DNA from: Histomonas meleagridis
Taxonomy: Eukaryota > Parabasalia > Tritrichomonadida > Dientamoebidae
Length of the DNA: 64,000 nucleotides
NCBI GenBank assembly: GCA_020186115.1
Contig: WSYJ01000075.1
Coordinates: forward strand, 310,001 to 374,000
Direction: 5' to 3'
The position numbers were made by a program, and so were the translations under genes. The notes beneath the pieces were generated by a model. That model saw only the letters and a program-made list of their open reading frames with translations. It made no database searches and was not told where the DNA came from. Positions within the stretch are counted from its first letter, which is position 1. Every line of letters starts with the position of its first letter. Below are positions 1 through 64,000 of the stretch, piece after piece.

Positions 1-1747
1 TTAGTCAAGAGTAAGAAATATTGTTCATAGGCACAAAAAACATAACAAAAAGGGTCAGCATGGAAATTATATTGTTTTCAGTAAAAATTTTCCCAATATT
101 TAATTGCAAATTATATTATTTGCAAAAAATATACATTACATGGGTATGTTCAGTAACAAATTTTATCCTTCATAGGTGCAAAGAAGGACACAACATTTAT
201 ATTTCGAAATTTAGTAATTTATCAATTTTTATCAACTTGTCTCTGCTCAATAAATAAAACGGTAATAACATTGATTGATCAGTTCTTGTAAATTTCATGA
301 AATTTTTTTTCTTCTATAATTTTTTTTCTTTTTTGATCATGATAATAATGAATATTTAGGTATCAGTTGGTTTTCGAAAAATAAGGGTTGCGACAAGGAA
401 TTCTATTTCTCTTTGCTAAGCAAAACTGCTATGTGCAAGTAAGTTCAATTACAAATTCAAAATTCAATAAATAATGTTGAGAATAAAAAATTATTTCTTA
501 AAGCATCAAGGTATAGCTTGACAGTACAGACCTTGCATTGAAATGAAATGATTATAACCGGGAATAGGCATCATCGGATGCATTTGTCATTCTGAATAAC
601 CGTGGCTCTTCGAAAAGAAATTTTTGATAAAGAAAGTAAAATTCTGTAGTTTATTTTATCACCGAAATAAAAAATAATGAAATTTAAAGTAAACTTTTCA
701 ATCAATATCATTTATCCTTTCAAAACTTCGTGGTTGTAATCGGTTTATGAAAAAGTTTATCAGCTGATAATAAACAATATTTTTTATCATTAGAAAAGTT
801 AAATTTGTAAAAACAGGATCAAAGATAAAGATAGTGTAGGTAAAAAAAATTAAATACAATATTAATAAGATATCTGAGTCATGATACCAAAAATAAACAT
901 TACGAGCAACAAGAATAGATTTTTGGAATTTTTTTATTAAAAATAAGGATGAGTAAAAAATAAACCTGATGCAAATAGTCGTGATTTGTTGTGAATTTTT
1001 TTAAATGATCATGGTGTATAGAAAGACAAAATCAATTCATAAATTATAATGTAAATACGAAAAAATAAAAAAAAAAAAAATAATAATAATAATAATAGAA
1101 ATATAATATACAAAAATGAAATTCATTTTTTTTAAAGAAAAATTTACACCAGAAATTGTACTTCATTTTCCAAAACTTTAAAAGAGTCATATGACATATG
1201 TTATTAAATTTAATATTTTAAAATATTAAGTTATTATTAAGTAAGAAACACCTATAGAACACATACAAATGCTGAATATAATCACAGCATTTTTCACTAA
1301 AATTATAAAAAAGCAAATTATCCAGAGTCATGTTGTCATGAACTATTTTGTTTGTCATTTTTTACAAATCACTTTATAACATTATTTTTACATTTACTTC
1401 CATGAGTATATTTCATCAAAAGTAAAATTACATTGAATTTTGTGAGTTTGATGATTATCATAAGTTTGAGTGCTTTTGTTTTGATATTTTCTTTTATATT
1501 GTTTTCTTCAAATTTGTGTTGGTTTTGTTCATCTTTAAAACTATCTTCATTACTGACAGAAAGACAAGAAGTGGCATTCAAAGCGAAGGAAATTTTCTCT
1601 TATGGTATAACCTTTTAGTTGCGCGATTTGAATTGCTGGAAAATAATATTAAAACAAATTTAAACTTATTAGTATCAACACTTAATTAAACTAAAAAAAG
1701 ACAAAATTTTATTTAAATAGATATTTCTAAAGATAACATATTATGGG
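1..1747. other. AT-rich stretch without a convincing gene
   Basis: I see no reading frame with a proper ATG start and protein-like composition. The short open frames near 21-257 and 1369-1618 start at TTG and look like chance. There is a small (TAA)n microsatellite near 1078-1096 and several poly-A/T runs. It may be intergenic space or decayed repeat. Confidence 0.5.
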
Positions 1748-2533
1748 TTATGCATTTTGCGACATAATTTTTTGGTATTTTAATGGATCACGAAGCCCAA
1801 CGAAATTCTGAAAATTAATGCATTTGTTCTCAAGAAGATAAAGCTTTTTCTTCGCTTCATTTAAATCTTTGATGAGTTTCATAGAAATCTCAGGTGAGAA
1901 AGTTTTGTCTGTGGAATTGACCAACTCATTAATGTTCTCTGTTTGTATAGAAAGGTTCAAACTTTGAAATATTTTAATATCTTTTTCCAAAATGATCTTT
2001 TCTTGTATAATATGATCCACATGAGCTTTAGTTTTATTCTTTATTTGTTCAATCCTTTCTTGTAACTTTTCTTGTTTCTTCTTCATAAGACTTTGCTCTT
2101 GTTTTTGCAAATCTTGATAATTTGCTGTTAAAGAGGCAAATTGTTCTTCTTTTTCAATGATTTTCTTATTTGTTTTTGTTATATCTTCTAATTTTGCTTT
2201 TTGTATAATGATGTCTTTGTCTAATGATTGGGATTTGGCATTTAAAACAGTTAATTGATTTTTCAAATCAATTTTCTTTTGTACAAGTTGTGGTGATGAA
2301 TAGTGAGATTGAGGTTGTGTAGTTAGTTGGAATTTTTTATATTGGATTCTGAGATTTTTTAATTTATTTTCTAGTTGATTATTATCATTTATTAACTTAT
2401 TTAATAATATCTGAGAGGTATCTTTTGAAACATGTTGACGAACCTGAGGTGAGCTGAAGCGGTAAGTTTCCTGGTCATTTAATCTTTGTTGTCTTGAAAA
2501 ATGAGGGATTCTTGATGTTGGTGTTTCAATCAT
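1748..2533 (-). CDS. Coiled-coil protein, function unknown
   Basis: A 261-residue protein with an ATG start. After a polar N-terminus of about 40 residues (rich in S, R, Q), almost the whole chain to about residue 245 has heptad-like spacing of L/I with K, E and Q, as in a long coiled coil. There is no signal peptide, membrane segment or enzyme motif. It is transcribed divergently from the tail-anchored protein at 2613, with only 79 bp between the two start codons, so they share a promoter region. Cytoskeletal or basal-body proteins often look like this, but no family is recognised. Confidence 0.75.
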   Translation of the reverse strand: MIETPTSRIPHFSRQQRLNDQETYRFSSPQVRQHVSKDTSQILLNKLINDNNQLENKLKNLRIQYKKFQLTTQPQSHYSSPQLVQKKIDLKNQLTVLNAKSQSLDKDIIIQKAKLEDITKTNKKIIEKEEQFASLTANYQDLQKQEQSLMKKKQEKLQERIEQIKNKTKAHVDHIIQEKIILEKDIKIFQSLNLSIQTENINELVNSTDKTFSPEISMKLIKDLNEAKKKLYLLENKCINFQNFVGLRDPLKYQKIMSQNA

Positions 2534-2612
2534 AAAATCTGTACGTTTAGATATAACGCCCAGAAATAAACGGTATTGAAGCCGTTAAAAAAACGTTCTC
2601 GAAAGGATTTTT
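2534..2612. promoter_or_regulatory. Divergent promoter between two genes
   Basis: These 79 bases separate the starts of the genes at 2533 (minus) and 2613 (plus). They hold AAACGGTA, GCCGTTAA and AAACGTTCTCG, variants of the AACGGTC and AACGTYCTC boxes seen at other gene starts here. With so little room both genes probably use a shared or overlapping core promoter; this is inferred from position only. Confidence 0.5.
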
Positions 2613-4028
2613 ATGGATGCATCCAAGCAAATTTATCTAATTCCAGAACAAGTTGAATGTAATGAATTTTTATGTGAATGTGCAACACAGTATAACTTAG
2701 ATCCAGTTGAAGTTGAAGGCTATTCAATTTATACATTTCTTGATCGTCTTGATAAAATTGGATTTCCATTTTATGCTGTTGCTCTAAAAAAAGATGGAAA
2801 AAAATCTCACATGTATCAATGCACTTTTACTACAAAACCAGATTTTCAATCTCTTGGATTCACAGAAACTCAGTATGATGACTCACAAATTATAATTCAT
2901 ATATCACCCACGTATTTTGAAAATTTAGACAAAGATTGTAGCGCTGTTAAAGTTAAAACAGGTGATTGGGGAATATCTCAAGATGATTATAATTCGCTAT
3001 CAGCACTTCATCACTTAGGCATTGTTTCTGAATTACCACCCGCTGCATTTTATATCAACTCAATGAGTAATATAATCAATTTTCAATTCCGTCAAATTTA
3101 CCAAATGAATGGTGATTTAATAAATTCATTAACTATTCTTTACAAACGCCTTCAATTTGCTTCTAAGTTTTTCAACATCAATACACTTTCTGATGCATTC
3201 GAATCTGTTAAAAGTAATCGACCTTTTTGCTTTGGTTCATTAATTCCATATCTAGAAAACTCACCAGAAGTTGATTTTTTATTCTATTCCATCCCATTTC
3301 CAATGAAAAATCACACGCATTTTTATGTAATTCTTAGTTCACTCTCACATGTTTGTCATACATTAACAAAGCTTGGATATAACATAACTAACACAGATGA
3401 TTTTGATCATATTTCAAGCTCTTTATTGTCATTTCAGAAAGACAATTGTATTCCACAAACAGGGTTTTGCGATAGGCGCACAATTAGAGAACTTTATAGC
3501 AAATGTGACATCCCAATACCTGAAAAATTGCCAATTTTTGAATCGGCAGATATTCACTTTGATTTAGCGCACGTTTATTTCCCGGCTTTGGGGAAGTTAA
3601 CGTTCGACTCGGATGACCCACTATCAAAAGAAGTTACAGATGTTATTAATCGTAGCCTTGAGGTTATTCCTGATCCAAAAACAAAAGTTGAATGGATGAC
3701 AAATCGTATTGTAGAAAACACGAATGAATGTGATAAAACGTGTGATAAACTTGCAAAAGATTTGGTTGAAATCGATAAAAAAGTTGCTCAAATGACAGGA
3801 ATGCTCAAGGAAGTGATGATTGAATCACAGTTTGCGACGTCTAAAGTAAGCGCTGCCTCAAAAATATTGAAAAATGCATGCGATTATCATTTGAAAGTAC
3901 ACAACAAGTTTAATGTTTTCAGAACACAACTTTTTGATGAGGAAAGAAAAATGAGGTTTTCTTTACTAATCGGGACATGTATTGCAATTGTTGGAACAAT
4001 CGGATTTTTTTTAAGTAAATATTTTTAA
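2613..4028 (+). CDS. Tail-anchored protein with peptidoglycan-binding-like fold segment
   Basis: 471 residues from ATG. The N-terminus (YLIPEQVECNEF...EVEGYSIYTFLD) recalls the N-terminal region of fungal STB6-like proteins; this is a weak resemblance. Around residues 250-295 (LGYN...LLSFQKDNCIPQTGFCDRRTIREL) it matches the pattern of the small helical PG_binding_1 domain (LGY..G..D......FQ...gl...G..d..T...L). Residues about 360-440 are helical and charged. A single hydrophobic segment (SLLIGTCIAIVGTIGFFL) ends four residues before the C-terminus with no signal peptide, the layout of a tail-anchored protein facing the cytosol from an internal membrane. Function unknown. Confidence 0.75.
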   Translation: MDASKQIYLIPEQVECNEFLCECATQYNLDPVEVEGYSIYTFLDRLDKIGFPFYAVALKKDGKKSHMYQCTFTTKPDFQSLGFTETQYDDSQIIIHISPTYFENLDKDCSAVKVKTGDWGISQDDYNSLSALHHLGIVSELPPAAFYINSMSNIINFQFRQIYQMNGDLINSLTILYKRLQFASKFFNINTLSDAFESVKSNRPFCFGSLIPYLENSPEVDFLFYSIPFPMKNHTHFYVILSSLSHVCHTLTKLGYNITNTDDFDHISSSLLSFQKDNCIPQTGFCDRRTIRELYSKCDIPIPEKLPIFESADIHFDLAHVYFPALGKLTFDSDDPLSKEVTDVINRSLEVIPDPKTKVEWMTNRIVENTNECDKTCDKLAKDLVEIDKKVAQMTGMLKEVMIESQFATSKVSAASKILKNACDYHLKVHNKFNVFRTQLFDEERKMRFSLLIGTCIAIVGTIGFFLSKYF

Positions 4029-4246
4029 TTTCGCCTATAATTAAGTTTAAACTTTATACTGAATAAATTATCATTTAAAGCAGCTTTAGAAATGATAGAT
4101 TGATTAACTTTAATTAACAAATTTATAATGTGTAAATAGAAAAAAGTCAGGAAATTTTTTTCTTTGTAAGTTTGAATCTACTCTTTCTATTAATAACTTC
4201 TTGAATTATTAATTGGGTTCTTTATTTTGAAGGATGATCATATGTT

Positions 4247-4333
4247 AACGGTCAAAAAAAATTGTCAGATTTTAAATCACTATCTGAAATCAATTCAATT
4301 GAATTAATAAACGTTATGTGGGTCACCCCATAA
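4247..4333 (+). promoter_or_regulatory. Promoter boxes of the cullin gene
   Basis: AACGGTC lies at 4247-4253 and GGTCACCCCATAA at 4321-4333, the latter only about 15 bases before the ATG. The first is a Myb-type core (YAACGG); the second recurs exactly inside the right end of the mariner element at 28029-28041. Remaining bases of the 4029-4348 gap are plain AT-rich DNA. Confidence 0.5.
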
Positions 4334-4348
4334 TAAAATTTTTCTAAA

Positions 4349-6478
4349 ATGTCTCAAGATGGCGCCATGAGCCAAATTCTGAACAGAATAACACTCGAAT
4401 CTTCTAAAGTCGAGATAAAAACATCAAAAGTATCAGGCGTCAAATCAAGGAGACCTTTGAGACCAACAAAAGTAATTGTAAATAAGGTTAGCGTTCCTAC
4501 ACCATCGTCAGAAGAGGATTTTGATTCTCAATGGTCAATAATCAATTCATGTATTACGTCTGTTATTTCTAATTCGAGTCAAGCTAATTTTGAACCTGCA
4601 TTCAGAAGTGTTGAAAGATTAAACAAAAAAGCAGAAAACACAGAAAAGATCAATGCAAAACTTACGGAAAAGCTAGATCTTTTTTCTAAGCAAATGATTG
4701 AAAATATTGAATCCAAAAGCGACATCGATTCAATAATTTCTTCATGGTGTGAAATCCAAAGAGTAATTACCTTAATATCATCTATATTTACAGTATTTGA
4801 AAGGAGCTTTATGTCACCAAAGACAATTAAAGGTGTAGTTATCTATTTCCTCAAACAAAAACTTCATCAAAAACAACAATTAATTGATGAAATTTGTAAA
4901 ACGCTTGCTGGATGCATTACAAACCAAAGGAAAATCGAAGTCGAAGGCAATGACACAATTCCACCACAAGAAATGTACATCAACCAAACAATCGAAATAA
5001 TTTCTTCATTTGAAATCGAAGGAAATTTCACATCAGAATTAAATCGTCAAACCGAAGAATTTTATTCAAATTTCAACATCGACGATGCAGATCAAATTGA
5101 ATTTTTGAAAGCAATTAAACGTGTAGTGACTCAAGAAGAAAAAATAATCGAAAAGTTCCCTATAGATATACGTAAGTCCTATATGCACCATGTATATGAG
5201 TGTTTATATGTTAAAAAGATCCAAAATATAATGGTAAATACAATAACAAAAATTTATGAATTAAAAGATTTCAAATGTCTTGAACTTCTTTCGAATTTAA
5301 TTTCGATAGCAGAAGACACAGAATTATATCAATGTTTTGATGATGTTTGGACAAAAGAAGTTTCTAATCAATGCGCAAATGCACTTTCACTTAAAAGTAT
5401 CAATGTGATAAAAGAACTCCTTCAAATTCATCACTCTATTGTAGTCTGCAAACCAAATGTTGATTCGAAAGATGTTGAAAAAGAGTTCAAACATTCCATT
5501 AATAAGGCATCACTTCGAATCGCATTTCTCCTTGCAAAGTTCTGCCACGTTAACATTATCGAAAACTCCGAAGAATTCGATAAAATGATTGATTCGATCA
5601 TTCTTCTGTTTCGACAATTTGAATCGATGGATGTATTTGTTGAACATTATAAGCAATTCTTAGGTATGAGGCTTCTTAACTACGAAGATGTTCCTTCTGT
5701 CGAGACAGACTTCATAGAGAAGCTCCAAATGATTTGTGGTGAAGAAGATGTAAAATCGATGGTCGGGATGATCAATGATTTCGACCATACAAAAGTTGTT
5801 AATTCAGAGTTCACCGCTTCTGCTAGCTTTCAAATTAGATTTGTTCTTATTTCTGAGGAGAATTGGCCCAGATATCAAAAAGAGAGACTTAGAATCCCAT
5901 TAGAAATTCTAGACTCGCAGTCTCAGTTTGTAACTTTCTATAAGGAGCATTACAAAAGGAGAACATTGGAATGGATGGACGTTTTGTCTTCTTGTACATT
6001 CGTTTTGAACAAAACCGTTATCACCGGGTCGACCGTTTATTATTTGATAATTGAATCAATTGTAAAGGGAACGTTAATAGAAGAAACCGGTATAAACGCC
6101 GATAGCGTAACGGCCGCCATAAACGTCCTCCTTCAGAAAGGAATCATCAAAAAAGAAAATAATCAATACGAAATAACAGAAAATGAAAATGAAGGAAATA
6201 TTGTATTGCCAGTTCCTTCATTTTTATCACCTAAAAAAATGAAAAAGCAAACAATTGATGAAATATTTGCAATTCGAAAAATGAAGATCGAGGCCGCACT
6301 AGTCATGATAATGAAGAGACTAAGGTCATCCAACAAAGAAAAGCTATTAGTTGAGCTGAAAAATTCATCTCAATTTGATGTGACAAAAGAAGATTTCGAA
6401 ATGTGTCTGAATTCACTCATTGAGAAGTCATTCTTTGAAGTTGGAAGCGACGGAGAGATCAATTACATAGAGATTTAA
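4349..6478 (+). CDS. Cullin, scaffold of a RING ubiquitin ligase
   Basis: 709 residues, close to the usual 750 of cullins. Residues 1-470 are helical, as in the N-terminal cullin repeats that hold the substrate adaptor. Residues about 485-570 (FQIRFVLISEENWP...FYKEHYKRRTLEW) match the cullin homology core that binds the RBX1 RING protein. The C-terminal winged helix (about 640-709) carries ALVMIMKRLRSS, the counterpart of the IVRIMK neddylation motif, with the acceptor lysine at K656. The protein therefore should be NEDD8-modified and act in the nucleus/cytosol. I cannot assign it to CUL1, 3 or 4. The cullin-type LPPEL/HSGRRLTW block is diverged. Confidence 0.88.
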   Translation: MSQDGAMSQILNRITLESSKVEIKTSKVSGVKSRRPLRPTKVIVNKVSVPTPSSEEDFDSQWSIINSCITSVISNSSQANFEPAFRSVERLNKKAENTEKINAKLTEKLDLFSKQMIENIESKSDIDSIISSWCEIQRVITLISSIFTVFERSFMSPKTIKGVVIYFLKQKLHQKQQLIDEICKTLAGCITNQRKIEVEGNDTIPPQEMYINQTIEIISSFEIEGNFTSELNRQTEEFYSNFNIDDADQIEFLKAIKRVVTQEEKIIEKFPIDIRKSYMHHVYECLYVKKIQNIMVNTITKIYELKDFKCLELLSNLISIAEDTELYQCFDDVWTKEVSNQCANALSLKSINVIKELLQIHHSIVVCKPNVDSKDVEKEFKHSINKASLRIAFLLAKFCHVNIIENSEEFDKMIDSIILLFRQFESMDVFVEHYKQFLGMRLLNYEDVPSVETDFIEKLQMICGEEDVKSMVGMINDFDHTKVVNSEFTASASFQIRFVLISEENWPRYQKERLRIPLEILDSQSQFVTFYKEHYKRRTLEWMDVLSSCTFVLNKTVITGSTVYYLIIESIVKGTLIEETGINADSVTAAINVLLQKGIIKKENNQYEITENENEGNIVLPVPSFLSPKKMKKQTIDEIFAIRKMKIEAALVMIMKRLRSSNKEKLLVELKNSSQFDVTKEDFEMCLNSLIEKSFFEVGSDGEINYIEI

Positions 6479-6846
6479 AGTGTAATGTTTGAAATGTTTT
6501 CGGAATTTAATAGAATATTTTATAAAAGCACGTTTTTAATTTTCTTTGCTTATCCACTTTGATCAAAATTAATATTGATCGAAATGAGAAAAACAATTCA
6601 AGTTTCATTCACTTTACAATGTCCTTTTTTAACAAATTAAATTATTATTATTAAATTCAGAACGACGATAAATGTTTCAGATCAAATGGAAGAAATCGGC
6701 AGTATCGGTTCCACTTTTTGAACACGATGCAATGCCACTTTTTTAATGAAAAGTTTATTCACAAACGTCAATTCAATTAATTTTGAACTGTAAAAAAATC
6801 ATTTCATGTCACATTTCCGGTGGCATAACTTTAATTTTGGCAATTT
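6479..6846. other. Intergenic gap before the HECT ligase gene
   Basis: AT-rich, with no open frame worth calling. A CCGGTGGC element about 30 bases before the next ATG could be a diverged form of the GGTC/GCAC boxes used elsewhere. Nothing else is evident. Confidence 0.4.
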
Positions 6847-9800
6847 ATGGATATTGGCTTAAGTTACTCAAATGATACGTACGACACAATTTTAGCCTTG
6901 CTTGGGGCAGACGAAGAATGCCAAGTTGATGGGCTTCTTCTTCTTTCAGACTTATTGATATATGGAAATCAAGATTTACTCGGCGGATTCCCAACATTTT
7001 CAGTCGCAAAACAGTTGGTGGAGATCATTTCGAAAAGTACAAATGATCAAGTTTTGGTTTTAGCGAGCACTTGTATCAATAATTTTCTCGAGGCACATCA
7101 AGCGTCAACGCGTTGCTTAATCGAGAACCAGGCGCTCCAAACCATTTCCGCCAAAATCAGAAAGGTGAACAACATCGAATTCATTCAGAATTGCATTCTT
7201 GCATTGACGACAATATCTGAATACCGTCCGATTGATATTGCGACAACAATTGGGATTGAGCCATTACTATACAGGTTTAAAGAGCTTAAGCCTGTAGACC
7301 AAAAGAAAATTGCGTTAGGCATCGAAAGAGTATCCCGACATTCAAATCAATTTGATTCATCAAAAGCGCTGATTCAAATCGTCGACTTATTTAAGATCCA
7401 AGACGAGAGCATTATCAGTCCAATCATCCGCTCGTTCAACAACATCATTCAGAATGCAGATAATTCCAAAATCCCAATATCAATAATTGGTGATCTAGCG
7501 AAATGTCTTGACACATCCACAAATGGCTCTTCTGTCCTTAGCATTCTAGATGCGCTTGTTACGTTAACCCGTCAAAAAGATTATGCCGAAGAATTTCTTA
7601 AGCAAAACATTGATTATCACCGACTTCTTTTCACTTCCATTTTCAAAGGGAACACTGGGGAAGTCAAACGCTTAGCCCTTAATGTTGTTGTTAACTTATT
7701 ACCAGACATTAATATTCCAGACAGTTATTGGAAACGTAATAATAATAAACTCAGGGGCACCCCAAAGTTTGCGGTTGAGATTCAGCCGATTTTGATCGAA
7801 CTGCTTCTGAATAATTCCGGTTGGGAAACACTTGTACTTGCTGCGCTTGCAGCTACATCAATCATTAAGCCACTTGAGCCAACACAACAAGTATTAAATG
7901 CACTCGCAGGTCTTATGCGGAATGATCTCTTTGTTACATTTGTATTAGAATTAATAATGCATCTGAAGGATCCTTCAATTATTGTGAAAAGTGGAATCTC
8001 AACATTATTAACATCAATCATTCCAAGCAATGATATCTCCGAATGGTTTGTTAGTACACTTACTTCATTCCTCGAAAAGTATCAAACATCAAAAGTTGTA
8101 ATTCCATTTCGTGACAAGCAGTTCAATACTTTACACGAACTTTTTGAATTTATCGGCAAAACCGAAATAGCACCATATCAATTTTGGATGAGCGGCTTAA
8201 TGAAACAGACATACAACTTTTTGAAGGGAACGGACAAAATCGATTCAAAGTACATAACGGTCATCGACAAGATCATTAAGTTATCCCATGGGATTCTATA
8301 TTATTTGCCAATTCCTCGTGTCCCTGATCCTATCGGCAACATACCGTTAAGTTCATTAGCATCGTCAACTGTTAAATCGACAATCAAAGCTCCTACAGAA
8401 ACAATAGACGACATAACCGTTGAGTTATCATTAGATTTAATCGCACTTGAGGGGTGGTACAATGTCCGACGTAATGGAGTTACTACTGATATCATATCGA
8501 ACACGTTAAAGAACAGTAACCTTAAAGACATAGTTATATTAAATCAACATGAAGATTTGACTAACACACAAATAGGCGCATTAGAACGTGCATTAAATTT
8601 ACGTCAAATGAAACGATACCATTACAAAATTAATAACAATATGTATTCGACAGATGACTTTTTCTTTTCATCATTTTCACGATCATTAAAGACGCCGAAT
8701 GAATTAAGTAATAAAGTTAACATCGAAATTATCGAAGGAGATATTCCACGGTCGAAAATTGATGTGCCGAATACGATTCAAGAAGACACTTTGTTAGTGT
8801 TAAACTTATTTAAGGAAATACATCGATTGTTTCCAAACATATTATTACATCGCGATCGATTTAACTTCCGAATCATTAATGATATTTCATCAGTGTTTTT
8901 AACGAATGGATTCTTTACTACGTCATCACAAATTGTATATCATTATCCATTTTTGTTTCCATTCGAATTACGGAAAACATTTTTCAAGATAATCGGATTT
9001 AATTTAGCGTTTTCTATTCCATTTATTGATAATTATTTCTATAAAACTCCATTTAATCAACATAATAACTTATCGAAACTTAAGTTCCATATTAGAAGAA
9101 ATAATATTTTCGAAGATGGTAAATTATTACTTGATACAGTAAGTTGTGGCTCTTTATTATTCGACGTATATTTCGATAATGAAGAAGGTATTGGCTCTGG
9201 ACCGACACAAGAATTTTTCTCGTTGTTTTCATATGAGTTAACTAAGAAATCTTATAAATTATGGAGAAATAATTCATTAAGAAATGATTCAAATGATTAT
9301 TATTGGAATGAAAAAGGTTTGTTCCCAAGTCCGAACGCTGATTCCAATTTATTTTATTTCATTGGTTTATTATGCGCTAAGGCTATAACTTTAGATATGA
9401 TATTGTCAATACAATTTAATCCGGCTTTCTTTAAGTTATTAAAAGGTGAAAAAGTTACTTTAGAAGAAGTTGATCCAGAACTTAAAAAATCGTTATCGAA
9501 TGCTGATGGTATTATTGGATTAGACTTTACTTATCCTGGTTATCCTGATGTTAAATTAAAGGATAATGGTGATAACATAGAAATTACAAAAGAGAATTTC
9601 GATGAATTCGTGAAATTGGTCGAAACTAAAACTTTCGATTCATTAAAAGATGTTTGTGATAAGTTCATAAATGGATTTAATAAAATTATACAATTCGATG
9701 CTTTAAGGATATTTAATGGTGAAGAAATTTGTAATTTAATCCAAGGAGAAGTCCCAAGAATTAATGAAAAGGATTTGGAAAATGTTGAAGTGTCATACGG

Positions 9801-10116
9801 TTATACTAAGGATTCGAAACAAGTGAAAATGTTGTTCGATATAATATTGGAAATGTCAAATGAAGAACAAGAATTGTTCATAAAGTTCGTAACTGGTTCA
9901 AATAGATTACCTGTCGGTGGTCTAAAGAACTTGAATCCAAAGTTGGTAATTGCAAAAAGACTTCCTGCTGAAGGGCAATCACCTGATGATACTTTGCCTT
10001 CTGTAATGACTTGTACAAATTATTTCAAAATCCCGGAATACTCATCTAAAGAAATAATGAAAGAAAAATTGTTAATAGCAATCAAGGAATGCCAGGGATC
10101 ATTCTTGCTGACGTAA
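6847..10116 (+). CDS. HECT E3 ubiquitin ligase, TRIP12/UFD4-like
   Basis: 1089 residues. Residues 1-420 are an alpha-solenoid of ARM-like repeats (for example VLVLASTCINNFLEAHQAS). The HECT domain fills about 740-1089: the N-lobe shows FDVYFDNEEGIGSGPTQEFF, and the C-lobe shows GSNRLPVGGLKNLNP and LPSVMTCTNYFKIPEYS with the catalytic thioester cysteine at C1056. ARM repeats with this HECT signature are typical of TRIP12 and yeast Ufd4, which act in ubiquitin-fusion degradation. No WWE domain is visible. It sits next to the cullin, but parabasalid genes are transcribed singly, so the neighbourhood says little. The downstream third is strikingly more AT-rich in codon choice than the first third. 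Confidence 0.93.
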   Translation: MDIGLSYSNDTYDTILALLGADEECQVDGLLLLSDLLIYGNQDLLGGFPTFSVAKQLVEIISKSTNDQVLVLASTCINNFLEAHQASTRCLIENQALQTISAKIRKVNNIEFIQNCILALTTISEYRPIDIATTIGIEPLLYRFKELKPVDQKKIALGIERVSRHSNQFDSSKALIQIVDLFKIQDESIISPIIRSFNNIIQNADNSKIPISIIGDLAKCLDTSTNGSSVLSILDALVTLTRQKDYAEEFLKQNIDYHRLLFTSIFKGNTGEVKRLALNVVVNLLPDINIPDSYWKRNNNKLRGTPKFAVEIQPILIELLLNNSGWETLVLAALAATSIIKPLEPTQQVLNALAGLMRNDLFVTFVLELIMHLKDPSIIVKSGISTLLTSIIPSNDISEWFVSTLTSFLEKYQTSKVVIPFRDKQFNTLHELFEFIGKTEIAPYQFWMSGLMKQTYNFLKGTDKIDSKYITVIDKIIKLSHGILYYLPIPRVPDPIGNIPLSSLASSTVKSTIKAPTETIDDITVELSLDLIALEGWYNVRRNGVTTDIISNTLKNSNLKDIVILNQHEDLTNTQIGALERALNLRQMKRYHYKINNNMYSTDDFFFSSFSRSLKTPNELSNKVNIEIIEGDIPRSKIDVPNTIQEDTLLVLNLFKEIHRLFPNILLHRDRFNFRIINDISSVFLTNGFFTTSSQIVYHYPFLFPFELRKTFFKIIGFNLAFSIPFIDNYFYKTPFNQHNNLSKLKFHIRRNNIFEDGKLLLDTVSCGSLLFDVYFDNEEGIGSGPTQEFFSLFSYELTKKSYKLWRNNSLRNDSNDYYWNEKGLFPSPNADSNLFYFIGLLCAKAITLDMILSIQFNPAFFKLLKGEKVTLEEVDPELKKSLSNADGIIGLDFTYPGYPDVKLKDNGDNIEITKENFDEFVKLVETKTFDSLKDVCDKFINGFNKIIQFDALRIFNGEEICNLIQGEVPRINEKDLENVEVSYGYTKDSKQVKMLFDIILEMSNEEQELFIKFVTGSNRLPVGGLKNLNPKLVIAKRLPAEGQSPDDTLPSVMTCTNYFKIPEYSSKEIMKEKLLIAIKECQGSFLLT

Positions 10117-10478
10117 GTGAGCATTTCGTTTTCGTTACTGCATCAATTTGATTTGTTGTTCAAATTGTATAAATTAACATGTTCGATTTTAATATTAATA
10201 AATGTCAATGAACTTTTAATTATTTTTCTTTTGTTATGAATGATATAAATTTAGAAGGAATTACTTAATTGAAAAATAATTCATTTAAAAAAGATATCAT
10301 TTTTACTAAGTAAATGTACATTTGTTGAACAAATTTATTCTTATGCATTTTATGGTTTAAAACGAATGGGAGAACCAGTGTTTGTAGAATGAATATATTA
10401 ATGAGGATTTGTAGAATGAATAATTAATTAACGGTCACTAATGAACGTTTATTTAAATAACGAATTAATTCGTAGCAA
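10117..10478. other. Intergenic gap with AACGGTC box
   Basis: AT-rich spacer. The only clear signal is TTAACGGTCAC with its core at 10430-10436, 43 bases upstream of the ATG of the CFAP100-like gene, in forward orientation. A near-repeat (TTTGTAGAATGAATA) occurs twice around 10379-10423. Confidence 0.5.
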
Positions 10479-11819
10479 ATGAAGAAATCTAAAATAAATC
10501 ATACACAAACAAATTTAGATGAAATAGAAAAATCTCTAGAAGCACCAAATCCATTTGATATCCCCTCAGATTCAGAAATATTCAAAATGAGAGATAAAGC
10601 ACAACAAGAAATGAAAGAAAAAAAATCCAAATTAATGGGACAAACACTGATTGAGCGTTTTGATTCCACATTACCGCCTTTAAAATCTTCACCAACAAAT
10701 AATAAATCCAATTCAGATAATCTTCAAATCGCTCCACCACCAGCTGAGCGCCAACAGCATCAAGAAATGGCTGATTTTATCCAACAGAAAAGGGAAGTTC
10801 TCTTAGCTAATCTTCTTATTGATCGAAAAGAAAAAGAAATCTGTCGTATCCAAAACCTTCGTAAAACAGAAAAGAAGAATCTTATTCAAGAAGAATCCAA
10901 AATTGCCGAAACATCCAACCAATATAAGATGTCCACCAATCAAATTGAAGCAGAACTTCAACGTAGCAAGAAAGCTATGGACAGTGCCATTCACAAGAAG
11001 AACGATCTTCTCAAAGAGCTTAAAAAGAAGAAATCGTTAGTTGATGCCATGCGTCATGAGATATCTGATAATGAAGAATCACTTGATTCATATCGTAAAT
11101 ATGACTCCTTTCTTAAGAAACTTACGCCTTCAGGGACCGAAGTCTTTAGTTATTTTTGTAGTCCTCAAGTAATGCTTGATGAGCTCGAGAAATTAGAAAA
11201 CGAAAACTTATTTTTAATTCAACATTGTCAATCATTAAATGAATCGCAAGATACGCAACTCCAAAATGTCCAAAATGCCATCGAAACAGTTAGTAACGAA
11301 TCTAATGAACTTAGTTTACTTGTTACTAACATTGAAGACACGATTTCGCAAGAAGAATTTTTAACAAATTCGAATGATACTGTTAAAGAATGTGATTTAC
11401 TTGACCGCGAATTAAAGCATTTAAGTGATCTTGTTAATAAGACATATCAACATTGTTTTAATGAGCGGACTGATATGAATGCATTGATACGCCTCGAACG
11501 TATAGAACGAGAACTGAGTAAAATGTATCAAGAAGCGGATCGAATCGATCCCAATTTTATGCATAAGAAACAATCGGAAAAGAATAGGAACAGAAGAGAT
11601 ATACAGCGAAAAGAAAACGCGGAAAGATTATCGAAAGAACAACAACGAAAATTGGATCAGGCAATACAAAGAGCTCAAATGCCAATAAAGAAAAACAATG
11701 GAAGAAAATTAAACGAAAGAAAATTACCAATAAAAATGGGGAAGAAAATAGACTTGAAAAAGAAGAAAATAGAGGAGCAGCAATATGATGAGTTCTTATA
11801 CGGACCAATCGTGTATTAA
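10479..11819 (+). CDS. CFAP100-like axonemal protein (DUF4200 coiled coil)
   Basis: 446 residues. Residues about 97-215 (ADFIQQKREVLLANLLIDRKEKEI... to YRKYDSFLKKLTP) closely follow the DUF4200 domain found in CFAP100/CCDC37 (Chlamydomonas MIA1): a run of R/K-rich helix starting F...KRE.FL...L..K..EI and ending YK.Y..FL..L.P. The rest is coiled coil with a very basic C-terminal tail (about 375-435). CFAP100 with CFAP73 forms the modifier of inner-arm complex that tunes the I1/f inner dynein arm of motile flagella, which fits a flagellate. The symbol is withheld because CCDC42-type relatives share the domain. Confidence 0.75.
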   Translation: MKKSKINHTQTNLDEIEKSLEAPNPFDIPSDSEIFKMRDKAQQEMKEKKSKLMGQTLIERFDSTLPPLKSSPTNNKSNSDNLQIAPPPAERQQHQEMADFIQQKREVLLANLLIDRKEKEICRIQNLRKTEKKNLIQEESKIAETSNQYKMSTNQIEAELQRSKKAMDSAIHKKNDLLKELKKKKSLVDAMRHEISDNEESLDSYRKYDSFLKKLTPSGTEVFSYFCSPQVMLDELEKLENENLFLIQHCQSLNESQDTQLQNVQNAIETVSNESNELSLLVTNIEDTISQEEFLTNSNDTVKECDLLDRELKHLSDLVNKTYQHCFNERTDMNALIRLERIERELSKMYQEADRIDPNFMHKKQSEKNRNRRDIQRKENAERLSKEQQRKLDQAIQRAQMPIKKNNGRKLNERKLPIKMGKKIDLKKKKIEEQQYDEFLYGPIVY

Positions 11820-12371
11820 TTTGTTTGTATGAAATAAAATAATTCGTTTTAATTGTTTTTATAATGAATAACGCTTTAATAGAAAATGAATTTTTGATTT
11901 TCTAGAAACTGATATTTAAAGATAAAGAAGAAAAAAAATCGATTTTTATCGAATAAATGGTTTCTTGTATTAAAAGATAATTTTTTGAAATATTCAATGA
12001 TATACAAAATAATCCTTTTCCAATAGGGGAAAAACATGTTTTTTTTACTCATCTAACATATATGGAATAAAATAATTATATTGTTTCATGCTAAAATGCA
12101 TTTCATTCATGGCTAAGACATCTAATCATTATTCAGTTGAATAGGATTCAAGCCATTAATATAGCCTTTGCAATGTTTGATTTGATCAAGCAGAAATATT
12201 TTTCATCAAACTTCAATCTAATGAACCACAAATTCTAGATAAATCTTATAAAAACAGGATGAAGAAGAAACTGATGATAAATACTTAGCACCTTTTAGCA
12301 AAAATTCTTTTTAACAATTACCAAATTTCACCAAAAAATGTGTAGTAATAAATAAATATTTATTTACTTTT
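11820..12371. other. AT-rich intergenic spacer between convergent genes
   Basis: Lies between two 3' ends. No coding potential, RNA gene or strong repeat seen. T-rich tracts near 12030-12050 may serve 3' end formation. Confidence 0.4.
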
Positions 12372-13532
12372 TTAATTGTTTTGTCCCGTAATTATGTTCT
12401 TTAACTTCTTCGATTTCTCCATGATGTCATTCGACACCTTAAATATCTTTTCTTGGTCCGGTTGCAACTTTTCCACTGTTTCATTTTCGAAATCTTTAAT
12501 TGTTCTGATTAGTTCATTTATTTCGCTGTCGACGCTAGTCTTAAACCAGCTCAAGAATCCCTTTTTACTTGCTTCGATTTGTTCATCCATCGCTTTGCAT
12601 ATTTTATTCATTGATTCCATTGTCGTTAGGAATTTTTGTGCATCGCTGGTAACCAATGCAATCAGTGAGATGTCTGACGCAAGCATTTCAAGAGCATCGA
12701 CATATTCAAGACATTTACATCTGATACTATCTAATCGATCAAATGAACTTTCACCAATTCTTTCCATTAACACTCTCAACTCTTCTTGGCAGGTACGAAT
12801 TTGTTCACGAATACCATTAAGTTTGGCGTTTTCTGTTGAGATGTCACTTTTGAGTTTGGAATTTTGTTTCAGAAGTTTACGAATAAGTGGAAAAACTTTC
12901 GCGTTTTGAAGCGCTTCGTTTGGTGAGCTAAGGAAAGAAGATAATGATTCGTCGGAAAGATTTTCGGTATTAAGATCACTATAAAGTGTGTAGTCTGGTG
13001 GGGAATGACATGAATTGTACTTTTGTATTAAAAAAAGATTATCATCTTCATTTTGCATGATGTTGGATGTCAGAATTCGATGGATAATAGTGGATGGAAT
13101 AAGGTCAGCTTGAACAAGGGTTTTGACAAGTTCGGCATTCTTGGAGAAATATGTTACAAAGGATTCAATGTCAAGAGTACGTTGTAACACAGGGCCAAGT
13201 TCTTTTTGAAAATCTTCGGGCTTAATTGTGTCTAGCAATTCAGCTGCACGATTTTTAAATGTTTCTATTCCAAAAATTGAAGAAAATGAAATAAAATCAA
13301 TGTCTTTAACAGTGCCTAACTCTTCTCCATGAAGGTAGCCCACAAGTTTTGAAGCACCTTCATCTGTTATTGGAAACTCAATAGAAACTTCATTACTTGT
13401 ACATCCTTTAAAAAATTCTGAGTGTGTTGTCAGGCATTGCTTGTTACATCTGTACTCTTTTCCGTTGATAATTAATTTGAAATCTCTTGGGAGATTTTTG
13501 AAGTAGTTCCTTAAATCGGATGCGTTGAGCAT
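12372..13532 (-). CDS. BTB/POZ-like protein with C-terminal coiled coil
   Basis: 386 residues from ATG. Residues about 15-105 (DFKLIINGKEYRCNKQCLTTHSEFFKGC... VSIEFPITDEGASKLVGYLHGE) follow the BTB/POZ layout: F.L.I.G.....K..L...S.FF..., then an acidic-hydrophobic beta strand and helices. The middle is helical, and residues about 225-275 and 330-380 look coiled-coil. BTB domains dimerise and often recruit cullin-3; a cullin is encoded at 4349, but linking the two is speculation. Large sets of BTB-coiled-coil proteins are known in trichomonads. Confidence 0.7.
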   Translation of the reverse strand: MLNASDLRNYFKNLPRDFKLIINGKEYRCNKQCLTTHSEFFKGCTSNEVSIEFPITDEGASKLVGYLHGEELGTVKDIDFISFSSIFGIETFKNRAAELLDTIKPEDFQKELGPVLQRTLDIESFVTYFSKNAELVKTLVQADLIPSTIIHRILTSNIMQNEDDNLFLIQKYNSCHSPPDYTLYSDLNTENLSDESLSSFLSSPNEALQNAKVFPLIRKLLKQNSKLKSDISTENAKLNGIREQIRTCQEELRVLMERIGESSFDRLDSIRCKCLEYVDALEMLASDISLIALVTSDAQKFLTTMESMNKICKAMDEQIEASKKGFLSWFKTSVDSEINELIRTIKDFENETVEKLQPDQEKIFKVSNDIMEKSKKLKNIITGQNN

Positions 13533-14042
13533 TAAAAAGTGCCCACTTTAATGGCAGAAATAAAAGCATTTTTGACAGTGTCTGTAAAAATTTTCACTGA
13601 TGTTATCAATTGTTTAATTTAATAGTACACCAGCCTTTTATCATTTTTATTAAGTTTAGTTGTTATGCAAACCAATTTAAAATATTTTTGAATTTTCTTA
13701 AAGACTTAAAACAAAATATTTTAAAATGTTTTCATATTTTTTTGATCAAGCTTTCATAGGATCCATATATCTTATCTTTAAAAAGACTTAAAAGTTAAAA
13801 GAATTCATGTTTTTTAACATTACATTTTAGATATAAAAAATGAAACTATCTAAAAGATTTATAAATTAATACCATGAAAATTAAGAAAAGATTCTATTTA
13901 AGCAAACAACGAATGTTTAGGAAATGAATTAATCCTAATGAAATTTGGGAAATCACATGAAAAGGTACATTTCAATGGAAAGGTTTATGTAATGAAACGC
14001 ATTAAAAGAACTTTTACGTAAACAATTCAATTTTAACTTTGT
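13533..14042. other. AT-rich intergenic spacer
   Basis: About 510 bases between two minus-strand genes. TTTTTGACAGTGTCTG near 13570 resembles the TTTGACACTTTT box seen just before two other minus-strand starts (42102, 61539). No open frame with a good start was found. Confidence 0.4.
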
Positions 14043-17000
14043 TTATTCAGAAATAAATGTGAAAAGTGGCCTAAACTCAGGTATATCCGACATTCTAACA
14101 GCGTATCTTAAGAATTTCTTTTTGAAATCTCTTAAAGCGTTTCTAAAGTTTTCTATTCTTTCGTCTGTTTTCTGGAAAGTTGAGAACAATAATTCGGCCA
14201 CATTCTGTTGAAATTCAGCATCGAACACTCCACAAATTTGTTGCAACACATTTTTCACATACTCCGGGTCATATCTTGACATATAAAACAAAGGGAAAGC
14301 CGCCGAATCTGACACTGATTTATTTGAATTCATAATTGCATCCATTATTGCCACGAAGTGAGGTCGCAACGATTGAAATCCATTCAAATTCTGGTTTTCA
14401 ATGAACATTTCCATCAATTTTGTCAAACATTTACACAGGTCCCCCCAATAATTCATCGACAGTTCGATATCTATATCGTGAATGTACACTAAAGCTCTGA
14501 ACAAGAACCCGCAAACGTCTCTAAAGTTTTGTTCCAAGAAGATGATTTGTGGGAATATATCTAAGATTGCGATTAAAATTTGTACTATTTTTAATAATGA
14601 CTTTTTACAATTTTGTGCGATTTCATCGAAATGCCAAATGTGTAATATGTTGAAGAATATTTGTAACATTAATTCGAGAGAATTATCATTATAATAATGC
14701 ATAATACCGAAGTTTGCATATTTCTCAGTGATTGAAGGATGAATTATTTTGATGATATATCTCATTTTATCGTTATTATTTTCCACGCAATTTAATATGG
14801 CGTCGATTATACTTAATGAAGCTTTAAACAATTGTATTCCTTCAGAGCTCGTCGAAGGTATCATTAACTTACGTCCTTTATTCGCGCATAATAAATACCA
14901 CGTTTGACATATCGAATTTATGGATGAATAACTTTGCGCATTAGTCTTAATACATTCGATAGTATCTTGGACATGATTCTCTAAGAACCATCGAAAGACA
15001 AATAGAAATTGATTGAAGTCACTTGTTCCTTTTAATACGCCATCGATTTCTCGATATAAATAATAAACGTCGATGTCACTTTCGTAATTACTTGCCGCTA
15101 AATTGACAAATTGTTGATCAAAATGTCGTAAGAATTGTAACCATTGTTCATTGTTACGTATGGATCGTGCATAGATTGTATTTAGGAAAGGTATTAATGT
15201 ATGCATGTTCTTGATATTAGTTGTAGAGCTTTTAAAGTCCAAAATTATTTGCCTATTAATTAACGCTTGAAGTAATTCATTATTTGCAATATATGTTTTA
15301 ATGTTACTATTATCTTGTTTATAAGCTAAATCTTGAATAAAACGTAATATGTTTTCAAGTAACGCAGGAGAATTCGTAAAGATCTTTAAATCATGAAGAA
15401 ATCGATTAACTAAAATATCAAATGCTATATGTGGATTATTAACACCATCGAGTTGTTTATATACTTCGTTTTCATAGATATGATTTGACTTAGGTAACAA
15501 ATAATCGCGTTTAAAGTTACTTGCAAAATAACATAATGATTGTTCAACAAATGAAAACATTGGATATGTTTGAACAAGTTGTTCAAAGACTTGATTAGTA
15601 TTATTAATAAATCCAAAGATACAATTTAATAAAATTACTAATTGTGGAATAAGTTCTCCTGATAATGTATACGTAACAAATCGCGATGTTATAATCAATA
15701 ATAAGATAATTAGACGTAATATCGTAATTTGACTTTCGGGATTTTGTGGATCAGTTGTAATTTGTTGTGTAAATGTCGCAATTATCCCTGAGATATATTC
15801 AGCAGAATGTTGTGGGCAAACTATAGCTATACTCCATAAAGCTTTGTTCTCATCAATAAATGTTGAAAAGTTATTAAAACGACTAATAAATGTATCATAT
15901 GTAATGTCATTGGTAATTGAATTAAGTATAGATGTTACATATGAATCAAATACATCCGGAAATAGTTGTATAAACTCTGGTGGTAATGTATTAGATCGAC
16001 AATAAGTTGCTAAGCGTGACCAAAACCTTAGGAAGTACATACTTGCCTCTTTAACTCTTGGGTCTGCGATTGATTGAAATGCTTGGTTAGAGATGTTTTT
16101 AACACTCATGAAAAAAGGTACTGAAATATTTTGGTCTTGTAAAAACATATTAAGAGGTACAATTGTAGAAAACTTAAAAACTAGTCGTGATATTGGTAAA
16201 AGAACTTCTAGTTGAATAGTTTGATTTAAGATATCTGTAAGATTACGTGCGATGTATTGATAAAATGTGATCCTTGAATTAGCGATTTGATTCCATGAAG
16301 TTTCATTTGCTGATGAAAAATATAATAAAATTTCAATGGCACTTTTTAAAAGGTATTCATTCGTATTCAAATTTTGATGGTAAATTCGAAACATCGCTTC
16401 AGGAATACTCGTGTTCTGATAGAAACAAATCATATTGGCAGGTATTACAAAATAAAATTTGTCAATGTCTTTATTTGGAGTGAAGTTAAGACATTCAAGC
16501 ATTAAAGATAAGGCTGCTGCAGAAAGAGTTTGACTAAGTGGACCAGAAATAGCATTAGTGGCAGCTTGGAAATATAAAGCTAATTGGGTTTGTTGAAAGT
16601 TGGTCTGAAGAGAGCGTTGTTGAATATCTGTGTAATGTCGTAGTGGTTTTTTAATATTACGAACAACTGATATCATGATATTAAGACTTAGATGGCAGAT
16701 AAGAGGATCAGACGATTCAAATAATCTGAACAATGGTTGAAAAGGTTGAATTTCGGGCATCATAAGTTCAGCGAGTAGACGATATGATAATCCAACAGCA
16801 TCAGAACAAATATTAGTGGTAGGGGTGGTTTTAGCAATGGTTGAGGCAAAGCGTGTAACAGCATTCATAAGGATTTCGACTTGTTGTTGGAGTTGTTGTA
16901 CATTTAATAAACAACCTCGGTTAGTAAGTAATTCTTTGATCACCAAGAAAATTCCAAACAGCTGCATGTCACTATTTGCAATTTGATTGAGATAATTAAG

Positions 17001-17189
17001 AAAAATTGGAAGATACTCGAGATGTGATTTAAATTGAGTTAATTGTTCACTTACTTGGAGCTGGACATTTTGATCTGGGTTTTGCATATTTGCAAACAAA
17101 TAATTAAGCTGCTGAAAAGCTGCATCATCCCCATTCATCTTGTAATCCAATTGGATCTGTAGGGCGCTCTTTTGTTGACCGTTAATCAT
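14043..17189 (-). CDS. Exportin-7/4-like nuclear transport receptor
   Basis: 1048 residues of nearly continuous helices in HEAT-like pairs, the length and make-up of a karyopherin. The N-terminal 150 residues resemble an importin-beta N-terminal (Ran-binding) region. Around residues 210-260, LSLMLECLNFTPN...FYFVIPANM parallels the CLNFDF...IPTSW stretch of exportin-7/RanBP17, and VKEASMYFLRFWSRLATYC parallels its later helix. It should shuttle cargo through nuclear pores with RanGTP. The assignment to XPO7 rather than XPO4 is by pattern only. ATG start; the following gap up to 17716 carries no AACGGTC box close to this start. Confidence 0.72.
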   Translation of the reverse strand: MINGQQKSALQIQLDYKMNGDDAAFQQLNYLFANMQNPDQNVQLQVSEQLTQFKSHLEYLPIFLNYLNQIANSDMQLFGIFLVIKELLTNRGCLLNVQQLQQQVEILMNAVTRFASTIAKTTPTTNICSDAVGLSYRLLAELMMPEIQPFQPLFRLFESSDPLICHLSLNIMISVVRNIKKPLRHYTDIQQRSLQTNFQQTQLALYFQAATNAISGPLSQTLSAAALSLMLECLNFTPNKDIDKFYFVIPANMICFYQNTSIPEAMFRIYHQNLNTNEYLLKSAIEILLYFSSANETSWNQIANSRITFYQYIARNLTDILNQTIQLEVLLPISRLVFKFSTIVPLNMFLQDQNISVPFFMSVKNISNQAFQSIADPRVKEASMYFLRFWSRLATYCRSNTLPPEFIQLFPDVFDSYVTSILNSITNDITYDTFISRFNNFSTFIDENKALWSIAIVCPQHSAEYISGIIATFTQQITTDPQNPESQITILRLIILLLIITSRFVTYTLSGELIPQLVILLNCIFGFINNTNQVFEQLVQTYPMFSFVEQSLCYFASNFKRDYLLPKSNHIYENEVYKQLDGVNNPHIAFDILVNRFLHDLKIFTNSPALLENILRFIQDLAYKQDNSNIKTYIANNELLQALINRQIILDFKSSTTNIKNMHTLIPFLNTIYARSIRNNEQWLQFLRHFDQQFVNLAASNYESDIDVYYLYREIDGVLKGTSDFNQFLFVFRWFLENHVQDTIECIKTNAQSYSSINSICQTWYLLCANKGRKLMIPSTSSEGIQLFKASLSIIDAILNCVENNNDKMRYIIKIIHPSITEKYANFGIMHYYNDNSLELMLQIFFNILHIWHFDEIAQNCKKSLLKIVQILIAILDIFPQIIFLEQNFRDVCGFLFRALVYIHDIDIELSMNYWGDLCKCLTKLMEMFIENQNLNGFQSLRPHFVAIMDAIMNSNKSVSDSAAFPLFYMSRYDPEYVKNVLQQICGVFDAEFQQNVAELLFSTFQKTDERIENFRNALRDFKKKFLRYAVRMSDIPEFRPLFTFISE

Positions 17190-17716
17190 CTAAATTTCAA
17201 CTTTCCTTCTCATAGGATTCATTTTAAATTTGGAATTATTTATACTGTATCAAATATACTTCAACTAAGACATATAAATATATTTAAACTAAATTAAATG
17301 GATCTTGGTATGATAATTTTTTCAAATTTACACTTTCTTTGAATTTAGTCACTTTCCTTTAAATTTATGAATGATATATAACTTTTTAACAGCAAAATGA
17401 TCAACATAAAAAAACCGGGGTTCAAATTTAGTCAAATGTGCATAATTCTGATTCAATCAATTAGGATTTATGTATCATTACCCATCCATATATCCTCTAG
17501 TTGTCAATGGATTCAATCAACATGTGATGCATTCTTCTATTATAAAAATTATATTTTAGATGATCTTTTAAACAAAAAATTAATACACGTAAATTATATC
17601 AAATACTTAACTCAAAAAACACATCCAACTTATGTTGATAAAAATTAACTTCAGACAGATTTTAAAATTCCAAAATAAATTTCATTCCAAAATAAACTAA
17701 GCCTTTAGGCATTTGA
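17190..17716. other. AT-rich intergenic spacer
   Basis: Between divergent genes. An 83-codon open frame at 17397-17648 (plus) starts with ATG but has no recognisable composition; the sequence GATTCAATCAA recurs in it (near 17451 and 17510). I do not call it a gene. Confidence 0.4.
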
Positions 17717-17748
17717 CGTTAACGGTCATTTTTCGAAGCACCCCAATT
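17717..17748 (+). promoter_or_regulatory. Promoter with AACGGTC and GCACCCCAATT boxes
   Basis: AACGGTC at 17721-17727 and GCACCCCAATT at 17738-17748, in the same orientation and ending 14 bases before the coding frame of the EGF/TIG gene. The pairing of both boxes makes this the clearest promoter of the window and decides where the gene must begin. Confidence 0.6.
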
Positions 17749-17761
17749 CCAGAATTGAAAC

Positions 17762-18448
17762 TTGTTCCTTTTTATCTTTTGCCTCTCTCTGCAACAAGAT
17801 TGTTTGGGGAACAATACAATCAGAAGCACCAGTGGAGAGTGTGTTTGTTTAGAAGCTTTTCCGTATGGTGATCCTGACACAGAAATTGGCTGCTTTTCAT
17901 GCAAAACAAAGTGTCACCCAAACGGAATTTGTACATCTATGGATAAGTGTTCTTGTAAGCCAGGCTTTATAGGTGATGGTGTTACATTATGCAACCCTTC
18001 ATTTCCTTTACCTTTTTCTTCAAATCCTTCAGCAGGAAATGTAAAAGGCTGCTTTCCTGTTAATATCTCACTTCACGATAATATTAATACAACTGTTGTT
18101 TTTTGTAGATTTGGAGATTCAATAGTTGCTGGAAAAATTCTCAATTTGAAAACTATAATGTGTATTGCACCAGCTGGGAATTGCGGAAAAATTGAACTTC
18201 GTGTCTCAGGAGATCCTAACAATTGGAATTTACCAGGAATTGATTTTGAATATACAGACATCAACAATTATAGTTTTGTTGTCTACCAATTCGTCGCTGT
18301 TCTATTTGTGATAGTAGTTGTATTTTTGACATTCATACTTCTCCGAGAAAAAAAAGCCCCTGAAGATTTACAACCTCTCATTATAAACATGCCTCAGTCA
18401 GACAAAATGCATTCAGAACTTTCAGCACACGGATTTTTCCCATTGTAA
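17762..18448 (+). CDS. EGF- and TIG-like single-span membrane protein lacking an ATG
   Basis: 228 codons if read from TTG at 17762; a TGA lies in frame at 17756-17758, so no upstream ATG is possible without splicing. Residues 1-15 are a short signal peptide (FLFIFCLSLQ). Residues about 15-80 hold EGF-like cysteines (CVCLEAFPYG...CKTKC...CTSMDKCSCKPGFIGDG). Residues about 95-165 (VFCRFGD...AGKI...IMCIAPAG) resemble an IPT/TIG domain as in plexins. A membrane span (FVAVLFVIVVVFLTFILL) and a short cytoplasmic tail follow. A surface receptor-like protein. The start is odd: non-AUG initiation, an ATG-to-TTG mutation, or a tiny upstream exon. Confidence 0.75.
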   Translation: MFLFIFCLSLQQDCLGNNTIRSTSGECVCLEAFPYGDPDTEIGCFSCKTKCHPNGICTSMDKCSCKPGFIGDGVTLCNPSFPLPFSSNPSAGNVKGCFPVNISLHDNINTTVVFCRFGDSIVAGKILNLKTIMCIAPAGNCGKIELRVSGDPNNWNLPGIDFEYTDINNYSFVVYQFVAVLFVIVVVFLTFILLREKKAPEDLQPLIINMPQSDKMHSELSAHGFFPL

Positions 18449-18941
18449 TTACATAAAGATTTATTATCATATTAAAGACTCTCTTAGTGTTATTTTTTTA
18501 AACTGTTAAAAAAAATCAATATTTCACTGCAATCACATTGGCTTTAGGCTTTTGGTTATACACGAAAATTAGGATTGAAAAATCTTTTTGATGTAAAGTA
18601 TTTAAATATCGTCGAAAAGTGATCTCCAGAATTAACCTTTTTCGAATTTTTTGGTGTTACTTCTGTTTTTGGTGCTGCAGGACTTTTAATACTGCTTAAA
18701 GCAAAAGCAGTTCAAGACCGTGTGTGTGAAAACACATTTTAATCAAAGGACAAATTGAACAACCTAAATTACTTTTGAGATGCAACTTCATAATAGTTTA
18801 GGTCTAAAGTTTCTTTTTTCGAAAAAATTACATGGATACAGCGTTTCCTTTAAAAAATGCAACAAAATTTAATTTCGTTTATTTTTATTTCTAGGCGAAA
18901 AATTACATATGAAACTAAAGCGATATTCCAACAAAAAGTGC
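18449..18941. other. Spacer with a short hydrophobic coding-like remnant
   Basis: Near 18635-18741 (plus strand) an open stretch without ATG encodes a hydrophobic segment (FFEFFGVTSVFGAAGLL) followed by LKAKAVQDR and a stop, with a stop also just upstream. It looks like the last piece of a membrane-protein gene, perhaps a transporter pseudogene. Nothing else is seen. Confidence 0.3.
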
Positions 18942-20192
18942 CTAAGGAGGCTCAATTATTTGCGCAAGTTGTGAGTTCACTTCGTTATCTCCAATAAGTA
19001 TTTGGATGATAGATTCCTCAAACTGTTTTGCGACCGAATAAAAATCGCACACTCTTCCTCTGGACTCATATTGACCAAATGCAACACATAAAATTTTGAG
19101 CGCATAAAATGACAATTGACTATCATCAAGAAATCCCATTAATGTATCAATGTAACTATTATCATTGAAGTCAGCAAACTGTGCGTACATGTCTAAGAAC
19201 TTCAAAACTTTCAATTTCAGTTTGAACTGTGAAAATTGCAAAGAATTAATTAGAGAAGACAAAATTATTGGGTTTCTAAGCTCAACTAGTCGACCAAAGA
19301 ACTTCCTTAGAATTGATATTGCTTTGGTCGGAGCTTTAATTCCTGGTGTATTGATGGAAATGGCAACTGCAAAGAGAACATCATCTGAAAGTATTGAAAA
19401 TTTGTTTACGAGGAAAAGTGCCGCGACGACAATTGATGGAATTTTCGAAAGCAAAATTCGGGAAATCGGCTCATATTGAGATGAAACATCTTCGATGAGT
19501 GGAACTATCTTTCGTGAAAATGCTAAGTTGTATATTTTAAGTGCACTTTGTATATGATTACAATTTGTGGATAAAAGCATCGAGTGAATAAGCTGACGAA
19601 TAGGCATTGTAATTTCGATTTGAAGAAGAGAAATGATGTCAAAGAGGATGTTACCAAAATTACAGTTTGGCGTTTGAGGAAAATAATTAATAATATTCAA
19701 TTGATAGATTAGCGCCGTGCGTTGCCTAGAGCCTCTACATAAGAGCTCAAGAATCGAATATGAATCGTTTACAATAGTTTCATCGCTAAATGAAAGTGAT
19801 TGAAACAAAATGTTGAGTGATGATTCTTGCATCAAATTATCAAATAAGGATCTTTTAACAAATGACTTTTGTTGTAAAGGATTTTCCCAGTACTCGGGAA
19901 GATCTTCAATCTTTGAAACAGAAGCAATGATTTTCATTGCAATTATTTGATTTTCTGGGTCGGCTGTATTGTTAAAAAAAGAAATGATCTTTTCAAAAGC
20001 GCGTGTGTAAAATTTCAAATAATTTTTATCTAGAATAGATGGACCATTTTTTTGAAGAAAAGTAAATAAATTATGTAAAGCTTCAACATTTTGGGCATAA
20101 TCTTGAGAGTTACCCAAAATATTTAGGCACCCAAACAAAAAAGACTTCAACGAATTTCTTGAGGGTGGTGTTCTTCTGTCAGTATATTCCAT
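18942..20192 (-). CDS. Alpha-solenoid (HEAT/ARM-like) protein
   Basis: 416 residues from the ATG at 20192 (MEYTDRRTPPSRN); the frame is open six codons further, but those begin at TTG. The chain is made of paired amphipathic helices, e.g. LNILFQSLSFSDETIVNDSYSILELL, with no enzyme motif, signal peptide or membrane span. It is probably a cytosolic scaffold of the ARM type that is abundant in trichomonads. Three Myb-type AACGGTC boxes lie within 80 bases upstream. No family is recognised. Confidence 0.7.
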   Translation of the reverse strand: MEYTDRRTPPSRNSLKSFLFGCLNILGNSQDYAQNVEALHNLFTFLQKNGPSILDKNYLKFYTRAFEKIISFFNNTADPENQIIAMKIIASVSKIEDLPEYWENPLQQKSFVKRSLFDNLMQESSLNILFQSLSFSDETIVNDSYSILELLCRGSRQRTALIYQLNIINYFPQTPNCNFGNILFDIISLLQIEITMPIRQLIHSMLLSTNCNHIQSALKIYNLAFSRKIVPLIEDVSSQYEPISRILLSKIPSIVVAALFLVNKFSILSDDVLFAVAISINTPGIKAPTKAISILRKFFGRLVELRNPIILSSLINSLQFSQFKLKLKVLKFLDMYAQFADFNDNSYIDTLMGFLDDSQLSFYALKILCVAFGQYESRGRVCDFYSVAKQFEESIIQILIGDNEVNSQLAQIIEPP

Positions 20193-20217
20193 CCTTTTTT
20201 GGAGGAACAAGATTTAT

Positions 20218-20270
20218 GACCGTTAACAAATTTTGTATGAATTAAACGGTCATTTCGATAACGGTCACCC
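20218..20270. promoter_or_regulatory. Cluster of three AACGGTC boxes
   Basis: GACCGTT at 20218-20224, AACGGTC at 20245-20251 and AACGGTC at 20260-20266 (followed by ACCC). The first faces the minus-strand gene at 20192, 26 bases from its ATG; the other two face the opposite way, towards the transporter gene at 20548. The densest group of this motif in the window. Confidence 0.6.
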
Positions 20271-20547
20271 ATACTTTTATCTCTCAGAAAAATGTTTTCC
20301 TTGCAAAAGCAATTCATAATTTATTTAAAGAAATAAAATATTGAACATTCAAAATGCAATCGGATTAAAAGAGCCTTCTTTTGGACATATTGTTTAATCA
20401 CCTCTTCTTAAATTGAATGGGATTACTCAAAAAAACAATTGAAATTTTTGATTTTTATAGTTTTAAAGTGTTTAATTTTCTTAACATACAAAAAAATTTG
20501 AATAACACATCCACAATTTTATCCATTGATCATTTTTATATTGTTTT

Positions 20548-21810
20548 ATGGCAGATTCAGTTTGCCCTACAATAAACATTGATCAAAATGAATTTATTTA
20601 CGATCATGAAACTCCTGGGGATACATCATTATTTGGTTCAACGTTAATTCTTTTAAATACAGCCATTGGTTCAGGGACACTATTAATTCCATATTGTTAT
20701 AAATCCGGTATTTTCATTGCGACTTTAATTTCTATTATTTTTGGTTTATTATCATTTTCAACAATTATTCTTTTAATTGATTCATCATTTTTAGCTAAAA
20801 AATATGAATATTCTGATTTATTTATATATCATTTTGGGAGGAAGAATAAATGGATACTTAATACAATGATTTTTTTAGTACAATTTGGTACAACAATGAT
20901 TTATTCACATTGGAATGGTAGATTCTTAAATCAAATATTTAGATTTAAAATCATTGTTTTAAATTCAAACATTTTCTGGATCTTTATTTCAACATTATTG
21001 ATTGCATTTCCATTAACAATTTTTAAAGAAATATCTGCACTTGAAAAATTCACATGGGTTTCAACCTTCTTTATCTTAATATTAATAATTCATGCTCTGT
21101 TTTGGTTTATAAAAGATGCTGTTGATTATGGATTTGATCCAAACAATGAATTAAAATTCTTTAATTATGAAAGATATGATATTATTTTTACTGCTTTTAG
21201 TGTTAATTCGTTTGCTTATAATTGCCATATAAATCTTTTCTCTTGTTTAAATCATCTTACAGATTGTACATTTAAACGCTCTTATCTTTTATGTGGTATA
21301 ACAATCATTTTAGCATTTTTACTTTATAGTTTATTTGGTTTATTTAGTTATTTAAATTTATTCGATTCAATAGGTGAAGGATCATCTCTAGAGTTTTATA
21401 ATAAAAGCTCCAAATGGTTTACTTATTTAACAATGGGTGGAGTTATCATTGTTTTGGAAATATCAACTCCTTTAATAGTATGGGGAGCACGTAATTCTTT
21501 TGATTCTTTGTTCTGGAATGGGAAACCGATGTCAACAATTAGATGGATAAGTATTGGCTTCGGGATATGTTTGTTGGCTGCTGCGCTTTCATCTGCATCT
21601 GATAATATAATTATGTTCTTTAATGTTGTAGGAGGTTTATTTACACCTTTGATAATATATCTTTTTCCAGCTCTGTTTTATATCAAGTCTGGAATAAAAA
21701 CAAAAAAATATAAAATAATTATTGCTTATTTTACATCATGCTTTTCAATTGTTATAACAATTGCTTGTACTTATCAAGCAATTCAAGATATAATAAAGAG
21801 TTTTAAATAA
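20548..21810 (+). CDS. Amino-acid transporter, AAAP/SLC38 type
   Basis: 420 residues with about 11 hydrophobic spans. The first span region (residues 25-50, TSLFGSTLILLNTAIGSGTL...PY) carries the GSG-type unwound-helix signature of the amino acid/auxin permease family and of SLC36/38 members. Later spans alternate with short polar loops, and there is no signal peptide, as usual. It probably moves neutral amino acids across the plasma or lysosomal membrane with H+ or Na+; substrate cannot be read from sequence. The two plus-facing AACGGTC boxes at 20245-20266 are far upstream (about 280 bp). Confidence 0.88.
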   Translation: MADSVCPTINIDQNEFIYDHETPGDTSLFGSTLILLNTAIGSGTLLIPYCYKSGIFIATLISIIFGLLSFSTIILLIDSSFLAKKYEYSDLFIYHFGRKNKWILNTMIFLVQFGTTMIYSHWNGRFLNQIFRFKIIVLNSNIFWIFISTLLIAFPLTIFKEISALEKFTWVSTFFILILIIHALFWFIKDAVDYGFDPNNELKFFNYERYDIIFTAFSVNSFAYNCHINLFSCLNHLTDCTFKRSYLLCGITIILAFLLYSLFGLFSYLNLFDSIGEGSSLEFYNKSSKWFTYLTMGGVIIVLEISTPLIVWGARNSFDSLFWNGKPMSTIRWISIGFGICLLAAALSSASDNIIMFFNVVGGLFTPLIIYLFPALFYIKSGIKTKKYKIIIAYFTSCFSIVITIACTYQAIQDIIKSFK

Positions 21811-21956
21811 AACATAATGTGATTAACTCTAAATTCATTGTAGAATGTAAAAAATAAAGGTTTTTATAAATTTACAACAATAGTTTTCTGTGATAGAATT
21901 TAATTAATGTTTTGTTAAAGAAAAAAAAAATCGAACAAACATTGTCAATTGCCCAA

Positions 21957-22454
21957 ATGACAGAAACATTCCTTGGACACACAAAAGATGAGGTTATAAA
22001 TGTACTATCATATATGGACTGGAATTGGCATTTAGCAGCAGATTATTTTAATTGTGATTTGAAACAATTGCAATCCACTTTCCAACAATATCAACCAAAA
22101 AGCGAAGAATTGCCAAAAAATTTCATGCCTTTTGAATCATCTCATATTAGTACCGAGGACATTAGATTATTAAAGAATTATGTTGAGGAAAATCTTTCAG
22201 ATTCACTTCCATTGTTATTTGATCAAAACCTTACCGAAGAAAAAAAGAAACAAATTGCGGAAGGAATTCTTTTAGAAAAAGGTTTATATTATAAGCTCAC
22301 ACATTCAGATAAGTTTGTTGAAACATATAACATACTTATTGATGAAGCACTTGTTCTTGAAAAGTGGAGGGAACAGTCAACATATCTAACAATCATAGAA
22401 GAAGCATTGTTTAAAATATCGACAAGATTAAGCCAAGAAGCAAACTCTAAATAA
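21957..22454 (+). CDS. UBA-like domain protein
   Basis: 165 residues from the first in-frame ATG at 21957 (the frame is open from 21912 but only with TTG). Residues 1-33 (MTETFLGHTKDEVINVLSYMDWNWHLAADYF) have the three-helix UBA pattern with the usual acidic-hydrophobic third helix, suggesting ubiquitin binding. The rest is helical with K/E-rich parts. No other domain. It may be an adaptor of the ubiquitin-proteasome pathway; that role is inference. Confidence 0.6.
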   Translation: MTETFLGHTKDEVINVLSYMDWNWHLAADYFNCDLKQLQSTFQQYQPKSEELPKNFMPFESSHISTEDIRLLKNYVEENLSDSLPLLFDQNLTEEKKKQIAEGILLEKGLYYKLTHSDKFVETYNILIDEALVLEKWREQSTYLTIIEEALFKISTRLSQEANSK

Positions 22455-22483
22455 ACGTTTTTGTTTATCGTTCTTTGCTTTTC

Positions 22484-22490
22484 GACCGTT
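22484..22490 (-). promoter_or_regulatory. Reverse AACGGTC box before the beta-barrel gene
   Basis: TTCGACCGTTAAACGATA spans 22482-22499, 7 bases before the ATG at 22506. It combines a reversed AACGGTC with an AACGATA, the latter like the TAACGATA Myb recognition element known from Trichomonas vaginalis. Confidence 0.5.
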
Positions 22491-22505
22491 AAACGATACA
22501 GCCAA

Positions 22506-23435
22506 ATGAAGCACTTCCAAACATTTACAAATATCTTTCAAATTTCATCTACAATCAATGATCTTATGATCCGTGAATATAAGGACGAAATTTCTTTCTT
22601 TCACCCACACAAAAATGGTTTTTTTAAGGCTTCTTTAAATCGATTATCAAATTCAAAAATTTCTTTATCTTTAAAGAACTCTTTAAGTTTCTTCAACACA
22701 AAAACAATTATAGAAGCAAGCACACAACGAACATTTTTTGGTTTCTTTGATCAATCATTTTTTGGAAATAAATTCCATATCAAATGTTTTGGATTATCAC
22801 CACAATACATTGTTAATTCCCAACAAAAGCGATATTTTTCTAAAGGAAAATATGGTGCTTCAATTTCCTATAATAATCAAACAATTAAAGATTATTTTTT
22901 AGGTTTTTCTCTCCAAAAAGATTCATCACTAGCAACATTACTTTCAATATCTGCACTCAGATATAACCTATGCTTAAAAGTTGTTAGCAGTGACCATAAT
23001 TTTATTTCTATTTCATTTTATGATGAAAACAGTTTAATGCTTTACATCAAATGCAATTCCTCAATTCCACGTGTTCTAAATGCGGAAATAGGTTACTTAA
23101 AAGAATGGAACAACTCGAGATCCGCAACATATGTTCTAATAAGTCCTTTTAAAGGAACAATTGCATTCGGCGGATTATCTCTTTATTCACAAAAATTAAG
23201 TTTTGCATTTGTCGGAAATGCAAACATAAAAAAGAAAAAAATAGATTTGGAAGCAGGAGTTAAAATTTCAACAGAAACAGATTTAAGAGCCAAAATTAAT
23301 CAAAATGGAGATATCGAACTATTCTCTAAATTTAAACCAAGAGATTGGTTAACAGTCACACTAAGATCAGAGGCACCCTTGAACGTAAGCTCATGGCCTG
23401 TTTCATTTGGATGGTCTTTGCAATTTTGTAAATAA
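22506..23435 (+). CDS. VDAC/Tom40-type outer-membrane beta-barrel, probably hydrogenosomal
   Basis: 309 residues from the ATG at 22506 (the frame extends 15 codons upstream but only to TTG). Most of the chain alternates polar and hydrophobic residues as in beta strands. The last third (LEAGVKISTETDLRAKINQNGDIELFSKFKPRDWLTVTL) closely follows the Porin_3 pattern of VDAC and Tom40 (vRaKvn..G.....l...l.pgl.ltls). The C-terminus SFGWSLQF fits the beta-signal (polar-x-G-x-x-hydrophobic-x-hydrophobic) read by the SAM complex. Length is right for VDAC (about 280) or a short Tom40. Trichomonads have hydrogenosomes instead of mitochondria, so that is the likely location. Confidence 0.7.
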   Translation: MKHFQTFTNIFQISSTINDLMIREYKDEISFFHPHKNGFFKASLNRLSNSKISLSLKNSLSFFNTKTIIEASTQRTFFGFFDQSFFGNKFHIKCFGLSPQYIVNSQQKRYFSKGKYGASISYNNQTIKDYFLGFSLQKDSSLATLLSISALRYNLCLKVVSSDHNFISISFYDENSLMLYIKCNSSIPRVLNAEIGYLKEWNNSRSATYVLISPFKGTIAFGGLSLYSQKLSFAFVGNANIKKKKIDLEAGVKISTETDLRAKINQNGDIELFSKFKPRDWLTVTLRSEAPLNVSSWPVSFGWSLQFCK

Positions 23436-23489
23436 AAAAAATGAATTTAAAAAACTAAAATATATACCCGTTTTGTTAACCGATCAATT

Positions 23490-23662
23490 ATGTAATTAAG
23501 CGGTGATGTGTCACGGAGGATGTAGAAGAACAAATTCGTTCTTATGAACAATCACAAAACTTTTTGTTCCTCAATTGCCAGGCCATGAAGAAGTCACTTT
23601 TTGCTCCAGTGTATCCTCAAAAAGTTTTATCGGTTTTTCTTGAGGGTACCCAGTGTAAACTA
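23490..23662 (+). other. Candidate structured non-coding RNA region
   Basis: A patch of higher GC than the surrounding DNA, without an open frame. It holds several possible hairpins: GTGATGTGTCAC (about 23502-23513), AGAACAAATTCGTTCT (about 23527-23542), and a 9-bp stem pairing TATCCTCAA (about 23612) with TTGAGGGTA (about 23641). A T-rich AACTTTTTGT lies between them. Strand and class are unknown; I recognise no snRNA, SRP or RNase P core. Confidence 0.3.
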
Positions 23663-24049
23663 TTGAACACATAAACTTTTTAAATCATCTCATATAATAA
23701 TTTCTGCGAATAATTTGATATGATAAACATCCTTTCAATTCCTATCGCATCATTTGTTTTTTTGTTTATTTCTTCTTCTTTGGATAAATCTTTGATTTGT
23801 TGGAACACACCAATGTTTTGTAAATTGGAAATATTTAAAGATTGATTTTGATTAAAGTTTATTAACCTTCTTTTGGAATCTAGTTCATATTTCTCATTTT
23901 CATACATAATATATTTAACTTGAATATGAAACATAGGTCTACCTGTTCAAATTCCTCTCCTAAACATAAACGAAGTTTATTAACTGTTAGTGTGGGAGGC
24001 TATGTTTGACATTTTGGGGAATTCACTCTTAATTCGAATGTGTAAAATA

Positions 24050-24076
24050 CAGTGTTTCCAAAAACGATAGGTCAGT
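24050..24076 (+). repeat. Left terminal inverted repeat of the mariner unit
   Basis: 27 bases starting CAGTGTTTCC and ending ATAGGTCAGT, preceded by TA. Exact reverse complement of 28053-28079. Sequence just inside the two ends is unrelated, so the repeat stops sharply at 27 bp. Confidence 0.85.
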
Positions 24077-24711
24077 GAAGTGAATGTAAAACTATTATTT
24101 ATATCAAAAAAGAATAACTTTTTGAGAAACGGTGACTAAAAGATATCTTTTTCAGAAAGGTTTATTCATTAACGTGTATTCGAAAACTGTTTGAATAAAA
24201 CTTTTTGTGGTTATCGGCTTTTTTCATCAGAGATTTAACACTGGTGCTGAAACTGAACCAAAGCCAAAATAAAATATGTTGTCGTATTTGTTATGAATAG
24301 ACAATAATCATTCACAAAATTTCTCCCATCAAAGGAGCTAATGATTCAATCAAGATGATCGTAACCATTGCATGCTTGCCTTTCCTGTTTTGATTCTCTC
24401 ATTTTAATTAAAAAACTCTTTAACCAAAAAATTTAGTTAAAATGGATAATAATGAATTTTTTTAAAGTTGAATAAGATATCTTATTATGTATACCACCAT
24501 ATTAAACCATGAACATCTTAAAATGGGCAAAATATTATTATTATATTAATAGAAGTAAAAAAGATGATTTTTTTTATCCATTAACAATAAATTTTAAGCA
24601 AAAAAAATCACAAAGAGAATTGATGTTATTTACTCATCGAAAAGTTGAAATCATTAAAATTATTTATTGAAGTAATGATATGATTTTGAAAAGGTTACAC
24701 AGAAATGTTTA

Positions 24712-26019
24712 TTAGAATAAAATTAAAAATAATAATGAAAAAATACTTACGCCAAAAGCAAGCTGGACAGTTTTTGAAGTAGCTTCTGATGGAAAAGAAT
24801 TTGATGTAATATTTGAATTCGTGAATGAAATAGAATATATTATAGAATTTGTATATGTTGATGGTGAAGATGTATTTGCATTTGTAATTGTATTCGAATG
24901 TGTAAATGTGATCGAATGTGTAATTGTATTCGAATGTGTAAATGTGATCGAATGTGTAATTGTATTCGAATGTGTAAATGTGATCGAATGTGTAATTGTA
25001 TTCGAATGTGTAAATGTGATCGATTCAGGGATTGTGCGTGTTGGCCATGGACCACATTTTTCGATTGTGGATCCAATTGATACATTGAATTTACCGAATT
25101 TTGTTGAATTATAAGAATCTAATGTCATTACATATTTGAGAGGAGTTTCATCAAATGCTTCTTCATCAATTTTAGGTTCTGAGTGACCTTTATAATAAAC
25201 ACAAGTTAGAGATTTACATTCATAGAATGCATGATGATCAATTGAAACCAGATTTTCACCTATAATAACAACTGATAGATTATAACAAAATGCAAAAACT
25301 TCTTCATTGAGAATAGTTATTGAATTTGGAATTTCGATCTTTTTAAGAGATTTGCAAAAGCTGAATGCATCAGTCTCAATTGTAGTTATGTTATTTCCAA
25401 AGGTGACATCTGATAAATCAGAACAACGACAAAATGCATAACTTCCAATTGCAGTGAGTGAATTTGGTAATTTAATTTGCACAAGTGAACAAGATAAAAA
25501 TGCTCCCATGCCAATACTGGTCAGTTTTTCGTTAAAAATTACTTCCGATAAGTTGTGGCATTCAAAAAACGAACTATTTCCAATAATTGTCAGTGATTGA
25601 GGGAATTTAATTCTTCTAAGTGATGAACATTGCATAAATGAAAAATTATAAATTTTAATCAATTTTTCATTGAAAATAACTTTTGATAATTTAGTGCAGT
25701 TAAAAAATGCGCTTTCACCAACTATAGTAACATTTGGGCCAAAGGTAACATATGACAAATTTGTGCAACTAAAAAATGTATCATTACCAATATGAGATAA
25801 TGAATTTCCAATTTGAACAGTTGCTAGATTACCCCACCCTCTAAATGCATCGGATGGAGTTGAAGTAATATTATCACCGATAATCAAAGTTAATGTTTCT
25901 TTTTTGTAGGTAGATGCATTTTTAAAATCCTCCATGGTTTCTATTGTAAGTGTTTTTGTTTGATTATCAAATTTTCCAAATGTTGGTACTATTAGATAGT
26001 AAAATATCAGAGCAATCAT
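24712..26019 (-). CDS. BspA-like leucine-rich-repeat surface protein
   Basis: 435 residues. Signal peptide at 1-15 (MIALIFYYLIVPTFG). Residues about 60-300 hold about ten TpLRR/BspA repeats of about 23 residues (e.g. IGNDTFFSCTNLSYVTFGPNVTIVG). Residues about 325-385 are four copies of a Thr/Ser-rich 12-mer (SITFTHSNTITH), a likely stalk. A C-terminal span (LAFGVSIFSLLFLILF) ends without a cytoplasmic tail. BspA proteins form the largest surface family of trichomonads and are thought to mediate adhesion to host tissue or bacteria. The gene lies wholly inside the mariner-ended unit and has an Inr-like TCACTATTATTT about 25 bases upstream of the ATG (reverse strand). Confidence 0.9.
   Translation of the reverse strand: MIALIFYYLIVPTFGKFDNQTKTLTIETMEDFKNASTYKKETLTLIIGDNITSTPSDAFRGWGNLATVQIGNSLSHIGNDTFFSCTNLSYVTFGPNVTIVGESAFFNCTKLSKVIFNEKLIKIYNFSFMQCSSLRRIKFPQSLTIIGNSSFFECHNLSEVIFNEKLTSIGMGAFLSCSLVQIKLPNSLTAIGSYAFCRCSDLSDVTFGNNITTIETDAFSFCKSLKKIEIPNSITILNEEVFAFCYNLSVVIIGENLVSIDHHAFYECKSLTCVYYKGHSEPKIDEEAFDETPLKYVMTLDSYNSTKFGKFNVSIGSTIEKCGPWPTRTIPESITFTHSNTITHSITFTHSNTITHSITFTHSNTITHSITFTHSNTITNANTSSPSTYTNSIIYSISFTNSNITSNSFPSEATSKTVQLAFGVSIFSLLFLILF
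24892..25022. repeat. 36-bp tandem repeat coding the Thr-rich stalk
   Basis: About 3.6 nearly perfect copies of a 36-bp unit (ATTCGAATGTGTAAATGTG... on the plus strand), encoding the 12-residue SITFTHSNTITH repeat of the BspA protein. The unit lacks stops in several frames, which creates long spurious frames on both strands. Near identity between copies suggests recent slippage and possible length variation between strains. Confidence 0.9.
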
Positions 26020-27116
26020 TCTTAATACTACGAAAATAAAATAATAGTGAAAATGATTTGTGAGTCCAAAAAATAAGACACAAAAGACATAAGACGAATA
26101 CTTCCTTTCAAAAATTTCACTTCAAAAAAGAAATTACTGGTAAATATCTTCAAAATGAAAATAAATATTAAGATAAATTTGGAAGTTTTCTTTGATTTTA
26201 ATGATGTACATTATGATTATGTATTATCAATTAAGAAATAATACTGTTAATACTGTTAAACCGTATTTTAAAATCAAATAAAAGGAAAATAAACTATAAA
26301 GATTTTATTATTTATATGAATAAAATATTTCATAATATTATGACTTTGTTTCTTGTGACAAGTAAAAATAGTTTATTTTTTTTTGGCAAATATGTTTTTT
26401 TACAAATTAACTCATTTTTTCAAAAAATCAATGTATTAAAATTCAGATCAATTTCTCAACACATTATTTTAAAGTTCAATTTCTTTTTAAAAGATAAGAA
26501 TTGATTTTATGTATGAAGTATTTGGAAAAATAAAAATTAAAAAGATGGCAAAGGGATATATTTTTAATTTGAACTCATTAACGAAAAAATTGATGTTATA
26601 TGATATTATAAATGATTTGTGTTACGAATAAAATAGACATCAAACATCGGATTAAAAATATAAATTTTTAAAAATAATTATGTCATTCCCCATATGCTAT
26701 CGGTGAACGATAGATGGAAAAGGTTCGAATATTTCAAAATAATTTTCGATGAATTTATTACAGTTATAAAAAACTTTTTCAATACAATTTGAATTAATGA
26801 TTGGTAAAAAAAATTCTAAATATGAGTATAGAAAGATATAGAGAGTATCAGGTAATAAAGTATCAATGATGATATAGAAAATTCAATGTAAAAAATAATG
26901 TTTAATTTTTTTATCAACATAGAAATGATATTGATATACATATTATAACAAAATTGTCCGAGGTCTTCGAAGTCAATATTTTTCGCAAATTTGTTAATGA
27001 TACATTCATTAGCATCAAAAGTTGCATACACAAAATTATTGTATTTAATGCTACTCCAACAGACATATGTAGTAATAATGGTGTTAATAATTTCCTCGTT
27101 TTATGAAATCAGGCAT
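26020..27116. other. AT-rich interior of the mariner unit
   Basis: No convincing gene. At 26699-26717 is a palindrome-like ATCGGTGAACGATAGATGG, nearly the same as the 56191-56208 site. At about 27021-27110 is a segment similar to 30810-30890 (both encode a PTxICxNNGVN-like run); it abuts the point where the transposase frame is cut off, so it probably marks the recombination junction. Confidence 0.45.
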
Positions 27117-28025
27117 TCATTGACGCTTCATGTGAACAAAAACACATGAAAGACAGACCTGTTCAACCCTGTCTTTCATTATGGCCCACAAATTTTCGAT
27201 AAAGTTGAGGTCAGGGGAATTGACAGGCCAATTCTTCAATATATTGCATTCCTCTTCTATGTAATTATTCGTTAAACTGCTTTTATGTATTGATGCGCCA
27301 TCCTGCATCAAAACCCAATTTTTCTCACCATATATTTCATTCATTCCCGTTATTAGCTGAGATCTTTGAATACAATCCGAAACATATCGCTGAGCATTAA
27401 TTGTTCCTGTTAACGCGATTAAAGGTGTATGATAGTTATAAGAAATACCTCCAAATACCATGATTCATTGAGGGTATTTCTCTTGTGGAGAATATATGCA
27501 TTGGTCAATCTCTCCTTTTCTTCTCCAAAGCCACCTTCTATTCGGCCCGAGAATAAAGAGTGATTCGTCAGTAAACAATACAGATTTCCAATCTGTATTG
27601 TTTAAAAGATGATGATTACAAAATGATACCCGAGATTGTTTTTCCTTTTCAGACAATAGGAATGTTTTTCTCGGCGGAAGATAATTAAAATGGTTGTCGT
27701 GTAGTATATTGGCTACTAAACTTTTACTTATTGGTTAACCATTTTCAGTCACATTTTTCGCAATTCTACAAAGTCCAGCCCTTCTATCTTCTGTGACTAA
27801 TCTGATTACTTCTTCTTCAAGCTCTTTAGTTCGTTTCGCTGGTGCACCAATTTTGTTTTTTAATAAAAACATATTATCACCTTGTTCGATTTGCATTTTT
27901 ACTTTACGAATTATATCACATCCATAGCCAGTCAATTGGCGTATTTGAGAAATGTTTTTTTCATCATATAAATGATGAATGATTTCCATTCTGGCATTGA
28001 CCATGGACATCGGCATATGATTCAT
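27117..28025 (-). pseudogene. Tc1/mariner transposase, two in-frame stops and cut-off C-terminus
   Basis: One uninterrupted frame from the ATG at 28025, broken by a TAA at 27735-27737 and a TGA at 27462-27464, with no frameshift. The N-terminus has a helix-turn-helix (MEIIHHLYDEKNISQIRQLTG). The DDE triad is visible: FTDES (27567-27569), MQDGASIH, and SPDLNFIENLW, with 34 residues between the second Asp and the Glu, a DD34E spacing. The protein stops about 15 residues after the last motif, where relatives have about 50 more. Related to the Tvmar mariners of trichomonads. It cannot make a full protein unless stops are suppressed. Confidence 0.85.
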
Positions 28026-28028
28026 TGT

Positions 28029-28041
28029 GGTCACCCCATAA
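28029..28041 (+). promoter_or_regulatory. GGTCACCCCATAA box inside the mariner right end
   Basis: The same 13 bases as the box before the cullin gene (4321-4333). It lies four bases upstream of the transposase ATG (28025), but in reversed orientation relative to that gene. It may give the element a host-type promoter. Confidence 0.4.
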
Positions 28042-28052
28042 CCGTCGTATCG

Positions 28053-28079
28053 ACTGACCTATCGTTTTTGGAAACACTG
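28053..28079 (-). repeat. Right terminal inverted repeat of the mariner unit
   Basis: Exact reverse complement of 24050-24076, followed by TA at 28080-28081. Lies 27 bases upstream of the transposase start, normal for a mariner 5' end. Confidence 0.85.
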
Positions 28080-28323
28080 TATATAAAATTTGATCTTTTG
28101 ATCATCTTTTGCAAACTCATTCAATCATTACACCAATGTTATGTATCAAATTAAATATTTAATACTGATTTTACAATCATTTTAATCAATACAAAATCGC
28201 AAATGTAATTTGTTTAATAATTATTAGAAATATTTAAATTTTATTAATTTTAAATTTTTTTTACCAAAAACCATTTCGTTTTCAATAAACTTTATTTATG
28301 TATTTATAATCAAACTGTATACT

Positions 28324-28599
28324 TTATTTTTTTGTTGCAATGTAATATCGATCAACAGGTTTTATAATGTGAATTTTCCCATCATCGAATGCAACAGGGT
28401 ACACAGGAACCTGTGATGTAATTGATGAGATTAAGAGAGATTTTTGGGATTGAGGTTGAAATAATTCTTTTGCAATTTGATCAGCTGAAATTTCTGGGCT
28501 ATGCTGAACAAACACGATTTCATTATCTTCATCGCAAAGTTCATCTAGTGTTAAAAATTCTACTTCTGGTGTAACTGAAACTTGAGTTGGTTCAGACAT
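28324..28599 (-). CDS. Small acidic protein, function unknown
   Basis: 91 residues from the ATG at 28599 (MSEPTQVSVTPEVEFL). The frame is open to another ATG at 28659, but that would overlap the start codon of the plus-strand gene at 28658 (the two ATGs share CATG), so I prefer the inner start. The protein is acidic in the first half and ends PVDRYYIATKK. No signal peptide, membrane span or known domain. Divergent from the ARM gene. Confidence 0.5.
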   Translation of the reverse strand: MSEPTQVSVTPEVEFLTLDELCDEDNEIVFVQHSPEISADQIAKELFQPQSQKSLLISSITSQVPVYPVAFDDGKIHIIKPVDRYYIATKK

Positions 28600-28657
28600 T
28601 TCCAAGACCAAAATCCACTTTTTGAATAACAAGAATTGACAATGTCTGTTCGCTTCC

Positions 28658-29962
28658 ATGATAACAATAAAAAAGAAATCACATCTCCCAAAATTTTCAA
28701 ATAAAGATTTAAAGAATTTTGGCTCCTTTGATCAAAAAAACATTTATGAAAACATGGACATGCTTTTTTCAGAAAATGAGGAACTTCAAATTTCTTCTCT
28801 TCAATTTTTCATTCGTATCACAAGTAACTTTAATGTTATAATACCTCAAGAAGTTATTTTAAGGACAATTGTTTTAGCAAATTCGCAAAACTTCCATATT
28901 CACAATTTATCTTTTCAACTTCTTCATTACTTAACAAGTTTTTCTCCACAAACGACTCACTTTATTTTGGAAAATGGTTTAATTGACACCATTTTGATAC
29001 GTTATCCTTTTGAAGAAACCATTGATATTATTTCAAATTTAATACAAGTAGATATTGAATGTCGAAATGCTGTATTTAATGTAGGCCTTTTCGAAACTAT
29101 TCAAAGAGAGATAACACCAGAAGTTGATGATGAGTTGAAACTTAAATTTTCTAATCTTTTAGAATCACTTGCAGAAAGCATTTGTCCGAATGATCCACAG
29201 CAACTTATTTTACTTGTTATTTCTTTATTTTCATTTTCAATTTTTTTACTTTCTTCGAATAATTCTTTAATTGTTTCTACCACAATTCAAGCTTTTTGTG
29301 TTTTTATTGAGAAAAATATTTTTTTTGGGAAATTTTTTGTTGAAAATAATTTATTAAATCATTTTCTTGATCATATTTTCCAAAGCATTAAGATACAAGA
29401 AAATGTGATTGAGCTTTTTTTAACGTTAAGTAAATATGTTCCTGAAGGAGATTCTTATTTATTTGCGAATAATATTTTTGTCATTTTAAAGGATTTACTT
29501 TTTCTTGATAAATCAAATAAATATTTAATATATAAATTATTAATTGAGTTTATTTATCATGATGAATCAATTGTTGAACAATTGGTAACATCAGAGTTCT
29601 TTTTATATGCAGTTTCAACATTCGAAATGAATAAAAAATTTAAAGAAATTAGAATAGAATACGATTTTATAACTGAAATCATTACAAATGTTTCGGTCTC
29701 AACTTTAAATAAATTCGATTTTAGTGATTGTTTTATGATATTAATTAAAAACACAAATGTTTGTGAAGATGATTCTTATTCTTTATTAGAGTCTTTAAAT
29801 AGGATTTCTCAAATTAGCAATTTACAAATTCTTCAAAAAATTAAGGCGGAAATAACAGAAAATGAGACATTCTTAGATTTTCTTTTGGAAAGAATGGATG
29901 ATAACGAAGAAGGTGTTGCGCGTTTAGCAAAATCTTTTGCAAATTTTCTTGAAATAAAATAA
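28658..29962 (+). CDS. ARM-like alpha-solenoid protein
   Basis: 434 residues from ATG. After a basic N-terminus the chain is helical repeats (ISSLQFFIRITSNFN, IHNLSFQLLHYLTSF, VIELFLTLSKYV) like the ARM/HEAT family; it resembles in style the protein at 46648. No catalytic motif. The start lies 58 bases from the divergent small gene. An overlapping ATG at 28642 opens only a 20-codon frame, which could act as a short upstream frame or reflect a frame slip. Cytosolic scaffold is likely; the role is unknown. Confidence 0.65.
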   Translation: MITIKKKSHLPKFSNKDLKNFGSFDQKNIYENMDMLFSENEELQISSLQFFIRITSNFNVIIPQEVILRTIVLANSQNFHIHNLSFQLLHYLTSFSPQTTHFILENGLIDTILIRYPFEETIDIISNLIQVDIECRNAVFNVGLFETIQREITPEVDDELKLKFSNLLESLAESICPNDPQQLILLVISLFSFSIFLLSSNNSLIVSTTIQAFCVFIEKNIFFGKFFVENNLLNHFLDHIFQSIKIQENVIELFLTLSKYVPEGDSYLFANNIFVILKDLLFLDKSNKYLIYKLLIEFIYHDESIVEQLVTSEFFLYAVSTFEMNKKFKEIRIEYDFITEIITNVSVSTLNKFDFSDCFMILIKNTNVCEDDSYSLLESLNRISQISNLQILQKIKAEITENETFLDFLLERMDDNEEGVARLAKSFANFLEIK

Positions 29963-29980
29963 ACGGTCGGTTAACGTCCT
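29962..29980 (+). promoter_or_regulatory. AACGGTC plus AACGTCCTCC promoter
   Basis: AACGGTC at 29962-29968 touches the stop codon of the upstream gene, and TTAACGTCCTCC follows, five bases before the ATG at 29986. The promoter therefore fits in a 23-bp gap. The second box matches AACGTTCTC near 2592 and TTAACGTTCTCC near 48091. Confidence 0.6.
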
Positions 29981-29985
29981 CCTAA

Positions 29986-30684
29986 ATGGATCCAGAAAGA
30001 AAACTAAAAGAATGGATCCATAAAGATATTACAGAGAACATAGCATTAGTCAATGCACTTGGCGTAGATGAAGCTATTGAAGAAAAGCAAGAAAATTCTC
30101 ATGTTTTACTTCCAAAATTTCGAATTGAAGGAAAGACCAAAAAATACCGGAAAAAGATTAAAGCAAAAGTTGTTCCTTCAATACTAGATTCTGAAATACA
30201 AGAGATGGAGAAAATGCTTCAAGAAATTGATTTAATCAAATCACAAAATAAAAAAATCATTCATTCTAATGAAAAACTAAAAATTTCCAATGCAAAATCA
30301 TATAAAATGTTATTAGAAGATCGCCAGCTTTTAGAACAAATGCGTATTGATGCAAAAAATTCACAAATCGATCATCTGAAGCAACTTGAAGAAATACATA
30401 ATGCCAAAAGAAAAGAGATGATCGAGAGCGCCAGGAGCAAGCATGCCCAAGCAGAAATTACCAAACAACGACTTTTGCTAGAAGATAATCTAAAAGATCT
30501 CTCTGACGAAGTTGTTCAATTAGAGCGAAAATTGACTGAACTTAGGGCAAAAAGGAGTCAAGAAAAAAAGGAAATTGAAGTCCAAATTGCAAAATTGAAA
30601 AAAGAGAATACAAATCTAAAGAATGAACTTGTCCAAATAGAGAAAAAAATGAACACAACGCGCACGAGATACACCAATAAATGA
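29986..30684 (+). CDS. Coiled-coil protein, function unknown
   Basis: 232 residues. The N-terminal 65 residues are basic-acidic mixed; from about residue 68 to the end there is continuous heptad-like coiled coil (EMEKMLQEIDLIKSQNKKI... to NELVQIEKKM). No other domain. Only 23 bp separate it from the upstream gene, yet it has its own promoter boxes. Probably a structural cytoskeletal or flagellar component. Confidence 0.7.
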   Translation: MDPERKLKEWIHKDITENIALVNALGVDEAIEEKQENSHVLLPKFRIEGKTKKYRKKIKAKVVPSILDSEIQEMEKMLQEIDLIKSQNKKIIHSNEKLKISNAKSYKMLLEDRQLLEQMRIDAKNSQIDHLKQLEEIHNAKRKEMIESARSKHAQAEITKQRLLLEDNLKDLSDEVVQLERKLTELRAKRSQEKKEIEVQIAKLKKENTNLKNELVQIEKKMNTTRTRYTNK

Positions 30685-31181
30685 CTTGTTCCTCATCGGG
30701 AAAAGCCATTGTTGTTATGTAAAAAATTGTTTTTTGCGAATTTTCCATGTTCGGTATCTTATAAATCAATGCAATTTGGAATTGAAGGAAACATCCAAAC
30801 AAATCAATACTTACAAAATTACATGCGTATGGTGTTATGCCAACATATATATGTAATAACAATGGTGTAAATGAATGTCCTTATTTTTTGAAATCGCTTG
30901 CAGTAGTATTAAAATTAAGCATGCGATAAGATATTATTATTATAGAACTGAGTGCTATTGTAGTTTGATTCCTCAGTTTACGTTTGTTTGATGAGCATCA
31001 CTTCCACATCTTTTTATATAAAATGATTCACAATAAACAAAAACAGAAAAACTTTTTATTACCACATTTCAACATATATTATTATACACAAATTCATTGG
31101 TCCTGTCTTCCGTTATCAATTTATTAAATTCATTGTTCACATCTTCGCGCTTTCCTCCCCTATTTGATGAAATATTATTAT
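30685..31181. other. Gene-free spacer with a dispersed repeat fragment
   Basis: The segment 30810-30890 resembles 27021-27110 within the mariner unit (shared core CCAACA..ACATATGTA.TAA.AATGGTGT). In one plus frame it reads VMPTYICNNNGVN. It looks like a fragment of a dispersed gene family. The rest is AT-rich. Confidence 0.35.
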
Positions 31182-31520
31182 TTACATTTGACAACGATTT
31201 TGTTTTCGTTGTTTGTTTCTTATTTCGTCATAAAAACACACAGATTTGAGGTTAGCACATGAACATAATGCATAGCTTGCAATAATACCAACACAATGTC
31301 CTTGAGCAATATAATGAAATGACCTCTCTAAAATCGTAATAACAAAATTTGATATATTAAATGATATAAATTTTGCATAAAAGCAAAATGCAAATTTCTC
31401 AATGCTTTTAATATTTTCCTGATTGAATGAAATGCGCAAGCTCCAATTCTAACACTCCTGTTGGTATCTCATACTTATTTCCTTTTACTGCAGGATAGGA
31501 ATTTCTCTCATATTATAATT
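31182..31520 (-). pseudogene. Decayed BspA-like leucine-rich-repeat fragment
   Basis: An 85-codon frame (31182-31439) shows the BspA repeat rhythm (FNQENIKSIEKFAFCFYAKF... ITILERSF ...ALCSCANLKSVCFYD) in worn form. Upstream, to about 31520, the same pattern continues in other frames (IPTGVLELEL; VRIGACAF), indicating frameshifts. No signal peptide or membrane anchor. A dead relative of the gene at 24712. Confidence 0.5.
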
Positions 31521-31624
31521 TCAATACTTTTCTGAATCAAAATTTAAATATTTCATGTTTTCCCAATTTATAATAGCGCTTCACTAATCGTTAACTGCAG
31601 CCAATTTTAACATTTTTGAGGTAA

Positions 31625-31774
31625 ATGCAGTCTCAAAATTTTTCAAATCTAAGTTTAGTAACTCCATTTCCTATTGACACAGTAACTAAAGTAATCTTTC
31701 CACTAAAAGCAGAGTTTAAAACAACAACTTCACTTGTGAGTTATATGTTTTTCTTTCCTCAAATTGACTATTAA
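31625..31774 (+). CDS. Possible 49-residue protein or first exon
   Basis: ATG frame MQSQNFSNLSLVTPFPIDTV... ending FFFPQIDY. The composition is protein-like rather than random AT, and ATCGTTAAC lies about 35 bases upstream. It could be a tiny gene, a gene start cut off by rearrangement, or chance. Confidence 0.25.
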   Translation: MQSQNFSNLSLVTPFPIDTVTKVIFPLKAEFKTTTSLVSYMFFFPQIDY

Positions 31775-32032
31775 TTGAAACGTACATGTTTCATTTAAGA
31801 ATTCTTCAAATGTGTACACAAAAAAAGAAAAGAACATATAGGAAGAAACCCATTTTTATGAGTAAATATACCGAAAACTTGTGGAAGTGGAATTAATTTT
31901 GGTAAAAAAATTAAGTAAATGAGAAGCGTAAAATATAATGGAAATGCTTAGTTATGGATATTAATCAAAATAAAGAATAAAAAAAATTGATTTATTTGAA
32001 AATTGTTTACAAAAAAAATACATTTATATTTT

Positions 32033-32284
32033 TCATATAATAAGTGTGTCTGTAAAAAGTGTACTTTGTAGATCATCATATTGTGGGTCTTGCCCTAAAT
32101 TATTTTCACAATAATTTAGATTGATTGGTCGAGAATGACGTCTAAGTGAACGTCCTATAATTGCTGGATCCATTGCAAATAGGGAGTCATTTGATTTATA
32201 TATTGGAGCATCAAAAAGATTAGAATTGTGGCATATCAAGAATAACAATAAAACAAGAAAAGTGACAATAGAACAGAAAGAAAA
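32033..32284 (-). pseudogene. Orphan C-terminal tail of a membrane protein
   Basis: Open from a stop at 32285-32287 without ATG. It encodes a hydrophobic span (SIVTFLVLLLFLICH) followed by a polar tail of about 60 residues with YDDLQSTLF near its end. That is the layout of the 3' end of a type I surface protein whose ectodomain is missing. It lies directly beside the Helitron's 3' side, so the element or a later deletion may have removed the rest. Confidence 0.4.
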
Positions 32285-32376
32285 CTATGTTAAAGCGTTT
32301 AGTTGTTTTAAATATCAACAAACTAATATATAACTCACTCATATCAAAATTAAATAAAAAATTTGTTTATGGTCTT

Positions 32377-33830
32377 TTATTCAAACTCATTTTCGGCCTG
32401 TTCATTTTGTTTTGTTTGAATATAAGGATTTATATGAAATGTAGGTTCACCATCTGGCCATTTATTCAAACCAAATAGCATTACATTATTTAAAGACTTC
32501 ACTCTAGATAAAGCCACATAAAGTGATCCATGGGCGAAAGCCTTTTCACCGATATCAATTGCACATTTTTCTAGTGTTTGACCTTGGCTTTTATGTGCAG
32601 TAACTGCCCATGATAACTTTACAGGGAATTGATACATAAAAATTATCTTTCCATTATTAATTTGATACTCAGTCGATTTTGTTCTTGTTACCATTACTGG
32701 ATTTTCACTGCTATCCTGAGTATCAAATCGAATAAATAGAACATCAAGTTGTTCATCATATCTATTTACATAACCTCTCGAACCATTTATTAAATGACGT
32801 TCAACATTAACATTTTTGATATAGCATGACTCTTGCACCATTAGAAATTATTAATTGTAATGAAATGATCGAATTATATTTTTTTTCATTGTTCCACATA
32901 AGATTCCAATTTCAGATTTAGTAGCAGCACGTATATCTGAAATTGATAATTGTCTTCTTATAGCATCTTCTATTCTATCATTTGAATTACCAACATAAAA
33001 GTTTTGTTGACGAACGAAAAATTGTGCTTCAATCTTTATTTTTTTGCAATTATAGATTTCGTTTTTTTTTTTTCTAATATTAACATGTTATACATTTGTG
33101 CATGTTGATTTGATAATGTAATAACCATACCATTAGGATTATCACCACCAACGAAAAAATCTATTGCTTCGAGTAAATCATCGACTTTTCCAGGACAAAA
33201 TCTTTTTTTGAGTTCTTATTCTACTTCAGGATCTAGAGGTTCACCATCTTTATGCTGTCGGATATTTTCTAAAAGTTTTATAAATATTATCTCATCCTCT
33301 AATTGCCGCATTAGTGTTTTCAATTCCCATTGGATAAACTCAGTAAATGTAGCACTTTCATAAAATTGCTGAAGTGACTATAGGAAATCGTCAGATGCTC
33401 TTGTTACTGCAGGTACTTGTGCTAAATTTTCAAATAATAAAATACTTTTGCCTTCAAAAGGAGAAATTCCAAATACACTTTTTTCTGTGCCATAATTTTT
33501 CGCAGACCATTTTCAAGCGCAAAAAGAACTTTAGCATACATCATTGTTACTTCATCAATTATAATCACTTTAGCATAAGTCATAGCTAGTCCATTTGGCT
33601 TTGAAACATCCAATGAACAGATAATTTCTTCAATATTATTTTTTTTTATAGTAAATAATCCAAATGTTGGATGAACTGTTTTACCATCTATTAAACTTGC
33701 TGCCATACTTGTAGAAGCACATACAACATATGGAATTTCATTGATTTTCAACAAATTTATTATGGAATTGATAAGAAAACTTTTTCCTGTCCCTGCTTTT
33801 CCTTTTATAAATGCAGTTAATTGTTGTCCG
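32377..33830 (-). pseudogene. PIF1-type helicase part of the Helitron, broken
   Basis: Walker A is readable at about 33780-33810 (GKAGTGKSFLINSI), then STSMAASLIDGKTVHPTFGLF and Walker B IIDEVTMM in the frame ending at 33422. The C-terminal motifs lie in a 154-residue frame at 32377-32841: AVTAHKSQGQTLEKCAID and GSLYVALSRV (motifs V/VI). Stops and frameshifts between 32842 and 33421 remove continuity. All motifs themselves look intact, so decay is moderate. Confidence 0.75.
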
Positions 33831-34671
33831 GCTAATAATCTATTCTTAACTTGATTGAATATATAACGCTCTCCATCGTTAAATTTTCGCTCGAAATTTG
33901 CTAAATTAATGTTAGATTTATTGATTTCTTGATTATTAAATGAATAACATATATATTTATTTATCTGAAAATTTGAGGACGATTAGATATATCAGTTATT
34001 ACATCTGTATTTATAATATTTATTGATCTAATATAATTTAATACTTGATCAATTTTGATTTGATTTTCATTATTTATTTTATTTTTCAAAGCATTGAGAA
34101 AAGGAAACATATCATAATTCATTGAAGATATATTTGTAATAAAATCTTGAGTATTATATCTTGGAGAATTTAGCATATAAATAATCAAATTTTATATAAT
34201 ATTGAAATATATGATCTTCTTCTGGAATTGAAACGCCATGATATTCCATTGATTGTTGCCAACTTTCTTGATGTGATTTAATTTCTTCGTCTGATCTCCA
34301 GCAATTTGCAAGGACAGTTTTAAGATAGCAGAAATCATCAATATTTAATGTAACTGTAAAACGTTCAGTTAATATTATTTGGGGCTTACCCCTTCTCATA
34401 ATTTTAAGAGCTTCAGCATTTTCTAAATTTTCAGCAGGATATAAAAAATCTTCTGAATCAATTAAAACCAATGGATTTAAATTATATTCTTCCCATTTTG
34501 ATCCGACAGCAAGAGTATTACTTGGTCGTTCTGTTCGATTTGGCTTATTTAAAATAATTGCTGCTTGTTCAGGACTATTTCCTCTATTAATTTTATCAAT
34601 ATATTGTTTGTTTGAATAATTGGATGGAACGATATCATAAAATGATAAATAATCAAGAATATTAATACTTT

Positions 34672-35445
34672 CTAAACATTTTGGTCGATTGAAATATTTT
34701 TCGATAGGTGTTGCATTTGAACACCATCTCTATATAAAGTTTTCCTACTTTCTGGAGGTTTTAATGTTAAATATGTGGAAGACATGCTTGATCCGAAATA
34801 TTCATAAGAAACAATTTTAGTTACAGCTTCTTCAACAGATACTATTCTAGCATGAAATAAGGTTTGATAAGGATTTGCATTTGTATCATTTTGACGTTCC
34901 ACTTGAACTCTAAGATTTGGTTCAGCTTTGAAATTATATTTAACGATATAATGTATAGCATTTGCTGAACATTCTGTATGAACTGAATTTTTTAAAATAT
35001 GTATGTGACAATGACCACCCCAAGTTAATAAAAAATAAGGTGAGTATTCCACAATTCTTTTTTCATTGTCATTTCTAGGTAAAACTAAATTACCATTTTC
35101 GTCAATATGTATACTATTGCAAGATTGTTTGGGAAAGCCATATTTGCATGCGGCGGTTTCATCACCTTTTTTGCACCTAATTAATTTACACTCATGAATC
35201 ATGTTGGTCCTCACTAATTCAGATAATTTTGGTGTAATAGAAGAAGGTAAAGATGCAAAAAAATTTCGAGAAATGTTTTCTAATCTGTCTTTAAGCCATA
35301 TTAATGCATGAACATGTGGTGCACCTCTGGCTTGAAATTCTAAACGCCAGCAATAATTAGTAACTTCACCAAAGTTCATATTTTTAATTAAATGATTAAA
35401 TCCATCTTTTTTAATTTTTGTAAATCTTTTTTTCCGAATTAACAT
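34672..35445 (-). pseudogene. Helitron Rep (HUH nuclease) segment
   Basis: 257 open codons. EFQARGAPHVHALIWL holds the HUH metal-binding pair (H-V-H), CKYGFPKQSCNS is the Helitron cysteine/FPK motif, and AIHYIVKYNFK gives the two tyrosines of the Y2 rolling-circle active site. This is the best preserved part of the element but lacks its neighbours in frame, so it is counted as a pseudogene. In intact elements it nicks and joins single strands in rolling-circle transposition. Confidence 0.8.
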
Positions 35446-35955
35446 TTCCTCAAACGGGCAAAATCTAATATCTAATTTAACACGTGAAGATTAATTCTAT
35501 TATTTATAAAAGAAGCTTTTTTAGCCATTATAGCATTATATAAAAAAAGAAAAATTGTACACTGTAATCTACCACACCTAAACAAATAATGAGAACCGAA
35601 AAGAACAGCAGCTTTTTGGCGAATTGTTTTACCGGGAATGATTGGCATATTGCCAAAAGGGAATATTATAGGAAAACACATTAATAGAGCCTGTTATATA
35701 TCAACATAAATTATTTCACCATATTTCTCGGAATTTGGCAATGTAATTGGTATTTTTGTATAATCAATTTTATTGCTATTTTGATTTTCGCTAATGGGTA
35801 TCTCAGCAATACCAATAACATCATTGTTTGATGCAAAAGCTGGATCGATTTTTGTTCTGTAGAAATTTACATCCAGTGGAGCAATTTCTGAATATAACGG
35901 GTTATTATTTATCAGTTAATTTAAAATAGAATTCAGTTTCTCCATGTCAGGCTTT

Positions 35956-36636
35956 TTATGGCTGTTTAATAGGGAATCTAAGTTTAGATACCCTGTACCA
36001 CTTTTTCTTGAACTTGAAAAAAAATGTTCCATGAGAGTGAGGTGAACCAATACCACCATTTTCAATTTGAACATTACCATATAAAAAACCGATTGATAAA
36101 TTGCTATTAATAAGAAATCGTTGATCACCATCAAGTGATTTGAATATTTCCGGAATATTATCATACATTTCTTCCATTTTACGATTGAATATTTTAATAT
36201 CTTGCATAATATGTATAGAACTATTCCACATAAAATAATTTTTATAATCCGATTCATAATTTTTGTCATAATCTAATATTGGTGGTAAAGAATGACTTGA
36301 ATATTTTTTTAGTAGATTTAAAAAGTCGAAATGATAAGGTTTTAACTGTTTAAAGTGTTCAATGTACAGAGAATTCAAACGTGTATCATTGTCATTACAA
36401 TCTTTTAGTAAAACGTAAATTTGAGGGGGGTCTGAATTAACGGTGGCAGATTTTGCTAATGAAATAAGTCTATTAATTCTTGTTGGAAGATTAAACTTTA
36501 AAAGTTGAGTACGGAATGAAGAAACAGAATAACACAAAGAAGAAAAAAGAGAAGAAAGAGTAGGCTTTATTGTCTTGTTGGTTAAATGATCGAAAATGAA
36601 TCTGTTTATGGCGAAGAATTCATTGTAGAATTCCAT
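35956..36636 (-). pseudogene. Unrecognised frame fused to the Helitron 5' side
   Basis: 226 codons from ATG, protein-like composition (FNLPTRINRLISLAKSAT..., SIGFLYGNVQIENGGIGSPHSHGTFFFKFKKKWY). The frame breaks near 36000 and continues in the next frame into Helitron-like sequence. The HSHGTFFFKFKKKWYR end weakly recalls the C-terminal box of a ubiquitin-specific protease, but this is not firm. It is either a host gene cut by the Helitron, or a captured or N-terminal part of the element. Confidence 0.4.
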
Positions 36637-36824
36637 TTAGAGAAGTGAAGAGATTATGAGGTTTTTCTGTGAGCATAGAATTTTTAACTCAAATATGATC
36701 ACCCGATCATTGAGATGTCAAAGTTAAATCTAGGAAGAATTGATAATAATAATTTAGGGGTAAAAAAACATGATAAAAAAAAATTTTGTAATTAATATAA
36801 CATATAAATAAAACATGAGGTGAG

Positions 36825-36899
36825 CTGGTTGTTATGATTTACTTTAAAATTTCCGACCACAAGCGGCCGGAAATTATAAAGTAAATCATAACAACCCAG
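36825..36899. repeat. Long hairpin with 31-bp arms
   Basis: Arms 36825-36855 and 36868-36899 are inverted copies differing by one base and one extra G, around a 12-base loop; the right arm reads CGGAAATTATAAAG outward. It sits at the upstream side of the Helitron region and interrupts a short coding frame at 36900-37025. Possible transposon end, fold-back element or MITE. Confidence 0.7.
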
Positions 36900-37025
36900 T
36901 GCGAACCGAATGTTTTTAATTTCAAGAAATTTTGATAATTCTAATATTATTAGTGCAAACTTTTTTTTAAATTTTAATAATATATAGAATCGCGATTTTA
37001 AAAGCACTGAAATTTTCAATGGCAT
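36900..37025 (-). pseudogene. Gene start cut off by the hairpin
   Basis: ATG at 37025 begins MPLKISVLLKSRF and runs about 42 codons before entering the hairpin at 36899. A well-formed promoter (37081-37099) lies 56 bases upstream. The remainder of the gene is not found beyond the hairpin, so it looks like a host gene decapitated by insertion or rearrangement. Confidence 0.35.
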
Positions 37026-37080
37026 TGAATCGAAATCTTCGACACCACTTTTTATATGATAAGTTGTCCGGCCAAAATTA

Positions 37081-37099
37081 AACCGTTATTTCGACCGTT
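37081..37099 (-). promoter_or_regulatory. Double AACGGT promoter without an intact gene
   Basis: On the minus strand this reads TAACGGTCGAAATAACGGTT: two Myb-type cores 13 bases apart, facing the truncated frame at 37025. It looks the same as live promoters in the window. Confidence 0.5.
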
Positions 37100-37596
37100 A
37101 ATAAACACAGAAAATAAAATTGATAATTTATTTACAACATTTTATCTTTTTCCGCATATCTTCATTTCCCCATAGTCTGTTTATCTGATTGCGACTTTTT
37201 AATTTTGATTAGGGAATACATTTCAAAACTCCATAGTTGTTCTCAGAAAAATATTTTGCATATTTCCAAATTTTTAAACTAATTAGTGTACATGATGATG
37301 TATTATTCAATAATTTTTATACAGCCCCGGACAAGTAAAAATCCCCACTGGCCGACAGGAAGTATTTTCGTCATCATGCTTCCACTTATTTCAAAGCAGT
37401 GCTCTGAAAATCATTTATCGTTAATAGAATTTCCTATCGGCTGTCCACGGATTTTTGAAAATAACAGTATTCATATTGTTCACATTAATGTACGTAAATA
37501 TAAAAGATAGAAAAATAATAATGCCTCATCAAAAAAAATTAACAGTTTGAGGGTATATTAAGTTATTAATAATTTTTTTGTTAAATTTATTTCGAG
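37100..37596. other. Spacer with a GC-richer coding-like patch
   Basis: Around 37320-37400 GC rises (ACAGCCCCGGACAAG, CCACTGGCCGACAGG). Short frames on both strands cross it (plus from an ATG at 37292; minus reading KILPVGQWGFLL), neither recognisable. Probably a remnant of a gene or repeat. Confidence 0.3.
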
Positions 37597-38223
37597 TTAT
37601 TTTTCCTCCTGTATTCGATTCTCTTCTTCTTCCAAAGGTTCTTCATCACCATAGTCATTTAAATTTTGATAAATCAAATCAAATGTTGAATCTGCAGCAT
37701 TTTGAAAAGATGGATCATAATCCATGTCTTCTGTACCCCACATGAAAAAAAGTGATAAATCACATGAACTAATGTTACGACTATTTAATATCTTTGAATA
37801 GTGATTTATGGATTCTAGAGGTAGAACTTTCTTGTTGTTTTTGATGATATCATTAATTATATCAAAAACTATTCCTTTACAAAAGTAATAATCGTCTCTG
37901 GAGTACATTGGTAAGTATTTTGCGTCATCATCTTTTTCTTCCTCTTCTTCTTCCTCTTCTTCTTCCTTTTCTATTTGTTGACGAATTAAACGAAACGTTT
38001 TATCTAATGCCACTCCATAAGGTGTTCCAGAAGATAGAATTTCAGTACACCATAACTCCATTTGAGAAAGTTCATCAATATCTGTGTAACGATTTTTTAA
38101 TTTTTCAACAAGATTTATAAGAGTTTTTTGAGGTGGAACTCCTAAATTATTTCTAACAGCATGCCTTATCTCGGTGCATAAATTTTTAAGATAGCTATAA
38201 TCTCTGTGTTTGGGTGTTTGCAT
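37597..38223 (-). CDS. Acidic protein of unknown function
   Basis: 208 residues from the ATG at 38223 (MQTPKHRDYSYLKN). The frame is open a further 38 codons to a TTG at 38337, directly after a stop, and that extension is also protein-like, so a small upstream exon or a lost start is possible. The protein has helical segments, an acidic run of about ten Glu around residue 95 and a Glu-rich C-terminus. No domain recognised. No promoter box found nearby. Confidence 0.5.
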   Translation of the reverse strand: MQTPKHRDYSYLKNLCTEIRHAVRNNLGVPPQKTLINLVEKLKNRYTDIDELSQMELWCTEILSSGTPYGVALDKTFRLIRQQIEKEEEEEEEEEEKDDDAKYLPMYSRDDYYFCKGIVFDIINDIIKNNKKVLPLESINHYSKILNSRNISSCDLSLFFMWGTEDMDYDPSFQNAADSTFDLIYQNLNDYGDEEPLEEEENRIQEEK

Positions 38224-38414
38224 TTGGGAATAGGAGAATTTTCCCCTGCAAAAACGATACACTTTTTCAATTGAAAACTCACAAATTTGTGAGTCAAATA
38301 ATGCCAAAGAATTTATGTAAAACAATAAAATTTCCAATCAGAAGTTATAAGATTTAGAAAAAGAAAATATTAAAAAATGAATTAAAAATTTTTTTATTTC
38401 TCATTTAAGTTGGT

Positions 38415-40484
38415 TTATATATCTTTTGTTTCTTCTATCTTTTTATTGAACTTTACACATAAGATTGTACATACTAAAGCAAAAACTATAGCAAATATTA
38501 CAATTAATGCTATTGCCCAACCTTGTAAGCCGCCATTTGAATTACTTTCTTCGATTAAGGAACTCATTGGTTCTATTAATTGACCATTTTCTGTTGTATA
38601 AGTTGACGAACCGAAATTAACAGTAACACGAACACCATTACTAAAAACAGTTTGTTGTACCTTTAAATCATCAGTTAAATATATGTGATCAGTCATTTCT
38701 TGGTATGCAGTCATTTTTGAGACAACTTCAGCAATTTGATAAGAATTTTTAAGTTTATCTTTATAAGTCTCAAAAGCATTCTGGGTGATAGTATAAGTTG
38801 GAGGTGTTCCATAAAGTCGATTAAATAAATCTTTTTTATCCCATGTAGTTAGTATTTTTGGATTTGAATCACCAGTACTATAATAAGATATAACACAATC
38901 ATGATAAACAAGTTCGAAAAGTGGAACATTATAAATTTCATTTACACTTCTTTGATATTGCTCTTCTGTTGTTGCAAACATTGCATTACCCATTAAGCCC
39001 AAGAAATAATCACAATAAGGAACAGCAAAATCTCTTCCTTCTTCACTTCCAATGACAAGTTTTCCATGTTCATTTTCACGGAAGTATCTTAAAAGTTCAT
39101 TTCGATTTTGTTTCACTTCGCTTCTAACCATTGGATGATCATGATGATAACATTCGAAAAATAATGTTGCTGTTGAACCATCGATATATCTCGATTCAAA
39201 ATGATATTCATTATTCGAAAATTGTTTTTCGTAATCACTTTTCGCATATTTAAGATATGTTTTATCACAAATTGCATATACATCAATTCTTTGTGGTGAA
39301 TTTGATAAATTTGCAACATTGTCTAATGTTTCCATTTTACCTGAAGAATCAATAATTATATCATTTGGATATGCATAAGGCCAATTTGCATTCCAATCGA
39401 TCCATCCCTTATCACAAAACTCTCGATTTCCAGTATTTTGATATGAATCGTAAACATTTATTAATACATATGAATAATTTTCAAGTACTGTACCAAGATT
39501 TTCTCTTACTGAACCAAAATCTAAAATATGATCAAATCCTAAATCATATAATTGATCATATAAAGATATTCGACTAATATTCCATCTATCTCTGAAATTC
39601 ATAAGTGCTGAACCAATAAGTTTATCTATGTTTGGATTCTGTTTAACTTTCTCAGTAAATGGAACAACTAATCCTTTATCTTGTGCAATTTTTCGATAAC
39701 GTTTCGCCATTGCTACATGATTACCTTGCAAAAATATTAATCTCATTTTCCGTGTATATAAAAATTTCCCTTTTGATAACATATGTGTTATAAAGAAATG
39801 ATGATCTCCATTTAAACTTTTATCAATTGCTACATTACCATCGTCAGGCGTATCAATTACATACATTAATGAATTCTTTCCATTTGTTATGCCAAACCAC
39901 GGCATTGATAAGAAAAACATATAACTTTGAGTACTATCTTAACAACCTGATGTTGAACATATTTTATCGCCACTTAAATAATTTTTCCCTTCACCAAATG
40001 GTATAATCATTCGATCAACACCTTTAGTAGTTGCAAAATTCATTGGAAAAGTAGGCGGCTTAATAGTTGAATTAGGATCTGCATCATATGAAATATTTAA
40101 TTCATCTTCATTAAGATCTTAATTTAATTTGAAATTCGTTTTTTTGATTTTCTAAATTTATTGTTGCTGATGTTTGTGAATGTATTTCAACAGATCTAAT
40201 TGTTGAGGATCCCAGGTCAGTATTATTCCATGGCAAATAACTATTTGATAATTTATCAAATATTCTCATCCGTTGATTACTAAGATCAATCGATACATTA
40301 ACTTTATTACTTAGTGAACTGTTCCAAACCAAATTCTCTTGGAGTATCATCATATTTAAAATAATATGAACCATCTTCTCGCATCTCATATTCAATTTGA
40401 TCAGAACCATCATGTGGCCATGTAGAAAAGCTTTTCCTTATGGGAACTCTTTCTGATCTTGTAAGAAAAAAAGCATTTGTAAAA
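38415..40484 (-). pseudogene. Glycoside-hydrolase-like membrane protein, broken
   Basis: The 3' part (38415-39920, 501 codons) is open and looks like a TIM-barrel sugar hydrolase of the GH101/GH129/DUF5696 kind (MPWFGITNG..., AMAKRYRKIAQDKGL, LFELVYHDCVISYYSTGDSN), followed by a C-terminal span (WAIALIVIFAIVFALVCTIL) and a basic tail. Upstream the same protein continues through a TAA at 39939-39941, then a frameshift near 40120 and another near 40325, back to about 40484 (VPIRKSFSTWPHDGSDQIEY). The N-terminus and any signal peptide are missing. Family placement is by pattern, not search. Confidence 0.65.
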
Positions 40485-40568
40485 AAATTTGAGTTTTAAA
40501 CGATAAAAAATCATTGAATTCCATTTTGAAATTTTGAAAGATTTCAATTGAAATCACAAAATTTTACA

Positions 40569-40592
40569 GTTTCTTCTATCTTTTTATTGAAC
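40569..40592. repeat. 24-bp copy of the hydrolase gene's 3' end
   Basis: Identical to 38428-38451, which encodes the FNKKIEET part of the C-terminal tail. It sits just upstream of the pseudogene's 5' edge, same orientation. It is probably the scar of a tandem copy removed by recombination. Confidence 0.5.
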
Positions 40593-40926
40593 ACCAAAGG
40601 AAAACTTCTGTTTCATCATTCAATTGATTCTTTGATGACTAATAAAATGTCATAACAACAGTTTTTTGTTTTAGAAACATCTCTATTATTTTTTTTGGAA
40701 ACTCATAAATTTCAATAAACAATTATAAAGTTTAAGACTTATAATTAAGAAGTAATTCAACTCTCTCTGGAGATTCTTATCTATTTTTTTATTGTTTAGT
40801 TATATATTGCTAAAGAAAGCAAAAGAAGGAATTGCAAGACAAAACACCAAATATTTGAATTGTAATGACGGTTTCTGTTCTTATCGTTTTGCAATCAAAA
40901 AGTGTAAATCTGACAAGCCCAAACAG

Positions 40927-41142
40927 ATGGGAATTATCTTCTCTTGCTGCAAAGATAAAAATGATCCTGTATTTCGCCTCAATCCAAGGGAATCAGAAAA
41001 AATTGCAACTTCTCTCCTTCCTTCAATTCCTGCTTTTCAATTTGTGAACGAAGCAAATGATGATGAAACAGATACTACAAGTAGTTACAGTGAAGAAAAT
41101 CAACGAAATATCAGCGACGAAGAAATACCAAAGCTTCTTTAG
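40927..41142 (+). CDS. Small protein with myristoylation/palmitoylation-type N-terminus
   Basis: 71 residues from the ATG at 40927: MGIIFSCCKDKND. Gly2 with Ser6 fits the N-myristoyltransferase pattern MGxxxS, and Cys7-Cys8 would take palmitate, together giving stable plasma-membrane attachment. The rest is acidic and Ser/Thr-rich (TDTTSSYSEENQ) with no domain. The frame is open upstream to a TTG at 40792, but the ATG giving this N-terminus is far more sensible. Possibly a membrane-associated signalling or calcium-binding-type adaptor; that is inference. Confidence 0.6.
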   Translation: MGIIFSCCKDKNDPVFRLNPRESEKIATSLLPSIPAFQFVNEANDDETDTTSSYSEENQRNISDEEIPKLL

Positions 41143-41417
41143 ATATTTAATATTATTTGTTTTTATCATTTTTATAATTAATTACTATCAATTTTTTTCC
41201 TCGTCAATACTTTAACTGTTTTAAATCATTTAAACAACTAAAGTAAATTTAGATGTGTTAAAAAATAAATAAATAATTTTTTTGAAGAAAGCATTCGTTG
41301 TTTTTTGATAAAAATATCTTTTTGGTATTTGAAAGAAATGTTATGTGAAATGTAAGAAAAGTTCATAACGGTCGTTAAAAACAAAAAAAAATTCATGTTG
41401 TAGTGTTTAATTATTCT

Positions 41418-42098
41418 TTAGCGACGACCCATTGCCTCTCTTTGATCTCTAACAATTTGTGGAACCGCATCAAATTTGTAGAAGTCGGAGAACGAAGTTT
41501 GGAATGCTTCGTCACCAACTGTCATTTGGAGATCCATTGCTGGTGTGAAGAAGTCCTGTGTTGTGGACCAGAATAAAGGTGGTGCTTCACCTGGTGGAAT
41601 CTTGGTTAATAGTGGTGCTTTATACTCACTTAATTCTGGATTCTCAACTTCTTCAACTTGATGACCAACATTATCTAAAGCAAGCATGTTGATATCAAAT
41701 TTATATTCTGGGAAATTGAAGAAAGGAGCAGTTTGAGTGAACTCATAATCATCATCTGGAGTCGCTTGACCTCCCTCACAAAGGATTGGTGAAACAATAC
41801 GAGAACCTGCATCGGATTTTACGCTTTGAATAAGACCTTCAACTTCATTGATTTCTGCGTCCATTCCAACAAGCATATTATTCCAATCTATAAGCTGAGT
41901 TAAACACCTCTTGGAAAAGTTCATCACATAGTCTTGGATTTGATGAAGGTCTGCTTCTAATTCTGTTTTGACACCTTGCGTATTAAAAGGTTGTTTAGCA
42001 TCAAGCTGGGATTTAACTGCATCACCATGCTTATTTATTGTTTTAAATACTTCCCCAGCATTGGATAAAAGCTGTGAGAGACTGTTGTTGTTACTCAT
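41418..42098 (-). CDS. Conserved-looking helical protein, unknown
   Basis: 226 residues from ATG. Residues 1-100 are helical (SQLLSNAGEVFKTINKHGDAV... LIDWNNMLVGMDAEINEVEGLI), residues about 110-200 rich in P, F and E, and the last 25 end QIVRDQREAMGRR. The amino-acid composition is more balanced than most neighbours, suggesting a well-expressed, conserved gene. No family recognised. The start is preceded by TTTGACACTTTT (42102-42113), a box shared with the BET-like gene, and by GGGCACCCCAA at 42170-42180. Confidence 0.65.
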   Translation of the reverse strand: MSNNNSLSQLLSNAGEVFKTINKHGDAVKSQLDAKQPFNTQGVKTELEADLHQIQDYVMNFSKRCLTQLIDWNNMLVGMDAEINEVEGLIQSVKSDAGSRIVSPILCEGGQATPDDDYEFTQTAPFFNFPEYKFDINMLALDNVGHQVEEVENPELSEYKAPLLTKIPPGEAPPLFWSTTQDFFTPAMDLQMTVGDEAFQTSFSDFYKFDAVPQIVRDQREAMGRR

Positions 42099-42582
42099 CA
42101 GTTTGACACTTTTTTACAGAGAAAGTGACATCGAATTCAAAGTATTCAAATCACTGTCAAATGTGCTTAGGGCACCCCAAAACACAAGAAACTATGTTGC
42201 TTCAAACTTCCTAAATCTCTATAAAATCATACTTTTCAGATTCTCTAAAAAACTGCTCTCGAAGAAATTCATCGAAGATACAATAATTTCATTCAAAATT
42301 TGATTTATTTTTTGATTTGTTTTTCTAATGTTTTTGTTATTGAATTTATTTATAAATACGCAGAGTTAATAGAGGATATAATAAATAGATTTATTGATGG
42401 ATATTTTTTTATAACAAAATAATTATGTAACAAAAATTATGGGTTGAAGGAAAAGACACTTTTTACATAATCAAAAACTGACCAATGGTATTACTCAATA
42501 TTCAAAAGGCTTTCACTTTTTGACGCAACGGTAAAATTACTGTTCAAAACATAAATTCGAACTTTCTGGTTGTTGTAATTTC
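42099..42582. promoter_or_regulatory. Upstream region with TTTGACACTTTT and GGGCACCCCAA boxes
   Basis: TTTGACACTTTT at 42102-42113 lies four bases before the minus-strand ATG. GGGCACCCCAA is at 42170-42180. GCAACGGTAAAA near 42527 precedes the plus-strand small frame at 42583. Between them no gene is seen. Confidence 0.4.
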
Positions 42583-42783
42583 ATGAAACAACCTTATCTT
42601 GTTTCTTTACAAATTTCATTTTTTGCATTAAAAACATTGATAAAAGCTTCTTGTGATATTTTTAATTATGAAAAATCGATGCTAAACGCGTTGTCAATTC
42701 CACAGTCTGTTGTATTTATCAAAACTGCTTTACAACAAATATATAAAGAGCTTTTTGAATATACCGAATCCGAAATGCTCTGA
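42583..42783 (+). CDS. Possible 66-residue helical protein
   Basis: ATG frame MKQPYLVSLQISFFALKTLI... ending QQIYKELFEYTESEML. It reads as two amphipathic helices. AACGGTAAAATTAC lies about 50 bases upstream, and the next gene starts 32 bases after its stop. A short real gene is plausible, but no family is recognised. Confidence 0.4.
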   Translation: MKQPYLVSLQISFFALKTLIKASCDIFNYEKSMLNALSIPQSVVFIKTALQQIYKELFEYTESEML

Positions 42784-42814
42784 ATTTCTGAGAAAAAGTT
42801 AATGCTTTTTCCAA

Positions 42815-44215
42815 ATGGATTTAAAGCAATCAAACGTAGTCAGCTTCTTTTTTGGAGCAGGTATTCTTGGTGTCATAATCGGTGGGTTAAGCACATTGGT
42901 ATATCATGCTTTATTTTATGAAGATCAAACATATTCATTGATGCGTTTTGGCGTTCATACAAATGTTAGCGCTGTCATATTATCATGCATTGTTTTAACT
43001 GCCGCTGTTGTTGTTATCGGAATAGTCACAATCGTTTTACTTCATTGCGCACAAAGCTCAATTATTCATTTTGTCTTTTTCTTAATTACATTATTAGTCA
43101 CAATAGGAGTCATCATTGCACAAGGAATTGGTATTAATTATACCAAATATGGTGATTATCCTGTTCCACAATCTTATTCATATTATACCGATTCAGACGA
43201 ATTCCGAAATTATGCTGACAACTATGATGAAACAGGACTCATAGCATTAGCTCAATCTCTTAACTTATCAATATACGAATTCTACGGATATTCTGATTTC
43301 TTTGTTTATTATTTTGAATACAACATGACACCAGTTGTTGGCTCGTGTGTAATTGATGAAAGTAACAGCGATTTCACTTCAGGTGACCCATGTTCATATA
43401 CCATTTCCACTGTTTCATGCATTGGCAAATGGTCTGGCGATGCACTCAGAGATTACATCTGCAAAGTTGAAACTGATTCACATGAAACAGATGGAATGAC
43501 AACAATTGATGCACAGAAACATAACGGAAGAATTTCACGAGATAAAATTGCAACGTTTTCATTTTCAGGCTTCTATTATATCAACATAATTCTCATAATT
43601 GTCATTGCGCCAGCGACAATTGTCGTTTTGATAATGTTTATAATCATTGCTACAACTCTTTGCAATAAAGAAGAAAGTGAATCTTCAAATCATTCAAATC
43701 AATTCAGCGATGACGGAATATTTAACATATCCGATCATAACGAAAAGGAAGACAAGAAAGCGGCCGCAAAGCGTAAGAAAGAAGAGAAGGAAAGAGCAAA
43801 ACGTGAAGAAGCAGAGCGAAAGAAAGAGGCAGCTGCACGAAAGAAGGAAGAAGAGGCCGAAAGAAAGAGAGAGGCTGCGGAGAAGAAGAGGGAAGCAGCG
43901 GAGAAGAAGAAGGAAGAAGAAAAGGCGGCAAAGCAGAAGGCGAAAGAAGAGAAAAAGAATAAGAAGAAGGAAGAAAGTAGCAGCAGCAGCAGTAGCAGTG
44001 ATGATGATAAAGGTGCTGCACCTCCTCCTCCTCCACCACCACCGCCTCCTCCTGCAATGCCAAAGTATAGAGAGGAGCCAAAGAAGAGCGAATCAACTGA
44101 GTCAGAAGGAGATGACGGTGATGAAGATGACGAAGGGTTTGAGGAAGAAGGAGATGGCGGTGAAGAATTAGAAACTTCTTCTTCTTCGTCTTCGTCTTCA
44201 TCTTCATCAGATTAA
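42815..44215 (+). CDS. Four-span membrane protein with charged, polyproline tail
   Basis: 466 residues. Spans at about 8-32, 48-74, 82-106 and 250-278; the loop between spans 3 and 4 (about 145 residues) is Tyr-rich with four cysteines, facing outside. The C-terminal 180 residues are cytosolic low-complexity: a KEER helix (about 310-385), a Ser run, eleven prolines in a row (about 405-415), then acidic and poly-Ser to the end. Overall a tetraspanin-like layout without CCG, and tails like this occur in the large TvTSP-like and surface families. Polyproline could bind profilin or SH3/WW domains. Function unknown. Confidence 0.75.
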   Translation: MDLKQSNVVSFFFGAGILGVIIGGLSTLVYHALFYEDQTYSLMRFGVHTNVSAVILSCIVLTAAVVVIGIVTIVLLHCAQSSIIHFVFFLITLLVTIGVIIAQGIGINYTKYGDYPVPQSYSYYTDSDEFRNYADNYDETGLIALAQSLNLSIYEFYGYSDFFVYYFEYNMTPVVGSCVIDESNSDFTSGDPCSYTISTVSCIGKWSGDALRDYICKVETDSHETDGMTTIDAQKHNGRISRDKIATFSFSGFYYINIILIIVIAPATIVVLIMFIIIATTLCNKEESESSNHSNQFSDDGIFNISDHNEKEDKKAAAKRKKEEKERAKREEAERKKEAAARKKEEEAERKREAAEKKREAAEKKKEEEKAAKQKAKEEKKNKKKEESSSSSSSSDDDKGAAPPPPPPPPPPPAMPKYREEPKKSESTESEGDDGDEDDEGFEEEGDGGEELETSSSSSSSSSSSD

Positions 44216-44673
44216 AATTCGATCATGAAATAAATTGAAATCAATTTTCGATAACGACCGTTTACTATGTTTGATGTTCTTTCAAAAACATTTGACACAC
44301 TTTGAATATTTGAATGTGCACATTCAAAATTGAACGCGTTCAAATATCGGTAGATAAAATGAGACGCCCCATTACATGATAGGTGATTCCATGATAATGT
44401 ATTTATGCAAAAAGCTTCTTCTGACAATCATTATGGAATAAAAATCTGATTTTTAATATTTTTGACTATGAATGATGTAAGTTTTTATGTTTTTCGGATG
44501 AAATCTTTGTTTGATCTGAAAAAATGGTGCTTTTGATATGTTTATTAAAAGTGCTATATTCATTTTTTAATCAAATCACAAAGTAAATGATATTTCAAAC
44601 TTCCACCAAAGGAAATAAAAAACACAAAAAAGTTGGTAAAGTGTACTTGCTTTATTTCTAATATTATTTAGTA
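44216..44673. other. Spacer between convergent genes
   Basis: Contains GACCGTT at 44256-44262, one of the few AACGGTC boxes that lies at 3' ends rather than at a start. TGAACGCGTTCA near 44332 is a perfect 12-bp palindrome. No gene. Confidence 0.4.
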
Positions 44674-45402
44674 TTATGGCATTTCTGATGTGCAACACAT
44701 CCAAATTCTAGTTCCAAATACTTTGAAAAGTGTGCGAACAAGAATTCTAAAATCAATATAGCTTTGGGCTGTATAATAAAACGTGAGCTTTTTTCCATCA
44801 AATTGGAATTCAGCTCCAGTGATTTTCATTGGCAAGGCCAATTCTGCCGCTTTAGCTTGGCATAGAGCAAGAGCCTTTGCTTCCCTTTCAGCTTTCTGTG
44901 GAAGTTGGTCAATTTCATGTTGATGAGCTATTCGAACTATCATCTTTGCCGATCGTTGTTCACGTGGCGATGGCTTCTTTACAGTATCAACTACCATCCC
45001 AATATCAAAACCACGATCTGCCTCTGTTAAAACGTAATCACCAGGTTTGAAATGTTGTTTTTGGTTTGTATAAAAACAAGCGCGTCTGTTAGGATGAAAC
45101 TTAACATAATAGTATTGACAGTTAGCAGACTTTTCGTCTGTTTCTATCTCTCCTTGGAATTGAACATCTGCTTGATTAAGATTTTGAAAACTATCATATG
45201 GGAAAGAATGAATTGGCCTTGGAAGTGAGTATGCTTGTTTACGATATATATCATCATTATCTGGGAAAAGGAATCTTTGGTTCTGAAATTGATCTGTTTC
45301 ATCTTCCCATATGTCCCTCAATGAAGAAGGGAGTAATGAAGAAATTGGTGGGTTACCATGAATATCTTCATCATCATTTGTTAGCTCGTTCCAGGAGCTC
45401 AT
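44674..45402 (-). CDS. PSP1 C-terminal domain protein
   Basis: 242 residues. Residues 1-95 are acidic and flexible. Residues about 97-240 form a full PSP1 domain: YYVKFHPNRRACFY, GDYVLTEADRGFDIGMVVDTV, LCQAKAAELALPMKITGAEFQFDGKKLTFYYTA and IDFRILVRTLFKVFGTRIWM. PSP1-domain proteins include yeast Psp1, trypanosomatid RBP38/Tbp38-type nucleic-acid-binding proteins and bacterial RicT. In eukaryotes they are linked to RNA or DNA binding. Here it is likely a cytosolic RNA-binding factor. Confidence 0.88.
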   Translation of the reverse strand: MSSWNELTNDDEDIHGNPPISSLLPSSLRDIWEDETDQFQNQRFLFPDNDDIYRKQAYSLPRPIHSFPYDSFQNLNQADVQFQGEIETDEKSANCQYYYVKFHPNRRACFYTNQKQHFKPGDYVLTEADRGFDIGMVVDTVKKPSPREQRSAKMIVRIAHQHEIDQLPQKAEREAKALALCQAKAAELALPMKITGAEFQFDGKKLTFYYTAQSYIDFRILVRTLFKVFGTRIWMCCTSEMP

Positions 45403-46647
45403 TCGAACCTGAGTTTATTTGATTAGCCGCACTTCATTCAAATAATTGAATGGCGTTTCTTTTTTGAATAGAATATACGTGCTGAAGTAAAGAAAAGCTC
45501 AAAGTAATAAAAGATTCATTCTTGCATCTAGCTCTAAAATAGTATAAATTTTAATTTCTGTGTTTGATGTTTCTTTTGTCACATTCATTATATTCTGTAT
45601 CAAATCAATTTTATGATTAATATGATTCTATATTTTTAGTAATTCTCTGTAAAAAATGTAAAATCGGACCACAACTTGATACTTCGATGAATAAATAGGG
45701 ATAATGCAGAATAGTATGCCATAATTTTTTGTATAATCATTGACCTGAATTTAAATATTACGTATTTATTTATACTTCATAAATCAATTGTTTGTTTGAT
45801 AGTATAATATGTACAACATAATTTTTATTTACCACATACTCGAATCACAAGATGAATTTTTATTTTTAATATCATCGGAAACTATCAACACGTTCAATAT
45901 TGAATGCATATTTTGAGAAATAAAAATTTTATGTTGGCTGCCCAAAATCCGCACCGATAAACGACAACTATTTTTGGAACGTTTTACTAATATGTATCAA
46001 CTTAAATGAAGATTCAAGAATATTCCGTTTGAAATTGTTTAAAAGTAGTTACTCTTCTTTTAAAATTAATAAATCGAATAAGATTTAAGGCATAATTTAA
46101 TTTTGATAATGAAAAATGTCATATGAATGAAACAACATATCAGAGGGACTTTCAATTGTAGTCAGATTCATTATCTGATTTACTCATATTTCAAGAGTTA
46201 GGTATTTTAATGTCATATGCTCAATAGCTTATATATTCATTTCGATCTTTTATGAAAAAAATTATTCAAATTTTAAAATATAAAATACATAAATATGATT
46301 TAGGAATCAGTAAATACTTTACGAGGGTTAACTCATCTCTCAATAAAAAGTCGATTTTATTTATTATCTTCGGTAATATAGCATTTAGATTTTTTATATA
46401 CAAATACGTTTAGAGGACGTTTAAAGACGTTAAATTATCTCATCTATATAAACCTATCAATTCCGATGCAGAATATTCTGAAAATTCAAGAAATATGTGC
46501 AACATTAAAATATTATTATCTTCTTATGAAACTGTATTTTATATTTAAAAATTCATTTTTAACATCAACAATTTATTTGAAATATATTTTCATACTTAAA
46601 AAAAATTATACATGGGGGAAGCTGTCAAATAATTTCAAATTTTATAT
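45403..46647. other. 1.2-kb AT-rich gene-free stretch
   Basis: No frame with ATG and protein-like content (46466-46651 is low-complexity F/I/L/K). AAATCCGCACCGATAAACG near 45945 is the only GC-richer patch. It may hold decayed repeats. Confidence 0.4.
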
Positions 46648-48075
46648 TTAGGAATAAAACTCTTCAAAAAACTGTTGTGCCAATTGAGCAATTTCTTCAT
46701 TTTCGCTTGAAGGTAAAGCAAAGAATTTTTCATGATCAGGAATTTCTTCAACGATATTATAACATATCTCTTTATCACCCGAATAATTAGCAGCCCGAAA
46801 TAGTTCAGTAATCGCTCTTATTACCAAACCTATTAATCTGTCATCGCCATAGTCCAAAACCTCAAAAAGAAATTGAATAAATTTCATTTCAATCATTTGC
46901 ATTTTATGTTCTTGTAAACCATCAATTGCTATAATTATTAAAAAATTCGTCATTTCGCATTTTAATTCAAAGTTGCTTTCTTCAAATATGTCTGATGAAA
47001 TTTGCAAAATTCCTTCATTAACAATTTCTACTATGTTTTGTTTATTATTGTCAATGACTGCAGAAATAGCTGCAGATGCATATATTCTTACCTTTGTTTG
47101 GTATTCTTGATTTTCATTCTCATACTTTAATGATTGCAATAAAAGTGATGGATTAGATTGTACTTGTGGTATAGTTTCACCGCTACAATAAACTGAATTG
47201 ATTAAAAGTAAAGATGCTTCTGCAATTTTATAATATGGTGAATTTATCCATTGAATAACGTTTTCATAAATAGGAGACGTTAAGAAAAAGTGACACCAAT
47301 TGTCTTTTGAACAAAATCTAGTGAAGTTATAAAGGCCAACCAAACAAATAACTACTATTTCATCATCATCAGTATTGCCTAGCACATCACAAAGAAATTG
47401 TAAAATAATGTATAGTTGATTATTATTATCAGAAATTATATTGATTAAAAATTTCAAAATATCACGGGATAAAGAGGGATTGTTATTATAGATATTTATA
47501 TTAAAGGGCACAAAGTCACATTGTTGGTAAATAAACGATAAGAAATCATTTTTACAAGATTCAGAAAATGTTACGATCTTATTAAAGCATAAAATGCAAT
47601 ATTTAAGTATCCCTGTATCAAGCTCATGCATAGCTTCGTAAATTCTATCCAATAAACCATTTGATATTGATTCATTTATAATAATAACATCAAGAGAAAT
47701 TAGACGAGTAATTAAACGAATAGCTTCTTTTCTAATGTCAACTTGAAATTGCTGTATTGGATTGTTTGGTACCAACAAAAGCAAATTTTGTATTGCAATA
47801 CAAATGAGCTGGAATTCAACTTCATATACTCTAGAATTGTCAATGAGTGTTAAGCAGTGATGGATTGATTTTTCATCATGTTCTACAAAAGCTGTGTGTA
47901 GATGATCTATTATTTCGTTGAAAGGAGGAACCACCTCAGAAATATCATTAGTCAGATCACTATCATTTTTTGAGAAATCACTCGAAATCATTGATGCTAG
48001 TTTGTGAAGTTTGTTTGATGATGTTGGGCTTATTTTATAATTAAAGTTTATTTTGGAAATGTCCGAACAAAGCAT
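46648..48075 (-). CDS. Armadillo-like repeat protein
   Basis: 475 residues from ATG. After a Ser/Asn/Asp-rich N-terminus (1-60) it is an ARM-type solenoid (e.g. LICIAIQNLLLLVPNNP, VVICLVGLYNFTRFC, SLLLINSVYC, YASAAISAVIDN, LVIRAITELF). The order and spacing resemble importin-alpha-like ARM proteins, but there is no IBB basic stretch. Start codons of this gene and the ankyrin gene are 39 bases apart and divergent. Confidence 0.7.
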   Translation of the reverse strand: MLCSDISKINFNYKISPTSSNKLHKLASMISSDFSKNDSDLTNDISEVVPPFNEIIDHLHTAFVEHDEKSIHHCLTLIDNSRVYEVEFQLICIAIQNLLLLVPNNPIQQFQVDIRKEAIRLITRLISLDVIIINESISNGLLDRIYEAMHELDTGILKYCILCFNKIVTFSESCKNDFLSFIYQQCDFVPFNINIYNNNPSLSRDILKFLINIISDNNNQLYIILQFLCDVLGNTDDDEIVVICLVGLYNFTRFCSKDNWCHFFLTSPIYENVIQWINSPYYKIAEASLLLINSVYCSGETIPQVQSNPSLLLQSLKYENENQEYQTKVRIYASAAISAVIDNNKQNIVEIVNEGILQISSDIFEESNFELKCEMTNFLIIIAIDGLQEHKMQMIEMKFIQFLFEVLDYGDDRLIGLVIRAITELFRAANYSGDKEICYNIVEEIPDHEKFFALPSSENEEIAQLAQQFFEEFYS

Positions 48076-48114
48076 TTCAAAAATAGTATATTAACGTTCT
48101 CCAAAAATCTTGAA
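48076..48114. promoter_or_regulatory. Compact divergent promoter with TTAACGTTCTCC
   Basis: Only 39 bases serve two divergent genes. TTAACGTTCTCC (48091-48102) resembles the boxes at 2592 and 29972 and faces the ankyrin gene, 12 bases from its ATG. Confidence 0.5.
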
Positions 48115-49314
48115 ATGATCAAAAAAGAAAATTCTTTGGAAAAATTACAATTAATTCAACAGACCATTAATAGTTTAAATAAAGAAAATGTTGCACAAAA
48201 GGCATTGATAATAAATGAGATATTTGACAATAAATATTCTTATTCTTTTAATTTAATTGTTAGTAAAATTATAATATCATCATTTATTGTACACACAAAC
48301 GACATTGAAAAATTTTTGGGCTTGATAGGAAAAATTGAAACTTTTGAAGAAGAAAAAAAAATTGATGTCAAAATAATTGATGTATTGACACATTGTTTGA
48401 TTTCTGGCCCATCTTTTAATTCTATATGTTATTTTATTGAAAATATGATTGAAAAAAATTTAATTGGACTTGAAATTCTTAAAAAATTAAAAATGAGTTA
48501 CTTTGCTCATCGCTTACAAAAAGATAAAGAATTTTTTAAAACGTACCACAACAAATATTCAAAAGAATTTATAAATAATTATGAAGAACTTTCAAAGAAT
48601 GATTGGGAACTACATAAGAAATATATAAAAGAAGGACATAATCCAAATGAAATTGCGAAAATAATTCGAAAAGATGAAATCGAAAAATTTCAAGAAATGT
48701 CATCACAAACAAATTTCGATTTTAATCAAATAATTGAACCATCACTTTATGAAAGATGTGATTTTGTTAATAAAGAAAATGTTTCATTAATTGATTATGC
48801 AGCATTTTTTGGATCAGTTAAATGTTTTAAATATTTACTTATGAATGGTGCAAATGTAGAAAACACAGGTAAATATGCAGTTGCAGGTGGAAATGAAGAA
48901 ATCATTCATTTATGTGAACAAAATCATTCATCTTTTCAAAATGTATATGATACAGCAATTGAATTTCATCGAAATGATATCTTTCATTATCTTTATGAAA
49001 ACAAAATTGAAGAAATTACTCACCTAGAAAAAATTGGAGAGTCTTGTATAATGCATCATGATTATGAAGTTTTTTCATTTTTAATTGGAGAAGGAATGGA
49101 AGTTAATAATGATATCATAAATACGGCTGCTGTATATGAAAACATATTTCTTGTTAAGCATTTTTTGAAAGAAAATCAACCTCCAATTGATATATTGTTG
49201 AGAGCTTGTGAATCAGATAACATTGAACTTATCAAATATATTTTAAAGAAAGGAATTGATATTAATATAAAAAATGTTAATTTTTTTTGTTTGATATTTA
49301 TTTTAATAAATTGA
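48115..49314 (+). CDS. Ankyrin protein with DUF3447 domain
   Basis: 399 codons. Residues 1-200 are helical. Residues about 205-285 (SLYERCDFVNKENVSLIDYAAFFGSVKCFKYLLMNGANV... GNEEIIHLCEQ) are the DUF3447/ankyrin-start unit typical of trichomonad ankyrin proteins. Further ankyrin repeats follow to about 385. Real ankyrin coding ends near 49278 (GIDINIKNVN); the last 12 codons are spacer. Relatives normally carry many more C-terminal repeats; here they continue beyond the stop as the 170-bp array, in shifting frames. So the gene is either truncated or spliced in an unusual way. Confidence 0.75.
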   Translation: MIKKENSLEKLQLIQQTINSLNKENVAQKALIINEIFDNKYSYSFNLIVSKIIISSFIVHTNDIEKFLGLIGKIETFEEEKKIDVKIIDVLTHCLISGPSFNSICYFIENMIEKNLIGLEILKKLKMSYFAHRLQKDKEFFKTYHNKYSKEFINNYEELSKNDWELHKKYIKEGHNPNEIAKIIRKDEIEKFQEMSSQTNFDFNQIIEPSLYERCDFVNKENVSLIDYAAFFGSVKCFKYLLMNGANVENTGKYAVAGGNEEIIHLCEQNHSSFQNVYDTAIEFHRNDIFHYLYENKIEEITHLEKIGESCIMHHDYEVFSFLIGEGMEVNNDIINTAAVYENIFLVKHFLKENQPPIDILLRACESDNIELIKYILKKGIDINIKNVNFFCLIFILIN

Positions 49315-50215
49315 TATTTCAAAATATATTTTGGAAAATATTTAAATTTTTTGAAACAGCACTTATGATTGCATCAATGAATGGAAACCAAAATGTTGTC
49401 AAATTACTTCTTGAACAGGAAGGAATTGATGTTGATTCCAAAGATATTAATTTGTTCTATTTAATATTTATTCTGATAATTTGAAATTTGAAAACAATAC
49501 TTGAAAATTATTTAAATTATTTAAAACAGTTCTAATAAAAATGGCAACTTTTAAGGAACCAAAAATACTCAAATTACTTCTTGAACAAGAAGGAATTGAT
49601 GTTAATGCTAAAGATATTTATTTGTTTTATTTAAAATTTATTTTAATAATTTGAGATTTCAAAATAATATTTGGAAATTATTTAAATTATATGATACAGC
49701 ACTTATTTGGGCAACTGATTTCAACATAACTAAAAATATTAAAATACTTCTTGAACAAAAAGGAATTGATGTTAATGCTAAAAATATTTATTTGTTTTAT
49801 TTAAAATTTATTTTTATAATTTAAAATTTAATCGATTTTTTTGGAAATTATTTAAATTAATTAAAACAGCACTTATAAAAGCATCTAGAAATGGTCATAC
49901 AAAAATAGTTAAATTACTTCTTAAACAAGAAGGTATTGAAATTAATGCTAAAGAGATTTATTTGTTTTATTTCAATTTTATTTTAATAATTTGGTGTATC
50001 AAAATAATATTTGGAAATTATTTAAGGTATTTTATACAGCACTTATGAGTGCATCTGAAAATGGACATGCAGAATTGTTCCTTCATAAGCAAAAAGGAAT
50101 AAATGCTGAAGATATTTTTTTTGGTTTTATTGAATATTTATTTAAATAACTTAACATTTCAAAATAAATCATGGAAATTATTCTCAATATTTTAAATTGC
50201 ACTTAATATATTTAA
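49279..50215 (+). repeat. 170-bp tandem array of ankyrin repeat plus spacer
   Basis: Units begin with ACAGCACTTAT or a variant at 49356, 49526, 49696, 49866, 50036 and (worn) 50196: spacings 170, 170, 170, 170, 160. Each has about 93-102 bases coding one ankyrin repeat (TALMIASMNGNQNVV, TALIKASRNGHTKIV and so on) and about 70 bases of conserved AT-rich spacer (TTTGTTTTATTTAAAATTT...GGAAATTATTTAAATTA). Ankyrin parts stay open in the five good units, spacers carry stops, and 170 is not a multiple of 3, so the frame shifts at every unit. Confidence 0.85.
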
Positions 50216-50584
50216 GGTTTTTCTTTGTTTCATAATAAATAGAAAAAGAAAAAACATGTGATCTCAAAAAGTTGAATCATCTAATTACCATTGAAAAATA
50301 GCTTCATAAACATCATTTAAATGATATTTTGAATATATATATTTCCAAAATGTTTATGTTTTACTCTGTATGCAAGCAAAAATTTGAGTTGTTACTTAAT
50401 CCTTTGATGATAAACATATGATCAATCTTTTGAAAAAAAATTGTTACATAATTTTTTTTATTATTTTTATTTCATTAATAAATACTTTTCGAAGTTGCTT
50501 AAATGAAGTACATCCCAAAAACACAAGCATAATCAACTGCTTTATTTATGTTATCAAAATTCTTTACACTCACAATATTGAATA
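50216..50584. other. AT-rich spacer after the ankyrin array
   Basis: No gene called. A frame at 50418-50612 starts at ATG but is hydrophobic low complexity and runs into the hairpin, so it is doubtful. Confidence 0.35.
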
Positions 50585-50623
50585 TCAGTTTTACTTAAAA
50601 GTCACTTTTTAAGTAAAAACTGA
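50585..50623. repeat. Hairpin directly before the homeodomain gene
   Basis: Left arm TCAGTTTTACTTAAAA (50585-50600), short loop, right arm TTTTAAGTAAAAACTGA (50607-50623): 16 pairs with one bulged A. It ends three bases before the ATG at 50627. It could be a dimeric protein-binding site in DNA or a 5'-leader stem in the mRNA. Confidence 0.7.
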
Positions 50624-50626
50624 CAA

Positions 50627-51238
50627 ATGCAACCCAACAAAAACACATCAAAACTCCCATCTGAACAAAAAACTCAAAATGGCACACAGATAGAAGAGAA
50701 ACATAGAAAAATGTGCAAAGAATTGTATAATTCTAATAATTTTGGGGTTCTCCAGGGATGGTTTTCTCAAACGAATCATGAGCCAAAAGAACGTTTTCAT
50801 CTATGTGCTTCATGGCCACCCATTTGCGAGCTCAAAGTCAACCCGAAAAATATGTTAGTACTTCCACAAATTCATAATTTGAGAGAGAAGATATACAATC
50901 CTGAAATAAATAGAAACGAACAAGACATTGGAGTAGGTTACCCACAAGTTACAGTACCAAGCTTTGAAGAAAATCAAACGTTTGATTATGATTCCAAAAA
51001 GAAAACTCGAGTAAATTTCACACAAGAGCAACGAAAATTTCTCGAGGAGTATTTTTATGATCATTTAGATCATCCGTACCCAGAAAAAAACGAACTTGAA
51101 ATGTTACAAAGGAAAACAAATTTATCAATTCGACAAATTAGGATATATATGACAAATGCTAGAATGAGAAAGTCTGGCGTGAAAGACAAATCTCCAAGGC
51201 GAACAAGAAGAGGCGAAATTCCAATTTATGATAATTAA
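50627..51238 (+). CDS. TALE-type homeodomain protein
   Basis: 203 residues. The N-terminal 120 residues are polar without a known domain. Residues about 125-185 form a homeodomain: KKTRVNFTQEQRKFLEEYFYDHLDHPYPEKNELEMLQ, then a helix and IRQIRIYMTNARMRKSG. The DHPYP before helix 2 gives the three-residue loop extension of the TALE class (PBC, MEIS, KNOX; Homeobox_KN). Asn51 and Arg53 of the recognition helix are kept, but the usual W48-F49 are Y-M and position 50 is Thr. A nuclear DNA-binding regulator. The basic tail (RRTRRG) may aid nuclear entry. Confidence 0.85.
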   Translation: MQPNKNTSKLPSEQKTQNGTQIEEKHRKMCKELYNSNNFGVLQGWFSQTNHEPKERFHLCASWPPICELKVNPKNMLVLPQIHNLREKIYNPEINRNEQDIGVGYPQVTVPSFEENQTFDYDSKKKTRVNFTQEQRKFLEEYFYDHLDHPYPEKNELEMLQRKTNLSIRQIRIYMTNARMRKSGVKDKSPRRTRRGEIPIYDN

Positions 51239-51997
51239 CAAATCATATTTTTTAATCATTAGTTTCGTTCATTGTGTAGTACAAAAATAAAAGTCACATG
51301 TCGATTAAAGAAGTGTAAATAATGTCAAAATCGAATTCATTATATATTAGATTTTTTTATTAAAATTTATTTTCGACCAATTTACAAAAGCTTTCTTTTT
51401 ATTAACTTAGCAAATGAGTGATTAACTGATTTAGGAAATTTTTTTATTGATTTTACAAATATATGTGTATTTCCAACGATAAATTTTTTAAGATTAGTTA
51501 TAAAACGTATTATTATTCTCTGCTCTTTGGAGAGCCAAAAGCTATTACAATAATAGAACTTTAAGCTTGAAACATGAATTTTTTTGGGAAACAAAATTAA
51601 AAAAGTGACAAAATCATGTTGTTTTTAAAGAAATTTAAGTTCGAAATTGACTAAAATAATATGAGCAAAGAGCTTTGTCAAAAATTGTCAAAAGTTCTAG
51701 ATTTCATGCTGAATCTAATTAAATTTTATGTTGATAAAACCAATAATAAAAAATATTTATCAAAAACAAATTATTTTATTCTTCTATTTATTGATTTTAT
51801 TTATAATTAAGTTTCATTTTTTCTTTCATGATTTAAGATTATAAAATGTTTATTTTTTCTTACATGTGTTATTATTTTGAAGAGTAACTACTGATTTATA
51901 TCAAATAATAATATGGATCAATATTTTTGTTTTATTCTCTGAATTCTTAATTTTATTTCATAGAATTCAATAACATTATGAATTTTATATCATTTTA
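51239..51997. other. AT-rich spacer
   Basis: About 760 bases without convincing coding. The minus frame 51382-51594 (I/K/F-rich) is probably chance. No motif near the start at 51998. Confidence 0.4.
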
Positions 51998-54900
51998 ATG
52001 TATGTTTTTTTTATTCTATTTTCTCATATAAATTGCATATCCCAAGAACTCAAAGAACTTGCACAACATGTTAAACAAGGAAACAAAAGTAATTTTATTA
52101 AATCAACACAAAAATTTCTTCCAGGTGATTATGAACTTGATGGAATTTCATTTACTCTTTTACATGAACTTAAAGGTATAAATTCTGATGGTATTATAAA
52201 CTATATCCTAAATGAAGACAAAAACCTCCTCGCAATATATCAAAAAGAAAATTCTTTTCATGAAAACACTATTTTGGTTGATTACATGTCTCAAAAACTT
52301 TTTAAAGTTTATCAATATCATAGTACGTATGATGATATTGACTTTTATAATATTACTCATGTAAACCCATTAACAGTTTTTACAAATCTTAAAATGGAAA
52401 TGACAAAAAGCGGATTAACAAATTCAAATTGTAGTTCATTTAATACAAATATTACAAGTGAAAAATGTTGGACAAATAAAATGATTAATTGGAATGATAA
52501 ACCTCAATATAAAAATATTTTAGAAAACGATAAATTATTTAAAAAAAATTATGGTGCAAAAGCAAAAGCTGCTGGTTCTGCTTCTGCTTATTTTACTGGT
52601 TTATCCGAAATGAAAGTTGACTATCAGTTTGATTTTGATAGTGTTTTAGGAATTGGTTTTGAGTTAAATAATGAATCAATTGAAATTGATAAATATTCAT
52701 TAAATTTATTTGATGAAACTATTCCAATTTATCATTTTAATTTTGATATTTTAGGCGTTTCGTTTGTATTCTCATTTGATATTTCGATTAGTGTAGATAT
52801 TAATAATATTACAATTAAAATGCCGCGTGGATTTGATTTTTATAGAAATTTAAGTGCAAAACTGAAACAAAGTGGTTCATATTCAACAAGCGAAGGATTA
52901 CAAAATGATCCTTTTGATTTTGATTTTCAATCCGATCTTGATCATTTAGAACCTAAAGAAACATTTAATTCAAATCCAAACGTCATATTTAATATGACAC
53001 CAACAATAAAAATCGCTGCTATTATTGATATTGAATTCGGAAATATTGAAATTGCTAAATTAGAAATAGGTGGAAAATATGATATAAATTTAAACTTTAA
53101 ATCGGACTATAAAAAATGTCCTTGTCCATATTTATATGGACAAACAAAACAAAATTTTATTTGCTATTTATTAGTAGAAATCTTTAAAGTATGGAATTAT
53201 CAAATATTTAAACCATATAAGTTTGAAATACCAATCTTTATTGATTATTTATCGCCTAAATTTTGTTTATTTTCACCAAGTAAATCAATTGAAGGTATAA
53301 ACTCAAATATCCAACAAAATTTAACAGGTTCTTATGTAATATCTGTTGATAATGCTCAAGCAAGAACATTTTTTAATTATGATGTATATTATCCGAAATT
53401 ATTTGCAACTAATCGTTATGGAAAAGTTATTGATTCTTTAATGTTACCAACTATAAGATTTAAAGATAATACAGGAATTGTCCCAATCTCAAATAAAATG
53501 ATTCTTGTTGATCCACCTGTTGATATTATGTTTCATTATAATGTATATGTTGTTGGCTTAATTTGGAATAGTAATATAAAATCAAACAAATTCTATTTAA
53601 ATGATATGAATTTATATGAATGTTTATATGATATTTTTGGTTTTTGTTTGGAAACAAGTATTCACAAAGCTTATCATGTGGAAATATTTAAAGAATTTCA
53701 AGGAGAAAAAGAAAATTCTTTTATCTCATTCAAACCTTATTTGATTAACTTAATTAATTATAAATTGTCATTAATAATGCATAGTATATCAGGAAAATCT
53801 TATCATGTTTTACCAATAAAAAGTGTATACGATGATTCATCAAATCATCAAAATGATAATTTTCATTACGTTGGTAGAAGCGATCTTCGAATTACTCTTT
53901 TTTCTATTATTCATCAATATGAAAACTTATGTAATGCAACAATCGATTTTCAATCGTGTAATAATGAATCTTGTTTACCAATTGGTAGAATGTTTTTAAT
54001 ACCAAATAAAAGTATTCTTTATTCTGCTGATGAATTAAATATTCATGATAAAATTATTTTTAATATAAAAGATTCTTTACTAAATCTTAAAATTAACTTT
54101 TCGGTTATATTAAAAAACAAAATAATTTCAAATATACTATTGTTAAATCATGATGATTTATTATATCCAAAAGATTTTAATATTAATTTTATTAATGAAA
54201 AATTTAATATTACTTTTAATGCAACGTTTAATATTCCAGAAGTAGTATTTGAGCTTCCTAAGCCATTAAAAACAAATCAAAGAGGAATAATATCACGTGT
54301 TTTTGAAGGGACGAAAACAATAATTTTTAAATCATTAAAATATGAAAGATATGGAATATTAAGATTTAATTATCAAATAACTTTTAATATAAATAATAAG
54401 TTAGTATGTATTCTTAAGGTTAATAAATTATTTGTTCCTTTATGTTTACATAAATATCTTGATAAAAATCATATTTTAGTTATAATTGATGCAAAAATAA
54501 TGATTCGAAATAATTTAATTGAAGTTCCTTTTAGATTATTGAATGATAATGCTTCTAAATATAAAATCACGCTTCTTTCTGTTTTTATGACTAATAATGA
54601 TTTGATTTGTGGTAATGGAATTACTATTAATGGACCTGCTGAATATGTTGGATGTTTTGATATGATTCAGCAAAAGAAAAGTTTTGTTTATGATTATCGT
54701 TTAACATCAAACCCAAATATTCAACCAAATATTATTGAAGGAAATAATGGCGATTGGAAATTAAGAATATATAATTATCAATCACAAATATACAAAATAT
54801 TCCCATGCTTTTTCGTTTTCCCTGTAAAATCATTGACTTACCAAATTCCAAGAGAAATTATTCAAGAATTTTTCATCAGAAAATATTACATTACAATTAG

Positions 54901-55738
54901 ATGTGATAGATGTAAATCGATTAATATAAATTATGAAAATAAAAGCATTGTCGATAATACAAAAGATAAAGATAAAAATAATATCTTTCTGTATTATCCA
55001 AAATATTCAGAAAATATTTTACTAACAGCAATTTGTAATTCTTCATATGATTCATTTTGCGAATTTACTCAATCATTTGCCAATTTAGGATTAACATTAT
55101 TAGGGTATGGTTCAGCAGATGGAGTAAATGAGTTAAATTCGCAAAACCCATTGAGTAAATTATCAAATGGTGTTAATAGACAATTAGTTTACAATAAAAG
55201 TGCAGCGAAATACTCAAAAAATTGGGTCGGTTATATTCAAATAATTGAGAAAAATATTCAACCTGATTCAATTAATTTAAGAATAATCACACACAAAAAC
55301 GAAACAATCGAAATATCACCAATGTTTGGTAAATTAAGTATTCCATTTAGTCATAATCAATATGCTTATAATCCAAGACAATTTTTTAGTATTCTTGGAA
55401 TAAAAGAACCACAAAAAGGATACACAAAAGAAGATGCATTCTTTAAACCAGATGGAAACGTTTTTACAAGAAAGTTAGTTTTTGATGAAAAGAATATCGA
55501 TTTGGAAAATATAAGTAAGGTATTTGATATTCCTGAAAAATTCATCAAATCTGTGAATTATTCTTTTGAGGAATATGAAAGTATGGTGAATTTATTTGAA
55601 ATTCTTATGATTTGTTTATCATTCGCTGGAGTTGTTATCATTTGCATTGCAATATTTTCTGTTTATAGGATTAAACAGAGAAAAAATGAAAATGTATTCA
55701 TACACGATTATCTCATTAGCAACCAAAAATTAATTTGA
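51998..55738 (+). CDS. Large type I surface membrane protein
   Basis: 1246 residues. Signal peptide 1-16 (MYVFFILFSHINCISQ). A long ectodomain of Asn/Ile/Lys-rich beta-type sequence with many N-glycosylation sites and scattered cysteines (e.g. KKCPCPYLYG near 375), no domain I recognise. One span at about 1198-1220 (ILMICLSFAGVVIICIAIFSVYRI) and a 26-residue cytoplasmic tail (HDYLISNQKLI). The short stretch KAKAAGSASAYF near 190 stands out. Probably a lineage-specific surface or secretory-route protein. ATG start directly before the signal peptide supports the call. Confidence 0.8.
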   Translation: MYVFFILFSHINCISQELKELAQHVKQGNKSNFIKSTQKFLPGDYELDGISFTLLHELKGINSDGIINYILNEDKNLLAIYQKENSFHENTILVDYMSQKLFKVYQYHSTYDDIDFYNITHVNPLTVFTNLKMEMTKSGLTNSNCSSFNTNITSEKCWTNKMINWNDKPQYKNILENDKLFKKNYGAKAKAAGSASAYFTGLSEMKVDYQFDFDSVLGIGFELNNESIEIDKYSLNLFDETIPIYHFNFDILGVSFVFSFDISISVDINNITIKMPRGFDFYRNLSAKLKQSGSYSTSEGLQNDPFDFDFQSDLDHLEPKETFNSNPNVIFNMTPTIKIAAIIDIEFGNIEIAKLEIGGKYDINLNFKSDYKKCPCPYLYGQTKQNFICYLLVEIFKVWNYQIFKPYKFEIPIFIDYLSPKFCLFSPSKSIEGINSNIQQNLTGSYVISVDNAQARTFFNYDVYYPKLFATNRYGKVIDSLMLPTIRFKDNTGIVPISNKMILVDPPVDIMFHYNVYVVGLIWNSNIKSNKFYLNDMNLYECLYDIFGFCLETSIHKAYHVEIFKEFQGEKENSFISFKPYLINLINYKLSLIMHSISGKSYHVLPIKSVYDDSSNHQNDNFHYVGRSDLRITLFSIIHQYENLCNATIDFQSCNNESCLPIGRMFLIPNKSILYSADELNIHDKIIFNIKDSLLNLKINFSVILKNKIISNILLLNHDDLLYPKDFNINFINEKFNITFNATFNIPEVVFELPKPLKTNQRGIISRVFEGTKTIIFKSLKYERYGILRFNYQITFNINNKLVCILKVNKLFVPLCLHKYLDKNHILVIIDAKIMIRNNLIEVPFRLLNDNASKYKITLLSVFMTNNDLICGNGITINGPAEYVGCFDMIQQKKSFVYDYRLTSNPNIQPNIIEGNNGDWKLRIYNYQSQIYKIFPCFFVFPVKSLTYQIPREIIQEFFIRKYYITIRCDRCKSININYENKSIVDNTKDKDKNNIFLYYPKYSENILLTAICNSSYDSFCEFTQSFANLGLTLLGYGSADGVNELNSQNPLSKLSNGVNRQLVYNKSAAKYSKNWVGYIQIIEKNIQPDSINLRIITHKNETIEISPMFGKLSIPFSHNQYAYNPRQFFSILGIKEPQKGYTKEDAFFKPDGNVFTRKLVFDEKNIDLENISKVFDIPEKFIKSVNYSFEEYESMVNLFEILMICLSFAGVVIICIAIFSVYRIKQRKNENVFIHDYLISNQKLI

Positions 55739-55984
55739 AAACATTTTTCTAATAAAATTCCAAGAAATGTTTTTCTCTTTGTGTAATGTGAATGTTTGTG
55801 AACTTTTTTAAAATTGTTCTCTCAAAACAAAAAATTTAGAATAATTTCATTATACGTTTTCATATTTTTGTACTACATGCATGCTTGCATAATTTTAATA
55901 TAAGTGATTTTGTATTGATAAATATTTAAAAATCAATACATAAAGAACTAAATTTTTAGGAACCATTGAGCTGCTATTTTTATT

Positions 55985-56069
55985 TGGTGTTTATATCATT
56001 TCCTTTTTTTTCATGAAGTTATTTAACGATTTCTGTATGACCATTTTCAGATGCAATCATTAGTGCTGT
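55985..56069 (-). pseudogene. Worn ankyrin repeat, dispersed copy
   Basis: On the minus strand, ACAGCACTAATGATTGCATC starts TALMIASENGHTEIVK, then a stop, then a degenerate LHEKKGNDIN. It matches the units of the 49.3-50.2 kb array, in opposite orientation and about 6 kb away. No surrounding gene remains. Confidence 0.6.
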
Positions 56070-56147
56070 ACATAATTGATGTTATGATTTATAATTAATG
56101 CTAAATAATATTCAATATAAGTCATAATAAATTTATTTTTTCATTTT

Positions 56148-56237
56148 CAAAAGTGGCAAAATTCCACTTTTGTATCGTTTGTTTTTGTCAATCGGTACAC
56201 CGATAGATGATGATAGAGAACGATAGAGGCCGATAGA
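56148..56237. promoter_or_regulatory. Palindromes and four phased GATAGA boxes
   Basis: CAAAAGTGG...CCACTTTTG (56148-56156, 56164-56172) is a perfect 9-bp inverted repeat. ATCGGTACACCGAT (56191-56204) is a perfect palindrome apart from its AC centre. GATAGA occurs at 56202, 56212, 56222 and 56232, exactly 10 bp apart. The set looks like a protein-binding array on one helix face. No gene starts within 600 bp. Confidence 0.5.
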
Positions 56238-56876
56238 CTTACAATGTAGGTAAACGATAAATTTATTTTTATGAGTATTCAACAGCATAAACAATTAATA
56301 TTCATTATACATTTGTAACTATTATAGTGAATAAACGCGTCTCGATAGTTAATCTAAATAATTGCTAAAGGTTTTGAAATTATACAAATCTATTGAATAC
56401 ATAATGATTTACCTATGTACCCCCATAAATAATTCAATAAATAGTTTTAGCAAAACTGATATTATTAAATTGCGAATTACTTTGGAAATGTCTTATTAAA
56501 TATCAAAATGATTTGTTTGATTATGTGATATAATTATTTATTATTTTAAATTATAAAAGCCAATTTACAAACAACTGTAAGTACTTCAGCGATTCTTGTA
56601 TATTTTGAAGATAAGAGTCAAAAATGTTGATTGACTCAGATGAATCTTTTGGTTATTCATTCGAAATATAAATCTTGCCTATGTACAAAAAGCTTGTAAT
56701 GCGACATGTCTGTTTTATTCAATTAACATTCAGCATAAGTTATACACGTATATATATACATTTAAATACATAATTTATCATTATATCACCATAAAAATTT
56801 TCTAATGGAATTCCATAGAAATTTCAAAATAACGATAGCACTTTTCATATGTAAATGGCACTTTTCTATTGATTTT
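56238..56876. other. AT-rich spacer
   Basis: No coding seen. TAACGATA at 56831 matches the Myb recognition element form known in Trichomonas vaginalis, but lies at the 3' side of the next gene. Confidence 0.4.
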
Positions 56877-57665
56877 TCATTTTGTTGTTCCCAAGTAGCC
56901 CACACATCCAATAAAAATTGTTAGTCCAAGTAAATAACCAACCATTATTAAAATCCTCTGATAATCTATGCGCCAATACAAAACTTCAACAAAATCAGGA
57001 ATTCCCATAAAAATTAAAAATGAATGTATCAAAAAACATGCAAAAAAGTTATGCGTTCTTAACCAGACAAGAGAAAGCCACCATCCATAAGCAATAGAAA
57101 GGGTACATTCAATAGTGTAAAATTGTAATTTTGATTTGGTAGATCCGTTATCAATAAAAAATTTGAAAAAATGACTAATGCCATAAGCTACTGGGGATAA
57201 GAAAATGACTTTTGAGTTCCGTATTTCACAACATTCCCAAAGACTGCAAATTAAGCACCTGCAGATAATTTCTTCAGATAATGGAACGATTATAAAACTT
57301 TGTAAATTATCATGATTTAAAATTTTTCGTATTCGAGATTTCAAAAAATTGAAAGTACTTATCTCAGGATGATTTTGTTTTTTGTTGAATTGAAAAAATT
57401 CATTCTGGGAGATAGGCCCAAGGAAAAGGAGTACTGTTCCCACAAATGAATATATAGACTTTGTATCGAAAGAATACAAAATAATATGAGAATTTAGTTG
57501 AAAATGATAAATTAATAAGAGTGAAATTATTGCTAAAAATATCATTGAATATAACCTAAACTGATTTTTTGAAAAGCCTTTGAAAAATAGTGGCTGTAAA
57601 TAAAATATGAAGACCAATGTAAAACTATATAATACTGAGAAAAGGACTGCTTTAAATTGCTCCAT
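56877..57665 (-). CDS. Rce1-type CAAX prenyl protease 2
   Basis: 262 residues, multi-span. The catalytic motifs of the CPBP/Rce1 family are visible: EEIICR (E131, E132, R136), YGISHFFKFF (H165) and FACFLIHSFLIFMGIPDF (H214 with the MGxP that follows in Rce1). Rce1 sits in the ER membrane and removes the last three residues (-aaX) from prenylated CAAX proteins such as Ras and Rho. Length matches eukaryotic Rce1 (about 300). The minus-strand upstream sequence has GGTGGCCGTTTA 10 bases before the ATG, a variant of the Myb-type box. Confidence 0.87.
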   Translation of the reverse strand: MEQFKAVLFSVLYSFTLVFIFYLQPLFFKGFSKNQFRLYSMIFLAIISLLLIYHFQLNSHIILYSFDTKSIYSFVGTVLLFLGPISQNEFFQFNKKQNHPEISTFNFLKSRIRKILNHDNLQSFIIVPLSEEIICRCLICSLWECCEIRNSKVIFLSPVAYGISHFFKFFIDNGSTKSKLQFYTIECTLSIAYGWWLSLVWLRTHNFFACFLIHSFLIFMGIPDFVEVLYWRIDYQRILIMVGYLLGLTIFIGCVGYLGTTK

Positions 57666-58032
57666 TAATTATAAACGGCCACCATACGAAGAACCGTTAA
57701 TTTTCTTCATTATGAAACCAAAATTCATTAGAGTAGCAGGAAAAACCCCTTTAAATCGAATAACTATATTTAGCACCAAGACTGGCAGGTTTCTCTATTT
57801 TTTCTTATTTTTTGCAACTTTATCATGATAAGATTGTTTTATTAAACGATTTCCCATCTGATAAAAGAATAGAAAGTTTTAGAATCTGTGATCTTATTCT
57901 CTTCTACATAAAATTTTATTTATTACTTCCATAAGAATTATAAAACAATGCAAAGTGTCTTAAAAATTTTTTTTTGATATTCGTTTTAATATAAATTTCA
58001 AATTCCACAAAAGTACAAGCTCATTCATAGAT
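57666..58032. other. Intergenic gap
   Basis: AT-rich. A 73-codon plus frame here lacks an ATG start where it overlaps the Rce1-like gene and is treated as a shadow. Nothing else seen. Confidence 0.4.
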
Positions 58033-59172
58033 CTATGGGAACTCTTCTGCGTATAACTGCATGAACTTTTGATGTGCCTGCAACGCCGCCTTATAAAACG
58101 GCGTATTTGCCCCGTTATATTTTTTACAGTTTTCGACCATTAGCGAAACATCAGCAGCGAAAACTTTTGGGTTTTTATAGTAGTCCTTAAACCTCAGCAA
58201 TCTCCTCTCCATAGTCCTTAAGTCCATTGGTTTCTTAATTGTCTCGAAGTAGTGTGGCGCGATTTCTTCTGTTACAGGTGACGCAAATATTTGTCCGAAT
58301 CTTTCGTCGTTTTTTAGCTCAGTTATTATCCGCATAAGTTTATTACGTAAACTTCCGACTTTCTTCCAATATTTCTCATTATTCTTTTTTTGTTTTTTGT
58401 TGTTGAGTTCGCTCGTTAAGTCATAAAGATGCATGTTGTAAAATGTCGGTGATTGTGCAAATGGTATCCAATAACTGGCTTGAAATAATGGTGAATGAAG
58501 GCGCTTGCCAGTAAGATCTTCAACGGATTTGATTTGATCAGCAATCGTTTCATTAAATTTCATGTAATCAACATCTGGATATAAGTGACAATGAACTAAT
58601 GTCACAAAATTGTAATCTTTGATACGCCCAACCCAACGAGCTGGATCCATGTCTATAAGTTTGTTGTTAAAACCTTGCTTTTTGAAGAAAACAACGGCTT
58701 CATTATCTGCACATGTAAGAATGTCATAAAATTCCTCAGCTTGAAGAACTGTCTTGAGATAGTTCATGGCAAGGCGACCGTAACCACTACTTTGAAGCTC
58801 AGTGCTAACAGCACAAAATGCAATTTCTAAAAACATTTCAACGGGGAAAAGACGACCACAAATACCACCCATTGGAATACCTTTGTGCAACAACATAACA
58901 GTTTCAGCTTCAAAATCAAAAACAAGTCGTGTGATATAATCATTTCCCATGTTTGGTAATTGCTTAGAAAATATGTTTTTACTCTCATTAAGTAATATAA
59001 GTGCTTGTGGATGAATATTGGCATGGTTATGAATGAGTTTGAGTTGAACATCTGGATAATTATCTTTTAAACGTTTATATGGTTCTGGTTTTGTCCAAAG
59101 CCTTGAACGGTGCCGGAGCCCAGGATGAATCCTTCGGTTGGTAAAATGAGGCGGATTTTGTGCAAGAGACAT
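58033..59172 (-). CDS. GCN5-type histone acetyltransferase with bromodomain
   Basis: 379 residues from the ATG at 59172; the frame is open 19 codons further, but that part contains the promoter box, so I choose the inner start. The HAT domain (about 60-235) has FLEIAFCAVS with the catalytic Glu at E116 and the acetyl-CoA loop QSSGYG (127-132). The bromodomain (about 270-375) shows HYFETIKKPMDLRTMERRL and KKYNGANTPFY with the acetyl-lysine-binding Asn at N353. Same order as yeast Gcn5 (439 residues). Catalytic core of SAGA/ADA complexes, acetylating histone H3. Confidence 0.94.
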   Translation of the reverse strand: MSLAQNPPHFTNRRIHPGLRHRSRLWTKPEPYKRLKDNYPDVQLKLIHNHANIHPQALILLNESKNIFSKQLPNMGNDYITRLVFDFEAETVMLLHKGIPMGGICGRLFPVEMFLEIAFCAVSTELQSSGYGRLAMNYLKTVLQAEEFYDILTCADNEAVVFFKKQGFNNKLIDMDPARWVGRIKDYNFVTLVHCHLYPDVDYMKFNETIADQIKSVEDLTGKRLHSPLFQASYWIPFAQSPTFYNMHLYDLTSELNNKKQKKNNEKYWKKVGSLRNKLMRIITELKNDERFGQIFASPVTEEIAPHYFETIKKPMDLRTMERRLLRFKDYYKNPKVFAADVSLMVENCKKYNGANTPFYKAALQAHQKFMQLYAEEFP

Positions 59173-59190
59173 CGAATATTGCCCGAGATA

Positions 59191-59202
59191 ATTGGGGTGC
59201 CC
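59191..59202 (-). promoter_or_regulatory. GGGCACCCCAAT box before GCN5
   Basis: Minus strand GGGCACCCCAAT, 18 bases upstream of the chosen ATG and in forward orientation, like GCACCCCAATT at 17738. It supports the inner start codon. Confidence 0.55.
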
Positions 59203-59370
59203 TAAAATGCAAAGTTTAAACACGAACATGAAATTTTATACTCAGGATATAGTTATTTTTCTTTAACTTTGATTAAACATATTCCCATTCTAAAAAAATA
59301 TAAATAAATTTCAAGGTTACTCAATTTAATATTTCTTAAGAGAAGATGCTAACATCAAATTGATTATATA

Positions 59371-59545
59371 GAAAAATCAAATTACTTCTTGTTGAAACAA
59401 AAAAGTATTGATATTATTGATAAAGGTGTTTAAATACTGTATTTTGTTTTTATTTTAATAATTTGTATTTTCAAATTATATTAAGGAATTAAATAAATGA
59501 TTTATTACAGTACTTGTGTAGGGACATAAGAAAGGTAAAAGAAAA
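59371..59545 (+). pseudogene. Dispersed ankyrin-plus-spacer unit
   Basis: AAATCAAATTACTTCTTGTT... followed by ATTTTGTTTTTATTTTAATAA and GATTTATTACAGTACTTGTG (ACAG at 59507-59510) reproduces the spacer and edges of the 170-bp array units, with the ankyrin part frame-broken. It lies between the GCN5 and eS1 genes, about 9 kb from the array. Confidence 0.6.
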
Positions 59546-59672
59546 AACATTAGATGCTTTATGAAAAATGAGATTGTTTGTGCAAAGATTGTGTTCTTCT
59601 ATTACACATTGCATTTACAATAAAATTGAATTTAATTAACGGATTTTCCGGTTTGGTCGATCCTTTTGGAAA

Positions 59673-60428
59673 ATGGGTAAAGCACAACAAAAAGGAAAGG
59701 CATCAAAGAAAATCAAGCAAGACACTTTCCTAAAGAAGGAATGGCGACATGTTTTTGTTCCAGGCTTCTTTTCAAAGCGTGATATAGGATTCACAGTTTC
59801 ACATAAATGTGCTCGTGGTAAAACACCAGCCGATTACCTTAATAACCGAGTTTTTGAACTATCTCATGGTGATCTTGTTGATGAACAATCACATGCATAT
59901 CGTTTATTCAGCTGGAAGTCAGTAGACGTTCAAAATAATGATGTCTTAACAGTTTTTGCAGGAATGAGGCTAACCAATGATAAACTTTCTTCCCTCCTCC
60001 GCAAGTATCGCACACTTATAAATGCCCAAGTTGATGTTCGTACAGCAGATGGATACATTCTCCGCGCCTTTAGCATTGGTTTCACCAAAAAGTTAAATCC
60101 AAACAAAAAGGCGTGCTATGCACAACAATCCAAGAAACGCGAAATCAGAGACGCATGTATTGCTATCATGAAAGAAACAATTGAAAAATCAACAATTCCA
60201 GAATTATGCCAAACAATCGTCAACGAAACCATCGAAAAAGCAATTGTTGAAAAATGCAAGACTATCATGCAAGTTGATAATGTTTATGTTACAAAAATTA
60301 AAGTTATTAAGGCACCCGTTTTCAGCGGAGAAGAACTAAAGAAGCTCCATCAGGGTCGTGCGGTCACAAAAGCAACTGAGGTTGCTCGCCCTGTTGAAGA
60401 TGAACAAAAGACAGAAGAAACTAAGTAA
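59673..60428 (+). CDS. RPS3A: Small ribosomal subunit protein eS1 (RPS3A)
   Basis: 251 residues (human eS1: 264). It follows the family throughout: WRHVFVPGFFSKRDIGFT, a VFELSHGDL strand, FAGMRLTNDKLSSLLRKYRTLI with DVRTADGYILR, and RREIRD-like KKREIRDACI. Binds the 40S platform near the mRNA exit. GTTTGGTCGATCCTTTTGG directly before the ATG is a promoter variant with a CCTTTTGG element, also seen in altered form at 20193 and 2606. A highly expressed gene, with less AT-biased codons than neighbours. Confidence 0.97.
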   Translation: MGKAQQKGKASKKIKQDTFLKKEWRHVFVPGFFSKRDIGFTVSHKCARGKTPADYLNNRVFELSHGDLVDEQSHAYRLFSWKSVDVQNNDVLTVFAGMRLTNDKLSSLLRKYRTLINAQVDVRTADGYILRAFSIGFTKKLNPNKKACYAQQSKKREIRDACIAIMKETIEKSTIPELCQTIVNETIEKAIVEKCKTIMQVDNVYVTKIKVIKAPVFSGEELKKLHQGRAVTKATEVARPVEDEQKTEETK

Positions 60429-60909
60429 AATATTAATATTTTCGAAATCAACTTTTTGAATATAAAACGATTGTTTCCCATTCAAATCTCAAAGATTTAA
60501 ATTTAAAAGTGTGTAAGTAGACTCATTCCCAATTAGAGGTGTACTCTTTTATTCACATGAATATTACTAATAAGGTATAGTAAAAAGATAAAAAATTGAA
60601 TTATATTTTGGAACAAAATCATTTATATATGACATTACCATGTCCCTTTGGATGATGTTTTTCAAGAAGTTAATGATATGTATTTAAGTTATTTCAAATA
60701 TTTCTGATGAATACCAAATATATATTCAGGAACAATCCATTAGCTTGATAACGAACTAAAGTTTTATCACTCCAAAAAGTTATATTATACGTCACATGAA
60801 TTTGCTTAAAAAAGTTTGATAAATGATTTGTTGCAATTAACAAAAATGTAATATTGTTTACTATATAAAGTAACTTTAACGCATACAACATATTTTACCT
60901 TTTTATCAT
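60429..60909. other. AT-rich spacer between convergent genes
   Basis: No gene; the minus frame 60694-60891 has no proper start. T-rich tracts only. Confidence 0.4.
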
Positions 60910-61524
60910 TTATAAATTAGGAAACTCAATTCCCCTTCTCTCAAGTGATTGTTTCATGTATTTCCTTAGGAGGTCAATAGTTGATTTCTTGAGGGAAAAA
61001 ATGTCGACTGTAACATCTTCTGTTCCAACATTTGGTATTTTTTCATTTTCGCTTAATATACTAAAAACAATAGCACGGTCTTGGTCTGATGTCATCATTT
61101 CTATGGCTTTCATGAATGATGATATTTCTTCTTCGGAATTCCAAATTTGATTTTTTGCTTTGACTTTTTTATAAGGCGCCCGTGAATTTAAAAGATGTAT
61201 TCGGTTCCTCAATTTATAGACTGCTTTAGACCAATTTTCTATACTGCTTAAACCTGAGTTCAATAATAACTTATTAAATATTTTTTTAAAGTATGAATTT
61301 AAAAGATTCTCTTCATTCACGTCACTTTCTTTACTTAGTGCGTCATTAACTTCTGTTATCCATTGTTCAATAGTTGAGTAAGAATTATTTGAAAGTTTAT
61401 TAGTGATCAAAGCAAAAATCATGGATTCATTCTGGCTTTTTGATTCAAAGTAACTCGCTGACGCAGGGTGTTCTTGTAGTGATTTCATTATTGATAATGC
61501 AGTTTCTTTTTGTTTTTGATCCAT
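60910..61524 (-). CDS. BET-like protein: degenerate bromodomain plus NET domain
   Basis: 204 residues. The C-terminal part (about 130-195: EEISSFMKAIEMMTSDQDRAIVFSI... VTVDIFSLKKSTIDLLRKYM) matches the NET (extraterminal) domain of BET proteins, which recruits chromatin factors. The first 90 residues (IMKSLQEHPASASYFESKSQ... TIEQWITEVNDAL) keep the helical plan of a bromodomain but lack the YN acetyl-lysine pocket. So it may bind partners but not acetyl-lysine. It lies 1.7 kb from the GCN5 gene. TTTTGACACTTTT sits 13 bases upstream, followed by a GGCCGTTTA variant box. Confidence 0.68.
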   Translation of the reverse strand: MDQKQKETALSIMKSLQEHPASASYFESKSQNESMIFALITNKLSNNSYSTIEQWITEVNDALSKESDVNEENLLNSYFKKIFNKLLLNSGLSSIENWSKAVYKLRNRIHLLNSRAPYKKVKAKNQIWNSEEEISSFMKAIEMMTSDQDRAIVFSILSENEKIPNVGTEDVTVDIFSLKKSTIDLLRKYMKQSLERRGIEFPNL

Positions 61525-61537
61525 AATGTTTCGGCTG

Positions 61538-61560
61538 TTTTGACACTTTTATGGCCGTTT
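61538..61560 (-). promoter_or_regulatory. TTTGACACTTTT and GGCCGTTTA boxes
   Basis: TTTTGACACTTTT (61538-61550) is the same as the box at 42102-42113, and both lie within 15 bases of a minus-strand ATG. GGCCGTTTA follows at 61553-61561. Probably core promoter of the BET-like gene. Confidence 0.5.
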
Positions 61561-61754
61561 AATAATTTCTTTTTTTTTGCTCGTTTTAAATGATCAAAAA
61601 AACAAAATTTACAAATGGGATATTCGACTCCATATCTAAACTTCTCATTAGATCATCAAAATCAGTCTCAATTATTAACATTTATTAATTTTTGCTGCGA
61701 GTTCGTAGTGAAGATAGTCTAAGCTTCTAAGCTACTTTTATCTAAGTTATGTCC

Positions 61755-62642
61755 TCAAACATACGGAGCAATTCTATTCATAATAATATGGTGATGACTT
61801 TTATGCATCATTTGGATAAGAAATTTCTTTTTCCGATTTTCCAAATAATCTTTCTTTTTGTTTAGCATTTTAACTGTTTCCTGGAGATTCAGGATTTTTT
61901 GCATGTTTTGACTTGATTTCGCTTGACAGCATCCAAACTTTTGGCTAAACAATGTGACTTGTATAGAGCCAGAAAGGTTAGAAACATTAGTGGAAAGAGA
62001 ATTCTTTGCTGAAAGAAACATATCTCTTTCATCCAAAACTTTATTCTTTCTTTGTACCAAAATAGAATTATTTCTTTTTACTGTTGATAGCTTTTTTTCG
62101 CATTCGGAAATCTTTGTTTTTAATGATTGATTTGACACTTCAATTTTTGTAATTTGTTTTTGAATGGTTTCAATTTGTTGTCTGTTCTTTTTGATCTGGT
62201 CAATTATTTGATCCTGTGGTTCTAGAGTTATTTGTTTAGGTTGAGGATATTGTTGTTTCAATTGTTGAATTTGCTTCTTGTGCTTTTTTATGTTTGATTT
62301 GTATCTTTCAATTGAAACCCTTAAATCATTTTCGACTTCTTTGATATTATCATGGCTAATTTGTAAAAGGCTTTCAATTGATTGATCTGAATATGAATAT
62401 CCAAATTGAGAAAAAAATTCTTGTAATTTTTTCGTTATGTTTGACTTTAAATCAGAAGAATTGTTTGTTTTTATTTTCTCTATTTGATCCAAAAGTTTTT
62501 GATTTTCAATCTGAAAATTTGTAATTATTAAAGCAAAAGAACCAAATAATATTTTATTTTTTTCTAGTAAATATTGCTTAAATTGTTCAGGTCCTTTTGA
62601 AATTTGTATAATTTTTTCTGCTTGGGAAAGAAGTTCATCCAT
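61755..62642 (-). CDS. Coiled-coil protein, function unknown
   Basis: 295 residues from ATG. Residues 1-85 are helical. From about 85 to 275 there are long heptad runs (NDLRVSIERYKSNIKKHKKQIQQLKQQYPQ..., KTKISECEKKLSTVKRNNSIL). The C-terminus is basic with His (KSHHHIIMNRIAPYV). Probably a structural protein of the cytoskeleton or flagellar base; similar in kind to those at 1748 and 29986. Confidence 0.7.
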   Translation of the reverse strand: MDELLSQAEKIIQISKGPEQFKQYLLEKNKILFGSFALIITNFQIENQKLLDQIEKIKTNNSSDLKSNITKKLQEFFSQFGYSYSDQSIESLLQISHDNIKEVENDLRVSIERYKSNIKKHKKQIQQLKQQYPQPKQITLEPQDQIIDQIKKNRQQIETIQKQITKIEVSNQSLKTKISECEKKLSTVKRNNSILVQRKNKVLDERDMFLSAKNSLSTNVSNLSGSIQVTLFSQKFGCCQAKSSQNMQKILNLQETVKMLNKKKDYLENRKKKFLIQMMHKSHHHIIMNRIAPYV

Positions 62643-63038
62643 TTTTTAATCATAAACGTACATATTTTGTTTGAATGAATAAAAAAAACAAATCAATTCT
62701 CGACATGGATCATATAATCATTAAAAAACATGGATCCTATTAGAGCTCACCTCGTGGTGAAACTTTTGTTTAATCGCAAAATTAATATATCTAATGATTT
62801 TATTAAAATGATTAAACACTGTGAAATTTTATTTGATAAGGATTTCATGTTTTTGGTAATTTGTACGTGAAGCAAAAATAATTTTATTATTCCTTTATTA
62901 AAAAAAAATCATTTCAGCATCACATTTTTTTATCAGCAAATAAACTCCAATGTCACCAAATAAATATGTACATATTTTTGATAGGTTCATTCAGAACATT
63001 TAACATGAGTTAAATTTGGGATCAAGATGTTGGTTTAC
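62643..63038. other. AT-rich spacer
   Basis: About 395 bases, no coding. GATCATATAATC and T-rich runs only. Confidence 0.4.
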
Positions 63039-63410
63039 TCACTCCCATGGTTCCTCCACCCAGAGCTTATCAAGGTAATCGCATCCCTTGGTGCAGTATG
63101 CTGATTGGCCAGTGACTTCCATTGACCAGGTTCCACAATCGCAATAACCACCATAATGACCATGCCAGAACTTCTCAATTGAGGCATAACATGGAGCCCA
63201 TTGACTAAACCCTTTGCAATACTCATCGAGGAGTTTTGTTACTTCTTCTCTACGTTCCTTTTTTGTTTTACCATTGAGAGAAGAATTAAGACATCTTTTC
63301 ATGCAGTCTTTGATTTCTTGTCTGGTTGCCCCGCGTTTGCATGTAGCAGCACATTTTGCTAAAGAACTTATTTTCGTGATTGATGCAAGAGAAAAAAGAA
63401 TGGCGAGCAT
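63039..63410 (-). CDS. Small secreted cysteine-rich protein
   Basis: 123 residues. Signal peptide about 1-18 (MLAILFSLASITKISSLA). The mature part has ten cysteines, four of them in two CxxxC pairs 11 residues apart (KCAATC...DCMKRC), then YC, PC, YCDC, YC and GC, enough for five disulfides. It also has many aromatic residues (WHGHYGGY, WSMEV). No membrane span, so it should be secreted or lysosomal. Possibly a small effector or lectin-like protein; no family recognised. GC content is higher than the surroundings, as in expressed genes. Confidence 0.75.
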   Translation of the reverse strand: MLAILFSLASITKISSLAKCAATCKRGATRQEIKDCMKRCLNSSLNGKTKKERREEVTKLLDEYCKGFSQWAPCYASIEKFWHGHYGGYCDCGTWSMEVTGQSAYCTKGCDYLDKLWVEEPWE

Positions 63411-64000
63411 TATTCACTTGTGAACCAATTTTCCGGTTGTTGCATCCAAAATTGAATTGATGAATCGTGAAAATTTGTTAGTATTCAATACAATACAAAA
63501 TGTTTGTTTTCAAAATTTCTTAACCTGTTTTTGAATATTAATACGATGATTTTTCATTCATTTTGCTCTGTCACTGAATTTACGATCAAATAAAGAATCT
63601 GTTTTGAATAGTTTACTTGAACTTAACGATAGATTTGGTGGAATTTAAGATTTAATTCAGCGCAGAAGAATATTTTCATCTAAAACTTGTTTAATATATT
63701 TTAAACAACCGCACGGAAAAATGGACTCATGTATTATTTTATATCAATTCTTGATAAGGCATTGAGAAAAATTGGTTTTTATGATTTAACGCACAATTTT
63801 CGACCGTTTATTTTCTATAGATTTTTTTAAAGCAACCTATAGGTTTCTATAGACCTTTTTTAAGCAACCAGTTGAATCGGCTTTTGGAAATTGGGCATTT
63901 TTTACTGATTCAATAATTTTGAGGTTTTACTTAATTTATGAATTGATTACATATTTCAAAATCAACAATCGAAGAATAATAAGTATAATTGAATGTGATT
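63411..64000. other. Right edge, no gene seen
   Basis: GACCGTT at 63802-63808 and TTAACGATAGATTTGG near 63623 are Myb-type sites. A near-direct repeat, CCTATAGGTTTCTATAGACC with TTTAAAGCAACC/TTTAAGCAACC, lies at about 63827-63870. A gene may begin beyond the window. Confidence 0.35.

What the first reader, a model, noticed from the sequence alone, without database searches (positions are those of the whole stretch)
24048..28081. Mariner-ended 4-kb unit carrying an intact BspA-type surface gene
Perfect 27-bp inverted ends, each bordered by TA, enclose a whole surface LRR gene plus a broken Tc1/mariner transposase that lacks its C-terminal part. If the ends moved together, a cut-and-paste transposon has carried a host adhesion-type gene, a plausible way to spread the very large BspA family. 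I am not aware of such a cargo mariner in parabasalids.
Basis: partly seen in the sequence, partly recalled or inferred. Interest (0 to 1): 0.85.

Follow-up and report, generated by a model that had tools for sequence, protein, structure and literature searches.

The report
Surface gene copied into broken mariner
In a poultry parasite, one old mariner jumping gene has had part of its middle replaced by a copy of a chromosomal stretch with a whole surface-protein gene, apparently by sloppy DNA-break repair, so the gene now sits between transposon ends although nothing shows that the package ever jumped.

Summary
In detail: perfect 27-bp inverted ends with TA enclose an open 435-aa BspA-type LRR gene and a broken Tc1/mariner transposase. 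The genome appears to be Histomonas meleagridis. The unit is ONE mariner: 24048-24170 and 27156-28081 are the two ends of a 1.2-kb element found elsewhere at 1195 and 1199 bp; about 150 bp of its interior, including the transposase C-terminus, are missing. In their place lie 2.97 kb (24169-27134) related to a segmentally duplicated BspA locus with five other copies, none with mariner ends. Related copies stay alike past the junctions, so these are not element ends. The right junction holds filler made of inverted copies of donor and mariner sequence; the left shows 2-bp microhomology. This looks like a repair scar: a break inside the mariner, perhaps interrupted gap repair after excision, patched with a BspA segment. 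One copy was found, without an empty site, and in a partial list no other BspA place lies near a transposase. Movement as a unit is possible but unshown; a role in spreading BspA genes is not supported.

The parts
24048..24076 (+). left TA plus 27-bp terminal inverted repeat (mariner 3' end)
   Evidence: inverted repeat I3; family of five pairs; flanks
24048..24170 (-). 3' end of one Tc1/mariner element (corresponds to the last 117 bp of the C2 copy, 88.6% in the local alignment; this non-coding end is diverged in all copies)
24169..24170 (.). left junction, 2-bp microhomology between mariner end and BspA-locus segment
   Evidence: sequences side by side, read by eye
24169..27134 (.). 2.97-kb insert: related to BspA-locus segments on C82, C86, C120 (two) and C57
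24712..26019 (-). open 435-codon BspA-type (LRR_5) gene with Ser/Thr-rich repeats and hydrophobic C-terminus
   Evidence: hydrophobic ends read by eye, not predicted with a tool
24870..25023 (.). 18/36-bp tandem repeat inside the gene; copy number differs between paralogues
27134..27150 (.). templated filler: 17 nt (the first base is also the last donor base) that are the inverted copy of BspA-locus sequence spanning the donor side of the junction; exact for C82, one mismatch for C86
   Evidence: longest inverted match of 2000 random 25-mers to the donor stretch: 11
27146..27156 (.). templated filler: 11 nt that are the exact inverted copy of mariner sequence at 27169-27179, overlapping the previous filler by 5 nt
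   Evidence: no random control was run for this match
27156..28081 (-). 5' part (926 bp) of the same Tc1/mariner element, about 96% identical to the C2 and C75 copies, with an interrupted transposase frame
28053..28081 (-). right TA plus 27-bp terminal inverted repeat (mariner 5' end)

Best explanation
A single Tc1/mariner element (about 1.2 kb) lay at a TA between two genes. A double-strand break opened inside it and about 150 bp of its interior were lost. The broken end was extended by short snap-back and template-switch copying, then about 3 kb of an ectopic BspA locus (by distance nearest to the C82/C86 type) was copied in, and the patch was joined to the mariner's other end through a 2-bp microhomology. 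The result is a mariner with intact ends whose middle is a duplicated whole BspA gene. Shown: one element, the missing interior, the ectopic relatives, the inverted filler, the microhomology. Inferred: the copying steps and their order, and that the break was the gap left by mariner excision with interrupted ('abortive') gap repair rather than an unrelated break (about 50:50). Not shown: that the 4-kb unit ever transposed.
For: Unit ends map collinearly to C2 mariner 1-926 and 1079-1195, in the orientation of one element. The insert matches five other loci, and C82 covers it in two pieces but for about 50-65 bp. C82, C86, C120a and C120b stay alike past the left junction, C82 and C86 past the right one, so neither junction is a transposon end there. 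Filler 27134-27150 inverts 17 nt of C82-type donor sequence and 27146-27156 inverts 11 nt of nearby mariner; 2000 random 25-mers reached 11 at most against the donor stretch. The window insert has its own changes (18 of 515, 15 of 596 and 22 of 574 ungapped sites; the last figure has no outgroup), so it is not a misplaced copy of one of the fetched loci. The same family has a deletion derivative (C30, C21) joined through a 7-bp microhomology, so microhomology joining of a broken interior has happened in this family.
Against: No reads were available, so an assembly join cannot be excluded by coverage. The immediate donor is not identified: C82 and C86 differ from the insert by about 3-4% in non-coding sequence, about as much as the window mariner differs from C2 and C75 (3.8 and 3.5%), so the event is old and steps could have happened in another order. 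The left non-coding part does not tie the window to one donor: its two informative sites only pair C82 with C86. Excision cannot be told from another kind of break. The only A-family polymerase found (C112, 611 codons, no helicase part in that frame) scores better against bacterial Pol I than against Pol theta, so the enzyme is not named.
Confidence: 0.8

Rival explanations
1. Cargo mariner (Pack-type): the BspA segment was captured inside the mariner elsewhere and the 4-kb unit then jumped to this TA as one piece, with transposase supplied in trans.
For: Both ends are perfect and bordered by TA. An internally deleted member of this family appears to have transposed: C30 and C21 share one deletion, but their likeness stops within about 10 bp of the element. 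Changes private to the window in the insert (33 of 1111) and in the mariner (26 of 926) are about equally many, P 0.89, so capture need not be younger than landing.
Against: One copy found and no second or empty site. No intact transposase of this family is evident: C75 and the window copy are interrupted, and the uninterrupted 338-codon C2 copy, like C75, departs at a conserved catalytic-motif position from 77 of the 79 homologues in which the motif was recognised.
Confidence: 0.15
2. Two separate mariner copies flank a BspA locus and only look like one unit.
For: Each end alone could come from a 1.2-kb copy; two full-size copies exist.
Against: The two pieces are complementary parts of one element, 926 + 117 of 1195 bp, with correct polarity, and the sequence next to the insert in the donors is not what lies beside the insert here.
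Confidence: 0.02
3. The 2.97-kb insert is itself a transposon that jumped into the mariner.
For: It is repeated in the genome and sits inside another element; it contains modules shared with other repeats.
Against: Its relatives continue in common beyond both junctions; by eye no target duplication or terminal repeat is seen at the junctions, and about 150 bp of target are missing.
Confidence: 0.03
4. Assembly artefact joining a mariner copy to a BspA locus.
For: The parts are repetitive and no reads were seen.
Against: No second full copy of either flank, private changes throughout the insert and two precise, different junctions.
Confidence: 0.03

Closest known systems
Tc1/mariner superfamily (Tc1-like; Tvmar1 of Trichomonas vaginalis as the best-studied parabasalid relative)
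   Same: TA at both ends, 27-bp inverted repeats, 1.2-kb full copy with one 338-codon transposase with DDE_3 and HTH_Tnp_Tc3_2
   Different: Only five members found here, none evidently active; the window copy holds 3 kb of foreign sequence. The Tvmar1 paper (PMC4021607; abstract and passages seen) treats insertion polymorphism and effects on nearby genes; no cargo copy appeared in the 12 passages seen. Tvmar1 itself was not compared by sequence.
Pack-TYPE elements, including Pack-Mariner of rice and maize (PMC8903248; passages seen)
   Same: Non-autonomous DNA transposon ends enclosing copied host coding sequence; Pack-Mariners are reported there as mostly low copy
   Different: Here a whole gene with its flanks, a single copy without evidence of transposition, and a repair scar; a section of that paper is headed as acquisition by mobilisation of neighbouring insertions.
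Transduplication in Turmoil-1 of C. elegans (PMC2572040; abstract seen)
   Same: Host coding sequence copied into a transposon, outside plants
   Different: Protein-coding sequences (one a fragment) within the inverted repeats, not a whole gene replacing the interior of a mariner.
Abortive gap repair, the process given for internal deletion of elements (PMC4678618, passages seen; Rubin and Levy 1997 seen only in its reference list, content recalled) and templated end joining (PMC4912351, passages seen)
   Same: Intact ends, lost interior, filler copied from nearby sequence in inverse orientation, microhomology
   Different: The patch is about 3 kb and carries a complete gene; a median insertion of 7 bp is reported in PMC4912351, so the long part needs longer copying from an ectopic template.

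Membership tests
Tc1/mariner | inverted terminal repeats bordered by TA | tested here: met
   five of five members found
Tc1/mariner | transposase with HTH and DDE domains in a full-length member | tested here: met
   C2 copy: DDE_3 2.8e-16 and HTH_Tnp_Tc3_2 2.1e-13
Tc1/mariner | Tc1-like catalytic spacing of 34 residues (definition recalled) | tested here: met
   counted by eye on the C2 translation; one of the bounding positions is itself changed in C2
Tc1/mariner | active transposition of this copy | not testable with these tools
   one assembly only; no second full copy of the flanks
Pack-type / transduplicating element | host coding sequence copied from elsewhere lies between the element's ends | tested here: met
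Pack-type / transduplicating element | the element with its cargo has transposed (two or more copies or an empty site) | tested here: inconclusive
   one copy found; no empty site visible; other strains not available
Abortive gap repair product | both ends kept, interior lost, microhomology or templated filler at the joins | tested here: met
Abortive gap repair product | the break was caused by excision of the element | not testable with these tools
   no trace distinguishes excision from another break
Composite transposon of two mariners | two element copies, one at each side | tested here: not met
   the pieces are complementary parts of one element
BspA-like LRR surface protein | LRR_5 repeats in an open frame | tested here: met
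   E 7.3e-90; surface location not tested

The most novel reading that the evidence does not exclude
The 4-kb unit is a parabasalid Pack-mariner: break repair loaded a complete surface-protein gene with its own flanking sequence into a mariner, and the loaded element then transposed (or could do so when a transposase was present), giving a cut-and-paste route for single BspA genes alongside segmental duplication.
Probability: 0.17. Interest if true: 0.65.

Novelty: new member of a known kind. Interest (0 to 1): 0.42.

Why it matters
It is a case, readable base by base, of a whole gene ending up between transposon ends, apparently through break repair, in a protist, with relatives of the donor still present and the templated filler still legible. 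It shows how a Pack-type element could start without any second transposon. It also speaks against mariner as the engine of BspA family growth in this parasite: the five other copies of this segment found here lack such ends, in a genome reported as 20% duplicated (PMC8529796, passages seen).

Tried and rejected
Two-mariner and second-transposon readings were tested and disfavoured. An empty paralogous site was sought with each flank on its own and not found; the left flank gave three short weak matches of 75-109 bp at 74-82%, the right flank none besides itself. Selection on the gene: four open paralogues of six loci were compared (C86 and C120a are interrupted and were left out); whole-gene dN/dS is 1.74-2.06 in the six pairs and 1.72-4.17 for the LRR part; only window against C82 (1.74) was tested, and it does not differ from 1 (P 0.26), so neither constraint nor diversification is shown. 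Dating by private changes did not order capture and landing (P 0.89 and 0.17). The identity figures printed at the end include a misaligned tail; one search is used instead. A search for a repair polymerase found one A-family enzyme of unclear kind. Literature: eight searches were answered, one of them empty. Terms for Trichomonas vaginalis with mariner and BspA gave 3 papers and terms for Histomonas meleagridis with genome, BspA and transposable elements gave 1; in the titles and abstract openings listed, and in the passages seen of the Histomonas paper (0 occurrences of 'mariner') and of the Tvmar1 paper, no mariner carrying a BspA gene was described.
Full report
What was checked. All three are in the sequence. 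The arms are 30 nt and 100% complementary, the gene is an open 435-codon frame with LRR_5 at E 7.3e-90, and the transposase lies in two pieces, one with a DDE_3 match at E 5.1e-12. A pattern search of the whole genome allowing 3 mismatches gave 10 matches, which form five facing pairs, and none for the pattern read backwards.

Where it is. The window is part of a 43,276,120-base, 121-contig assembly. Its contig C120 is 3,384,422 bases long, exactly the largest contig of the virulent Histomonas meleagridis assembly in Table 1 of PMC8529796 (passages seen). That table gives 187 contigs and 43,414,808 bases, so the assembly held here is slightly smaller, perhaps a filtered release.

The mariner family. 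The five end pairs enclose 1195 bp (C2), 1199 bp (C75), 487 bp (C30 and C21) and 4034 bp (window). C2 holds an uninterrupted 338-codon frame with DDE_3 and HTH_Tnp_Tc3_2, with Tc1-like spacing by my count; C75 is interrupted. At one conserved catalytic-motif position C2 and C75 depart from most homologues: of the 120 listed homologues 79 had the motif as I wrote it, 77 of them with the usual residue (the two translations). So no evidently active member was found. C30 and C21 share one internal deletion with a 7-bp microhomology at the join, and their likeness stops within about 10 bp of the element, so a non-autonomous member of this family appears to have transposed once.

The unit is one element. 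Unit 27156-28081 matches C2 1-926 (96.2%) and unit 24048-24170 matches the last 117 bp (88.6% in the local alignment); C2 927-1078 are missing. The lower identity of the left end is not a sign of a second element: that non-coding end differs by 8 to 21% among all five copies.

The insert. The 2.97 kb between them, 24169-27134, match loci on C82, C86, two places on C120, and C57; C82 covers the insert in two pieces but for about 50-65 bp, the others cover parts. In the C120b copy an open RabGAP-TBC gene ends just outside the left edge. C82, C86, C120a and C120b continue alike beyond the left junction, and C82 and C86 beyond the right one, so the edges of the insert are not edges of a repeat unit. 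None of the five loci shows the mariner ends. Non-coding sites differ by about 3-4% from C82 and C86 and 4-5% from the others. In the proximal right part four of nine informative sites group the window with C82 against C120a, C120b and C57, and the other five group it with C82 and C57 against the two C120 copies; in the left part the two informative sites only pair C82 with C86. The nearest donor type is therefore C82/C86, but the immediate donor is not known.

The junctions. At the left, mariner and donor share TT. At the right, donor sequence runs to 27134; the window then has an inverted copy of donor sequence around that point (17 nt, 27134-27150, counting the last donor base; exact for C82, one mismatch for C86), and 11 nt (27146-27156) that are the exact inverted copy of mariner 27169-27179, overlapping by 5 nt; then the mariner begins. 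Random 25-mers of the same composition reached at most 11 nt of inverted match to the donor stretch in 2000 trials; no such control was run for the mariner match. Such inverted, chained copies are like what snap-back and template-switch synthesis leave at end-joining sites (PMC4912351, passages seen). The genome has one A-family polymerase candidate, a 611-codon frame whose best solved relatives are bacterial Pol I, with Pol theta lower; I do not name the enzyme.

Order and movement. Private changes of the window are 18 of 515 and 15 of 596 in the insert against 26 of 926 in the mariner (an upper figure, since it has no outgroup; P 0.89) or 5 of 343 in its rooted part (P 0.17): capture and landing cannot be ordered. 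Neither flank has a second full copy, and the left one has only three short weak matches, so no empty site can be read here. The gene stayed open, but so did three of the five related copies (C82, C120b and C57, 395 to 400 codons), while C86 and C120a are broken, and for the one pair tested dN/dS does not differ from 1.

Does mariner spread BspA genes? The evidence is against it. The other five copies of this segment have no such ends, and of 99 LRR_5 places compared with 131 DDE_3 places only the window's own lies within 8.8 kb. That comparison is partial: 150 of 3722 LRR_5 candidates and 150 of 190 DDE_3 candidates were scored, and I picked the 99 places by hand (see Tried and rejected). PMC8529796 reports 20% of the genome as duplicated and 94 BspA-motif proteins (passages seen).

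Verdict. A real and unusual structure, best read as a mariner whose broken middle was patched with a copy of a BspA locus; kin to Pack-type elements in make-up, but without shown mobility.

Noticed in passing
window 26687-26954 and 26938-27111: Upstream part of the insert is built of two modules shared with other repeats: one with C48:14244, C109, C92 and C84 (84-88%), one with C24 and C72 (81-85%); within the roughly 770-870-bp stretches fetched, those loci resemble each other over about 320-680 bp.
   Followed up: partly
window 24870-25023: 18/36-bp tandem repeat coding the Ser/Thr-rich stretch; its copy number, and in C82 also one missing LRR unit, account for the length difference between the open BspA paralogues (435 against 395-400 aa).
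   Followed up: partly
L013 1068-1554 and L014 1094-1580 (C30, C21): 487-bp MITE-like derivatives of the same mariner with the same 7-bp microhomology deletion join at two different sites.
   Followed up: yes
L073 121-1956: The one A-family DNA polymerase match of the genome, 611 codons, scoring better against bacterial Pol I than Pol theta by sequence; a bacterial origin is a guess, not tested.
   Followed up: partly
window 38415-39920: 501-codon frame matching glycosyl hydrolase GH129/GH101-related families.
   Followed up: no
G000 C120:664380 and C120:686057: Two copies of the BspA segment lie about 20 kb apart on one contig, one interrupted and one open.
   Followed up: partly
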